DNA of 50,089 bases from Candidatus Nitrosocosmicus sp. Lineage in GTDB: Archaea > Thermoproteota > Nitrososphaeria > Nitrososphaerales > Nitrososphaeraceae. The translations under genes were made by a program, and so were the position numbers. The stretch's first letter is position 1, and each line of letters starts with the position of its first letter. Shown piece after piece: positions 1 to 50,089 of this stretch. The notes under the pieces were generated by a model. It ran no database searches, had not been told where the DNA came from, and saw only the letters and a program-made list of their open reading frames with translations. The DNA lies in the NCBI GenBank assembly GCA_025934495.1, contig JAICXY010000012.1, positions 1-50,089 on the forward strand, written 5' to 3'.

Positions 1-152
1 AAGTTGGATCGGATTATGTTCTTACGCAGAAAGGCACGGTACATAAACATAAATATCGATTGCCAAAGAACCTTGCAGTAAAATTTGATGGAAATAAACT
101 ATGGTTTAAAATAACCAAAGATGAAGCTGATGGATATAAGATAGAGAACTAA
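1..152 (+). CDS. C-terminal part of a small PRC-barrel/DUF2171-like protein (5' truncated)
   Basis: The reading frame is open from the window edge to a TAA at 150-152 and gives the last 49 residues of a protein whose start lies upstream. The visible part contains a YRLPKNLAVKFDGNKL segment and ends in FKITKDEADGYKIEN. This strand pattern (a 'xYxPxxLxxxxDGxxLxxKxTxxEA' run) resembles the end of PRC-barrel/DUF2171-type small archaeal proteins, which are cytoplasmic and of uncertain role. It is followed by a T-rich stretch near 161-168 that could end transcription. The family call is by pattern memory only; an unrelated small protein is possible. Confidence 0.5.
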   Translation, partial: VGSDYVLTQKGTVHKHKYRLPKNLAVKFDGNKLWFKITKDEADGYKIEN

Positions 153-401
153 TCTTCATTCACCTTTTTTATTGTCATATATAATAATTGTTGCTATTTA
201 TTTTATAATTTAATAAACGTATGATTTCTTAGTAAAAGTATTTCTCAGATTCTAATAATATTTGGTGATTTATATTAATTGTGGGTGGAGGCGAATAGGT
301 TTTATACATATTTTGAATCGTTTTATTTGATTTATTCTAACAATTTTATGATTCTATCTATTCATTTATGTATGGATGATAATCTTCAATCATTATCGAG
401 T

Positions 402-908
402 TCACACTTTAATTCCATTGCCATTTTTTACAATAAATGCACAACTCATTTCAGGATCTAGAGTACCTTGAATCAATAAGCAATTATGAGAATACATATA
501 ATATTTACAATTTTTACATTTAAAACCTTCAGCCGCCTCATTTATTACATGTCCATTTTGAAAATCCAATTTTTCTCCACCATTTCTTATGAAATCCCAT
601 ACAATATCCCCTGGGAGCATTCCGTGGCCCCGAGGAGCAAAGTATTTGGATATCCCATTTTCATTATTAATATTTCCCTCTATAATGTGACAGATCTGCT
701 CGGCAGGTAAATTAAACTTGCAACTACCACAAGACTGTTTCTTATCTCTTTGACCATCATAATCCTTTCCTAATTCTACATAGCTTGCATCTTCCTTTGT
801 TATCTTTTTCCCTGTTCTTAAATAATTGTAAAGTAGTTGATCTCCGTCCTGCATATCCTCTTTTTTCTGATCCCCTATTGATTTGGCAATACCCGATTCC
901 TTAGGCAT
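402..908 (-). CDS. HiPIP-like cysteine protein with two tandem cysteine modules
   Basis: 168 residues, no signal peptide or membrane segment. Two similar modules are visible. The C-terminal one has C131-x2-C134-x8-C143-x12-C156, the spacing style of high-potential iron-sulfur proteins, with the LLIQG stretch after the third Cys and a CAF motif at the fourth. The N-terminal module has C60-x2-C63-x9-C73 followed by HIIEG, but where the fourth Cys is expected it reads GISKYF, so it probably cannot hold a standard four-Cys cluster unless another residue helps. The first about 55 residues are charged and probably flexible. HiPIPs are electron carriers; whether this one carries a cluster or binds zinc cannot be told from sequence. 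The gene stands alone, with tRNA-Glu about 1 kb further on. Confidence 0.6.
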   Translation of the reverse strand: MPKESGIAKSIGDQKKEDMQDGDQLLYNYLRTGKKITKEDASYVELGKDYDGQRDKKQSCGSCKFNLPAEQICHIIEGNINNENGISKYFAPRGHGMLPGDIVWDFIRNGGEKLDFQNGHVINEAAEGFKCKNCKYYMYSHNCLLIQGTLDPEMSCAFIVKNGNGIKV

Positions 909-1091
909 ATACTACTTAATCTTATGATTTATTTGTTAATAATGTATCTAAAATATACATATTTTAGATTAACCTCGATTATTAAGGATGAAAAATTTAG
1001 GCACAGTAAAGTCATGATCTTGTTTTAATAATTCATAAAAATATTCATCAATTTCTGTACATGCTCTAGTTTACATTTCATTGTTTACGTT

Positions 1092-1230
1092 ATTTTGTTG
1101 CATGATTCGAAAATCAGTTAAAAATGTGATTTGTGTATAACAATATTAATTGGATTTTGACTATTTCTGTTATAACTATATCTACAAAACTCTAACAAAC
1201 AACGATTTACTGAATAATGCAACAAAGCAG
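1092..1230. mobile_element. MITE family 2, copy 1
   Basis: A non-coding element of about 139 bp. Its left end reads TTTTGTTGCATGATTCG and its right end, on the other strand, CTGCTTTGTTGCATTATT, so the ends are inverted repeats. A second copy lies at 17645-17789 with the same ends and similar interior (shared blocks such as GTTATAA and AACGATTTA). There is no ORF of note, so it would depend on a transposase in trans. Target-site duplication not resolved. Confidence 0.65.
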
Positions 1231-1350
1231 GTTTAGGTGAAAGAATATTGAAAATCTCATCGATTTTTAATGTCATGCATAGTTATTTAGAAAATGCTTT
1301 TCTTCAATTGTGAAACAGAAAGTGCTTTAATTTTAAGAAGTCACAACCAC

Positions 1351-1377
1351 TGGTACAAAGTACCATGTATATAAAAA
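1351..1377 (+). promoter_or_regulatory. Perfect 15-bp palindrome abutting a TATA-like box
   Basis: TGGTACAAAGTACCA (1351-1365) is a perfect inverted repeat, directly followed by TGTATATAAAAA (1366-1377), a good archaeal TATA-box match. This is the layout of an operator next to a promoter. Downstream lie a short CGGA/TCCG hairpin (1379-1390), a run of CAA triplets (about 1400-1419) and a 42-codon ORF starting at 1426. Confidence 0.4.
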
Positions 1378-1425
1378 CCGGATCTTTCCGATTGTAATTT
1401 ACAACAACAACAACAACAATAGAAA

Positions 1426-1554
1426 ATGTTTCATGATAAAAATATATTTTATTCATTCAATAATCTTTTTAAGAATTGCTCCATAAGGGCTCATTTGCAA
1501 TACATCATACCAAAATATATTTATAGCAAACTTATGAGTTATCATCGACAATAA
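1426..1554 (+). CDS. Possible 42-residue ORF downstream of the palindrome/TATA promoter
   Basis: ATG at 1426 opens a 42-residue frame ending TAA at 1552-1554. It sits about 50 bp after a convincing TATA-like box and follows a CAA-repeat leader. The peptide starts MFHDKNIFYSFNN and is not recognised; it has a single Cys and no membrane segment. No clear ribosome-binding site is seen. The transcript may instead be a non-coding RNA. Confidence 0.2.
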   Translation: MFHDKNIFYSFNNLFKNCSIRAHLQYIIPKYIYSKLMSYHRQ

Positions 1555-1961
1555 TTCCAGCACATTTTTCAATCCATAACATATTTTTGAGACTACTATT
1601 TTGAAAACAACTTGTATTTAGTATGATTTTTTAACAATGATTTATTGTCCATTTTCTTTTATACAAGTCTTGTTCCTCTAATTCGAAAGATTCACTTAAT
1701 TCCCATTTAAATACATAAAAAATTGACAACCCATCTAATTAATCTCAAACCCATATGATTATTAATTATAATATAAAGATAATATAACATTCATTAATTT
1801 TGTTTTTGATATTTTATTTAATTTAACTTTTCTTTATCAGACGCTCGAGTACAGATTCAAAATTTGTAAAATTTGAATATATTATTCCCTTTGAAGAATT
1901 TGACAATTATTTACATTCTTGTTTTTTTATTAATCCAAAATTGCTTCCTTTTCAAATAAGA

Positions 1962-2082
1962 TGCTCCGGCCGGGATTTGAACCCGGGATCGTCGCCTTGA
2001 GAGGGCGAAATGCTTAACCGGATTGTGCAGCTTTTCAAATCACAGAAATTAGTATTATTGAAAGCCTCTACACCACCGGAGC
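1962..2082 (-). tRNA. tRNA-Glu (CTC) with an intron in the D-loop
   Basis: On the minus strand the acceptor strands GCTCCGG (2082-2076) and CCGGAGC pair, with discriminator A at 1962. The T arm is CCGGG-TTCAAAT-CCCGG. The anticodon arm is TCGCC-CTCTCAA-GGCGA, giving anticodon CTC for glutamate. The D arm is split by about 45 bases (2067-2023). Removing them leaves a normal 76-nt tRNA with a GTGT/GCAT D stem and a GG-containing D loop. CCA is not encoded. The anticodon loop itself has no intron. Confidence 0.93.
2023..2067 (-). other. Non-canonical tRNA intron (D-loop)
   Basis: The insert can form a bulge-helix-bulge site. The exon TGTA pairs with TGCA near the intron's 3' end (one G-T wobble), flanked by 3-nt bulges GAG and CAA, and the intron interior GCTTTCAA pairs with TTGAAAAGC. 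This is the substrate form of the archaeal tRNA-splicing endonuclease. The exact cut points are uncertain by one or two bases (43-45 nt). Confidence 0.8.
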
Positions 2083-2473
2083 TTTTGGTTTCTCCTTGAT
2101 TGTTAATATTATTTAGAATATAAAACTTCGTTTTAAAGTCAGGTTTTTCTGTAATTATTGAGTTAGGATTATAAAATTACCAGTATGTTTGGTGGTTTAA
2201 GATGGTAATATGATACATATTTTTCAATTAGAATCTGTATTTTATAAGAGAAAAAATGAATTTTTATTAGATGGCAAAATGGAATTTATTTCAATAATCA
2301 TCATAAAATTTTTTTTTAATCAAATAAATTTTAATAGAATTTATATATGATCTATAACATGCTTTGATTCATCCTTCTATATGCCAAATACATTATTACT
2401 TTTATCTAAATATTCAACATAAACTTTAACCTTTAAAGATAATAACTTTCTAGTACCCGAGTGGATATGTATA
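2083..2473. other. AT-rich intergenic stretch
   Basis: About 390 bp between tRNA-Glu and the DsbA-like gene, with no ORF or repeat I can support. It must hold the tRNA promoter and the promoter of the downstream gene pair. Confidence 0.5.
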
Positions 2474-3247
2474 ATGATTGAACTTACAAGGTTTAACAAT
2501 ATTATAAAAAATAATATCTGTATATCTGTTGTTACTATTTCTGTTATTATCTCTATAACCATATTTATATATTCTATAACATTGGCATCCTCATCATCTC
2601 TAGCCCTTCTCTCACATTCAACATTCTCTAATGACCAATCCTCAATCCATGTTTCCGCACAAACAAAAGTTGAAGATATTACAAAATTATCGCTATCTAA
2701 TTTGATAAAATACGGCGCACCATATCAAGGAAGTAAATTGGCACCAGTCATTCTAATTGATTTTAGCGACCTTCAATGTAAATTATGTCAACGATTTGTA
2801 AAATCAACAGAACCTCAGATAAATTCAACTTATATTCAAACCGGAAAGGTTGCTTTAGTATTCAAGCATTTGCCAAATCGGGGATTTGATTCTCTTCCAG
2901 CATCTCTAGCAGCTCAGTGTACAAATAGCCAAGGAAAATTCTGGCAATTCCATAACTTATTATATAAAATTCAAGGTCCAATTGATTCTGGTTGGGCAAG
3001 CAAAAATAATTTGAAAAAACTTGCATCACAAATACCCGGACTTGATATACAAAGATTTAACTCATGTTTTGATAGTCAAAAATATAAAACACTCATAAAC
3101 TCTGATCTTGCATTAGCACATTCTCTTGGATTTACTCAGACTCCTTCTTTTATAATAGAAAAAAATGATGGCTCAAACCCTCAAAAATTAGAAGGGCCAC
3201 AACCATTTCCAGAATTCAAATCAGTAATTGACAATGAACTTGGATGA
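2474..3247 (+). CDS. DsbA-like membrane-anchored thiol:disulfide oxidoreductase
   Basis: 257 residues. Residues about 15-38 form one hydrophobic N-terminal segment, a signal anchor that would place the rest outside the membrane. A Ser/Thr-rich linker follows, then a thioredoxin-fold domain: strand VILIDFSDLQ, active site C102-K-L-C105, an alpha-helical insertion (KFWQFHNLLYK typical of DsbA/Thioredoxin_4), and the cis-Pro loop TQTPSFII. The expected reaction is formation or isomerisation of disulfides in exported proteins. ATG at 2474 is used because it gives the full signal anchor. The end overlaps the start of the next gene, which is a membrane protein with its own CxxC, so the two are probably cotranscribed and may be redox partners (inference). 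Confidence 0.87.
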   Translation: MIELTRFNNIIKNNICISVVTISVIISITIFIYSITLASSSSLALLSHSTFSNDQSSIHVSAQTKVEDITKLSLSNLIKYGAPYQGSKLAPVILIDFSDLQCKLCQRFVKSTEPQINSTYIQTGKVALVFKHLPNRGFDSLPASLAAQCTNSQGKFWQFHNLLYKIQGPIDSGWASKNNLKKLASQIPGLDIQRFNSCFDSQKYKTLINSDLALAHSLGFTQTPSFIIEKNDGSNPQKLEGPQPFPEFKSVIDNELG

Positions 3248-3869
3248 AGATGAGATACACGACAAGAAAATTGTGTTCGAGGCAAAAAAAAGAACTAAAA
3301 GAGTGGCAACGAAAGAAATGAAAAGAATTAACAAAGACATATTCATAGAGGGAGTGATGAAAATAAAGGTAACAATACCACTTGCATTTAAAATTGTATA
3401 TTCAAATCGTTTTTATATTGTTATATCTGCTGGCATATTTGCCGCTTTTTGGATTTTCTTTAATGTATTTGACCAGTTACTATTTTTTTCACCGGTTATA
3501 ACTTTCTATCTGCCCGATGATGCTGTAAATGGATTTATCCTAACAAACATAACTTCGGTATTGATGGGGATATTAGTTGCAATGAATGTATTTGTAATTA
3601 GGAATTCGAAACTTCATTTGGATAAATCAATATTTTCCGGTTCAATTCTAGGTATTGCTTCTAGTGCTTGTGCTAGTTGTTCTTCGATAGGCTTTCTCGT
3701 GATATCCACATTTGGAGGTTTTGGCATGATTGCAACGGATTTCCTAACAAATTATCAAACCCCATTGAGGATGGTATCAATAGTACTTTTATTATGGGCA
3801 TTATATTCTATACATAACAGAATAACAAAGCAATGTGTATTTAATACATTTGCAAATAATGGAAAATAA
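3228..3869 (+). CDS. Four-helix membrane protein with an intramembrane CASC motif
   Basis: Up to 213 residues, with a basic N-terminal tail of about 45 residues and then about four hydrophobic helices. One contains SSACASCSSIGF, a CxxC inside or at the edge of a membrane helix. Family not recognised; it lacks the layout of VKOR and of full-length CcdA/DsbD. The frame overlaps the end of the DsbA-like gene by 20 bases if the TTG at 3228 is used (14 bases for ATG at 3234). A later start, ATG 3357, has a purine-rich GAGGGAG just upstream and would remove the basic tail, so the start is unsure. Context and CxxC suggest it passes electrons to or from the DsbA-like protein (inference). Confidence 0.75.
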   Translation: MTMNLDEDEIHDKKIVFEAKKRTKRVATKEMKRINKDIFIEGVMKIKVTIPLAFKIVYSNRFYIVISAGIFAAFWIFFNVFDQLLFFSPVITFYLPDDAVNGFILTNITSVLMGILVAMNVFVIRNSKLHLDKSIFSGSILGIASSACASCSSIGFLVISTFGGFGMIATDFLTNYQTPLRMVSIVLLLWALYSIHNRITKQCVFNTFANNGK

Positions 3870-4160
3870 CAATTATAGCCAGTCGATTTTGTTCTAATTA
3901 GCATCTTTGTTTAATTCTCTAATAGTATAAGAATTTATAAAAAATTATACCTAATATGCAAATAATATATTATTAAATATATGGATGTCCTTTTTTTGAA
4001 TATTAATCTATGTATGTGAGATCTATTATATATGTATACTAATCTATAATTTTTATTTGGGATATTTAAAAAATTACCTCATTTAATAAACTTTATATTT
4101 ATAAATTTTTTAAAATTCTATAAATATTGTTATATAACTCCAATTTATAATAACCCCTGC

Positions 4161-4397
4161 ATGAATAAATTAAATAAAATTACCATCATATCTATAGTAG
4201 TAGTAGCAGCAGCAGCAAGTTTATCTGCAATAAATATTGGTAGTGTCAATGCACAAGGTAACACAACCAGCACATCAGCTACTGGTGGTAATGCAAGCAG
4301 TGGTAATATGACCGGAGGTAACATGACTAGCATGAGTGGAGGTACTACAACTAGCAATGTCCCAAGCGTTAGCAGCAGTTCAACTAGCGGTTATTAA
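4161..4397 (+). CDS. Small secreted Ser/Thr/Gly/Asn-rich protein
   Basis: 78 residues. An N-terminal signal peptide (MNKLNK, hydrophobic ISIVVVAAAASLSAINI, then SVNAQG) points to export with cleavage near the Ala-Gln. The remainder is low complexity, made of Ser, Thr, Gly, Asn and Met, with several N-x-S/T sites that could be glycosylated. No enzymatic domain. Such proteins are common in thaumarchaeal surfaces, role unknown. The antisense frame 4145-4357 only mirrors the repeats. Confidence 0.65.
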   Translation: MNKLNKITIISIVVVAAAASLSAINIGSVNAQGNTTSTSATGGNASSGNMTGGNMTSMSGGTTTSNVPSVSSSSTSGY

Positions 4398-4972
4398 TAG
4401 CAATATTAAAATAAATATAATAGAAAATAACAATTTATAGTGTAGTTAATAATTTATTTATTTTTTTATTCCAGATTAAGTTTAATTTTAAATGTATTAT
4501 ACATACATTAACAAATGGACCATTAAAAAATCATGGCGATATTTATCCATTAAAAGCGTTCTAACCTAAATATTATGCAATGAGAATATTTTTCCTTATA
4601 ACTTATGTTTAAGCATTTCCGGCTCTAAATTTAAGTAAAAAGATATAGATTTACTTATTTAAAACCTAGAATATCAATGCATATAAATAAAACAAAAAAG
4701 CAAAAGTTTCTATATAAGCAAAAAGAATATGGACTAATTTATAAACTATCCTAATAAATAAATGTTATAGACAAACATTCCAATAGCTATTTTTGAATAA
4801 TCTGCCGTATGAAGCAAAGAAAGAACCTGTTAATAAGAACTAATAGTCTTAGCTGTTTGCAATTAATTATACAAGAGATCTATTGTTAGACTTTTAAGAT
4901 CTTAACATCCAGTGATTTTGAATATAAGCAAAACAGGTTATGAAGATGTAATCGATAACAAGAGGGCGACTT
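4398..4972. other. Intergenic stretch with an IS5-type terminal remnant
   Basis: Non-coding. Near 4850-4884 it carries AATTATACAAGAGATCT preceded by AGCTGTTTGCA, which is the end of the IS5-type element found whole at 10394-11463 (transposase N-terminal side). Nothing else recognisable. Confidence 0.5.
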
Positions 4973-5578
4973 TCAGACAACTCTGTTACTAACTTCCATG
5001 GCATCATCGATATCTTTAGAAAATTCCAATGTAGTTTCAATAGTCTTGCTATTGTACTTTCCAGAATTACGTACATATTCAAGATACTCTATCATTTCAT
5101 TTTTAGATATACCAACATTATCTGCAATTATTATAGCATCCTTTTTAATTATATTTGATTCTTCAGATATTCGAAGGTATTGTAAATATTGATCTTTTGC
5201 TGCATCTAAAAATAGTAAATCAAATTTGTAATGTAGTTTAGGTATTACTTCTAGAGCATCGCCAGTTATCAAATCTATTTTATCCGATAACTCTGCATCT
5301 TTGATATTTATTTTTGCAATATCTCCATTATTTTTATCTATTTCAACGGTTACCACTTTGAATTCATCGCCATCATCATCATCATAATAATCAGACATAA
5401 CATTTGCCATTAGAATGGCAGAATACCCATATAAAGATCCAATTTCCAATATCTTCTTTGGCTTGTGTTCTCGAATAATATCTGCAATAATCTTTCCTTT
5501 GGTAGGGCCTATGGATGGCATGAATCGCTTTTTTCCTATCTCATCTAGTGAATTTAGAATATCTATTGCTTTGTTCAC
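4973..5578 (-). CDS. SAM-dependent O-methyltransferase, family 3 (COMT-like)
   Basis: 201 residues. It has the Rossmann methyltransferase signature: ILEIGSLYGYSAILMA (motif I, SAM binding), VVTVEIDKNN (acidic residue for the ribose), DLITGDALE, then DLLFLDAAKDQYLQYL, the metal-binding region typical of cation-dependent catechol-type O-methyltransferases, and IIADN. Length fits the family (about 200-220). It would methylate a hydroxyl on an unidentified small molecule in the cytoplasm. The start is GTG at 5576-5578; no longer in-frame start is apparent. Monocistronic; substrate unknown. Confidence 0.88.
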   Translation of the reverse strand: MNKAIDILNSLDEIGKKRFMPSIGPTKGKIIADIIREHKPKKILEIGSLYGYSAILMANVMSDYYDDDDGDEFKVVTVEIDKNNGDIAKINIKDAELSDKIDLITGDALEVIPKLHYKFDLLFLDAAKDQYLQYLRISEESNIIKKDAIIIADNVGISKNEMIEYLEYVRNSGKYNSKTIETTLEFSKDIDDAMEVSNRVV

Positions 5579-5991
5579 TTTTACAACAAAATAGAGTATA
5601 TCGATTTCCTACAAAAGTATTATTAATAATTGTTTTAGTTAGTAAGGAGATAGTATTTTTAAGCGCTTTGTTGTATAATTCTTAAATTATATATTGATAG
5701 CGTTTATTTATATAAAAATTATGCAGTTTTGATATAGTATGCTTTAGATCAATATTTCATATTTTATTATGTGCTATATACAAAAATATATAATAAATAT
5801 TGTTTTTGAACATTAACCTGCAGTTATTTTACTTGATGCTTCCAATTAATTAATATAATCCATTTTATATCAAATATGATCAAAAATCATTAATAGATAA
5901 TATTTTATATCAAAAATGACATTAATTTTATGCTGATTAGGTAATATGTCGCCATTAGAAAAGATAGAAAAGAAAAGAGATGTGTTAAATT
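5579..5991. other. Intergenic stretch with a direct repeat upstream of the 5992 gene
   Basis: AT-rich. TTTTATATCAAATATGA (from about 5861) recurs as TTTTATATCAAAAATGA (about 5902), each followed by an ATTAAT-like segment. The pair lies 90-130 bp before the next gene and could be operator sites or chance in AT-rich DNA. Confidence 0.35.
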
Positions 5992-6240
5992 ATGAATATA
6001 GCTGAAACAGAAACACCATTAATAGTAGAAGCAAAGGCATGTGGTTTCAATAATAAAAGTATTTCATATCGTTTTATAGAGTCTGCTCATAGCTTATGCT
6101 TAGGCAAACATGAATTGGTTTTAGCTCAAATACAGGCATGTGAAAGGTTACTGAAATATACACAAGATGGATTAGAATTATCTATCATAAAAAAAGAAAT
6201 TGAAGAGCTAAAATTAGCTTTGGATATGCTACATTACTAA
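5992..6240 (+). CDS. Small protein of unknown function (82 aa)
   Basis: Codes for 82 residues, largely helical in appearance, with three Cys (in EAKACGF, HSLCLGK, QACERL) and a charged C-terminal helix IIKKEIEELKLALDMLHY. No membrane segment or known motif. Codon use and amino-acid balance look like a real gene, and a purine-rich GAAAAGAAAAGAGATG lies upstream. Not recognised; cytoplasmic. Confidence 0.55.
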   Translation: MNIAETETPLIVEAKACGFNNKSISYRFIESAHSLCLGKHELVLAQIQACERLLKYTQDGLELSIIKKEIEELKLALDMLHY

Positions 6241-6496
6241 AATAATTTTTTATTGCTCCCTTATTTTATTATGTTTAATTATTTATTTATTTAGTTGCTG
6301 TTAAATTTTGCATTATTAATTTTCAATATTTTACTAAACTTCACTTATTAACCATTGCAATTAAAAGTTCATTGTTTTTAGATTTCAATATTTTAACTTG
6401 AGTGCTCGTTTAACCAATATGTTTGACTGATTATCTAAAATAATTTTTCTAAATACAACTTAATATGGATTAATAAAAAAATTAATGGTTAATCAC

Positions 6497-6598
6497 AATC
6501 AAAGAAATCAATAGTAATACAAATATATCTTCAAGGCAAATCCATGAATCAAATAGCACTTGAAACTAGCATTTCAAAAGGAAGATATATTGTCAAAT
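6497..6598 (+). pseudogene. Fragment of a helix-turn-helix DNA-binding domain
   Basis: In one frame the DNA reads IYLQGKSMNQIALETSIS then KGRYIVK and a stop: an HTH of the resolvase/Hin style (IxLYLxGxSxxxIAxxxxIS). There is no start and no continuation. It is a remnant of a regulator or of a mobile-element protein. Confidence 0.35.
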
Positions 6599-6688
6599 AA
6601 GTGATTGAGAAATCCTATTGCATAACCCTTTTCTTGTACTTTAATATAAGGTCAAGTTGAGATAGTGAAATAAATTATTCATATTTAT

Positions 6689-6822
6689 TAGATCTCTTGC
6701 TTAATTGGCACAAATAGCTTTATGACCACAAGTTAGTTAATTGTATATATCTATTGCATAATTAAGTCATTAGAAAAATTTCTAATGATTGAATACATCT
6801 TGATGGAAATCAGCAAATGATG
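6689..6822. mobile_element. IS5-type end plus 5' half of a family-1 MITE
   Basis: TAGATCTCTTGCTTAATTGG followed by CACAAATAGCTTTATGAC (6689-6726) matches the N-terminal-side end of the IS5-type element at 10394-11463. From 6748 a second end, ATCTATTGCATAATTAAG, runs into CATTAGAAAAATTTCTAATG, the start of the family-1 MITE, and is cut off near 6822 by another IS remnant. Confidence 0.5.
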
Positions 6823-7383
6823 GTATGTTCCTATACTTATTCTCTTTTTGTTGGAATGACTTCTGTTGTGTTCTTTTTCTTTGGGAGATAACCCATATTT
6901 TTCTTCTTTCTATAAGGCAATAATGATATTTGTTCTGAGAAATCATTTTCTAAACTCATATCCAAGGTCATAAACATTTACAATCTCTTTGGGAGTGACA
7001 GGGTGATCCTCTATATATTGAAAATATGGTCATGCCTTGTTCCTTTTTTATATTCTGCTTTATGAAGGATAAAATCATAATTGTTAGTCCTAATCTGGTT
7101 CTTTACTGTATGCCTTTTCTTTTTGCCTGAATAGAATATATTCTTTCTTTTAATATCTATTAGTCTTGGCATTTGCTGCTAGTCTGTAAAATCTATAAAA
7201 GAAATCCTAGAAAATATTGATCAACTCCATCAACTGTTTGGAGCCTTTTTATGATGTTATTTATAACTTGCGGTATAGGTATGCATCTCTTTTTAACCCT
7301 GAATCTTTCGAATGTCTCTACAAATGCTGCTCTTATCTAGGTTGAAGAGAAATCCTGCTAATGTGCAAGTCATGTACAGACGG
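6823..7383 (-). pseudogene. Decayed IS5-family transposase
   Basis: The minus strand encodes, in broken frames, pieces matching the transposase of the 10394-11463 element: RLYMTCTLAGFLFNLDKSSI (a cognate of RLYITYTLDGFLFDLDQSSI there), IDFTD, KKKRHTVKNQ and, near the 3' part, KRTQQKS. Several stops and frameshifts separate them. Confidence 0.65.
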
Positions 7384-7809
7384 AGTCTATGATCACACAA
7401 ATAAGATCCATTTACATTGTTATAGAAATAAGACTGGGAATCAGTTTATTGATTTTCTGAAAAGAATTGATAGAAGATATGATGATAAGAATATCCAAAT
7501 TATCTTTCTTGTTCTTGCTAATATTTTAGTGCATAAATCAAAAGATAGTAAAGAAGGAAGAGATATCCAAATGTTGCCCGAGAATAAAATTTGTATTTCT
7601 GCCAGTAAGATCTCCAGAACCCAGCTTGATTGTAATAAGGTGATCGTGGTTACAAAGACAAACAATAAACAATTCTACATTTAAAGATGAACAAGAAATA
7701 GGAGCAACAGTTAGCAAGTGGAAGAATATTTATAATAAAAATCATGTCAGAGGAGCAATCACAAATATTTTACAAGAGAATATATCTTTGTGTTTATACA
7801 GATCTTAAG
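7384..7809 (+). pseudogene. C-terminal half of an IS630-family transposase
   Basis: An open frame running from 7361 to 7684 encodes HLHCYRNKTGNQFIDFLKRI then QIIFLVLANILVHKSK, typical of the DDE_3 endonuclease domain of IS630 transposases. The catalytic Asp normally found in 'LDNxxxH' is replaced (LANILVH). After a frameshift the DNA continues with a C-terminal tail (EIGATVSKWKNIYNKNHVRG) to about 7809. The first residues of the open frame come from the adjoining IS5 remnant. Not functional. Confidence 0.65.
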
Positions 7810-8027
7810 TGAATAGAGCCATTATTTCCTTAATTTGCTTTTTTTTCAAACAAACAAATAATTTGGAAAGGTTTTATTTTTCTATTTTGATTATTTGTGT
7901 TATATAACGTCAATATTTAAATTAATTTGAATTACATTTTATTAAAATGATTTAGGTTTATAATTATTGCATTAGTTATAATTTTATTAACAATATCGCT
8001 TAAGTATATGTAATATAATAAGATAAT

Positions 8028-10106
8028 ATGTCAAAATCAAATGATTCAAAAAACTCAGGTTTTGATAATTTGACTAAAGATAATAATAAAATAAACAATG
8101 ACGATAAAAACAACAATTTTATAGCTTTTTCGGGCCCGGAACAAATAGTATATGAGGGTTCTAAAGTTTTTCTAGAGGGCCACAGTTTTCCAGCCAATCA
8201 AAAATTAGTGTGGAAACAAATTGATGGTCCTCTAGTTGATTTAAAATATGAAAGTAAAGAAGAGGAAAAAGCAAAGATAAAAAATCCATACTTTAAGGCC
8301 CCCTATATAGGCTTGGATTTTGATACCGAAAACATCAATGCTAAAGATAATAACAATAAAAATAAGGTAAAATCTTTTGCAAAATTAACATTTGAATTAA
8401 TCTCACAAGATCAATCAGAAAAATTCTCAAGCCCTACTTCCACCGTAAATATAATTGTAAAGATGGTTCAACGAGCTCTTGTATTTCAAGGTGGTGGCTC
8501 CCTTGGTGCATATGAATCAGGTGTTTTTTCCGCCCTATGCGATCACCTTATAGAAAAAGACCAGAAAGTCAAAGAGCGGAAAAACAGACCGTTGTTTGAT
8601 GTTATCGCTGGAAGCTCAATTGGCGGTGTTAATGCAAGTATAATAGTTGGTACGATAAAAAAAAGAATAGAAGAAAACAGTAAAAATAATTCTGCAAGCC
8701 AAGAGTTTGCTTCACCTTGGAAGGATGCAGCAAAGCAATTGGACAGATTTTGGAATGAAATTTCCTATTCCACATGGTGGATGGATAATGATTTTTTTAA
8801 TATGTGGTGGAATGGTTGGAACCAAATTAGCAAAACAATTATTCAAAATTATAGTTTCCTTTCAAAGAAACAGGGAAATATATTTGGCATTAAAGAAGGC
8901 CAGGCCACCATTTCACAATTTTATTTTTATAGTCCTGAAAACGTATCGCCCGTAGCATCCGCCGAAGCTGCTCGGAGATATTTTTCTTGGATTCATTTTC
9001 TTTTTGCAGGAGTTCCTAATGTAATGTCACCTAATTTCTCACAACCTGATACTAAATTTTTCTTGGGCATTCCTTCTTTTGCAAGATTTGATAACACTCC
9101 ATTGACAAAGACAATAAAAAAGTATTGGGATTATGAAAAGTACCCACTCAAAACCCAGTTTGAAAAAGGAGAGCCTCGATTATTGCTAGTGTGTGTTGAT
9201 GTAATGGATGCTGCATCTGCAGTAACCTTTGATAGTTATCTAGGTAAAACCAAATACACAGATGGTAAATCTACGGCTGAGGATAGAAAAGATAATTTTA
9301 ATTATGTAATAGAATATCCTGAGGGTATTTCAATCGAACATGTTAGTGCAAGCATGTCTCCGCATTTAAGATACCAATATCCAAAATTCACAGCATATAG
9401 CGAAAGAGAGAAAAAAGATACAGAACGCTATTTTTGGGATGGTGCTTATCTTAGCAATACTCCGTTAAGGGAACTAATTCAAGCACATAGGGATTATTGG
9501 TATGAAGAAGGCAATGATGAAAAAAAATATGTCCCTCATCTAGAGGTTTATATTGTTAACCTTTATCCTACTGTAGAACAAGGAAACGAATTGCCAGCAG
9601 ATGCAGATACAATTGAAGATAGGGAGATGGATATTAGATTCCATGACAGAACGCAATACGATATTAAAGTCGCTCAGCTGATCAGCGATTATATAATATT
9701 GTACGGACAGGTGAGGAACCTTGCATTAAAACATTTGGAAAAATTTGGACCCAGTGAAAGCAAAGAATTCATTGATGACCTTGAAAATATGCTAAATAAA
9801 AAGATAGCAAAAAGCAAAAAAAGAGGTATACCAATACATGGCAAAAAGAATGAAAAAGAGATTGAGAAAAAACAAGATAATAACAATGATTATGATTATG
9901 AGGATAATAAAGACCAAACCATTTCCGATAGGAAATACAAAGATATTATTGAAGGAAGATTTGATATTGCAAAAGTAGTATATATAAACAGAAAAGATGA
10001 TGGCAATACAGTTTTTGGAAAAGCTGCAGAATTCTCTACCAAAACCATAAATAAGTTAAAGGAAGATGGATTTAGAGAGGCATTAAATGAAATTGAAAAT
10101 ATATAA
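8028..10106 (+). CDS. Patatin-like phospholipase with N-terminal PKD/Ig-like domain
   Basis: 692 residues, no signal peptide. Residues 1-30 are a polar Asn/Asp/Lys tail. Residues about 31-146 look like a PKD/Ig-like beta domain (SGPEQIVYEGSKVFLEGHS, VWKQIDGP, later AKLTFELI). The patatin domain starts at about 149 with the oxyanion-hole motif GGGSLG (155-160), followed by GSSIGG with nucleophile Ser197 and, far downstream, the catalytic Asp471 in WDGAYLSNTPL: a complete Ser-Asp dyad. A long insertion between them is Trp/Phe-rich. The last about 100 residues are strongly charged. It should hydrolyse acyl esters of lipids. In archaea, whose lipids are ether-linked, the likely substrates are acyl-glycerol compounds or polyhydroxyalkanoate-related esters (inference). 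It stands alone between IS remnants. Confidence 0.9.
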   Translation: MSKSNDSKNSGFDNLTKDNNKINNDDKNNNFIAFSGPEQIVYEGSKVFLEGHSFPANQKLVWKQIDGPLVDLKYESKEEEKAKIKNPYFKAPYIGLDFDTENINAKDNNNKNKVKSFAKLTFELISQDQSEKFSSPTSTVNIIVKMVQRALVFQGGGSLGAYESGVFSALCDHLIEKDQKVKERKNRPLFDVIAGSSIGGVNASIIVGTIKKRIEENSKNNSASQEFASPWKDAAKQLDRFWNEISYSTWWMDNDFFNMWWNGWNQISKTIIQNYSFLSKKQGNIFGIKEGQATISQFYFYSPENVSPVASAEAARRYFSWIHFLFAGVPNVMSPNFSQPDTKFFLGIPSFARFDNTPLTKTIKKYWDYEKYPLKTQFEKGEPRLLLVCVDVMDAASAVTFDSYLGKTKYTDGKSTAEDRKDNFNYVIEYPEGISIEHVSASMSPHLRYQYPKFTAYSEREKKDTERYFWDGAYLSNTPLRELIQAHRDYWYEEGNDEKKYVPHLEVYIVNLYPTVEQGNELPADADTIEDREMDIRFHDRTQYDIKVAQLISDYIILYGQVRNLALKHLEKFGPSESKEFIDDLENMLNKKIAKSKKRGIPIHGKKNEKEIEKKQDNNNDYDYEDNKDQTISDRKYKDIIEGRFDIAKVVYINRKDDGNTVFGKAAEFSTKTINKLKEDGFREALNEIENI

Positions 10107-10393
10107 CTAACCTAAATCAAGAAGACCCTGATAAATTTTTCTCTTCTCAAGATGAATTTATTTTAAAGATATATTTATTCTGCGTACACCTGAACGTGTC
10201 ACATTCTACTCTTTGGAAGATGCGAATGGTGATAGAAGGAAGTATATACATACAATCATCAATAGTTGAGATGCAATTAAAACATCAAAAAGTAACATTA
10301 GAACAGTTATTCGCATTATTTCTACATAGTAGACAATATCATAATTCAGATAACAATAATTATTTTTATTTTATGAATATGCAAAAATAATTA

Positions 10394-11463
10394 ATCGATC
10401 TCTTGTATAATTAGAAACAATCCAAACTTTCCAATTGGATACTATATCGATTTCTACCGATACTGATTCATAATTCTATGGTTTATCAGTCCTGCTACCC
10501 TATATCTGAAATTTTATCATACTTCCGAAGCCTGTTTCTAAATATATCGCTCATTATCCTGTACTTTTTTATTTTACAAATAGTATGCTTTATAATTATT
10601 CTCTTTCTAGAATGTTTTTTATTCTGCTCTTTTTCTTCTTCTTCTTGAGGCAACTCTTTGATTTCTTTTCTTTTTATATGGTAGAGATGATTTTTGTTCT
10701 GCAGGAAAATCCCTTTCTACTGCTAGATATCCAAGGTAATACACATTTAAAAAATCTTGGACATGATAGGATGATTCTTTTTATATATTCGATATAGTCA
10801 TGCCTCTTCTTCCTTTCTTATGATTTGCATTGTGAATGAGATATCTCGGATTATTGACCACAATCTGATTCTTTAATGTAGTATGTCGTTTCTTTTTGCC
10901 TGAATAAAGCCTTGCGTCTTCTCTTATCTACATGCTTTGGGATTTGTTGCGCAGTACAATCGGTAAAAGCAATAAATCCAGGAAAATACTTTTCAACTTC
11001 CTCTAGCGCCATTTTCAGCCTTTTGGTTATTTGATATGTTTTCTGTGGAATTGGTACGCATTATCTTATCATATTCAATACTCCATCTTTTGAATATCTC
11101 TGCAAATGCTACTTTGATCCAAATCAAAGAGAAAGCCATCTAATGTGTATGTGATATAAAGACGATAGTACACTAAAAGCATAAGAAATCGGCCCCTTAC
11201 ATCAAGTTTGAAATGTCTGCTTATAGCACCAAACTTTCGTTCCCTACCTTTTCTATTGGATAAACACTTGATCTTGTGTTTATGATATCTTTTTGCTATT
11301 TCAATTTTGTAGATATTATCAAATTCTTTTATTGTTAGGCCTGTAAGCGATTTAAAAAGAATGGGTTTTCGAGATAACTTATCATATGAAATCAAAGAGT
11401 AAGCATTTCATGGAAGAAATAGCAGTCATAAAGCTGTTTAGGCATAATTATGCAAGAGATCTA
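10394..11463 (-). mobile_element. IS5-family element with both ends, transposase broken
   Basis: About 1.07 kb bounded by inverted ends GATCTCTTGTATAATTAG (left) and, on the other strand, AGATCTCTTGCATAATTAT (right). The transposase runs on the minus strand. The N-terminal part is open (11075-11395). The C-terminal part is present only in broken frames: KYFPGFIAFTDCTAQQIPKH (DDE Asp region), VYYLGYLAVERDFP, and KYRIMSDIFRNRLRKYDKIS near 10520. Other copies of these ends and proteins occur throughout the window. Confidence 0.8.
11075..11395 (-). pseudogene. N-terminal part of IS5-family transposase
   Basis: 106 residues open, containing the HTH_Tnp_4-type DNA-binding region (DVRGRFLMLLVYYRLYITYT, then DGFLFDLDQSSICRDIQKME). 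The frame stops before the catalytic DDE domain, which continues in other frames to 10500. A full-length protein would be about 300 residues. Confidence 0.7.
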
Positions 11464-11689
11464 ATCAAATATTTTGCCTTCATATTGATGTATCTACAAG
11501 ACAACAAACCCAATGTCTGTATTCAAAAATGTGTTAAGTTTTTCAAAACATAAATAAGATACTTGTAATAAAAAAATGAATTGCCTAACAACTAATTTAA
11601 CAAAAAATTTAATATGGTTATGTTACCAAAATAACAGAGCATTAAATTGACAAATTCTTTAAAAGATTTTAATTTGACATTGTAGATAT

Positions 11690-12270
11690 TTGATATTGCG
11701 AGTATTATTATTATCATCTATAAGTTTGATAATTGCTATTGGCTTTACATTATCTACACTTTAACAGGATTTCTATTTGATTCAGATGGGCAACATTTGA
11801 ATGACATTTAAAAGATTGAATATTGTATATGACAAGAAAAAGTATACCCTGTCATAATTTATGCAACAAATCAAAGAGGTTAAAATGCAGAAATTGAAAA
11901 GTATTTTCCTGGATTTATGGCTGTTGCAGATTGTGCAGAATAGCGGATACAATCAATATCAGCAGATAAGAACAGAATAAATTCTATTCAGGTAAGTAGG
12001 AGAGATGTACTACAATAAAGAACCATCTTATGGTTAAAAATCATCGTGGCTATATCCTTTATAAAACAGCAGACCATGAGAAAGGACGAAAGATTGAAAA
12101 AATTACAGAACACAGGGTGGTGGAGTATTTAGAAACAATTTGAAAAAGTATAAGATATTGGATATAGTATCTGGTGGGATAAACTATAATATAATTAACC
12201 AATCACAGTAAAATATATAGAGCATCTGTAATGGAAAGTGTAGATTGTTTCTAATTAGGCAAGGGATATC
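11690..12270 (+). pseudogene. Decayed IS5-family element, plus orientation
   Basis: Broken frames give YWLYIIYTLTGFLFDSDG, then EIEKYFPGFMAVADC, then SFIKQQTMRKDERLKK and finally a KYKILDIVSG segment, colinear with the transposase of the 10394-11463 element. The right end CTAATTAGGCAAGGGATAT (12251-12269) is a degenerate copy of that element's end. Many stops. Confidence 0.65.
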
Positions 12271-12300
12271 ACATCAGATATTTTGATTATTACATACAAA

Positions 12301-14250
12301 TCATGGCAAAATGATCTCTGCTGCTATAATGTGTTTACATTTTACTTTTCTAAATACAAAATCTGCACAAGTGCAACTCTTTTTTTCTAGATTTACTTCA
12401 TAAAATTTGTCTTTGTCTTTGCTGCTCATTATCCTATATATTATTTCTTCTTTTTTTATGTTATTGTTACCATGATTTAATTTACTTTCATCGTGTTTAT
12501 CACCATTATTTTTGATGTTACCTTTTTCATTTGTCTTATATTGTTCTATTATGAAAGTTCCTTGTTGGAGACTTGATTCTATTATGTTGTACGCTTTTTG
12601 GATTTTTTTCTCAAGTAGTCGAATCTCGTTAACGCGTTTCTTTCCGCCCAAATTCTCTTCTTTGTCATCTTTTAATTTAACTTTTTTTATTGTTGCATCA
12701 GTTATAACATTTTCTTGCTTTGCTTCTTTTCCTTTTCTTTTCTTTTTTTCAGATGATTTCCTGATGGGTGGCTCGTTCAAAATATCACTAATATCAACTT
12801 CATGTCCTTCTACTGCCTTTTGTATTACTTCAATAACGTTATCATCTTTGGTGTCGGGAACGTAAATTACATAAATTAATGCAATATTTTTGCCTTCATG
12901 TTTTCTTAATACTCTCCCTACTCTTTGGGCGATCTGATTAATATTTGATGTAGAGGCCAAAATAATTTCTATTCTTACTTGGGGGACATCATACCCTATT
13001 TCTAAGGTATGTAATGATAATAGTATTTTAAAGGTAATTCCCCAGTTTTTAAGTATAGTTTGTCTTTCTGATGCCTTTACTTTAGCATCAATAATTTTTG
13101 ATTCTATTCCTTGAATCTTTAATATATCTTTTAATTTTTCAATAGATTCGATAGTTTCACTAAAAATCATGATTTTTTCGTCGGGAAATTTCTTTGATAT
13201 GATCTTTGCTGCTTCAGATAGTTTATTTTCAGCATAGCTTAACAATAATTTTCTCTTTCTAATATTTGCAAACCATGCTTTTGCCATTCCACTTGCGAAT
13301 CCACCCTTTTTCAACAAGTCAGTCATTGAATTTACATCATATCTTTTGAATTTATTTGAAATGTTCTTAATTTTGGTAGAAAAGGTATTATATTCCTCTT
13401 GTTCTTTTTCAGTAAGAGATACTTTAATTGGGATTACTATAGGTTTTGCCAATCTTTTATCTTTAACCGCCTTACTTACAGAATATTCTATTACTGGCGG
13501 TAATACTGTTAAAATAGTGTTATTTTTAAAATCCTTTTTATCCAAAGTAGCAGTAAGCCCTAAAATTGCTTTTTTTGGATCTTCCACTACAATATCAAAA
13601 ATCTTGCGGAATGATTTTGATGTATCGCTAATTAAATGTACTTCGTCAAATATAACCATATTTGAACGTCTTATTAGATTTGGATTCCTTATTGCACTAT
13701 GGTAGGTGCTTATTATTATTTCTGCTATCTCTTTTCGTTCACCAAAATAAGCGGCTACGTTCTCTTTTGGAATACCATAAGAAATCAACCTGCTGATGGT
13801 TTGATCAATTAGTGAAATACGAGGTACAAGAAATAAAATGTTAAAAAAAGAGTAAGAAACATTCTCATTATTGTTGTTTGTAACTATGTTAAAATTATTT
13901 TGATTTAACGAGGCTTCAAATTCTTTTTGTCCATTTTTTGGAATTTTATCGATATCTGCTACAGATTTTTTTGTGTGTAATAGCTGTGTATCATATGATA
14001 AATTATGAGTTGCTAGTATTTTTGCACATTCAAATGCTATTTCAGTCTTTCCAGTTCCTGTACTATAAAGTATTGTTCCCCTGTGGTTATTGTTAATCCA
14101 TGCATTTACCGCTGCTGTTTGATCTTCCTTAAGAATAAATGGAAATTTCAAAAGAGATATTGATGGTAATTTTTGCGATGATTTTTGTAGTTGTGTGTCT
14201 AAATCATTTTCATTAGTTACATTTCTTTTTATAAAATAATTATTACTCAT
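12301..14250 (-). CDS. XPB/Rad25-like SF2 helicase with C-terminal SWIM zinc finger
   Basis: 649 residues. Motor domain 1: Q-like FILKEDQTAAVNAW, Walker A STGTGKTE (GTGKT at 65-69), IISTYHSA, Walker B VIFDEVHLIS, motif III GLTATLD. Motor domain 2: KIMIFSETIESIEKL, LHTLEIGYDVPQV, and motif VI QRVGRVLRKHEGK. The DEVH box and order are those of XPB-type SF2 helicases. A Lys-rich linker follows and the protein ends with a SWIM motif (CTCADFVFRKVKCKH, pattern CxC-x9-CxH), a zinc-bound nucleic-acid or protein binding module. Likely a DNA translocase in repair or in handling damaged or foreign DNA; exact role unknown. It overlaps by 8 bp a 61-codon frame upstream and sits between IS remnants, yet its frame is intact, which suggests selection. 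Confidence 0.9.
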   Translation of the reverse strand: MSNNYFIKRNVTNENDLDTQLQKSSQKLPSISLLKFPFILKEDQTAAVNAWINNNHRGTILYSTGTGKTEIAFECAKILATHNLSYDTQLLHTKKSVADIDKIPKNGQKEFEASLNQNNFNIVTNNNNENVSYSFFNILFLVPRISLIDQTISRLISYGIPKENVAAYFGERKEIAEIIISTYHSAIRNPNLIRRSNMVIFDEVHLISDTSKSFRKIFDIVVEDPKKAILGLTATLDKKDFKNNTILTVLPPVIEYSVSKAVKDKRLAKPIVIPIKVSLTEKEQEEYNTFSTKIKNISNKFKRYDVNSMTDLLKKGGFASGMAKAWFANIRKRKLLLSYAENKLSEAAKIISKKFPDEKIMIFSETIESIEKLKDILKIQGIESKIIDAKVKASERQTILKNWGITFKILLSLHTLEIGYDVPQVRIEIILASTSNINQIAQRVGRVLRKHEGKNIALIYVIYVPDTKDDNVIEVIQKAVEGHEVDISDILNEPPIRKSSEKKKRKGKEAKQENVITDATIKKVKLKDDKEENLGGKKRVNEIRLLEKKIQKAYNIIESSLQQGTFIIEQYKTNEKGNIKNNGDKHDESKLNHGNNNIKKEEIIYRIMSSKDKDKFYEVNLEKKSCTCADFVFRKVKCKHIIAAEIILP

Positions 14251-14428
14251 TTTTCATAACTTGTAAAAAATCTTTAAGAATTATCGCATATCGATAGTTA
14301 TCTGAGGATTGATCATAATTCAAATTGTCTCTCGATGTCTCAAAGAACAGCTTAAATCTAACCATCGAACCATTATTTTGATAAGCACCATCCCAAAAAT
14401 TAGATCTTGATAGATCAAAGGATTCCAT
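14243..14428 (-). CDS. Possible small protein translationally coupled to the helicase (61 aa)
   Basis: 61 residues, no recognised motif: contains SRSNFWDGAYQNNGSMVRFK and a helical end YRYAIILKDFLQVMKNE. The stop overlaps the helicase start by 8 bases (ATGAGTAA), the arrangement of coupled genes. The composition is protein-like rather than AT noise. It may be a genuine small partner, or the surviving C-terminus of a longer gene cut by the IS remnant upstream: the sequence before 14428 includes a plausible continuation in another frame (YQFSWYNRPRYTTYQINSKK). Confidence 0.4.
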   Translation of the reverse strand: MESFDLSRSNFWDGAYQNNGSMVRFKLFFETSRDNLNYDQSSDNYRYAIILKDFLQVMKNE

Positions 14429-14599
14429 CCTTTTTTGCTATTTATTTGATAGGTTGTATACCTTGGCCTGTTATACCATGAAAACTGGTAGACCATATGT
14501 ATATTCACCATCAACTGTAATTTTAAGATGCTTTATTATAAGATAGATTTAGTCTTGATTCAAATAATGGGTTATATACTTTTCTTAACATGAATACCA

Positions 14600-15290
14600 A
14601 TATAACTACAAACTAGCATTAGACTGTGGATCAGTATCCTGTCCATGCAGTAGGCGTACATTAGGCTGAAGATTATAGTCCGTTTCTACTACGAATATAA
14701 AATATAAAATATCAGCAATAGGATATCGGTTAATTACAAAGCGTTTGGTAATGATTGATCTTTCTATAAAAACAGTATACAGTAATCTTTTAAAAGCAAA
14801 AGGCAGTGTCTGACACAAAACAGACATGAAAAAAGGAATGGTACCATATCATGGCATCTATACAGATGCAAGCTGAAGATATAGTCATACCAATGGATGA
14901 GTTTTCAGATACAAACCGCATCTTATATCTTCAACAGCAAGTGATTTTATAGTATCTCTAACTGTTGATGTAACTACTGCTAATGTGCAGAATAGTAAGA
15001 TCTAAATTACTTTAACTTATTCTTTATCTTTTTTGGTATTCTCTTTATCCTCCTTATGGCATATTATATATGATCCATGATATCATGCTAGAAACTGTAT
15101 AAATATAGCAAAGGAGTGTTGGGAATAGATCTGGTTTGTCCAGTAGAGCGTTATGAATTACTTCCAAGAATAGGCTTGAGACTGTATGATTTTTGAATTT
15201 GCCTTAGAACAAACCCTCTATAACAAAAAAAACTTTCCATCAAACCCTTGATGTGGCACATAAAATCAGTTTTTTAGGATAGATCCATTA
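14600..15290 (+). pseudogene. Decayed IS4-type (DDE) transposase, copy 1
   Basis: Broken frames give YHGIYTDASWRYSHTNG, WVFRYKPHLISST, SLTVDVTTANVQNSKI, then LVCPVERYE, YNKKNFPS and IKSVF. The same blocks in the same order occur on the minus strand at 34130-34850 (GIDVDALRGDSHIKRHVFGY, VVHLTANVTIANLQDNPMY). This is the 'DTDARWGYSHTKGW' catalytic region of IS4/IS5-type transposases. Beyond repair. Confidence 0.6.
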
Positions 15291-15464
15291 CCACGAACAA
15301 ACCTTTGTAATGCTTTTGCAGTATTTCTATAGGAAAGACCATCAAGAAAATGGAAGAGATACAAAGAGAGCAATATCTTTAGGTTTGGTTCTCTTTCTTT
15401 GATATTTCAATATATGGTATAACAAGTTTTCAGCTATAGCGTTTTCTTAAGTTAACAGGGCCGA
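15291..15464 (-). mobile_element. IS6-family 5' end fragment
   Basis: The plus strand reads AAACCTTTGTAATGCTTTTG then TATTTCTATAGGAAAGACC and ends TCTTAAGTTAACAGGGCC, nearly identical to the end of the IS6 element at 38066-38755. It encodes, on the minus strand, the transposase N-terminus (LYLFHFLDGLSYRNTAKALQ style, one frame). Confidence 0.65.
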
Positions 15465-15848
15465 TTAGTATATTCATATCCAATTGATATAACTTTCCTT
15501 TTTGCATTAAAAATACTCTATAATTTCGTTCAAAATTTTTATTGGAACAGAGTTATTTTCAATTGATATTTTTTCATATGGAATGGATATTGTAATATAT
15601 AATTATATTTACAATTTTGACACCTTGATCCAAATAGATATAACGTATAACTTATCATTTGCTTACTATTTTATTTTATAATACGACTCTGTTAATTAAC
15701 AATTTCTTTTTATGTTTTGATAATTCTTCTCTCTTTTCCTTGAGATAAGCACTTTTAACTTTTATCCATAACAAATCACATTATAATGTTAGTAATTTTG
15801 TTATTATGCCTCTAAAATACTATTTAAATATATTTTTATTGTTTATCT
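15465..15848. other. AT-rich intergenic stretch
   Basis: About 380 bp of non-coding DNA after the IS6 end and downstream of the Nudix gene; nothing recognisable. Confidence 0.5.
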
Positions 15849-16307
15849 TTATCGCGATGACCAATAGGTACCTCTATGGGATTGTTTCCATTTCTTAAAG
15901 TCAGATAATATCTTTTTATGGTCAAATCCTAGATTTTGGTTATCTATGTTTTCTAAATCTATCCATTCTAGTTCTTCAGCGTCATCTCCTGCCTTTGCTT
16001 TGTCATTATTATCCGCAGGGATATTTCCTATAAATACGGTGGAGATGATATGTCCTCTTGGATCCCTCGAAGGATCCGAATACACTCCTAGAATGTCCAC
16101 AAGTTCTACCGATAATGAAGTTTCCTCTTTAACCTCTCGCAATGCTGTATCCTCTACTTTTTCACCCTCGTTTACAAAACCACCTGGAAACACTAAATGT
16201 CCTTTAAAGGGATCCTTCTTTCTTTTAACAAATAAAATTTTCGAGTCTACTTGAACTATGGTATCTACAGTGGGAATAGGATTTTTGTATTGTTGTTTGT
16301 CACTCAT
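15849..16307 (-). CDS. Nudix hydrolase, ADP-ribose pyrophosphatase-like
   Basis: 152 residues. The Nudix box is complete in its metal-binding part: G43-FVNEG-E49-KVEDTAL-R57-E-V-K-E61-E62, with Ser where the last Gly usually stands. Around it are the expected strands (TVDTIVQVDSKILFVKRKKDPFKGHLVFPGG) and VYSDPSRDPRGHIISTVF, the segment seen in archaeal/bacterial ADP-ribose or NADH-type Nudix enzymes. It should split a nucleoside diphosphate linked to another moiety, using Mg2+, in the cytoplasm. Length fits. The gene immediately upstream has been truncated by an IS630 fragment. Confidence 0.9.
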   Translation of the reverse strand: MSDKQQYKNPIPTVDTIVQVDSKILFVKRKKDPFKGHLVFPGGFVNEGEKVEDTALREVKEETSLSVELVDILGVYSDPSRDPRGHIISTVFIGNIPADNNDKAKAGDDAEELEWIDLENIDNQNLGFDHKKILSDFKKWKQSHRGTYWSSR

Positions 16308-16347
16308 CTATGAAAATATATTAAACAACTTAAAATAGTTAATGCCT

Positions 16348-16481
16348 TTATTTTTTTTTAGGATAATAATCATTAAAATGAGGATCTAGGATTCCAACTA
16401 TCATCATTTCTTTTCCAATATGATTTTCTTTTAGTAGTTTTGCAAGATTGATTGCATTTTCAATTTCCTTTACTAAATGTC
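16348..16481 (-). pseudogene. C-terminal fragment of an unknown gene cut by an IS630 remnant
   Basis: The minus strand reads HLVKEIENAINLAKLLKENH then IGKEMMIVGILDPHFNDYYP and ends KKK-stop at 16348. The frame is clean, with normal amino-acid composition, up to about 16481, exactly where IS630-like DNA begins. This is what remains of a gene whose upstream part was displaced; family not recognised. Confidence 0.5.
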
Positions 16482-16988
16482 ATCGCGGAACAAATCCAAA
16501 ATGGTAGGTGTACAAAAAAGAAAATGATTCAAAGGTCAAGGAAAGGTTATCATGGGTAATTCTCAGAATACAAGACGATGGATAAATTCCATTTCGTATT
16601 GTAAAAGAAATGCACAAGTAATCCTTGTTTGGGCTTTAGAGTGGCTAAAAGGATATAATAAAGAAGGCTTAGAAGACCTATAAGATGGAACAAAAAGCGG
16701 TATGCCTCCTGAGCTATCTGAATAGATCATGTACCAAATTAAGAAAGAACTAAAAGAAAGCAACAACCAATGGTGAAACACAAAACAAGTAAAATAGGTA
16801 ATTATAAAAGTGGTATAATGTGTCACTATATTCACATACATATGCAGTATCCTTCGAAAATTAGGGTTCAAACAAGAGAAGGTTTCAAGAAAGGTACATG
16901 ATAACACCACAGCGTCTCAGACGAGAAAGATAAATTCAAAAAAAAAGGTACCCAAATATTTGTGGATGAACAGCAACAGGCGCTGTTC
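16482..16988 (+). pseudogene. N-terminal half of an IS630-family element
   Basis: The sequence is homologous to the first half of the copy at 42590-43590: GTACAAAAAAGAAAATGATT start, then broken frames reading FRIVKEMHKSN-like, AKRYNKEGLEDL-like, a Tyr-Ile-His-rich HTH segment (HYIHIHMQYPSKI), and KKGTQIFVDEQQQALF at the beginning of the DDE domain. It ends where an IS6 remnant begins. Confidence 0.6.
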
Positions 16989-16989
16989 A

Positions 16990-17590
16990 CTAATACATAA
17001 TTCTTTGTTATAAGTCTACAAAAAGATTAAGCCAGTTAATCACATGTTTTAGTTTACATTTCTTTTTTTCTACAAGGAAAGTAATCGTCAAAACATTCTT
17101 TGGTTCTGTTTTTGATATATTGCATAGTCCTTTCAATAATGATGCTGCTTTTCTCATTCTTATGTACAAAAGAAGAATAAATATAATGGTTTATTTTCAA
17201 GGAACTGTATGCTTGATTAGCATACCAAGTACCACTACCATTTCCACCACCTATGGTTGAAACTGGATGTTCTTCACATTATTATACAATATCTTATAGA
17301 AAACGCTCTGTCACCACAAACATGTTTTTTGTTCTCTTTATATGCTCATTCTGAGGATTTCTTTGTTCTTCTCAGATTCAATAATAGCAGCAACCAATCA
17401 GATCCAAATGTACTCTGGAACCTACTTTTATAACGGTCTTGTACATAACATAGTAGGAAACCTTCTTTTTCTCTGATGATAATTTCTAAGGATTATACTT
17501 TGGAATCAATCAGTTCCAGATGGAAATAGGGTTTTTTAATAACGCAAGAAGATGATAATCTATAGGCTGCTGTTCTTCTTAAAGAAATGC
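16990..17590 (-). pseudogene. C-terminal part of an IS6-family transposase
   Basis: On the minus strand, in several frames: HPVSTIGGGNGSGTWYANQA (the DG/TWY region with local slippage), IIERTMQYIKNRTKECFDDY (catalytic Glu region), and FPCRKKKCKLKHVINWLNLF. These are the conserved blocks of IS6/IS240 transposases. The N-terminal end is missing here. Confidence 0.65.
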
Positions 17591-17644
17591 ATGAAAAGTA
17601 AAAATATACACCATAGATTATACTATGAAGAATATGTTTTGCTG

Positions 17645-17789
17645 TGCTTTGTTGCATGATACGAAAAATAGATAGTTAAAAATATACTTTATTTAGGACA
17701 ATGATAATCCATTTTTCACTGTTTTCGTTATAATGTTACTAACAAAACGTTAGCAATAAACGATTTAAAATAATCGTGCAACAAAGCAG
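17645..17789. mobile_element. MITE family 2, copy 2
   Basis: 145 bp with inverted ends TGCTTTGTTGCATGATA and, on the other strand, TGCTTTGTTGCACGATT. The interior matches the copy at 1092-1230, including GTTATAA, a Cys-less non-coding middle, and AAACGATTTA near the right end. No ORF. A degenerate end resembling this family (ACTTTGTTGCACTATTATT) is seen at 41335-41353. Confidence 0.75.
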
Positions 17790-17810
17790 GTCTGCTGCTA
17801 TTTCTGATTT

Positions 17811-17935
17811 GTCAGATAACTCAAACTTTTCCAAAAAATTTATGGAAATTCACTTACTCATTAGTATTTTCGCATTTAAATAGACTTTAATTTGATTATT
17901 TCCAAGAATAAAAAGTTTTTTCATAGTTATTCTAC
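17811..17935 (+). repeat. Dispersed repeat, inverted partner at 45503-45640
   Basis: Contains CTCAAACTTTTCCAAAAAAT, then GGAAATTCACTT, then AGACTTTAATTTGATTATTT and CCAAGAATAAA. The reverse complement of 45503-45640 carries the same blocks in the same order with a few changes. At 45650 the repeat is followed by an IS5-type transposase remnant, so it may be that element's terminal region. Confidence 0.65.
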
Positions 17936-18037
17936 CGAGCATCTATTTCTCGAAATCATAAATGAAATAGAACACCTTCAAACTATAGACTTTCCTTAAG
18001 CAAGCAGATCTTCAAATATATCGATTATAAAATAATA

Positions 18038-18183
18038 AATCTCTTGCATAATTAGACGCCTATCAAAATTTTACAACCTATCAATTATATTGTGTAATAT
18101 TTACATTTTAATTCTCTGATTACGATCAAGATGTATTCCATCATTTGAAATTTTTCTCATGGTCCTAATTATGCAAGAAATCT
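18038..18183. mobile_element. MITE family 1, copy A
   Basis: 146 bp. Left end AAATCTCTTGCATAATTAG, right end CTAATTATGCAAGAAATCT: near-perfect inverted repeats. The interior is colinear, in reverse orientation, with the copies at 36884-37030 and 44069-44215 (blocks CTATCAAAATTTTACA, GATTACGATCA, GAAATTTTTCT). The ends match the IS5-type element at 10394-11463. Confidence 0.8.
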
Positions 18184-18250
18184 AATATTTTGCTTGATCC
18201 TTAAAAATTATTATTTTTAATAATAAATATAAAGAATCATTAATAGAAAT

Positions 18251-19186
18251 ATGGTTTTTAAAAATGATTCTTTTATTATTAATCCTTCAATTAAAATTGA
18301 TCACGTTAAACTAAAAGTACTGAACTTAAGAAAATCTATCAATTTTTATCAATCGATTTTTGGATTCAAAGTTTTAGAAAAAAGATCAAATCAAAAGACA
18401 GCATTTTTATCATTGGCTACGGATTATAAAGAAGAATCTTCACTACTACTTGTTTTGACTGAAGTAAAAGATAAAAATACTATAAGTATTAGTGAAATAA
18501 AAAAAGAGGCAGGACTTTATCATTTTGCAATACTTTTACCAGAAATCAAATATCTATCGGCTTTTCTTCGACATATTCAAAATAACCTTGAATCACAATA
18601 TTATGACGGTATGGCAGATCATAGTGTATCAGAATCAATATATATTCATGATCCTGATTTCAATGGGATTGAAGTATATAAAGATAGATCGTCTACGAAA
18701 TGGAAATGGATTAACAATAAGGTACATATGATTACCGAGCCTTTAAACGTAACATATTTACTAAGTAAAGATATAGAAGAAATATGGAATGGATTGCCAT
18801 CGGGTACAAAGATAGGTCATGTCCATTTGCATGTATCCAATCTCGTTAGATCAAAAAAATTTTACCATGATATTCTTGGTCTATATCATACTGCATCATA
18901 TCCCGGCGCCCTTTTTTTTGCTGCTAATAGTTATCACCATCACATAGCAATTAATACTTGGATAGGAACAAATATTTTACCAGCAAACAACAATCATTAC
19001 ATGCCGGGGCTTGATCATTATGCAATTATCCTCCCTAACAGAGAAGAGATAAATAGGTTAAAGAATCGCTTTATTGAATCAAAAATTTCCACTGATGAGA
19101 CATTAGATGAGTCAGACCAACAATATCCCTATTCGTTTTATATTTATGATCCCGATGGAATAAAAATACAGTTTTTGTGCAAATAA
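18251..19186 (+). CDS. Two-domain VOC superfamily protein (catechol 2,3-dioxygenase/CatE-like)
   Basis: 311 residues with two glyoxalase/bleomycin-resistance (VOC) domains. Domain 1 begins IDHVKLKVLNLRKSINFYQS and ends IYIHDPDFNGIEVYKDR; domain 2 begins IGHVHLHVSNLVRSKKFYHD, has YHHHIAINTW and ends IYDPDGIKIQF. The His in GHVHLHV and in the HHHIAINTW block are candidate metal ligands. The third ligand, usually Glu in the last strand, is Glu in domain 1 (GIEVY) but Gln in domain 2 (KIQF), so metal binding in domain 2 is open to doubt. The layout resembles Bacillus-type CatE ring-cleaving dioxygenases; substrate unknown. Monocistronic, starting just after a family-1 MITE, which may carry its promoter region. 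Confidence 0.82.
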   Translation: MVFKNDSFIINPSIKIDHVKLKVLNLRKSINFYQSIFGFKVLEKRSNQKTAFLSLATDYKEESSLLLVLTEVKDKNTISISEIKKEAGLYHFAILLPEIKYLSAFLRHIQNNLESQYYDGMADHSVSESIYIHDPDFNGIEVYKDRSSTKWKWINNKVHMITEPLNVTYLLSKDIEEIWNGLPSGTKIGHVHLHVSNLVRSKKFYHDILGLYHTASYPGALFFAANSYHHHIAINTWIGTNILPANNNHYMPGLDHYAIILPNREEINRLKNRFIESKISTDETLDESDQQYPYSFYIYDPDGIKIQFLCK

Positions 19187-19926
19187 ATTTTAGGGCAAGA
19201 TATTATATATAAATAACGATATCGCACAATATAAAATATTAACTGATTACAATATAATATGATTGCATTCAATCCGGTTTTAAAACAGTTAAACAGATCT
19301 TAAACAATACAACAAACCTCTGCAATAAAGAGAGTACATTTTTTATATATTGAATTTTTTGATTGAACCTATCTACACATTATCATATTGTTTTTAAAAA
19401 ACCCTTTTATCAATTATTGTACAAATATTTTTTTCATCTTATATTTCAAGATATCCATGAAATAGTATAGAACCATTCATATTTTCAAAATCAACTTCTT
19501 CTAATTATATAGTACCTTCCTATGCTATGGGTTTTATTAAAGTAATATCTAAACTCAGAATAATATTTGTCAAATATGCCAAATTTACTATTGGATAACG
19601 AAAAATAGCATTTCATTTATTGTTTAGTACGAATTCTTAAAGAGTATTTGATTTACTCTCGTTTAATAAAGTTAACAATATAGAATAATGATATTTAAAG
19701 GACATTGTATTCTTTTGAATAAAATTACTTTTGCATAGGGGCGTTATCATTGTTCTATCTAAAAAATTGTTAAAAAATTCCTGATTGTGCATACTAAAGG
19801 AATATATATTATCTAACAGAATAAAGAAATCTCAAAATATCAACTCAAATTATTCTAATACTATGTGGAATTACTAGAAAAAATGTTAAATTTTATTCAT
19901 TTATTATAAATATTTCAACATTTGTA
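19187..19926. other. Long AT-rich intergenic stretch
   Basis: 740 bp with stops in all frames. I see no IS block, RNA gene or strong inverted repeat. Confidence 0.5.
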
Positions 19927-20295
19927 TCAGTTATCTATAGGAAACATCAAAGTAGATCTTACCAAAGTGACAATTGGAAGATAAATAGAATAGTGGTCTT
20001 TACCAATAGATTCTACAAATTTATAGTCGGAAGTCATTTTATTTAGTTCAACAAATTTTGTCGGGGGTTTTGTTTCAAGAACATGATAATGAGCTACAAC
20101 GCCTCCAACTATACCCGTATGAATAAATAGTATTTCTTTATTTTGATATGTTATATGGTAGAGCAATGGCATTGTAGTCATAAAAGATTGTGAGGTATAA
20201 AGTATAATATTTAACATCTCCTTTAGATTCTCGTATTGCAAATAAGTAGTAAACCATTCTCCCTGTGACATGCAATAATATAAAATACGCATCAT
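19927..20295 (-). CDS. Protein of unknown function (up to 122 aa)
   Basis: Up to 122 residues. The body, from MSQGEWFTTYLQYENLKEML onward, has mixed alpha/beta composition with strand-like LLYHITYQNKEILFIHTGIV and a second strand region DHYSIYLPIVTLVRSTLMFP. Starting at the internal Met9 would give 114 residues and drop an odd MMRILYYC leader. No motif recognised and no membrane helix certain. It is isolated by over 500 bp on both sides. Confidence 0.55.
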   Translation of the reverse strand: MMRILYYCMSQGEWFTTYLQYENLKEMLNIILYTSQSFMTTMPLLYHITYQNKEILFIHTGIVGGVVAHYHVLETKPPTKFVELNKMTSDYKFVESIGKDHYSIYLPIVTLVRSTLMFPIDN

Positions 20296-20811
20296 TTTAT
20301 ATAGATTGGTATTATTTGCTTATTTGGCCTAATACACACATAAAATTCTTTCCAATGTATCTGCAATTCATCATATCACCAATTAGTTCCAGATAAAAGA
20401 TAGGATTCTGTCGACAAATCTTCAATCCTTTTAACCATTTTCTTTAATTAAAAACATAGAAAAATAAAACATATATTATAACGAACTTTTTAAAATAGCA
20501 TATTTTTGAAAACTATAAAGAAAATAACATATTTGAAGTATACATAATCGCATGAAATATAAATTAATATAACTAACAACTTTATTAGCATCATATCAAT
20601 AATTAGTATTTTATAAAGAATAGGCTAAGATCTTTAAAATAATCTAGTCAAATGCATTCTAAACAAAATATTAATATTATTTTGATATAATTTATCAAAG
20701 GATTGTATTAGAATAGTATTCAAAAAACAAAAAGTTGTTCCCAAAATTAGAGGGAAAAAGAAGATATCAAAAATATGTAAAAGCAAGAAAATGAAAAAAA
20801 TTAATATTTAA
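20296..20811. other. AT-rich intergenic stretch
   Basis: 516 bp between two minus-strand genes, without recognisable content. It includes the 3' region of the asparagine synthase-like gene. Confidence 0.45.
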
Positions 20812-22500
20812 TTAAGTTTTTGGTAAAATATTCAATGCAATATTTTCCAAATACATTTGTATATGTGGCTCTATGGTCCATATATTCTCATTTTCAAAAA
20901 GATGTCCATATCTTTGTGAACTCCCAATAAGCTCTCTTTTATTTAACTTTTCTAAATATATAGAATTAATTCGGGATTCATTAAACCCATTTTTTCTAGC
21001 CAATGAATCTAAAAGATCATGTACTCCGGAACCATGTTGAGCTGCTTCTTTTATTCTATATGCAATTTCTTTTGGGATTCCAATTTTTTCAGCTAATTTG
21101 CGATGTACTCGTTTTCCAAGATTATCATAATTACTACCATTGTTTTGAATATTAAGTCGTGGATCAATCCTTAATACCGTATCTATCAAATTTGTATCCA
21201 AAAAAGGTTCTCGTAATTCTATACTCTGCGACATGGTTATTTTATCTTCTCTCTCCAATGTTTCTTTATATAATAGCTTAAGATCTTGAATCATATACTC
21301 CAGAATTTTCTCGTATCCATATTTTTTAACGATTTTAGAATACCACGAGTATCCCCCAAAAAGTTCATCAGCTCCTTGGCCGGTAAGCATAACTCGTATT
21401 CCTTGTTCATGAGCCAATTTAACAGCACCATAGATAGGTATGGCGACTTCCACCTGACCCATATTATCATCTTCAATTATATTAATTATTTTTGGGATAA
21501 TTTTTTCGACATCCATTTCACTCAGTTCTTCTACTTCCAATTTGAGATCAAGACTTTTTGCAATTGTAAGGGAATTAACAATATCATTTGAATCTTTAAT
21601 TCCAGAAGTATAGCAAACAACTTCTGGAACCATTTGTTTTGCTAAATAAGCTACAATTACACTATCAATTCCACCAGAAAAAACTATTCCAATTTTTTTA
21701 AAATCACCCACACGTTTTTTCATAGATTCGAATAATGTATTACTATATGCATTAACGGCTGAATCAATATCGGTATATAGAATTGGATACCTTTCACCAA
21801 TAGATTTTTTTGTATTAACCGTAATCGGAATAAGAGTAGTCTTAAAATTGGAAAATCCATTTCTATGTGAAATGACTAGAGCATATCCAGGTAAAAGCCT
21901 TTGAATATTATTAAACATATTTACTTCCCATAAAGCTTTTTTCTCGGATGCAAAGGCAATAAAATCATTATTTTCACCATAGTAAATTTGCCTGACTCCA
22001 ATACCATCTCGTACTATTACAATATTGCCGGTAGATTGTTCTTTTATTGCTAGAATATATATACCATCAAGTTGATCAACTGTTCTTTTTATCGCTTCAA
22101 TAAGATCACCTTTAGTTTTTTGATAATGATCTTCGAGAAGGTGAACAATAACTTCACTATCGGTTGAAGTAATAAAATTATGATGGGACAAAAGATTCTT
22201 AAGTTTTTTATAATTATAGATTTCACCATTGTGTTCAAGTAAAAGTTTTTTATCGCAACTCATAAATGGTTGGGGGCCACAAGAACCACCTACTATTGCC
22301 AACCTACTATGTCCTAAAACCTCATGACCATTTGCTTGTGAAAAAAATAATTTATCCAAAGTATTAGAGTAAATTACCTGATTCTCTGTGGCCAATCCAA
22401 CACCATCCGGGCCTCGATTTTTCATACAATACAACATTTTACTTATCAATGGGGTAACATTTCCATCCTTTTTATTTAAAATTCCAACAATTCCACACAT
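20812..22500 (-). CDS. asnB: Asparagine synthase (glutamine-hydrolysing)-like amidotransferase
   Basis: 562 residues when started at MCGIVGIL. That start is required because the Ntn-type glutaminase needs Cys2 as its N-terminal nucleophile; the frame opens 13 codons earlier, but that start would bury it. AAGGAA lies just upstream of this ATG. Glutaminase domain: RGPDG, GHSRLAIVG, LEHNGEIYNY. Synthetase domain: PP-loop VFSGGIDSV, GQGADELFGGYSW and REPFLDTNLID, all conserved. The enzyme would activate a carboxylate with ATP and amidate it with glutamine-derived ammonia; aspartate is the default substrate. It lies 86 bp downstream of a HAD phosphatase and divergent from mpgS, so a paralogous role in amidating another acid is worth testing (see findings). 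Confidence 0.92.
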   Translation of the reverse strand: MCGIVGILNKKDGNVTPLISKMLYCMKNRGPDGVGLATENQVIYSNTLDKLFFSQANGHEVLGHSRLAIVGGSCGPQPFMSCDKKLLLEHNGEIYNYKKLKNLLSHHNFITSTDSEVIVHLLEDHYQKTKGDLIEAIKRTVDQLDGIYILAIKEQSTGNIVIVRDGIGVRQIYYGENNDFIAFASEKKALWEVNMFNNIQRLLPGYALVISHRNGFSNFKTTLIPITVNTKKSIGERYPILYTDIDSAVNAYSNTLFESMKKRVGDFKKIGIVFSGGIDSVIVAYLAKQMVPEVVCYTSGIKDSNDIVNSLTIAKSLDLKLEVEELSEMDVEKIIPKIINIIEDDNMGQVEVAIPIYGAVKLAHEQGIRVMLTGQGADELFGGYSWYSKIVKKYGYEKILEYMIQDLKLLYKETLEREDKITMSQSIELREPFLDTNLIDTVLRIDPRLNIQNNGSNYDNLGKRVHRKLAEKIGIPKEIAYRIKEAAQHGSGVHDLLDSLARKNGFNESRINSIYLEKLNKRELIGSSQRYGHLFENENIWTIEPHIQMYLENIALNILPKT

Positions 22501-22586
22501 TTTTATAATTTCCTTAGGTAATCTAATATTATTGAACAAAATATAAATAGTATTGAAATAATTTAAAAATATATTTATATTCAGAT

Positions 22587-23246
22587 TTAAGTTTTTTTTA
22601 TATAATTCATAATATCTAACAGATCAGGTCTATTGATAATATTCTTGCTTTTACGAATGTAATCATCCTTTGGCATAAATGCGATTCCGGTTCCTGCATG
22701 ATTAATCATGCATATATCACCCTTGGTATCACCAATAGCAAGGGTATTTTTAATATCTACATCGTATTTTTTGGCATAAAACTCCAAATGATACCGCTTA
22801 CAAACAGAAATCTTACAGTAGCAGTTTATTTTTTCCCATCCTAATGGCATATTTATTTCACCTGTGATTATTCCACCAGATATTTTCAAATCATTCGCAG
22901 CAAAAAAATCTAAATTCAATTTATTTACCAAGATTTTAGCTGCGATACTATAGCTATCTGTAATTATACCCAATTTGTATCCTTTTTTCTTTAATAATGA
23001 TATAACTTCATGACAGTTCTTCATTAAAGGTATGGATTCTAAAGCAAACATTATTTCCATCTCATCTATTCCCTTGAGAATAGAAGCTATTTTTTGAGTT
23101 TTAATATATCCAGAAATAGATGAATCAGACTGTATTTGTTTGACTTTATCACATATTCCAAATTTTTTAGATACAACTTCAATTAGTCTACCATCGATTA
23201 CAGTACCATCCATGTCAAAAACAGCCAATTTAAATTTAGATTCCAT
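22587..23246 (-). CDS. HAD-superfamily phosphatase, SerB-like
   Basis: 219 residues from the Met of MESKFKLAVFDMDGT; an upstream in-frame Met at 23294 would add a hydrophobic 16-residue leader and is less likely. HAD motifs: I, DMDGT (both Asp); II, GIITDS; III/IV, GWEKI with Lys, and AIGDTKGDICMI. The small helical cap and sequence style resemble phosphoserine phosphatase rather than the usual mannosyl-3-phosphoglycerate phosphatase (MpgP). It precedes asnB on the same strand and is divergent from mpgS, so it may remove phosphate from mannosyl-3-phosphoglycerate in place of MpgP, or act in serine synthesis (inference). Cytoplasmic, Mg2+-dependent. Confidence 0.87.
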   Translation of the reverse strand: MESKFKLAVFDMDGTVIDGRLIEVVSKKFGICDKVKQIQSDSSISGYIKTQKIASILKGIDEMEIMFALESIPLMKNCHEVISLLKKKGYKLGIITDSYSIAAKILVNKLNLDFFAANDLKISGGIITGEINMPLGWEKINCYCKISVCKRYHLEFYAKKYDVDIKNTLAIGDTKGDICMINHAGTGIAFMPKDDYIRKSKNIINRPDLLDIMNYIKKT

Positions 23247-23727
23247 GATAATACAATATACAATTAATAGAGAAATATTATCATATAATGACATGATCTA
23301 TCAATTTTAACTTCAGCCTCCCTAAACCATTTGTAAAGTGATAATTCTTCATGGAGCTTCTAGAGCGAGAGTGAGAGCGCAAGAAAGCAAAGATATATCG
23401 CATAAGCGATATCTTTTGGTGGCATTCGATGCCGTCTATGTTTAAGATGTTATACATAATCTAAACATTTAGCGATAGGTTAGTATAATTCTAAATGCAG
23501 GACAAAAGATGATCTAGAATATGGTATTATCATTTTGAATTTGTTAAAAATAAAAACCAAATCAATTGATTGTTTGAAAACTTTTTTGTCATACTTGAGA
23601 TGCCATATACACGATATATTATAGACGGATTTTGGTTTTTAAGAGTGATAGAGGATAATAATATACATTTTTATCAATTGTTATGTATCTTATTTATAAG
23701 CTAATATATATAATAGAATGTGAATAC
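23247..23727. promoter_or_regulatory. Divergent intergenic region with two strong hairpins
   Basis: 480 bp between the HAD phosphatase and mpgS. At 23388-23418 AAGATATATCGC-ATAA-GCGATATCTTTT forms a stable stem-loop ending in T residues. About 10 bp on, GGCATTCGATGCC forms a second. The GC-richer segment before it (GAGCGAGAGTGAGAGCGC, 23361-23378) stands out from the AT-rich surroundings. A small RNA or attenuator is possible. Both flanking promoters must lie in this region. Confidence 0.4.
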
Positions 23728-24936
23728 ATGAGATTAGATTATCCATCGAGACATACTGAAAGAATAGGAGCAGTTAGCATTCATGAACTTCAAAAAATTT
23801 ATGAATTAGATTCAGGAGAAATGCCTAGAACTAGTGCTCACAATCATGAACAATCTACCAGAGCATATAGTTATCAGGAATTATCAAGTATATTCCGTGA
23901 ATTAGCCATAGTCATTCCATTAAAAAACGAAAAAATAGGTCTCCTCGAGGGAGTTTTGAGTGGTATTCCGAATGAATGTCTTATCATCATAGTATCAAAT
24001 AGCGAAAGAGCCCCAGTTGATAGATTTTCCATGGAGGTAGAAATGATTAGACAATATTCACAGTTTGCAGACAAAAAAATAATGGTCATTCATCAAAAAG
24101 ATAATGAGCTTGCTAAAATATTTAAAAAAGTAAAATATACATCAATTCTAGATTCCAAAAGTCATATTCGTAATGGAAAAGCAGAAGGGATGGTAATTGG
24201 TATTCTATTAGCAAAAATGCAAAAAAAAAAATATATTGGTTTTATTGATAGTGATAATTATTTTCCAGGCGCAGTAAATGAATATGTAAAGATTTTTGCA
24301 GTGGGTTTCAAAATGGCAACTACTCCCTATAGTAACGTAAGAGTATCTTGGCGATCTAAACCCAAAATTGTAAATAATAAATTACAATTCCCAAAATGGG
24401 GAAGAATTTCTGAATATAGCAATAAATATCTTAATGCATTAATTTCCAATATTACAGGCTATGAAAGTGAAATCATATCGACAGGAAATGCAGGAGAACA
24501 TGCATTATCTATGACTCTTGCCGAAAACCTAAATTACTCGAGCGGATATTCAGTGGAACCTTATGAATTTATCAACATCTTGGAAAAATTCGGAGGCCTG
24601 CTACCTACAGATTCTTCGAATATAATCGAAAAAGGAATTGAAATATTTCAAATAGAATCAAGAAACCCGCACTTTCATGAGGAAAAGGGAGCAGATCATT
24701 TGACAGGAATGATGCAAGCATCTCTTCTCGCAATAAATAATAGTAAAATTTGCAATATAGAATTAACAAAAGAAATAAAAAATCATTTACTCATGTTACA
24801 AATAAAACAAAATTACAAATCACCTAAAATTAACCTTCAAAAAAGACATCACATAATGGACCCAATAAAGGTAATTTCGATTGAAGATTTTGCTGATCTG
24901 GTAATCAAAAATTCTAAAACCTTTTTAAAAATATGA
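23728..24936 (+). CDS. mpgS: Mannosyl-3-phosphoglycerate synthase (GT55)
   Basis: 402 residues from MRLDYPSRHTERIGAVSIHE, which matches the usual MpgS N-terminus; the longer frame from 23683 adds a hydrophobic leader and is not preferred. Conserved blocks: VIPLKNEKIGLLEGVL, IIIVSNSERAPVDRFSMEVE, MVIHQKDNELAKIF, RNGKAEGMVIGILLAKM, FIDSDNYFPGAVNEYVK (DxD-type metal site), WGRISEYSNKYLNALIS, TGNAGEHALSM, GYSVEPYEFI, and FQIESRNPHFHEEKGADH. The enzyme transfers mannose from GDP-mannose to 3-phosphoglycerate, the first step to the compatible solute mannosylglycerate, which protects against salt, heat or drying. The usual partner MpgP is not adjacent; a SerB-like HAD phosphatase stands divergently upstream. 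Confidence 0.95.
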   Translation: MRLDYPSRHTERIGAVSIHELQKIYELDSGEMPRTSAHNHEQSTRAYSYQELSSIFRELAIVIPLKNEKIGLLEGVLSGIPNECLIIIVSNSERAPVDRFSMEVEMIRQYSQFADKKIMVIHQKDNELAKIFKKVKYTSILDSKSHIRNGKAEGMVIGILLAKMQKKKYIGFIDSDNYFPGAVNEYVKIFAVGFKMATTPYSNVRVSWRSKPKIVNNKLQFPKWGRISEYSNKYLNALISNITGYESEIISTGNAGEHALSMTLAENLNYSSGYSVEPYEFINILEKFGGLLPTDSSNIIEKGIEIFQIESRNPHFHEEKGADHLTGMMQASLLAINNSKICNIELTKEIKNHLLMLQIKQNYKSPKINLQKRHHIMDPIKVISIEDFADLVIKNSKTFLKI

Positions 24937-25848
24937 GCCACCGATATACATTATAAAATTTCGATTTTAATTAATCAAAACTATTTATTTACAAGTTTTA
25001 GAATTTTCAAAGAAAAGAAATATTTGGTTAAAATATTTTTAGCCATCACTCATGAATCTTGAGCATTAAGCATGGAAATTAACTACTCTTTAGAAAGTAT
25101 GACATAATCAATGGCAGTGATACATTCCTGTAAATCCTAAAGATAATACGTGATAAATTTCCACGTATTATCTATCTGTTCATTAGATAAGGCCTCTCCT
25201 CAATATAAATAAAAGAAAGTAAGAGTGTATTTTGATAACCATAAAAATACCCTGATACCAAAAATGAATATTCAAATAAATCTATCAGTTATATTTAGAA
25301 AATGACTTGTAAAGATGGAAGGATAGCATTGTAACCTATGGACACAGCAGATGGATTATTGGTAAAAAAAATTTATTCTATAAAAAGAACGTTTGATAGG
25401 GAGATATTCCGAGGTTAGACTGAAAAATATGATACATGAAATGATGTTAAAAGCATCATTGTACAATAGATGATGCCAATTAGACAGAATCCATCATGGA
25501 ATTAAAGGGTATAGGAATCAGGCAACAAAGCATTTTAAAATATAACAAAAATGGATTCTCAATAGGATTTGTTTTAAAAAATCTATTAATATTTAAAAAA
25601 ATGATACAATTTTTATAGAATTGTATATTGATTTAGTTGGAATAATGTCTACATTTTAAATGAGGCCACCAAATCGATTAGACTGTAATTGCATTATAAT
25701 AGATAGAATAGATTTTCTCTATAACCATAGCTACCATATAGTCAATTATTCTTTAAAACTTGTGGTACACTATTCGGATATGTAAATTAACAAAAATATC
25801 CCTTAAAGCAATATCGAGAATAAAAATACTATAAAAAAACAATATAAT
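24937..25848. other. Intergenic stretch with a perfect 12-bp inverted repeat and a possible transposase remnant
   Basis: AGATAATACGTG (25141-25152) and CACGTATTATCT (25162-25173) form a perfect stem with a 9-nt loop. From about 25330 to 25610 the plus strand gives protein-like shards (YSIKRTFDREI, MMPIRQNPSW) suggesting a heavily decayed transposase, but no frame is open and the family is unclear. Confidence 0.4.
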
Positions 25849-27585
25849 TTAACGGTCTTTAAAAGGCAAACTAAAACTAAATGTTGCACCGCTTTTACCA
25901 TCCTCAGTATTGTTTTCTGCCCATATTTGTCCGCCATGAGCCTCAATAATATTTTTTGAGATATACAAACCTACACCCGTTCCTTGGAAAGATTTAGATG
26001 AAAATTTTGTGAATAATCTCGGCAATATATCCATATCAATCCCACTACCAGTATCTTTTATATGAACAACCACTATTTTTGAGCTATCAATATTTTTTTT
26101 CTTTTCTGTCTTTATCGATATCACACATTCGCCTTGTTCTTTTGAAATAAATTTGACAGAATTTTCAATTAAATTCGAAATAACTTGACCTATTCTATTT
26201 TTATCAGCATATATAATAATCTTTTCTTTAAAGAAATAGTCTGCAAATTTAATGGCCTTTTTATTCAAACTATATCTCACATAATCATCGATTATGCTTA
26301 CAATTAAAGCATTAATATCAAAATTCTCCTTATTTAATTTCAAAGAATGACTTTCGATTTTTGTTACATCTAAAATATCTTCGGATAATTTTTTTAATCT
26401 TTTGGCATTACTAATTACAATATCAAGTAATTCCTTCTGATGTGAATTATCTTTAATTTCATTTTTAACAATTTCTGCTAAACCCAGTATTGGCTGTAAA
26501 GGAGTCCTTAACTCATGAGCAGCAATATTAATGAATTCTTTTTGCATCTTATCTTGTAACTGTAGTTGTTCGTACATCTCTGTTTGCTTCCAAAGACTAT
26601 CAAATATTGCAGCATAAGATGATGCTGTAGATTTGCCGTCAATAAATATTGCCAAACCGAATGCATCAATAAAATTATCTTTGACATCATCTTTTATTTC
26701 CAATATCATCGTTTTCGATCTATCAAGGATTGTAATTCTGTTAATAGTCTGCAAAGTAAATTGTAAACTTCTAAATTCTATTTTATCATAATTAGATTTT
26801 ATTTTATCTGATTTATCTTGGTTTTTGTAATCCATTGGACTCAAAACTTTAATTTTTAGCCCTTTAAATCCTAATTCATTTAAAGTTTTAAAACCACTTG
26901 ATTTTTCCGTACGATAAAATCCATTTAAAGAAGGAAGTAATATTAAAACCTCATCTTGAGCCGAGTCATAGAGATCATATAATAATTTTAATGATTCTTT
27001 AGAACTAGGTATAATCTTAATATTAATATAGCGACCTTTCTCGATATCATTTATGCGATCTTCAGCATCGATTCCTGATTTCCATTGTTCCTCAAAAATT
27101 GCATTATAATGATCAAGATATAAGGGATCATTACTGGAGAGAAGACTAGTAATTATCCTTCCTTTTTCATCTTTTTTTTCTATTGTAGAAGCAAAAAGAA
27201 TATTACTTAATAAAAAGCTAACGAATGGTTTATTGTATACGTGTCTTATTTGTATACCATTATTCAAAAATTTTTTGACTAATTCCACATCATTATTATT
27301 ATTTATTGATGTAATCCATCTTATTCCTTTATGATTTCCATTTTGTTGTTTTTCTAAGATCTCACCAATAACATAAAAAAAATTAATATAACTAAATTGT
27401 ATATCACCACCAATAACTGAACAAATGCACAAATATTCCGATTTATTTATTATTTGAATTATTCTTTTAGATATTTCTTCATCGTCCTCGATTATCTCTG
27501 TTTTTTTTGGTTCTAATCCTTCTCTAATGGCCCTTATTCTTTGTTCATAAGGCATTATAAAAATTTCAAAGAAATAGTCAAACAT
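25849..27585 (-). CDS. Soluble sensor histidine kinase
   Basis: Up to 578 residues (568 if started at the internal MPYEQRIRAI). No convincing membrane helix, so a cytosolic sensor. The N-terminal about 330 residues hold two similar TrmB/PLD-like sensory segments, each ending in a DHYNAIFEEQWKSG- or SYAAIFDSLWKQ-type block, an arrangement common in thaumarchaeal kinases. HisKA: INIAAHELRTPLQPILGLAE with phosphoacceptor His357. HATPase: NRIGQVISNLIENSVKF (N box), DTGSGIDMDILPRLFTKFSS (G1/F box), GTGVGLYISKNIIEAHGG (G2). All catalytic motifs are intact. No response regulator is adjacent, so it is an orphan kinase. The NHL protein gene is transcribed divergently from the other side of a 375-bp gap. 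Confidence 0.92.
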   Translation of the reverse strand: MFDYFFEIFIMPYEQRIRAIREGLEPKKTEIIEDDEEISKRIIQIINKSEYLCICSVIGGDIQFSYINFFYVIGEILEKQQNGNHKGIRWITSINNNNDVELVKKFLNNGIQIRHVYNKPFVSFLLSNILFASTIEKKDEKGRIITSLLSSNDPLYLDHYNAIFEEQWKSGIDAEDRINDIEKGRYINIKIIPSSKESLKLLYDLYDSAQDEVLILLPSLNGFYRTEKSSGFKTLNELGFKGLKIKVLSPMDYKNQDKSDKIKSNYDKIEFRSLQFTLQTINRITILDRSKTMILEIKDDVKDNFIDAFGLAIFIDGKSTASSYAAIFDSLWKQTEMYEQLQLQDKMQKEFINIAAHELRTPLQPILGLAEIVKNEIKDNSHQKELLDIVISNAKRLKKLSEDILDVTKIESHSLKLNKENFDINALIVSIIDDYVRYSLNKKAIKFADYFFKEKIIIYADKNRIGQVISNLIENSVKFISKEQGECVISIKTEKKKNIDSSKIVVVHIKDTGSGIDMDILPRLFTKFSSKSFQGTGVGLYISKNIIEAHGGQIWAENNTEDGKSGATFSFSLPFKDR

Positions 27586-27960
27586 ATCAATATATAATTA
27601 ATAAATCTTGGGAAAGGTGCTATATATCACTTCTGTATGATGAGGGTTTCCAGATATTAGATTTCATTTAAGGTTAAACCCCCTCTAATGTCACCAGGAT
27701 AACTTAATTCATCAACTAGGTATACAATTTATTACAACATTTAATTTTGTATAACGTAATTTCAATAATATATTGAATTTCAATCTCTTGTTCAAATATC
27801 CTTTTATTCGTGTGTAAAAGCATTTATTTCAAAAACTACTAATAAAAATATAATTAAAGTCAAAATTTATTCTAATGAAATAGAATTGTTTGTATTAACA
27901 CATTAATGCAAATTTAAAGTTATTTATAGTATAGGATACTTGCAAATATTGTCATATCAT

Positions 27961-28986
27961 ATGATGAAAAGATCATCAAATGTGATTGTTATATCTATTA
28001 TTATAATCCTTGCCATAATTTTCCAAAATTCATCCAACTTAAATATTTATGCAGTATCATCGAAGAATAAGAACTATACATTCATCGATGAATGGGGTTC
28101 TTCTGGTAATGGTAACGGACAGTTCATAAGGCCAACAGACATCGCTATAGACTCAAATAAAATTTACGTGGTTGACTCGGGCAATAGCAGGATACAGGAA
28201 TTTAATTCTAATGGCAAATTCATTACTAAGTGGGGTTCTCATGGTAATGGTAATGGGCAGTTTAATAATGCAAGTGCCATTTCGATAGATCCAGAACATC
28301 ATATCTATGTCCTTGATTCGGGTAATTATCGCATTGAAGAGTTCTCTTCCAATGGAACATATATCGGAAATTGGGAAATTACTCCAAGTGTTATTCCAGA
28401 GAGGTTTCATCCATCAGATATATATATAGATAATGACGGGAATTTGTATTCACTACAAACATCTAACAACACATTACAAACTGATACTTCTGAAGGATCG
28501 TTTTTGATTCCAACGGCGATAAATAATACAAATAATGAAAAGGATAATTTATCAAGTAACATTGCTGGTGATGGTTTTAATAATGTATACGTATTTGATA
28601 GCAATTATCACCAAATTCAAAAGTTTACAGTCACTACCAACAATACATTAAATTTTATAACTAAATGGGGATCATATGGGACAGGCAATGGTCAATTTAA
28701 AGATCACGCAGATATCACTGTAGATACTTTAGGGAATATTTATGTAGCCGATACAGGAAACCATAGGATTCAAAAATTTAATAACGAAGGTAAATTCATT
28801 ACTAAGTGGGGAATAGATGGTACCTCGACTGGCGAATTCCAAAGTCCTTATGCTATTGCTGTGGATATTTTAGGAAATGTGTATGTTGCAGATATGGGAA
28901 AAAACAATATACAAGTTTTTGCTGGGACATCACATAGATCTGTTTTACCCGATAGCAATGCAATATCATCATCAGCAAGAAAATAA
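27961..28986 (+). CDS. Secreted NHL-repeat beta-propeller protein
   Basis: 341 residues from MMKRSS; an earlier TTG at 27940 would only add 7 residues before the signal. Residues about 8-30 are a hydrophobic signal peptide/anchor. The rest is a series of NHL repeats: WGSSGNGNGQFIRPTDIAID / IYVVDSGNSRIQEF, then WGSHGNGNGQF / IYVLDSGNYRIEEF, a less regular pair, WGSYGTGNGQF / IYVADTGNHRIQKF, and WGIDGTSTGEF / VYVADMGKNNIQVF: about six blades, enough for one propeller. Such proteins act outside the cell as binding scaffolds; ligand unknown. The divergent neighbour is a histidine kinase, but the latter is cytosolic, so no direct link follows. Confidence 0.88.
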   Translation: MMKRSSNVIVISIIIILAIIFQNSSNLNIYAVSSKNKNYTFIDEWGSSGNGNGQFIRPTDIAIDSNKIYVVDSGNSRIQEFNSNGKFITKWGSHGNGNGQFNNASAISIDPEHHIYVLDSGNYRIEEFSSNGTYIGNWEITPSVIPERFHPSDIYIDNDGNLYSLQTSNNTLQTDTSEGSFLIPTAINNTNNEKDNLSSNIAGDGFNNVYVFDSNYHQIQKFTVTTNNTLNFITKWGSYGTGNGQFKDHADITVDTLGNIYVADTGNHRIQKFNNEGKFITKWGIDGTSTGEFQSPYAIAVDILGNVYVADMGKNNIQVFAGTSHRSVLPDSNAISSSARK

Positions 28987-29228
28987 TACATAAAAACTAA
29001 AGAGGAAAAACATGAATTTCACATATATCTAAAAGATGAGGCAATTTATGGGTTGAACTCTAGAATATAAGCATACGAGAACCATAACAGCTCATAGTAA
29101 ATGCATTTATTTCAAATCGATTATTTATGTATAAAAAACCATTATTATTTATATTATTGATATACTACAAAGGCGATATTATCAACATCACTATAGGAAC
29201 TAAAGACATTATTTCAATAAACAGGATT

Positions 29229-29480
29229 TTAATTATTGTTACTTTTATTTACCTTTAATTTATTTGGGTCATCTGTAGTTTGTCTATTTTTCTTTTCTTT
29301 GAGAGCAGCTATTTCTACAATAACTTCATCAACATAATTCCGAATTTCTTCTGGGCTATTTAGTGATTGGATATTATGGCATTCAAATAAAAAATCGATT
29401 TGTTTATTTGCAACCATTTGCATTTTTCCTTCAAGTTCTTCAATCAATTGTGGAATTGAAGCAATAATTTTGTCCATCAA
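29229..29480 (-). CDS. Small helical protein of unknown function
   Basis: 83 residues, charged and mostly alpha-helical (IPQLIEELEGKMQMVANKQI, VDEVIVEIAALKEKKNR) with a disordered Asn/Lys-rich end. No motif, signal or membrane helix. The balanced composition and start MMDKIIAS suggest a real gene. Unrecognised; the coiled-coil-like helices could mediate dimerisation. Confidence 0.6.
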   Translation of the reverse strand: MMDKIIASIPQLIEELEGKMQMVANKQIDFLFECHNIQSLNSPEEIRNYVDEVIVEIAALKEKKNRQTTDDPNKLKVNKSNNN

Positions 29481-29602
29481 TATTTATAGATAAAGTATAA
29501 TTAAAAGCTTACGCAGTGTAATAGAGCGTAATTGGGTTATTCATATTATTATAACTTTAACTTTATCATACTTTTTTTGTTATTGATAAATAATATGAAA
29601 TA

Positions 29603-29615
29603 ACATATTTTATAT
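29603..29615 (+). promoter_or_regulatory. TATA-like box upstream of aconitase
   Basis: CATATTTTATATG lies about 70 bp before the aconitase ATG, in a position where an archaeal TATA box would give a leader of about 40-45 nt. No strong ribosome-binding site is seen near the ATG. Confidence 0.3.
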
Positions 29616-29682
29616 GCGTAGCAACAATTCATTGCATTATTGATAAATACCTTGATTACATATTTCCTTTTGTATATCTTTT

Positions 29683-32049
29683 ATGTCAAATATTGTTCAG
29701 AAAATAGAGGCAGAAAATACAACAACCAATTTAATTGGAAGAGTTTATCAAAAATTACAAAATAACATCTTAAAATACAGGAAAGTAATAGATCGCCCTC
29801 TTACATTATCCGAAAAGATTTTAATCGGGCACCTTGATAAAAGTTTTTACTCTGGTTCCCATGGTGATAATGATCTCGTATTACAACCTTCAAAAGATTA
29901 TGTTTTATTGAATCCAGATAGAGTTGCACTACAAGATGTTACCGGCCAGATGACGATTCTACAATTTATACAAGCAGGTTTAAAACGAACAGCAATTCCT
30001 ACAACAGTTCACTGCGATCACCTAATCCAAGCGAGAGTAGAAGGTAAATCAGATACAAAGGCCGCGCTTTATGAAAATAACGAAGTATACAAATTTCTAG
30101 AATCAGCATCAAGAAAATACGGTATAGGATTCTGGCGACCCGGGTCTGGTATTATACATCAAGTGGTTCTTGAAAACTATGCTTTCCCCGGTGGACTAAT
30201 GATTGGGACCGACTCTCACACTCCAAACGCAGGTGGTCTTGGTATGCTTGCAATGGGAGTGGGTGGCCTTGATGCGGCAGAAGTAATGGCAGGATTACCT
30301 TGGGAAATATTATATCCAAAACGTATAGGAGTGTATTTAAAAGGAAAGCTTAATGGATGGACCGCTCCAAAAGACATCATTCTATATGTGACATCAAAGC
30401 TCACAGTTTCCGGAGGTACCAATGCAATAGTAGAGTATTTTGGACCGGGAGCAAAAACAATAAGCTGTACAGGTAAAGCAACAATCACAAATATGGGTGC
30501 AGAAATTGGAGCGACTTGTTCAGTATTTCCTTATGATAACGCAATGGAAACATACCTTAGATCAACAAAAAGGGGATCTATAGCAGACCTTGCGGATAAA
30601 TACAGGAATTTACTAACTCCAGATTCAGAAATAGAGCAAGAAATAGAAGAAAATAGAGATAATGCTATAAAGTATTTTGATCAACTAATAGAAATTAACC
30701 TTTCGGAATTGGAACCATATATTGTAGGGCCACATTCACCTGATCTCGGAAGACCCATCTCCAAGATGGCAGAAGACCTTAGAAATAATAATTATATCGA
30801 TACAATTTCGGTTAGTCTTATCGGCAGTTGCACAAATTCATCTTATGAGGATATGTCACGTGCAGCTGATGTAGCCAAACAAGCAAAAGATAAAGGGATC
30901 AAAACTAAAACACCTTTACAGGTTACACCGGGTTCTGAAATGATTCGAGCCACGATAGAAAGAGATGGTCAAATGCAACTGCTTAAAGATATTGGTGCAA
31001 ATGTCCTTGCAAATGCATGTGGTCCATGCATAGGACAATGGAACCGACCAGAGTTAAAAAGAGGTGAACCTAACATAATTGTTACATCATATAATAGAAA
31101 CTTTCCTGGAAGAAATGACGGAAGACGAGAAACAATGAATTTTATCGGTAGTCCAGAACTGGTTATAGCTTTTGCACTAGCAGGCAAACTTTCGTTCAAT
31201 CCTCTTAAAGACACACTAGTTGCAAATGATGGAACAAAATTCAAATTAAATCCCCCTAAAACCGCCCCAGAAATACCTGAAAACGGTTTTGAAGACTCAA
31301 TGGATACATATGTCGCACCTGCTGATGATCCTGATTCTGTTAAAATAATTATTAATAAAGATAGCAACAGATTACAATTACTTGAGCCGTTTACAAAATG
31401 GAATGGCAAAGATTTTGAGAATTTACCAATATTGGCTAAAGTGAAAGGAAAATGTACGACCGACCACATTTCTCCAGCAGGACCTTGGTTAATGTATAGA
31501 GGTCATTTAGATAAACTAAGTGATAATTTACTTCTTGGTGCAGTTAACGCCTACCATGAAGGTAAAATAGGGATGGGTAAAGACATGCTTAACTCTAAAA
31601 TCGAATCATTTGCTCACATAGCAAGAGAATATAAAGAAAAAGGCCTGAAATGGATCATAATAGGAGACGAAAATTATGGCGAAGGCAGTAGTAGAGAACA
31701 CGCTGCCATGACACCACGGTATCTTGGATGCGCAGCAGTTATTGTCAAAAGTTTTGCAAGAATACATGAAACAAACCTAAAGAAACAAGGGATATTGGCT
31801 TTAACATTTTCTAATCCATTAGATTATGATAAAATAATGGAAGACGATAGGATTAGTTTAGTCGATCTTGATGAACTTAAACCAAATAGTTCTATCAAGT
31901 GTATATTAAACCACACTAACGGAGTAGAAACAATAACTTTGAATCACTCTTATAATGAATCTCAGATTGAATGGTTTCGTGCTGGATCGGCTCTAAACAT
32001 CCTTAGATCCAATGAAGAAAAAGGAGCGGTCGATAAAGGGGCTAGATAA
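29683..32049 (+). CDS. acnA: Aconitate hydratase
   Basis: 788 residues, full length for the mitochondrial-type aconitase branch. It interconverts citrate and isocitrate via a [4Fe-4S] cluster in the citric acid cycle. Visible signatures: HCDHLIQARVEG, GFWRPGSGIIHQVVLENYAF, GTDSHTPNAGGLGMLAMGVGGLDA (substrate site His/Asp), cluster Cys in IGSCTNSSYEDM and NACGPCIGQW, and in the swivelling C-terminal domain KCTTDHISPAGPW and GDENYGEGSSREHAAM (catalytic Ser/Arg). The start ATG gives the expected N-terminus with a short charged lead. In ammonia-oxidising archaea it serves the incomplete or reversible TCA reactions. Immediately downstream begins an IS-rich segment. Confidence 0.96.
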   Translation: MSNIVQKIEAENTTTNLIGRVYQKLQNNILKYRKVIDRPLTLSEKILIGHLDKSFYSGSHGDNDLVLQPSKDYVLLNPDRVALQDVTGQMTILQFIQAGLKRTAIPTTVHCDHLIQARVEGKSDTKAALYENNEVYKFLESASRKYGIGFWRPGSGIIHQVVLENYAFPGGLMIGTDSHTPNAGGLGMLAMGVGGLDAAEVMAGLPWEILYPKRIGVYLKGKLNGWTAPKDIILYVTSKLTVSGGTNAIVEYFGPGAKTISCTGKATITNMGAEIGATCSVFPYDNAMETYLRSTKRGSIADLADKYRNLLTPDSEIEQEIEENRDNAIKYFDQLIEINLSELEPYIVGPHSPDLGRPISKMAEDLRNNNYIDTISVSLIGSCTNSSYEDMSRAADVAKQAKDKGIKTKTPLQVTPGSEMIRATIERDGQMQLLKDIGANVLANACGPCIGQWNRPELKRGEPNIIVTSYNRNFPGRNDGRRETMNFIGSPELVIAFALAGKLSFNPLKDTLVANDGTKFKLNPPKTAPEIPENGFEDSMDTYVAPADDPDSVKIIINKDSNRLQLLEPFTKWNGKDFENLPILAKVKGKCTTDHISPAGPWLMYRGHLDKLSDNLLLGAVNAYHEGKIGMGKDMLNSKIESFAHIAREYKEKGLKWIIIGDENYGEGSSREHAAMTPRYLGCAAVIVKSFARIHETNLKKQGILALTFSNPLDYDKIMEDDRISLVDLDELKPNSSIKCILNHTNGVETITLNHSYNESQIEWFRAGSALNILRSNEEKGAVDKGAR

Positions 32050-32084
32050 CAAATAGTATTATATATCAATATATAGATCTATTA

Positions 32085-32519
32085 ACAGTTGTGTAAAAAG
32101 TATGTTGTGTTTTTCCGTAAACTAATAGCCATTGTTTAGATATCGTAATTCCCTTAGCTTGCCGCTCTTTAGTAATACTATGAGAGATACATTCTCTATC
32201 AGAATACCTACCATTGATGACGAAAAGAATATTTTGCACCTGACGCTTGAAGATACTCAATTAGGATATAGAGCCAAGATAATCCTGCTCAAATATGAAG
32301 GATACACAGTACCGCAGATAAGAAAGATAACAAATCATCATCATCATCATGATAACAACATAAGAAAATGGATACATCATCAATTCAATGAAAAAGGGAT
32401 TGACGACATTATATCAAAAAAATATGATCATAAACAATACAAGTTTGATGACAATATAGAAAAATTTCTTTGGTCTATATTTTTGAATCCAGTTCCAAAT
32501 AGGTACATGATATATCTTC
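32085..32519 (+). mobile_element. IS630-type element, 5' part only
   Basis: It starts at a TA (32083-32084) with ACAGTTGTGTAAAAAGTATG, the same end as the family-3 MITEs. It encodes the N-terminal HTH of a transposase, with TLEDTQLGYRAKIILLKYEG and YTVPQIRKITN followed by His-rich NNIRKWIHHQFNEKGIDDII, typical of IS630. From an ATG at 32180 this gives 119 residues before a foreign tail; the DDE domain is missing. At about 32520 it is replaced by an IS6 fragment. Confidence 0.65.
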
Positions 32520-32850
32520 ATTATATGCAAAAATTATAATGCTTTAGCAGTGTTTCTGAATAATAAACCCAGAAAGTACAAGTATAGTCCATAACCGATA
32601 ATTTGTAAAAGTGTTCTGATTTTAGACCTCTAAAAAAGATGACCATTTTCAAGATATAGACTTTTTCTTAAGTTAACAGTTGTGTAAAGTAGGTCGTATG
32701 TGCATCTGTAAACTAATACTGCTTGTTTTCAACAATAAAATTAGTGTTATTTTTTTTATCGTATCTTAAATTATAAAATTAGTAAATCTAAATGAGAACA
32801 ATCAATTTACATTGATGAGTAGCCAGTTATTTACAACTGTTAACAGAGTC
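32520..32850 (-). mobile_element. IS6 5'-end fragment carrying a MITE in its terminal repeat (locus 1)
   Basis: 32520-32675 is the N-terminal coding end of an IS6-type element: the minus strand reads YLYFLGLLFRNTAKAL, matching LYLFYFLGLSYRNTAKAL of the 38066-38755 copy. It ends CTTAAGTTA. The rest of the terminal repeat, ACAGAGTC, appears only at 32843-32850, after the inserted MITE. The same composite is found at 37031-37360. Confidence 0.7.
32676..32840. mobile_element. MITE family 3, copy 1, inserted at TA
   Basis: 165 bp beginning ACAGTTGTGTAAA and ending TTTACAACTGT, flanked on both sides by TA (32674-32675 and 32841-32842), the target duplication of IS630/Tc1-type transposition. The first about 50 bp resemble the start of the IS630-type element at 32085 (shared GTAAACTAATA block). 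Removing it with one TA restores the IS6 end CTTAAGTTAACAGAGTC. Confidence 0.8.
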
Positions 32851-32954
32851 AAATAAGGTATATTTCTTTTTATAAGATCATTTCTATTATTTTTTTGTAA
32901 TATTTTGCCTTCCAATAAAATTCAGGAGTAAAATATTTTGCTGACTATATTTAT

Positions 32955-34022
32955 ATGAAAAAGAGAACTTATATGAAAGCAGCAGTATTTCGAGCACATA
33001 ATAGAGATCCCAATAGAGTTGTAAAAATCGAGGAAATTGATGTTCCAAAGGTAAAATCTAATGAGGTCTTGATAAGAATAGAAGCCACCTCTTACAATTA
33101 CAATGATCTTTGGGCAATTTGGGGGGAGCCAATTAAAATTCCTATGCCTCATATATCGGGAACGGATATTGCAGGTACAATATCTGAAGTAGGTGAGGAT
33201 GTTACAACACTAAAGATCGGAGATCGAGTTGTATCTCATGCCAACTTGTGTTGCAGAATTTGTAATTTGTGTACTTCTGGTCGGGAGTATGATTGTGAAA
33301 AAAGACAAGTTTGGGGGTTTCAGACGGGTCCATTATGGGGAGGATTTTGTCAGTACACTCATCTTCCTGAAGTAAATGTAGTAAAGATTTCTGACAATGT
33401 ATCCTTTGATGATGCTGCAGCAATATCTATGGTTGGAATGACATCTTGGCATATGCTTGTAGGTCGTGCCAATATCAAACCAGGACAAACAGTTCTCATA
33501 ATGGGTGGCACAAGCGGAGTAGGTATGGTAGGTATTCAAATTGCTAAACTTTACAATTGTAATGTTATAGCTACTGCTGGGAATAAAGATAAAATGGACA
33601 AATGTTTAGAATTGGGTGCCGATAATGTAGTTAATCATAGGGATCCAGATTGGTATAAGAAAGTTAGAGAGTTAACAAAGAGGAAAGGTGTAGACGTAAT
33701 TTTTGAGCATATAGGAAAATCAGTGTTCCCGCAAGAAGTATCTTTATTGAAAATGGGTGGTATTCTTGTTTCTACAGGATCTACAACAGGTTATGATTCT
33801 TCAATAGATTTGAGATACCTTTTCTTTAAAGGTATCACTTTGATGGGTTCAACACAGGGAACGAGAGCAGAACTTGAAGAGATATTGTATTGGACATCTA
33901 AAGGGAAACTTAAACCTTTGATAGGCGTGGTTTTGCCTTTTAATGATATGGTAAAAGGACACATTATGATGGCTAATGGTGAACAAATAGGAAAAATAAT
34001 TACAACACCTCAAAAGATTTAG
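32955..34022 (+). CDS. Zinc-type MDR alcohol dehydrogenase/quinone oxidoreductase-like
   Basis: 355 residues (or 349 from MKAAVFRAH, the more usual family start, 18 bp later). GroES-like domain: NEVLIRIEATSYNYNDLWAIWG, PHISGTDIAGTISEVGEDV, then the structural-zinc loop with four Cys (CRICNLCTSGREYDCEKR). The catalytic-zinc His-Glu pair is replaced by SGTD, as in crotonyl-CoA reductase/quinone-reductase relatives, so zinc-based alcohol oxidation is uncertain. NAD(P) fold: VLIMGGTSGVGMVGIQIAKL. It most likely reduces or oxidises an activated double bond or carbonyl with NAD(P)H; thaumarchaea use such enzymes in acyl-CoA chemistry, but the substrate is unknown. Monocistronic. Confidence 0.87.
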   Translation: MKKRTYMKAAVFRAHNRDPNRVVKIEEIDVPKVKSNEVLIRIEATSYNYNDLWAIWGEPIKIPMPHISGTDIAGTISEVGEDVTTLKIGDRVVSHANLCCRICNLCTSGREYDCEKRQVWGFQTGPLWGGFCQYTHLPEVNVVKISDNVSFDDAAAISMVGMTSWHMLVGRANIKPGQTVLIMGGTSGVGMVGIQIAKLYNCNVIATAGNKDKMDKCLELGADNVVNHRDPDWYKKVRELTKRKGVDVIFEHIGKSVFPQEVSLLKMGGILVSTGSTTGYDSSIDLRYLFFKGITLMGSTQGTRAELEEILYWTSKGKLKPLIGVVLPFNDMVKGHIMMANGEQIGKIITTPQKI

Positions 34023-34129
34023 AAATATTCCTATATTCAATTTTTTATTATATTTGAGAAATGGTCATAATTCTTATCCCTTATCTTATACTTAATATCG
34101 TGTCATTTAGTTCTAAGTATATATTTTAT

Positions 34130-34850
34130 TGATTTTGGATTTATTATATCGATTTTTCGGTTATGATATCTATTATCCGATAGAGAAGGCCGATAAGAGT
34201 ACACATATAGATAAGGCATGGAATCCTCATCCTAGCATGGATCTATTCTAAATGAGTTTGATATGTGCCATTGATAATTCTATGGATATTCCTCTTTGAC
34301 TATATATTGTCTGTTCTAATACCGATCCATAAAAGCATATGAGATCAAATCTCTTTTTGGAATTACTTTAGTTTAATAAAACGAATACCAAGAAAATGGT
34401 ATTAAAGAGATATACATCGGGTTATCCTGTAAATTAGCAATAGTTACATTTGCAGTTAGATGTACTACAATCCCTCTTGTTATTGTAATCGATGGTAAAT
34501 GTAGTTTGTATCCAAAAACATGTCTTTTTATGTGACTATCTCCGCGTAGTGCATCTACATCTATACCCGAAGGTTGTACTATTCCTTTTTTCGTGGGTGA
34601 TTTATGCCAAACATGAGCTCCTTTTTTTAAAAGAGTATTGTCTATCATGGTTATGGAGGAATCAATCACCATCAACTCTTCTACAATAAAAAGATATCCA
34701 ATTGTTGATATCCTTTCTTTTGCATCTTTAGTGGAAATATTATTCGATCGCCTATCAAATATACATCTGCTAGGTAATTGTTATTAGACCATTGGTTATG
34801 CTAGTTAATGATTATACTGTATCAATTTAAAGACGCATATGTGGATTGTT
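34130..34850 (-). pseudogene. Decayed IS4-type (DDE) transposase, copy 2
   Basis: Open only at 34373-34675, which encodes IDSSITMIDNTLLKKGAHVW, HKSPTKKGIVQPSGIDVDAL, then GYKLHLPSITITRGIVVHLT and ANLQDNPMY: the first catalytic Asp and the second Asp region of IS4-type transposases. The C-terminal part (near 34160-34330: RTDNI, KRNIHRIINGT, LIGLLYRII) is in broken frames. Same family as 14600-15290. Confidence 0.65.
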
Positions 34851-35690
34851 ATAAACTAATATACATCATATACCTATAATAAAAAATTTTAGAAGTATGT
34901 TGGAGAAAATATATATGGTCTACCTCGATTTCGCGGTATAACAGGCAATAGTATACAACCAATTATACAGAGTGTTAAAAAATATGGATTCCTTTATCCT
35001 ACTCAAAACTGACCTTTTGGACAGTTTTAGTCAAAATCATGTTCCACGGGTTAGCTTTAAGCTATAATGTATATTGGAAATAGATTGGATTATGATCATG
35101 ATCTTGCCTCAATATCTATAGGCCTAGATAAAAATACTTCATTATCATTGTATACAATTCAGGTAAATTATAATATTTAAATCGCATAACAAACGAATAA
35201 TCTTTTTGATGAATTTTGAAATGCAAAGTTTCATCGGCTGTTTGATTCAAGGAGCCTTGCAGGCATTTTGTTCCGCAAGACTACACTATTGGTCTAATTG
35301 GTCATTTTTATATAAGCGGCCAAATATTTTATAAAAATTGTAAAATTGCTGGTCAATCTGGTCAATTATATGCTCAAAGTGATCAATAAAAAGACCAAAT
35401 TTTTTTATAATCGTTAACAAGCACTATTGCAAGGAGAATATGGTGAAAATAAATCTTCTCTATAATATCTAATTAAGTTGGTCATATTTCAAATAAAACT
35501 ACCTTTCCTTCAGTCTAAAATCAGCCAAGCCGAAGCATATGCTTTTTTGGTTTCGGATTTAATTTGCCCTTTACAGTTGTAGAATGCTTTGTTAAACCAC
35601 GAATATTCAAAAATTCATAATATCGACATCACGTATTACGATAATAATTATGATCGATAAATAAAATACTCTACTTGGTTTAGAGTTGAT
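34851..35690. other. Long AT-rich intergenic stretch
   Basis: 840 bp without a supported gene. It contains several copies of TGGTCAA/TTGGTCA-type words around 35300-35400, too irregular to call a repeat array. The promoter of the 35691 gene is presumably near its end. Confidence 0.45.
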
Positions 35691-36728
35691 ATGGAACAAA
35701 AAATTGGTAAAGAGATCCAACTAATACGATTCCCACAGGGATTGCCAGATGAAAACATCTTTGAGATTGTTAATGTAAATATCCCTGAACCAAAAGAAGG
35801 TGAATTTCTGGTCCGAAATATATGGATGTCTGTAGATCCCTATATGCGTGGCCGAATGAGAAGTCCGGAAGAAACTAAAAGTTATATCGATTCATTCCAA
35901 TTAAAAAAACCTCTCGAGGGTTCGTGTGTTGGTCAGATTGTTGAATCAAAGAATGATCTGTTCAAGGTAGGAGAGTATATACTTGGAAACTATGGTTGGA
36001 GAGAATATTGGATCTCAAATGGTGGCGATGTTATGAAAATTGATTCAAAGATTGCTCCAATACAGTCATTTTTAGGAGTATTGGGTATGACGGGTCTTAC
36101 TGCATACGTAGGTATTGTAAAGATTGGTAAATTAAATGAAGGTAAAGATACTGTATTTATTTCAGCTGCATCTGGAGCTGTAGGATCTATTGCATGTCAA
36201 ATAGCTAAGATAAAAGGCTGTCATGTTGTAGGATGTGCTGGAACTGAAGGAAAAGTTGATTGGCTACTTGATGAGATAAAGTTAGATTACGCTTTTAATT
36301 ATAAAACCGTAGGCGAACATAATCTCTCTTCTGAACTAAAAAAAGCATGTCCAGAAGGAATTGATCTTTATTTTGATAATGTTGGTGGAAAACAACTGGA
36401 AGCCGCACTCGATAATATGAAATCATTTGGAAGGATTGTGCTTTGTGGTATGATATCACAATATAACCTTACCCATCCTCTGCCCGGTCCATCAAATTTG
36501 TTTTTAGCTATAACAAATAGAGTTAGAATGCAGGGATTTATTGTTAGAGATCATTATGATATGCTAAATGAGTTCCATTCTTCAATGTATAAATGGATAA
36601 GTGAGGGAAAAATTAAATGGAAAGAAACAGTTATTGAAGGATTAGAAAAGGCTCCCAAAGCATTCATTGGTCTATTCAAAGGAGAAAACTTTGGCAAGAT
36701 GCTTATAAAAATAGGGTCTGAGATATAA
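35691..36728 (+). CDS. NADP-dependent MDR oxidoreductase (prostaglandin reductase/CurA type)
   Basis: 345 residues, no zinc-binding Cys cluster. Markers of the leukotriene-B4 dehydrogenase/prostaglandin reductase branch: NIWMSVDPYMRGRM, GVLGMTGLTAYVGIVKIG, the nucleotide-binding FISAASGAVGSIACQIAKIK, GIDLYFDNVGGKQLEAAL, IVLCGMISQYN, and the C-terminal GLFKGENFGKMLIKIG. Length is typical. It should reduce alpha,beta-unsaturated carbonyl compounds with NADPH, perhaps as detoxification. Unlike the dehydrogenase at 32955, it has no metal. Separated from it by a decayed IS4-type element. The ATG at 35691 follows GGTTTAGAGTTGAT, without a strong ribosome-binding site. Confidence 0.92.
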   Translation: MEQKIGKEIQLIRFPQGLPDENIFEIVNVNIPEPKEGEFLVRNIWMSVDPYMRGRMRSPEETKSYIDSFQLKKPLEGSCVGQIVESKNDLFKVGEYILGNYGWREYWISNGGDVMKIDSKIAPIQSFLGVLGMTGLTAYVGIVKIGKLNEGKDTVFISAASGAVGSIACQIAKIKGCHVVGCAGTEGKVDWLLDEIKLDYAFNYKTVGEHNLSSELKKACPEGIDLYFDNVGGKQLEAALDNMKSFGRIVLCGMISQYNLTHPLPGPSNLFLAITNRVRMQGFIVRDHYDMLNEFHSSMYKWISEGKIKWKETVIEGLEKAPKAFIGLFKGENFGKMLIKIGSEI

Positions 36729-36883
36729 ATAAAGTAATGCGAATTACTTTATTTTGAACAATTCTCCAAAGTCATTAACTAGATGGTACTTTTGATTTTA
36801 CCATGGTTTGATACATGAATGCTTTTAGCTATTTCTTTATACCCGATAAATCGGATTTAATTGTACAATATAAAATAAAATAT

Positions 36884-37030
36884 TAGATTTCTTGCATAAT
36901 TAGGACCATTAGAAAAATTTCTAATGGTTGAATTCATAGTGATCGTAATCAGCAAATTAAAATGTAAATTACATAATTTCATCGATAGGCTGTAAAATTT
37001 TGATAGGTGTCTAATTATGCCAGAGATCTA
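36884..37030. mobile_element. MITE family 1, copy B
   Basis: 147 bp with ends TAGATTTCTTGCATAATTAG and CTAATTATGCCAGAGATCTA. In the opposite orientation it is closely similar to copy A at 18038-18183 and in the same orientation to copy C at 44069-44215. No coding capacity. Its right edge abuts the IS6/MITE composite that begins at 37031. Confidence 0.82.
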
Positions 37031-37360
37031 TTATATGCAAAAATTATAATGTTTTAGCAGTGTTTCTGAATGATAAACCCAGAAAGTACAGATACGATCC
37101 ATAACCGATAAATTGTGAAGGCGTTCTGGGTCTAGTAGACACAAAAGACATGGTCGTATTAAAGCTATAAACTTTTCCTTAATTTAACAGCAATGTAAAG
37201 AATTATCCACTTGTATTTGTAATTAATTGTGATTGCTCTCACAAAACAAAATAATTGAGATATGATTTATTTGATACCATTATGTAAAATATCTCAAACA
37301 AAACAAGTACAAATATTTTACATTAAACATTACCGATGTATTTACACAACTGTTAGAGTC
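37031..37360 (-). mobile_element. IS6 5'-end fragment carrying a family-3 MITE (locus 2)
   Basis: 37031-37186 is nearly identical to 32520-32675 and begins at the same point (TTATATGCAAAAATTATAAT). The MITE occupies 37187-37353 (ACAGCAATGTAAA ... TTTACACAACTGT) with TA on both sides. The last GAGTC of the IS6 end follows at 37356-37360, lacking 3 bp compared with locus 1. Confidence 0.75.
37187..37353. mobile_element. MITE family 3, copy 2
   Basis: 167 bp flanked by TA dinucleotides; the inverted ends are ACAGCAATGTAAA and TTTACACAACTGT. The interior is AT-rich and more diverged from copy 1 than the ends are. Confidence 0.72.
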
Positions 37361-37467
37361 ATTAGATTGATCTAATCTTTGCTAATTTAGATAATAAATA
37401 CAAAGCAAAAATTAAGTACAAAATTAAATGCTACTTATATATAACCAATTATTCTCTTTATTAAGTA

Positions 37468-37845
37468 ATGAAAATAACTATTTCAATAATTATGTTTATG
37501 ACATTATCTTTTTCACTATTTTTTGCGTATACGAATTCCGGATTAGTATTTGCTGAAAACAAAACATCTACTCCACCAACAAATAATAGTTCGTCTTCAC
37601 AAAATAAAACTAATTCAACTTCGCAAACTCAATCTGCTCAAACTCAACCTGGTCCTATTGGTCAAACAGGCCAAAGCCAAAGCCATTCTGGCCAAAGCCA
37701 AATTCAAAGTGGTCCAGCTGGTCAAACAGGCCAAGGACAAAGTGGTCAAGGACAATCTGTTCAACCTAACCAAAATTTACTTCAAAAACAAATAAATCAA
37801 CAAAATAATCTAAATCAACAAAATCAGACAGGGCGAACTCCATAA
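37468..37845 (+). CDS. Secreted Gln/Ser-rich low-complexity protein
   Basis: 125 residues. A signal peptide (MKITISIIMFMTLSFSLFFA, cleavage probably after VFAEN) is followed by a Ser/Asn/Thr-rich part and then imperfect repeats of GQTGQ/GQSQ and a Gln/Asn-rich end. The repeats are also visible in DNA (GGTCAAACAGGCCAA twice). No folded domain is apparent. Probably a surface or matrix protein, function unknown. The other-frame ORF at 37550-37795 is a shadow of the repeats. Confidence 0.65.
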   Translation: MKITISIIMFMTLSFSLFFAYTNSGLVFAENKTSTPPTNNSSSSQNKTNSTSQTQSAQTQPGPIGQTGQSQSHSGQSQIQSGPAGQTGQGQSGQGQSVQPNQNLLQKQINQQNNLNQQNQTGRTP

Positions 37846-38065
37846 TATCAATAATACCATATTACAACAAATGACTTATTGATTGGTAAAAACCTTAATA
37901 ATTAAAACAATGATAAAGATGTTTTGTAATTTTTTTACTAATCTTAATCATATTACAAAGGTGTCATTGTCAATCTTTGATAATTATTGTTATACAAAAT
38001 TGCTTTTATCTATCATAAGCTGAGTTTATGCAATACAACTACTTGTATATTCTATATCTTAATAG

Positions 38066-38755
38066 GGCTCTGTTAACTTAAGATAATATTTTCTCATTGT
38101 GTTGATCAACGAATAGATACAACCACCACTTTCTTACATGTTTTAATTTACATTTCTTTCTTTTGCATGGAAGTAATCGTCAAAGCATTCTTTGGTTCTA
38201 TCCTTGATGTATTGGATTGGATTGTCCTTTTGATAAGACGTCTAATAAAAGGAATGTGTATGGATCCAGTTTTAAAAACTGACATGCTTGCTGCGGTGGA
38301 TAATACCATGTGTCACCATTCCGTTGAAATAGGATGCTTGCCATATTTATCTATCAAATATGCAATAAAGCACTCAGCTACAATAAGCCTAGTTCTTTCA
38401 AAGGATATCAATATGAAGGATCTGACTGTGCGTTGGTTCAATACACCCATAGCCATATCAATTCAGACCCAACTTTAATTAGAGTTTCATCAATTATAAA
38501 TAATTCAGAAACCTTGGTTTTTGTCAAAGATATTTTCTTTGGCCTGTATTTCTGTATCCATTTCCATACGCTGACATGACTCCTTTTTACAAACCTTTGT
38601 AATGCTTTTGCAGTATTTCTATAAGAAAGACCGAGAAAATAGAAGAGATACAAAGAGAGCAATATCTTTTGGCGTAGTTAGTCCTTTACCTTTGATATTC
38701 CATTATTTATTATAGTATCTTTATAGCTATATCTTTTTCTTAGGTTAACAGAGCC
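38066..38755 (-). mobile_element. IS6-family (IS240-like) element with 8-bp target duplication
   Basis: 690 bp with inverted ends GGCTCTGTTAACTTAAGA and, on the other strand, GGCTCTGTTAACCTAAGA, flanked by the direct repeat CTTAATAG (38058-38065 and 38756-38763), the 8-bp duplication expected of IS6. The transposase on the minus strand is open for 74 codons (38438-38662: YRNTAKALQRFVKRSHVSVW, KWIQKYRPKKI, LFIIDETLIKVGSELIWLW with the first catalytic Asp) and then frameshifted through GDTWYYPPQQACQFLKL and the KKCKLKHV end. Confidence 0.85.
38438..38662 (-). pseudogene. IS6-family transposase, N-terminal open part
   Basis: 74 codons carrying the HTH and the first catalytic Asp (IIDETLIKVGS). 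A small insertion or deletion after IWLWVY destroys the frame; the remaining DDE residues are found in other frames to 38100. Not functional, although the element still has a clear target duplication. Confidence 0.7.
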
Positions 38756-39101
38756 CTTAATAGGTCATAGACCGATATAACACATCCAAGCATTGTAATT
38801 CATATTATAGTCAATTATAGTCAATGAAATAATATTTCAGATGGTTTCTGATGATCGAAACTATATTGATATACAATCGAAGTGTTGTTTCATGAACTGA
38901 AAATGCGTAATATTACGAGAAAGAATCCACAGTAAATGCATCTACCAATACAGAAATAGGATCCAAAATGACTTACTTAATAGTTTACAATTTTCTGTCA
39001 CCAAAGAAGATATACAATCATGAAATTAAAACCCATTAATGAGAATATAGTTAATGAAGTATTTGAGTCTGCCAATAACAACCTTGAGGAGGAGTTAAAT
39101 A

Positions 39102-39341
39102 TTGATATGTCTATGCGGTAGATCTTTCAGAAGGTTTGATGGAAATAAAGCATGTACTACCGAAATAAACCATAAGGATTTTTATAACTCGATTTATACG
39201 ATAGTCACTTTTGAACTTCTATTTATTGATAATTTATTTTCTAATTTGTATGGGTGGATAAATAGACCAAACCTAATAATTTTTAAATTTAACTTGATTT
39301 ATCAAAGTTTGGTGGAAAATAATGAAATTATTTGTAAATAG
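39102..39341 (+). CDS. Possible 79-residue protein with a strong ribosome-binding site
   Basis: Starts at TTG 39102 with GAGGAGG about 8 bases upstream. It encodes 79 residues beginning MICLCGRSFRRFDGNKACTT, with a CxC, then a hydrophobic stretch FELLFIDNLFSNLYGWI. Not recognised. A 33-codon frame (ATG 39019, MKLKPINENIVNEVFESANN) ends just across this start. The two might be pieces of one decayed gene, or a coupled pair. Confidence 0.3.
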   Translation: MICLCGRSFRRFDGNKACTTEINHKDFYNSIYTIVTFELLFIDNLFSNLYGWINRPNLIIFKFNLIYQSLVENNEIICK

Positions 39342-39435
39342 GATAAAAAGTCGGATACAAATGGATTAAAAGATCTATTAATACTTAACTTTGAGTTGCT
39401 GCAAGTATTTATACTCATAATAACTATATTACAAT

Positions 39436-39537
39436 ATGATTAACAATGTGAGATCAATGTTTGCTATTGTTGATGGCATAAGTACAGTATTACCAATATC
39501 GATAATTAAAGAGATACATAAGGAGTTGAAACAATAA
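39436..39537 (+). CDS. Short ORF (33 aa) directly before a zinc-ribbon miniprotein
   Basis: ATG 39436 to TAA 39535-39537, encoding MINNVRSMFAIVDGIS then a helix LPISIIKEIHKELKQ. It is in the same frame as the next gene, which starts at the very next codon. It may be a leader peptide, or the first part of a gene interrupted by one stop codon. Confidence 0.3.
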   Translation: MINNVRSMFAIVDGISTVLPISIIKEIHKELKQ

Positions 39538-39708
39538 TTGGAGAAAACATTTTCGGTATTGAATCCATTCACCGATGCTAATGGAAAGACAAAATTCTGT
39601 ATAACCTGTGGTAATAAGGCTACAAAAGAAGCATTATTTATTGTAGGTGATGGTGCTATTCTTGTAGAAAAATATTGTGATACCTGTGCCGAACGAGAAA
39701 TAAAATAG
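39538..39708 (+). CDS. Zinc-ribbon miniprotein (56 aa)
   Basis: TTG start with AAGGAG 12 bases upstream, 56 residues. Sequence features: LNPFTDANGKTKF, then CITC (C21, C24), a beta hairpin EALFIVGDGAILVEKY, and CDTC (C47, C50). Two CxxC knuckles separated by about 22 residues form a typical zinc ribbon. Clean codon use and conserved-looking spacing make it a likely real gene. The fold suggests a nucleic-acid or protein adaptor; function unknown. It may be read with the 33-codon frame before it. Confidence 0.6.
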   Translation: MEKTFSVLNPFTDANGKTKFCITCGNKATKEALFIVGDGAILVEKYCDTCAEREIK

Positions 39709-40351
39709 GTTTAAAGCCACGACAAAATTTATATCATTTTGATTATTTATAATAATATAATCTATAAATTATATTTTATTTAATTTTATTTTGGTTATCT
39801 TATTATTAAATAAATTATCTAATTAATATATACTTTAAAAAAGATTGGATGTTGGCCATGTTTATATATAGCATCTGAAATAAACCGCTCTGCAATCAAA
39901 AACAAATTGCGCTTTTTTGATATACTATATCAACAATTTTTTTATCTTTGATTAAATAGTAATTCATATCCAAAGGTACTCATTCAACATCTCTATCCAC
40001 TTATGATGGATAATTTTGCTTATTTGGTTAATTGGAACACTTTTCTATCTTTTCTGTCTAAAGTTGGAGAAGAATAATATGCATTCTGTTAAAACAGAAA
40101 TATGGAGGCGCATTGTAGTCTCATCAACCTTGTAAGTTCTACAACTCTCATATCATATCTATTTTACTTTTGATAGAAATATTGTTTAACGAACGATGCA
40201 GCATACAAAAGACAGAACTAGGGAATGTTTTGATTATTACTACCCATATAAAAATAGGAAATATAAATTAAAGCATGTATAGAGTTGATTGAATCTTTTT
40301 GTAGGTTATCATATCAAATAATTAATCTCAGGTGAATAGAGCTAATAATTA
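39709..40351. other. AT-rich intergenic stretch
   Basis: About 640 bp at the 3' ends of converging genes. No ORF or IS block could be supported. Confidence 0.45.
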
Positions 40352-41155
40352 TCATTCGATTTTAGTTTGAGATATACCGTATTTCCATTCGCTATTTTCC
40401 ATATAAGTTATAAACGAAATGATGACATTTTTGAGTATTTCTATAATTTTTTGTCCTTTTTCAATCGAGGCCATTTTGGGTGCTCCTGTATAGCCGGTAT
40501 TTGTTAACTCTCTGAATTTCCAATATAATCTGATCTCATCATTTGGTAAATTCGGAATAACTTGTTCGGACACATTTTTTATATTAACAAGGTCTGGCCG
40601 AACCGCCAACATACCTGAAGTTTCAGCTTCACCACCATGTCCAAGTCCATTCCATACTTCAAAAAGATCTTTATCTTTTTGTCCGACCAATATCCACCAT
40701 GATTCTAAACAGGCTATTACCACATCCTGTATGTCATTTTTTATTTTTCGTGAAGCAATTTCAATAGGAGATATATTTCCATCATGACCGTTAATAACAA
40801 TTATTTTTTTAACCCCGTTTTTTACCAAGCTAAAAAAAATGTCCTCTATAATTGATATCATTGTCGATGGTTCTAAACTCATAGTCATCTGAAAATTATT
40901 ATGATGTGAGCTAACTCCATATGGAACAGCAGGAAGAAGAATAAGATTGTTCTTATTTTCCGATATATCTTCAAATACTTTTTCAACAAGTTTCATTGGA
41001 AAAATAAAATCAGAACCAAAAGGCATGTGATTTCCATGATTTTCGCATGCACCAAGCACGAGAATTGCAATGGTTTTGTCTGTTATTTTATTTTTGACTT
41101 GAATTGCATTCATTTCCTCCAACAAATAATTATTAGGTGCTAATACTTTTTCCAT
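40352..41155 (-). CDS. Creatininase-family metal-dependent amidohydrolase
   Basis: 267 residues, complete for the family (about 230-270). Metal-site motifs are all present: VLGACENHGNHMPFGSDF (Glu, His and Asp ligands), VINGHDGNISP, and GHGGEAETSGML (Glu). The segment VPYGVSSHHNNFQMTMSLEP is also characteristic. In archaea, members include the formamidopyrimidine deformylase of flavin/F420 synthesis (ArfB) and MftE-like proteases as well as creatininase itself, so the substrate cannot be read from sequence alone; F420 or riboflavin synthesis would be a natural place in this group (inference). Cytoplasmic, probably Fe, Mn or Zn dependent. Stands alone. Confidence 0.9.
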   Translation of the reverse strand: MEKVLAPNNYLLEEMNAIQVKNKITDKTIAILVLGACENHGNHMPFGSDFIFPMKLVEKVFEDISENKNNLILLPAVPYGVSSHHNNFQMTMSLEPSTMISIIEDIFFSLVKNGVKKIIVINGHDGNISPIEIASRKIKNDIQDVVIACLESWWILVGQKDKDLFEVWNGLGHGGEAETSGMLAVRPDLVNIKNVSEQVIPNLPNDEIRLYWKFRELTNTGYTGAPKMASIEKGQKIIEILKNVIISFITYMENSEWKYGISQTKIE

Positions 41156-41509
41156 GTTTTTTCATAGGCTATCTAGAGTTTATATTTTCAACTTTGGGTT
41201 TTTAATGAATTATTAATAATTTTACTTTTTTAAAATGGTACTAATTTTTACTAAAAATTGGATTGGGACTGCTATTAATCATTAAAAAAAGGATATTCAT
41301 TTCTGATTTTTTTATGAAATTAACCTAAAGAATACTTTGTTGCACTATTATTAAAATCTAATTTTATTACCTGTTTTGTATAGTTAGGTAATATCATCTT
41401 AATGCACAGTGATGTTTTTACCATCATTCTTTTTCCATATTTTTCAATCCAACTGAATAAATATGGCCTCTATAAAACATTCTTTTTATAGAAGAAATAC
41501 AGCTTCTAC
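41156..41509. other. Intergenic stretch with a stray family-2 MITE end
   Basis: Contains ACTTTGTTGCACTATTATT at 41335-41353, resembling one terminus of MITE family 2, without its partner. Otherwise unremarkable. Confidence 0.35.
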
Positions 41510-42183
41510 GACTCTATTCAGTTAAGGAAATATTATAGTTTGAAGATGTCTTATTCCATTTGTGCTAAATAGAAATAAAACGCCTCCAGAATACATATAT
41601 CATGACCGTATTGGCATTTTTCAGTTCTTTAAGAAGGACATCACAACAATTGTCTTGTTTTATCAAACGAAACCATGCAACAATATGGAATTGGATTCAA
41701 AAGTATCATCCTCAAAGATATCATCTAAAATCAAAAGTATATCTGAATTTATCATTGACGATACACTGTTTAAAGATGGCTCTGAATATGTTTAACTTGG
41801 GGTTGCTAAAGAACCAGAAAACAAGAAAATTCTCGCAATTTCAATATCAAAGGAGAGAAACACGTTTGTTGCTGAAAGATTTATTTCAAAATTAATGATG
41901 ACTTATGGAACATACCCAATAGTTTCCACAGATGGTGATGGTAAGTATCAACTACAAGCCTGTAGATCTTGAAACTTCTAACTCATCTTCATCTTCTTTT
42001 GTATATAAGAATGAGGAAAGAATTATAAAAAGAACAATTCAGCAGTACATAAAGGATAGAACCGAAACTTCGACGATTATTTTATTCTATAAAAAAGGAG
42101 TTTAAATTAAACCATGTTAAACAGTGGCTAAATTATTCGTTAACCAACACAATAAAGAAACGATTCCTTAAGTTAACATAGCC
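41510..42183 (+). mobile_element. Decayed IS6-family element, copy 2
   Basis: Ends GACTCTATTCAGTTAAGGAA and TTCCTTAAGTTAACATAGCC are degenerate IS6 inverted repeats, 674 bp apart. Plus-strand shards: LAFFSSLRRTSQQLSCFIKR, NHATIWNWIQKYHP, EFIIDDTLFKDGSEYV (first Asp region), FKRTIQQYIKDRTE and CKLNHVKQWLNYS-like at the end. Frames change at least three times. Confidence 0.7.
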
Positions 42184-42589
42184 GTTTATATTTCTAAATG
42201 TATTATAGTAATATTTTTGAAGAATGTGGAAAAAGATTGATAGAATCATAGTAGTAATTATCCTTCAATAATAATTGTTATCAATTTTAGTAATCAAAGG
42301 AAAAGCACCCAATTAATACATTAATGTAAAATAATAACGTATTTGACAACAAAAAACCTTTCAATTATTATAGCATGAATCTGTCAAAAAATTTAGGGGG
42401 AAAGAAGCAAGTTATGTAACTCAATAATATCAAATAATATTTTTGGACAATAAAATAGTCTTCTATACCAATTAGCACAAGTTTGCTAAACGATTTATCA
42501 TTATAATACCATAAAACACAAAAGATATCTTCTGCCTGTACATTATTTTATATGTTCTCAATATCATCATTGACCAAATCCAAATTGGT
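42184..42589. other. AT-rich intergenic stretch between two IS remnants
   Basis: About 400 bp; no gene, no clear repeat. Confidence 0.4.
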
Positions 42590-43590
42590 TAATCTATACA
42601 AAAAAGAAAAGGATCCGAAAGTTAAGAAAGGTTACTTCTAATTATCAAAGTAAAAGAAGATAAACAAATTCCTTTTCGTATTGAAAAAGAAATGCACAGA
42701 AGCAATCCTTGGTTGGGCTTCTGATTGGTTAAAAAGATATGATAAAGAAGATTTAGAATAACTAAAAGATAGAATAAAGATGATAGACTGTCCGAGCTAT
42801 CAGAATAGACAAGCTATCGGATTAAGAAATAAATAAAAGAACGCAATAAAGTTGGACCACATACCAGGTTGAAGAATTAATCATAAAGAAAAGCGGCATC
42901 AAATATCATTATATCCACATATATCGTATTCTTCGAAAATGAGGCTTTAAACAAAAGAAAGTACGGAGAAAAGTACATGTAAACACAGTATCACCAGAGG
43001 AAAAAGAGAATTCCAAAAAAAGACCGCACAAATATTTATGGAAATACAACAGCAGAAGATGGATTTGCCTATTATCACTGGACGAATTATTTTTTTTATT
43101 ATTCTCTTGTAAGAAAGGTTTGGTATGATAAAAAGAAAAGACCGGTTGCCAGAGTAACAGTTTCACACAAACATTCTTTTATTTTTGGCACCATTGATCT
43201 TGGAGGAAAGCAGTTATTCAGACAGTATGATAAATTCAATAGAGATATTCTTTATTATCTAAAGAAATTACATAATAAATATCCAAAATGCTATTTATTT
43301 ATGGACAAGGTATCGCATCCTCATTATAAATCCATAGTTCTAAAATATTATGAGGAAAACAAAGGTGGACTACTCCCTGTATATATTCCAACTTTCGCGT
43401 CACCGGAGTTTATGGTAATGGTGGAGACATGGATATCGCCAAAAGAGATCTACTTGTTCTAAATTACTATATATCTATTTCAGATTTGAAGAATAAGTTC
43501 TCCACCTATTTTAGAATAAAAAGATTCGATCTTAATATGAGGAACCATCTGTTATGGGATATATTTTAGAAAACATATGCTAATTGGTAT
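42590..43590 (+). pseudogene. Near full-length but broken IS630-family transposase
   Basis: Spans both halves of the element seen in pieces elsewhere: FRIEKEMHRSNPWLGF, KKDRTNIYGNTTAEDGFAYY, then a clean run WTNYFFYYSLVRKVWYDKKK, RPVARVTVSHKHSFIFGTID, LGGKQLFRQYDKFNRD, KYPKCYLFMDKVSHPHYKSI (the second Asp region, one base off frame), IPTFASPEFMVM and LLVLNYYISISDLK. Early stops make it inactive. It is the best copy for reconstructing the family. Confidence 0.72.
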
Positions 43591-43640
43591 AAGTGAAAGA
43601 AAATTAAAAAAATGAAACACTAGTTATAAAAAATATTTTA

Positions 43641-43901
43641 GTGAAGATGAAGATAAATACTTATTATTTTATTGTATCAAAAAAAGTATTGACCTTCAGA
43701 AAATGTGTTAAATATTTAATTATTGTGGGAATAATATTAATTTTATCAGGAATAATCTTTGTATTACAAAGCAATTCGATTATAGGACCTTCATCTTCGT
43801 TTATGTATAACGATTCAAGATGGACAAATAATGGCTCTATAATAGTTGTAATAGGTACAATTATTGTCATATCTGGAATCATAGTATTAAAAAAGTATTA
43901 A
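43641..43901 (+). CDS. Small two-helix membrane protein
   Basis: 86 residues from GTG 43641, or 84 from ATG 43647. A basic N-terminus with CVKYLIIVGIILILSGIIFV as helix 1, a polar loop (about 25 residues, PSSSFMYNDSRWTNNGS), and SIIVVIGTIIVISGIIVLKK as helix 2, ending in a basic tail. Both helices share an IIxxGIIxxxSGII pattern, suggesting internal similarity. No motif of known function. It has a regular membrane-protein composition and no overlap with an IS, so probably a real gene. Confidence 0.55.
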   Translation: MKMKINTYYFIVSKKVLTFRKCVKYLIIVGIILILSGIIFVLQSNSIIGPSSSFMYNDSRWTNNGSIIVVIGTIIVISGIIVLKKY

Positions 43902-44030
43902 TTGAACAGATATAATAATGAAAATGAAATATTGTGTTTATATTTTATACAAAATGCTCGTGAACCAATAATATTTTCTCAAAATTTTTTATTATTATAA
44001 GGTTACAGGTATAATAAAACCTAATTATAT

Positions 44031-44068
44031 TAGATCCCTTGTATCATTAGCAACAATAGAAAAAAATA
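44031..44068. mobile_element. IS5-type terminal remnant
   Basis: TAGATCCCTTGTATCATTAG followed by CAACAATAGAAAA matches the transposase-3' end of the IS5-type element (GATCTCTTGTATAATTAG followed by AAACAATCC). A family-1 MITE begins immediately after. Confidence 0.5.
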
Positions 44069-44215
44069 TAGATCTTTTGCATAATGGGGGCCCTTAAAAA
44101 TTTCTAATGATAGAATACATCTAGATTATAATCATCAAATTAACATGTAAACATTACATAATTTCATCGATAGGCTGTAAAATTTTGATATGTATCTAAT
44201 TATGCCAGAGATTTA
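44069..44215. mobile_element. MITE family 1, copy C
   Basis: 147 bp, same orientation as copy B, sharing ATTACATAATTTCATCGATA and GGCTGTAAAATTTTGATA with it exactly. Left end TAGATCTTTTGCATAATGGG, right end CTAATTATGCCAGAGATTTA. Confidence 0.8.
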
Positions 44216-44477
44216 GTGTAGCAAAGCATAGTCAAAGCATTTGCAAGAGTTATGCGAGATCTAAAGAGTACCATATGCTGATTGATCTATAACATGCATC
44301 ATTGATTTAAAAATTAGAAAGAAAACAATTTCCAATAAAAAAAATTATTAAAAATATAAAAATAGTTATTAACAATAATAAAATATTGTATACATACAAT
44401 ACTTTAATAACAAGGATCCTTTTTTAGATTTACACTTTTAGATTATGATATTATATGGCAACAATTATCTACAATTT

Positions 44478-45146
44478 CTAATATTCTTTAGTTTCTTCGG
44501 ATTTATTTTCCAATTCCATTATTCGCTTCATAATGTAATCCATATGAGAATATTCCGGCACTTGATCAAGTAGTCCTTTTAACTTTTTAAGATAAAATAA
44601 CTCGTCTTTTTTATTTTTTTTTAAATAGCATAGACTGATTACATTAAAATAATCGGTAGCCATTTGAAAGAGATCATTTAACTCTTCATCTATCACGAGC
44701 GCCATTTTACCATATTTGAGGGCTTCATCTAAATCGCCCTTGTCTTGAAATATTTGCCCGATATTGTTATAAATTATAGCCATACTAGATTTATCATTTA
44801 ATTCTGTTTGGATTTCAAGGGCCATTTTACCATATTTGAGGGCTTCATCTAAATCGCCCTTTTCTTGAAATATTTGCCCGATATTGTTATAGTCTATGGC
44901 CATCCCAACCCTATCATTTAATTCTGTTTGGATTTCAAGGGCCATTTTACCATATTTGAGTGCTTCATCTAAATCACCCTTGTCTTTTAATATCTGTCCT
45001 ATATTGTTATAGTCCCTAGCGATACCAATTTTATCATTTGTCTCTTTATTTTTTTTTAAAGATATCCAGGCAACTTCAAGAGCTTCATCTAAATCACTCT
45101 TATCAGGTCTTAACCGACCTATGTTGTTATAGTTGTTAGGCATCAA
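44478..45146 (-). CDS. Tetratricopeptide repeat (TPR) protein
   Basis: 222 residues with about four to five TPR units of 40 residues each: YNNIGQILKDKGDLDEALKY, then GKMALEIQTELNDRVGMAID, repeated with IFQEKGDLDEALKYGKMALE and IFQDKGDLDEALKYGKMALV. The C-terminal part FYLKKLKGLLDQVPEYSHMD is a capping helix region. The DNA of three units (44698-44974) is nearly identical, indicating recent duplication or gene conversion. The first unit starts abruptly at MMPNNYNNIGR without a leading helix, so the gene may have lost its N-terminus. TPRs mediate protein-protein binding; the partner is unknown. No signal peptide. Confidence 0.85.
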   Translation of the reverse strand: MMPNNYNNIGRLRPDKSDLDEALEVAWISLKKNKETNDKIGIARDYNNIGQILKDKGDLDEALKYGKMALEIQTELNDRVGMAIDYNNIGQIFQEKGDLDEALKYGKMALEIQTELNDKSSMAIIYNNIGQIFQDKGDLDEALKYGKMALVIDEELNDLFQMATDYFNVISLCYLKKNKKDELFYLKKLKGLLDQVPEYSHMDYIMKRIMELENKSEETKEY

Positions 45147-45502
45147 ATCATATCTTTAAAGACCTTTCTTTTAATTAGTTTTTTGTATTATACAGGTTTT
45201 TAATTTATTTTCCTTTTTACAAAATGGCACCTTATTCAGATATTCTTTTTTTAATAGTAGGTGCAATTTCTAGTTGAAATTTAAATAGACTATATTTTTT
45301 TTAAAATTATATCTGTTATCAAAAATTAATAAGCAACGGATAGGTGTTTAGATTAAAGTCCATCCTAAAAATCGATAAAAATAGAGCTAATTACAACAGT
45401 ATGAAAATGTGCCTTCACTGTAACCATCATAAGAATAAGAACAAACATGCTATCACAAAGATTCCAGATAACTACAAGATATAAGTAGTCCTTTATTATG
45501 TT
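45147..45502. other. AT-rich intergenic stretch with a 27-codon cysteine-containing frame
   Basis: Mostly featureless. ATG 45401 to TAA 45484 encodes MKMCLHCNHHKNKNKH and continues 11 residues; the CLHC could be half of a zinc knuckle. Probably a remnant or chance. Confidence 0.3.
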
Positions 45503-45640
45503 TTGTTGAATAATTATGAATCGATGAACTCGTCTTTATTCTTGGAAATAATTAAATTAAAGTCTATTTTAATGTAAAAATATTAATGATTCAAGTGAAT
45601 TTCTATAAATTTTTTGGAAAAGTTTGAGTTATTCGACAAA
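45503..45640 (-). repeat. Dispersed repeat, inverted partner of 17811-17935
   Basis: Its reverse complement carries CTCAAACTTTTCCAAAAAAT, AGAAATTCACTT, AGACTTTAATTTAATTATTT and CCAAGAATAAA in the order seen at 17811-17935. It borders an IS5-type transposase remnant. Confidence 0.65.
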
Positions 45641-45649
45641 CACTGTATT

Positions 45650-46440
45650 ACCAATCGAAAACACAGAGAATACCACAGATATTCCAATCGTTCTCATTTA
45701 GAAAAGTATTGGTAAGTATCATATATATTCGCAGAGATGGATACCAATGGAAGATACTTCTACCTCAACTTTTCATAGATGATTTCAGCAATGAATTAAG
45801 ATGGACAATTTCAAAAAGATCTAGATAAGATTGTTAAAAGAGTATGACCATAAAAAAGGTATCAAACAGATATGGCAATCATTGGATATTACATCGATAA
45901 AGTCTGCTTTATTGTGGGATAGCTACAGGAAGTAAGACTACAGAGGTAAAAACAACCAAGCGCAAAAGGCGTATATTAACAGTTAAAAAGGAATTGCCAT
46001 TATGTGCTTATGATATCAGCAGCAAACACTCATGTTATAAAAGTGGTAACAGATATCATCGATAATAATTTTATCAAACGACCTACTACATTCGTATCTA
46101 CAGCTAAAAAATAAGAAAATAATATCAGCATCTATGCCTAGATAGAGCATACGATTCTACATCCGTAAAACAAGATATAATAAAAAGGGGTTATGTTTCT
46201 CATATACCGTATAAAAGAAAAAGGACAAAATAAAGATATAGTATACCAAAAGAAATATCCATTTTCAAGAAATAAAAGAGGATAATAGAAAGAACAAATT
46301 CATGACATAATAGGTTTAGAAAGCTGTCCACAAGATATAAAAAGAAAGTTGAGAACTAGATGGTTTAGTACAGCTGTCAGATAGTATTATTTTTATAGAT
46401 ATATAATTTTGGATAGGTTCTAAGTTAACAATTAAAGAAT
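45650..46440 (+). pseudogene. Decayed IS5-type (IS1031/IS427-like) transposase
   Basis: Plus-strand shards in order: RRDGYQWKILLP-like near 45735, KVVTDIIDNNFIKRP, DRAYDSTSVKQDIIKRGYVS, HIPYKRKR, then near 46300 ERTNSWHNRFRKLST-like and KKKVENYLV-like. This is the 'DkaYdS..r..l..rG..p.Ip.r..r' C-terminal half of DDE_Tnp_1 transposases, different from the element at 10394. Many stops. Confidence 0.6.
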
Positions 46441-46527
46441 TTCCAAATATACTCAATAATTAATAAATCTAAAGTAGTAGACATATTAATAATATATTTA
46501 TATAAAGAATGTTATCTACTAAAAGTT

Positions 46528-46818
46528 ATGAGCGAAATCTCTCAAAAAATAGAAAATGATAATGGTTCAAGCAAAGAACAAAAAGCATCACACTGGTCTG
46601 AACTTATTTCAAAGGTTATAGAAAAAGTAATAGACAAAGATGTTTCAGTATCGTATACTTTTAATCATTTAGAAATTGATGTTCCCTCCGCACATGGCCC
46701 TGGGGGAAGAGAATTAGGAGGTGCAAAATGGGTAATAGATGGTAAAATAACTATTTCAACAACATCAACTCACAATAACGGATCCTCAGCTAATACCTCA
46801 AAATATGTAACTGCCTAA
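46528..46818 (+). CDS. Small protein of unknown function (96 aa)
   Basis: 96 residues. A charged N-terminus, an amphipathic helix HWSELISKVIEKVIDKDVSV, then a beta-rich segment SYTFNHLEIDVPSAHGPGGR and AKWVIDGKITISTTSTHNNG, a simple alpha-beta small domain. No signal peptide or metal motif. AT-rich DNA with TTTATATAAA lies about 30 bp before the ATG and could be the promoter. Not recognised. Confidence 0.6.
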   Translation: MSEISQKIENDNGSSKEQKASHWSELISKVIEKVIDKDVSVSYTFNHLEIDVPSAHGPGGRELGGAKWVIDGKITISTTSTHNNGSSANTSKYVTA

Positions 46819-46943
46819 GATATTGTTTTTTTGAATAAAAGAGGTTATATTTCAATAGATTTTTAAGGACCCTCTTTTTCCTCAGTAGATTTTAAAAGAT
46901 GGAATAATAATAGATGCCAAAGATAGATCATTTTTTGATTTAA

Positions 46944-47105
46944 TTGAATAGGAATGAAGCAGACCACACTATTAATTCGTGGAGTTTGCTTAATGAGGCG
47001 AGCGATTTTGCGAAAGTTCTAAAAAATAATAAATTAACAATTATTTTAAATATCAAAGGCAAAGAAGCATTGATCATTCGCGTACTAATGCTAAATATGG
47101 TTTAA
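46944..47105 (+). pseudogene. Possible small gene or fragment (53 aa)
   Basis: From a TTG at 46944 the frame encodes NEADHTINSWSLLNEASDFA then KVLKNNKLTIILNIKGKEAL and a stop. It has protein-like composition (helix, then strand) with no ribosome-binding site. May be a remnant. Confidence 0.3.
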
Positions 47106-47285
47106 CTATAGATCAAGATCATTTAAATTAATATATAAATAAAAAAGTAATAAAAATTTGAAGTTAAGTAAAATATATATTTAATAAATATGCCAATGTC
47201 ATCCATCCATATATTGTCAATCAATTTAATTGAAAAACATATCAAAATTAAAAAATTGGATATTTATTAAATTGGTTATTTTTTT

Positions 47286-47966
47286 CTAGTATCCAATTGA
47301 TCCAGGAATAGAACTATGAATTTTCGATGTGGAAGCATGAGTTGTGGTAGAATGCTTTCCTGAGGTTGAGGCATGAGTTGTGGTAGAATGCTTTCCTGAG
47401 GTTGAGGCATGAGTTGTGGTAGAATGCTTTCCTGAGGTTGAGGCATGAGTTGTGGTAGAATGCTTAGATTTACCAAAAGATATATCACCTCTGATTTCTC
47501 CATTTGGATGTTTTATTGTATGAATGTTGACATATGTATCCCCCTTTTTCATTGCAGTTAACAAATCTGTAATCGTCTTTCCTTTCAATGGTCCTTCCAA
47601 CATACTCGCAGTTATGACGCCTTTTTGTCCAACTTTGTTGGTAGCTACTGCGCCTTTGATTAAAGTAACTACAATAGGTCCATTTTGACCAGATTTTGCA
47701 AGGTGAATGTGAGCACCCGTAACACCTGAAATATTAGTAGCGTTAAGAAGATATTGTACACTCTTTGTTAGTGGTGCAAATTTTGCTGTACCTGTAGCAT
47801 TAGATGTTACTGGTGGTACTTCGTTTTGACCTGAAAGTTTAGCATGATATTGAGGTGGTACTGCAAATACTGTTGAATTTGAGGTTAGAGAAATACTAGC
47901 AATTCCTACAGCTATAACAATTGCAAGTGAAAAAACTAGACTTGAACTAATTTTTTTGTTCATCAA
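47286..47966 (-). CDS. Secreted CHRD-domain protein with C-terminal tandem repeats
   Basis: 226 residues. Signal peptide: basic MMNKK, hydrophobic SSLVFSLAIVIAVGIASISL, cleavage near TVFAVP. The CHRD domain spans about 38-165: YHAKLSGQNEVPPVTSNATG, GVTGAHIHLAKSGQNGPIVV, ASMLEGPL, DTYVNIHTIKHPNGEIRG, the recurring 'GAHIH' and 'NPxGEIRG' marks of the domain. The C-terminal 55 residues are four copies of KHSTTTHASTSG, coded by exact 36-bp DNA repeats. CHRD proteins are extracellular and appear widely in thaumarchaea with unknown ligand; the Thr/Ser/His tail could be glycosylated or bind metal. Confidence 0.9.
   Translation of the reverse strand: MMNKKISSSLVFSLAIVIAVGIASISLTSNSTVFAVPPQYHAKLSGQNEVPPVTSNATGTAKFAPLTKSVQYLLNATNISGVTGAHIHLAKSGQNGPIVVTLIKGAVATNKVGQKGVITASMLEGPLKGKTITDLLTAMKKGDTYVNIHTIKHPNGEIRGDISFGKSKHSTTTHASTSGKHSTTTHASTSGKHSTTTHASTSGKHSTTTHASTSKIHSSIPGSIGY
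47335..47466 (-). repeat. 36-bp tandem repeat (about 3.7 copies) inside the CHRD gene
   Basis: Units begin at 47335, 47371, 47407 and 47443 (GCATGAGTTGTGGTAGAATG and 16 more bases). Copies are identical in DNA, so recent slippage or conversion is likely and length may vary between strains. Confidence 0.9.
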
Positions 47967-48220
47967 CCTACTATAAAAAACATCATATTTAATGGTATTT
48001 CCAATAATAATCTAACTATTTCTAAAGGTTCAATAACAATATCCTAGATTGATAAGAATCTATCATAAATATTTTATAAAATCATATATAAAATTATCCA
48101 TTCAAAACAAAATACATAAACACCTTTTATTTTTCATTCACAAAAAAATAAGGATAATTCTCTTACGAATTAGTACAAACAGCCATATGCCCATTAGTCC
48201 CCCATAAATCCGTTCTCTCT

Positions 48221-48481
48221 TTGCTTTCACACGAGAGGTTTCAGAAAACCAATATTTTCAAATCGTTCACGGATTCTACAATAAAAGAATTTGATAATAA
48301 CTACAATAGAGACAGCAAAAAGATACGACAAACAAAGATACAAAGGTCATCAAAACGAAAAGATAGCAAAATAATAGAAGATATGGCGCATCAGGAATAC
48401 CTTTCAAACTCGAAGCTAGAAATAGATATCCAATCAATTACAATAAAAAATTTCAAGATGGTGAAATTAATTTTACTTTAG
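48221..48481 (+). pseudogene. IS5-family transposase N-terminal fragment
   Basis: The start MLSHERFQKTNIFKSFTDST and IKEFDNNYNR match MISYDKLSRKPILFKSLTGL and TIKEFDNIY of the element at 10394-11463. After about 45 residues the similarity fades and the frame ends at 48481. Confidence 0.55.
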
Positions 48482-48564
48482 AAATAATAGACTAATTTAG
48501 ATCTGTTCGCTTCAGTTTTCAATCCATCATTATCAAATATATAATCAGATCCACCAAATCTTTG

Positions 48565-49040
48565 CATAATTTGGTTTAGTTTTACATTTCTTTATTTGAT
48601 AGAAAAATGATCAAAGCATTAGCTCTCATCTTTATCAAGTGCATAGATCTCAATAACGCCTTTTCTCTTTTGTAAATCAAAAGAATATAGTTGACGACGT
48701 GTATTCAAAACTTGAGCGTCTAAATATAATGTATTACTATATCTAATGAAACTAGATGCTTGTCATATATTTTATTAAACTAAAGATAGAGTCCTCTGTG
48801 ATAATATATTCAGATCTTTTAGATACTTGTTTCAAGTATTTCTTTGTCTTTTGGCTAAATAGCAACTCCAAGCCAGGAATATCGGAGCCAAATCTTTTTG
48901 TTACAAAAAATTTCTGAAATAAATCTCATTTTTTCAAAATCTTCTCGGTAAACATTTTTGAATCTAATTCCAAAAAGAAACTGATTTGTTCTAATAATAT
49001 GATGATATAGTGTTTTCCTTAAAGGTAAGTATGAAAAATA
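48565..49040 (-). pseudogene. Decayed IS6-family transposase fragment
   Basis: The plus strand begins TTTGGTTTAGTTTTACATTT (the CKLK end of IS6, cf. 38140) and continues with shards on the minus strand such as NALIIFLSNKEM, WLGVAI and PKDKEILETSI, cognate with WLWVAIEPK-type IS6 motifs. Many stops. Confidence 0.45.
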
Positions 49041-49333
49041 AAAAATAATTCACAAAAAATGTATTCTAAAGATATCTGTTTCTAGTACTTATAAAAGAGA
49101 TACGGCAACTTCGAATTGCATATTATATCCATTAAGATCCATGAATTGACATATTACTCAATTAATTGCAAAAATTAATTAAAATAGGAGATATCAATCC
49201 AGAAGGATCTAAATCTATCAAGATTTTTAAAAATATCTCTTAATTAAACTAATTTTAAAAACCTTAAATTGCATTTAATTTTAAATTTGTAAAAAACTTG
49301 TATATATAAATAATATAATGCATAGGTATTGTT

Positions 49334-49654
49334 ATGAGTAGTATAATTGTTTTCATAATAGGAATAATTGTTTCAACCATAATTATTTACTTCGTTACTA
49401 AATTATTTGGTGAAAAGCAAGGCATAAAAACAGCCTTTTTTGCTGCAATAATTGGAAGCATAGTATTTACAGTTGTTTATGCAGTTCTTGGCAGAAGTCT
49501 AATACCAGGAGCTATAGGAGCCATTGCTTGGTTAATCGCCTTAAAGTGGCTCTATAATATGACATGGTTAAAAGTAATTGCAGTTGCAGTCATAGTTTGG
49601 ATTATTGCATCAATAGTCGGGGCAGTGATTCCAACAGGAGTAGGCCCACTATAA
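49334..49654 (+). CDS. Small multi-helix membrane protein (106 aa)
   Basis: 106 residues, almost entirely hydrophobic, with four predicted membrane segments: IIVFIIGIIVSTIIIYFVTK, TAFFAAIIGSIVFTVVYAVL, a Gly/Ala helix GAIGAIAWLIALKWLY, and VIAVAVIVWIIASIVGAVIP. A short GEKQG loop and Lys residues mark the cytosolic side. No catalytic motif. Proteins of this look are frequent in archaea as single genes of unknown role. The ATG at 49334 is preceded by a TATA-like TATATATAAATAATATAA about 30 bp upstream, suggesting a leaderless or short-leader transcript. Confidence 0.7.
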   Translation: MSSIIVFIIGIIVSTIIIYFVTKLFGEKQGIKTAFFAAIIGSIVFTVVYAVLGRSLIPGAIGAIAWLIALKWLYNMTWLKVIAVAVIVWIIASIVGAVIPTGVGPL

Positions 49655-49949
49655 TAAATGGCGATCAATTTTCTGATCTATGTATTTTTTAATATAATTA
49701 ATTTACACCATTACAATCAATCATTACATAATCTTAAAAATGAGATATATTGATTTTAAAATTAGTATTATAACAATATACAAAGATAGAGTAATCGTCG
49801 TATGAACTCCCAATCTTGAATATAGATTATATCTACGTTATAAAAAAGGAGATATATTTTGCAAGCCACACATAGATAAAAAATAGTTGCAAGATTGATA
49901 TATCAGGAATATAAAAAACTACAACGATATTTAATCAAGTTAATCATCT
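49655..49949. other. AT-rich intergenic stretch
   Basis: About 300 bp; no gene seen. Confidence 0.45.
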
Positions 49950-50089
49950 AGTATGCTCTACAACTATTCTCTTTTTAGAGTGACTTTTGTTGTGTTCTTT
50001 TTCTTCTTGCAACAACTCTTGATTTCTTTGCTTTCTATTCGGTATGGAAGATAATTGTTCCGGGAAATCCGTTTCTATACCCAAGTACC
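49950..50089 (-). pseudogene. IS5-family transposase fragment running off the window
   Basis: Minus-strand shards YRNGFPGTIIFH, QELLQEEKEYNKSHSKK-like and NSCRAY are cognate with the C-terminal part of the IS5-type transposase at 10394-11463. The rest lies beyond the window. Confidence 0.5.

Follow-up and report, generated by a model that had tools for sequence, protein, structure and literature searches.

A divergent mpgS locus of a Nitrosocosmicus archaeon as a candidate pathway for mannosylglyceramide

In a Candidatus Nitrosocosmicus archaeon, a gene for a mannosyl-3-phosphoglycerate synthase lies beside the genes of a HAD phosphatase and an AsnB-like amidotransferase, in the absence of the usual phosphatase partner MpgP. 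This raises the question of which solute the three gene products might make together, and which of them might supply the missing step. The stretch of DNA that was analyzed (hereafter the window) comprises 50,089 nucleotides and corresponds to contig C187, from an assembly of 3.56 Mb with a completeness of 95.7%. An earlier note on this DNA had described the three genes as a single divergent locus, and all three were indeed recovered in the orientation that it gave:

20812..22500, minus strand: AsnB-like class II glutamine amidotransferase / AMP-forming synthetase, 562 aa, with the Pfam domains Asn_synthase and GATase_7
22587..23246, minus strand: HAD subclass IB phosphatase, 219 aa, with the HAD-IB/SerB fold
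23247..23727, no strand: divergent intergenic region between the HAD gene and mpgS, delimited by the gene coordinates and presumed to be the site of both promoters
23728..24936, plus strand: mpgS, mannosyl-3-phosphoglycerate synthase (GT55), 402 aa, assigned by TIGR02460 and a PDB match

The HAD gene is situated directly upstream of the asnB-like gene, both being on the minus strand, and is transcribed divergently from mpgS, from which it is separated by 481 bp. A repeat scan of this intervening region recovered a single short inverted repeat (23390-23417), of which no second copy is present in the window. The best start of the asnB-like gene is the ATG at 22500, which yields a protein beginning with MCGIVGIL, i.e. 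with the nucleophilic Cys right after the Met. The likely start of mpgS is the ATG at 23728, because the longer ORF matches the family only from its residue 19 onward.

The MpgS protein matches the family model TIGR02460 with 588 bits (cut-off 351; E 8e-177) over positions 2-382 of the 383 in the model, and its PDB match is to the MpgS structure 2zu7 (E 1e-108). Its family function is a strong indication that it would catalyze the first step of the pathway, namely the formation of mannosyl-3-phosphoglycerate from GDP-mannose and 3-phosphoglycerate. MpgS of these archaea and MpgP of Nitrososphaerales have already been published (PMC7603488, PMC7554672, PMC4084955), and comparatively high expression of MPGS has been reported for soil AOA (PMC11131427). 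The earlier note had envisaged a new solute pathway in an ammonia-oxidizing archaeon; the synthesis of mannosylglycerate through MpgS is thus previously published, and novelty would be confined to the HAD step and the amide.

In the two-step MpgS and MpgP pathway, as found in Thermus, the Thermococcales and some archaea, the first enzyme is the same and the phosphatase likewise travels along with it. However, the phosphatase there is the HAD-IIB protein MpgP, whereas the present locus encodes a HAD-IB protein with the SerB fold and an added AsnB-type amidotransferase. The absence of MpgP, to which the earlier note had drawn attention, is borne out both at the locus and genome-wide: no canonical MpgP over the TIGR01486 cut-off was found in the whole assembly (at its completeness of 95.7%) or in the genus, so that no true MpgP lies elsewhere. 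The HAD protein itself matches the HAD-IB/SerB models and not the HAD-IIB model of MpgP, and the best PDB matches of its AlphaFold model (pLDDT 94) are SerB enzymes, with the phosphoserine phosphatase (PSP) of M. jannaschii as the first (TM 0.82-0.85).

It shares with SerB not only the fold but also the catalytic DxD, Lys and Asp. In an alignment of 32 homologues, numbered according to M. jannaschii PSP, D11, D13 and K144 are kept in all 32, and D167 and D171 in all those whose sequence reaches that far. In contrast, E20 and R56 of PSP, which bind phosphoserine, have been lost: the former is replaced by R in 31 of the homologues and by S in one, and the latter by I in all 32. Similarly, G100 is replaced by D in 31/32 and G101 by S in 32/32. 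The homologues have in common a signature of their own, MPxGWExxxCxCxxSVCKR, which is not seen in SerB, and the score of the window protein against the SerB-like model TIGR00338 (118.9 bits, E 2e-34) falls under the cut-off of 144.15. A second SerB encoded in the same genome (C200) retains E20, R56 and the GG pair. Given these residues and the presence of a separate SerB, a function as phosphoserine phosphatase was rejected, and the protein probably represents a HAD-IB fold directed at a substrate other than phosphoserine.

The phyletic distribution bears on the nature of this substrate. Among 61 relatives the MpgP cut-off is reached in 16, and close HAD homologues (40-70% identity) occur mainly in genomes with MpgS and without MpgP; the one overlap of HAD and MpgP, in G021, concerns a 3-kb contig resembling the window's genus. 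A profile of 275 genomes of the order, each at least 85% complete, recovered MpgS in 54, AsnB in 46, HAD in 38 and MpgP in 18, the HAD protein and canonical MpgP sharing none of the 275; the MpgS genomes have the HAD protein in 32 cases, MpgP in 15 and neither in seven, counts that represent related genomes and not independent events, and in which some gaps are due to missing contigs. The HAD protein also occurs without MpgS, in G104-G106, which counts against the association. Its co-occurrence with MpgS and mutual exclusion with MpgP, together with the linkage described below, suggest that the HAD protein is quite likely a mannosyl-3-phosphoglycerate phosphatase from a HAD subclass different from that of MpgP, which would dephosphorylate mannosyl-3-phosphoglycerate to mannosylglycerate and so replace the missing HAD-IIB enzyme. 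AsnB is accompanied by MpgS in 41 of its 46 genomes in the profile. The five genomes with AsnB and without MpgS are G239 and G240 (see below), G011, with a 3.8-kb contig that stops just beyond the HAD gene, and G294 and G295, which are MAGs of 330 and 440 contigs.

The gene neighborhoods point in the same direction. There are 27 loci in which asnB adjoins mpgS, and these display several gene orders. The divergent arrangement, with the HAD gene between asnB and mpgS, is found in the window's genus and in G288; a co-directional mpgS-HAD-asnB arrangement in G016, G025 and G032; mpgS-asnB in G017, G020, G021, G023, G028, G034 and G281; and asnB-mpgS-mpgP in G046. An mpgS-HAD pair on one strand without asnB is seen in G038, G052, G054, G055 and G300. 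What counts against a joint pathway is that all three genes occupy scattered positions in a number of other genomes, among them G282 and G289, each a single contig. The earlier note had left it to be checked whether the three genes stay together in relatives: their layout is maintained throughout the genus, and elsewhere in the order the linkage recurs in other arrangements. Whereas the pair or triad persists, the genes that flank it in the subclade of the window are not those found in other members of the genus, and they vary among genera as well; mere inherited synteny was therefore rejected as an explanation of the gene order.

The AsnB-like protein recovers the Pfam domains Asn_synthase (E 6e-54) and GATase_7 (E 1e-26), and scores over the cut-off of the asparagine synthase model TIGR01536 (317 bits against 267), a model which spans the superfamily so broadly that such a match does not settle the substrate. 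That match would be expected if the protein were the asparagine synthetase of the organism, its position by mpgS being merely historical. The same alternative could appeal to the asnB-like gene being the only full-length copy (GATase and synthetase) in the genome, to the presence of an AsnRS over its cut-off, and to the annotation of asparagine synthase as an acquisition of the AOA ancestor (PMC7603488). The active-site residues, however, speak against it. In an alignment of 40 orthologues with E. coli AsnB, human ASNS and others (human numbering), the glutamine site C1, R48, N74, G75, E76 and D96 is conserved in all 40, as in an Ntn amidotransferase. At D334, T336, R339, E364 and D400 of the asparagine synthetase site the window protein has N, G, E, Q and T, respectively. 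Across the orthologues D334 is replaced by N in 37 and T336 by G in 34, and in all 40 T337 is replaced by Q, R339 by E or D, E364 by Q and D400 by T or S. The D, T, T, R, E and D at these positions are kept in the asparagine synthetases of E. coli, Klebsiella, Parabacteroides, Latilactobacillus and human, a comparison that takes E. coli/human-type enzymes as representative, the AsnB groups of Mesorhizobium and Deinococcus also being without the TTxR motif. The E364Q and E364A variants of human ASNS are inactive with aspartate, and T336I is nearly so (PMC6748925).

With replacements at the aspartate site in every one of them, the AsnB orthologues are probably not asparagine synthetases. Besides AsnRS, the genome encodes GatB. 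Other families of the order do without an AsnB orthologue, yet have AsnRS and, mostly, GatB, and the linkage of the gene follows hexosyl-3-phosphoglycerate synthases of two GT families. On residues, distribution and linkage the role of asparagine synthetase was therefore rejected, and we regard it as improbable. The earlier note had allowed for the gene being the sole asnB of the genome and needed for asparagine; it is the sole full-length copy, but with its aspartate-site residues replaced the need for it in asparagine supply is unlikely. The locus also suggests that the annotation "asparagine synthase" in these genomes is probably wrong.

A precedent for the formation of a solute amide by an AsnB-type enzyme is provided by AsnO, which amidates the finished osmolyte NAGGN (PMC8070244). 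The NAGGN pathway (AsnO and Ngg) likewise employs a glutamine-dependent amidation by a member of the AsnB family, encoded beside a solute-building enzyme, and the Gln at position 364 is also present in two NAGGN amidotransferases. The AsnB-like protein differs from AsnO in its substrate and partner enzyme: it scores 150 bits against the NAGGN amidotransferase model TIGR03104, for which the cut-off is 570, and its neighbors are the HAD gene and mpgS. In a phylogenetic tree, which carries long-branch warnings, the AsnB orthologues group together (98/97) and separately from the asparagine synthetases as well as from NAGGN AsnO; a close kinship with AsnO, for which this tree gives no support, was rejected. 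The AlphaFold model of the AsnB-like protein was too poor (pLDDT 60) and was left out of the analysis.

Strong new support for the pathway reading of the earlier note comes from G239 and G240, which are without MpgS and possess a tight GT81-asnB-HAD operon with short gaps. It encodes the same AsnB and HAD proteins, with identities of 40-42% and 46-48%, respectively. The glycosyltransferase, of ~240 aa, has as its best family match the glucosyl-3-phosphoglycerate synthase model NF010496 (E 2e-53), with 181 bits against a cut-off of 262, and its PDB matches are GpgS structures (E 1e-29) and the Rubrobacter MpgS 3f1y (E 6.5e-23). Thus, a GpgS-like synthase, as in the glucosylglycerate pathway (GpgS, GT81), stands in for MpgS. 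The operon differs from that pathway in its HAD-IB partner phosphatase and the added amidotransferase. As MpgS is replaced by a GT81 enzyme beside the same AsnB and HAD proteins, the common factor is therefore hexosyl-3-phosphoglycerate, whichever the GT family. Within 5 kb of the operon in G239 are genes for a mechanosensitive channel and a Na+/H+ exchanger family protein, neighbors that fit with osmotic stress.

On these contextual and residue-level observations, which support the reading of the earlier note, we consider it fairly likely that the three-gene locus makes mannosylglyceramide, an uncharged osmotic-stress solute, by the successive action of MpgS, the HAD protein and the AsnB-like enzyme. 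With comparable likelihood, the last of these would use ATP to convert the glycerate carboxylate of mannosylglycerate to an acyl-AMP, and would then bring ammonia from glutamine onto this intermediate to yield mannosylglyceramide. More speculatively, the ratio of the charged solute to the uncharged amide could be set by way of the two divergent units. Alternatively, the AsnB-like enzyme might act in the same pathway on another substrate, either mannosyl-3-phosphoglycerate, ahead of its dephosphorylation, or a hexosylglycerate with further modifications, in which case the end solute or the order of steps would differ. Linkage and co-occurrence reveal a pathway and not its step order, asnB directly adjoins mpgS in several genomes, and in G239 and G240 it lies between the synthase and phosphatase genes. 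We nevertheless hold this to be rather unlikely: the deeper lineages have mpgS-HAD without asnB, so that at least there the phosphatase uses an unamidated intermediate, and the known natural compound is the unphosphorylated mannosylglyceramide. It might also be argued that mpgS and the phosphatase are enough for mannosylglycerate, that some MpgS genomes are without AsnB, and hence that the locus makes mannosylglycerate only, with the AsnB-like protein being under the same stress control but serving something else, e.g. the amide of a peptide or lipid. This is very improbable, as the short-gap operons, including GT81-asnB-HAD, and the recurrent arrangements point to a shared substrate.

The mannosylglyceramide thus favored as the end product is the one shared with the mannosylglycerate/mannosylglyceramide system of Rhodothermus marinus, on which the earlier note had drawn. 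To our knowledge, the amidation step in Rhodothermus has no assigned gene. Mannosylglyceramide is a natural solute of R. marinus, the amide being favored under salt stress (PMC1224877). When contigs were scanned with the mannosylglycerate synthase of R. marinus (identical in sequence to PDB 2bo4), two Rhodothermus MAGs were recovered. Neither has an orthologue of the AsnB-like protein, the only matches being of the GlmS/PurF type, and in neither do the recovered flanks of the synthase gene contain an AsnB-type gene. Because these two genomes are without this AsnB, the known producer apparently uses another amidating enzyme. Hence Rhodothermus is a precedent at the level of the product rather than of the enzyme, and was rejected as direct support for the AsnB-like protein.

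A literature search, which took in few subscription papers, found no account of the phosphatase and amidase roles of the HAD and AsnB-like proteins, and no paper tying asparagine synthase to MpgS, PMC7603488 mentioning the two separately; among the passages that it covered, mannosylglyceramide appears as a natural solute from Rhodothermus only. Taken together, there is a somewhat better than even chance that the AsnB-like protein is the first hexosylglycerate amidotransferase, that Nitrososphaeraceae, which oxidize ammonia in soil, accumulate mannosylglyceramide, that the related GT81 lineage makes a hexosylglyceramide, and that the HAD-IB protein defines a new, non-orthologous class of hexosyl-3-phosphoglycerate phosphatase. 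If true, the hexosylglyceramide of the GT81 lineage would possibly be glucosylglyceramide, of which we know no natural occurrence, and the locus would provide the first candidate gene for the amide-forming step along with a new kind of phosphatase for mannosylglycerate. It would thereby offer a concrete candidate for this amidation in another domain of life than that of Rhodothermus, and would close the apparent gap that the lack of MpgP leaves in mannosylglycerate synthesis by Nitrosocosmicus-type archaea. For cells living on ammonia, an uncharged solute carrying a nitrogen from glutamine would be a sensible choice.

Between the HAD phosphatase gene and mpgS lies an inverted repeat, AAGATATATCGC-N4-GCGATATCTTTT (window positions 23390-23417), the core of which is present in a single copy within the window. 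The locus is also adjoined by a gene that is not part of it:

18251-19186: product of 311 aa, containing two VOC (glyoxalase/dioxygenase) domains

Eight genomes of the genus possess a second mpgS (loci L113, L115, L117, L119, L121, L124, L128 and L130), whose product shows about 61-65% identity to that of the window and which, in most cases, occurs in a conserved neighborhood of its own, with ABC transporter genes and kelch-like proteins; neither asnB nor the HAD gene is found beside it at these eight loci, and no second mpgS copy was recovered in the window's assembly. In genome G055 (L159) a GT81-like gene is situated about 1.7 kb upstream of an mpgS-HAD pair on the same strand, and therefore both synthase types may coexist in one genome. 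In bacterial MAGs from several phyla (L177, L181, L183, L184 and L186) a GT78 one-step mannosylglycerate synthase is encoded about 1-2 kb from an MpgS with 42-48% identity to the window's version.

In genome G000, an Asn_synthase domain without an accompanying glutaminase domain is carried by two proteins, one of 345 aa (contig C140, locus L003) and one of 255 aa (contig C165, locus L004); similar proteins of 250-290 aa are found throughout the family. These proteins could represent ammonia-dependent enzymes. Three genomes from a different family (G104-G106; L207, L208 and L209) encode the HAD-IB phosphatase, inclusive of its signature, and lack both MpgS and AsnB.

A genus-type asnB-HAD-mpgS triad is also seen on a 3-kb contig (L055, C9) of G021, a genome assigned to a different genus that additionally has an asnB-mpgS pair of its own; this triad reflects either binning contamination or transfer. 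The GT81-asnB-HAD operon of genome G239 is adjoined by genes for a DUF432 protein, an MscS-type channel, a Na+/H+ exchanger and a lysine 2,3-aminomutase-like radical-SAM protein, and this region (L205:10359-15614) possibly constitutes an osmotic-stress island.
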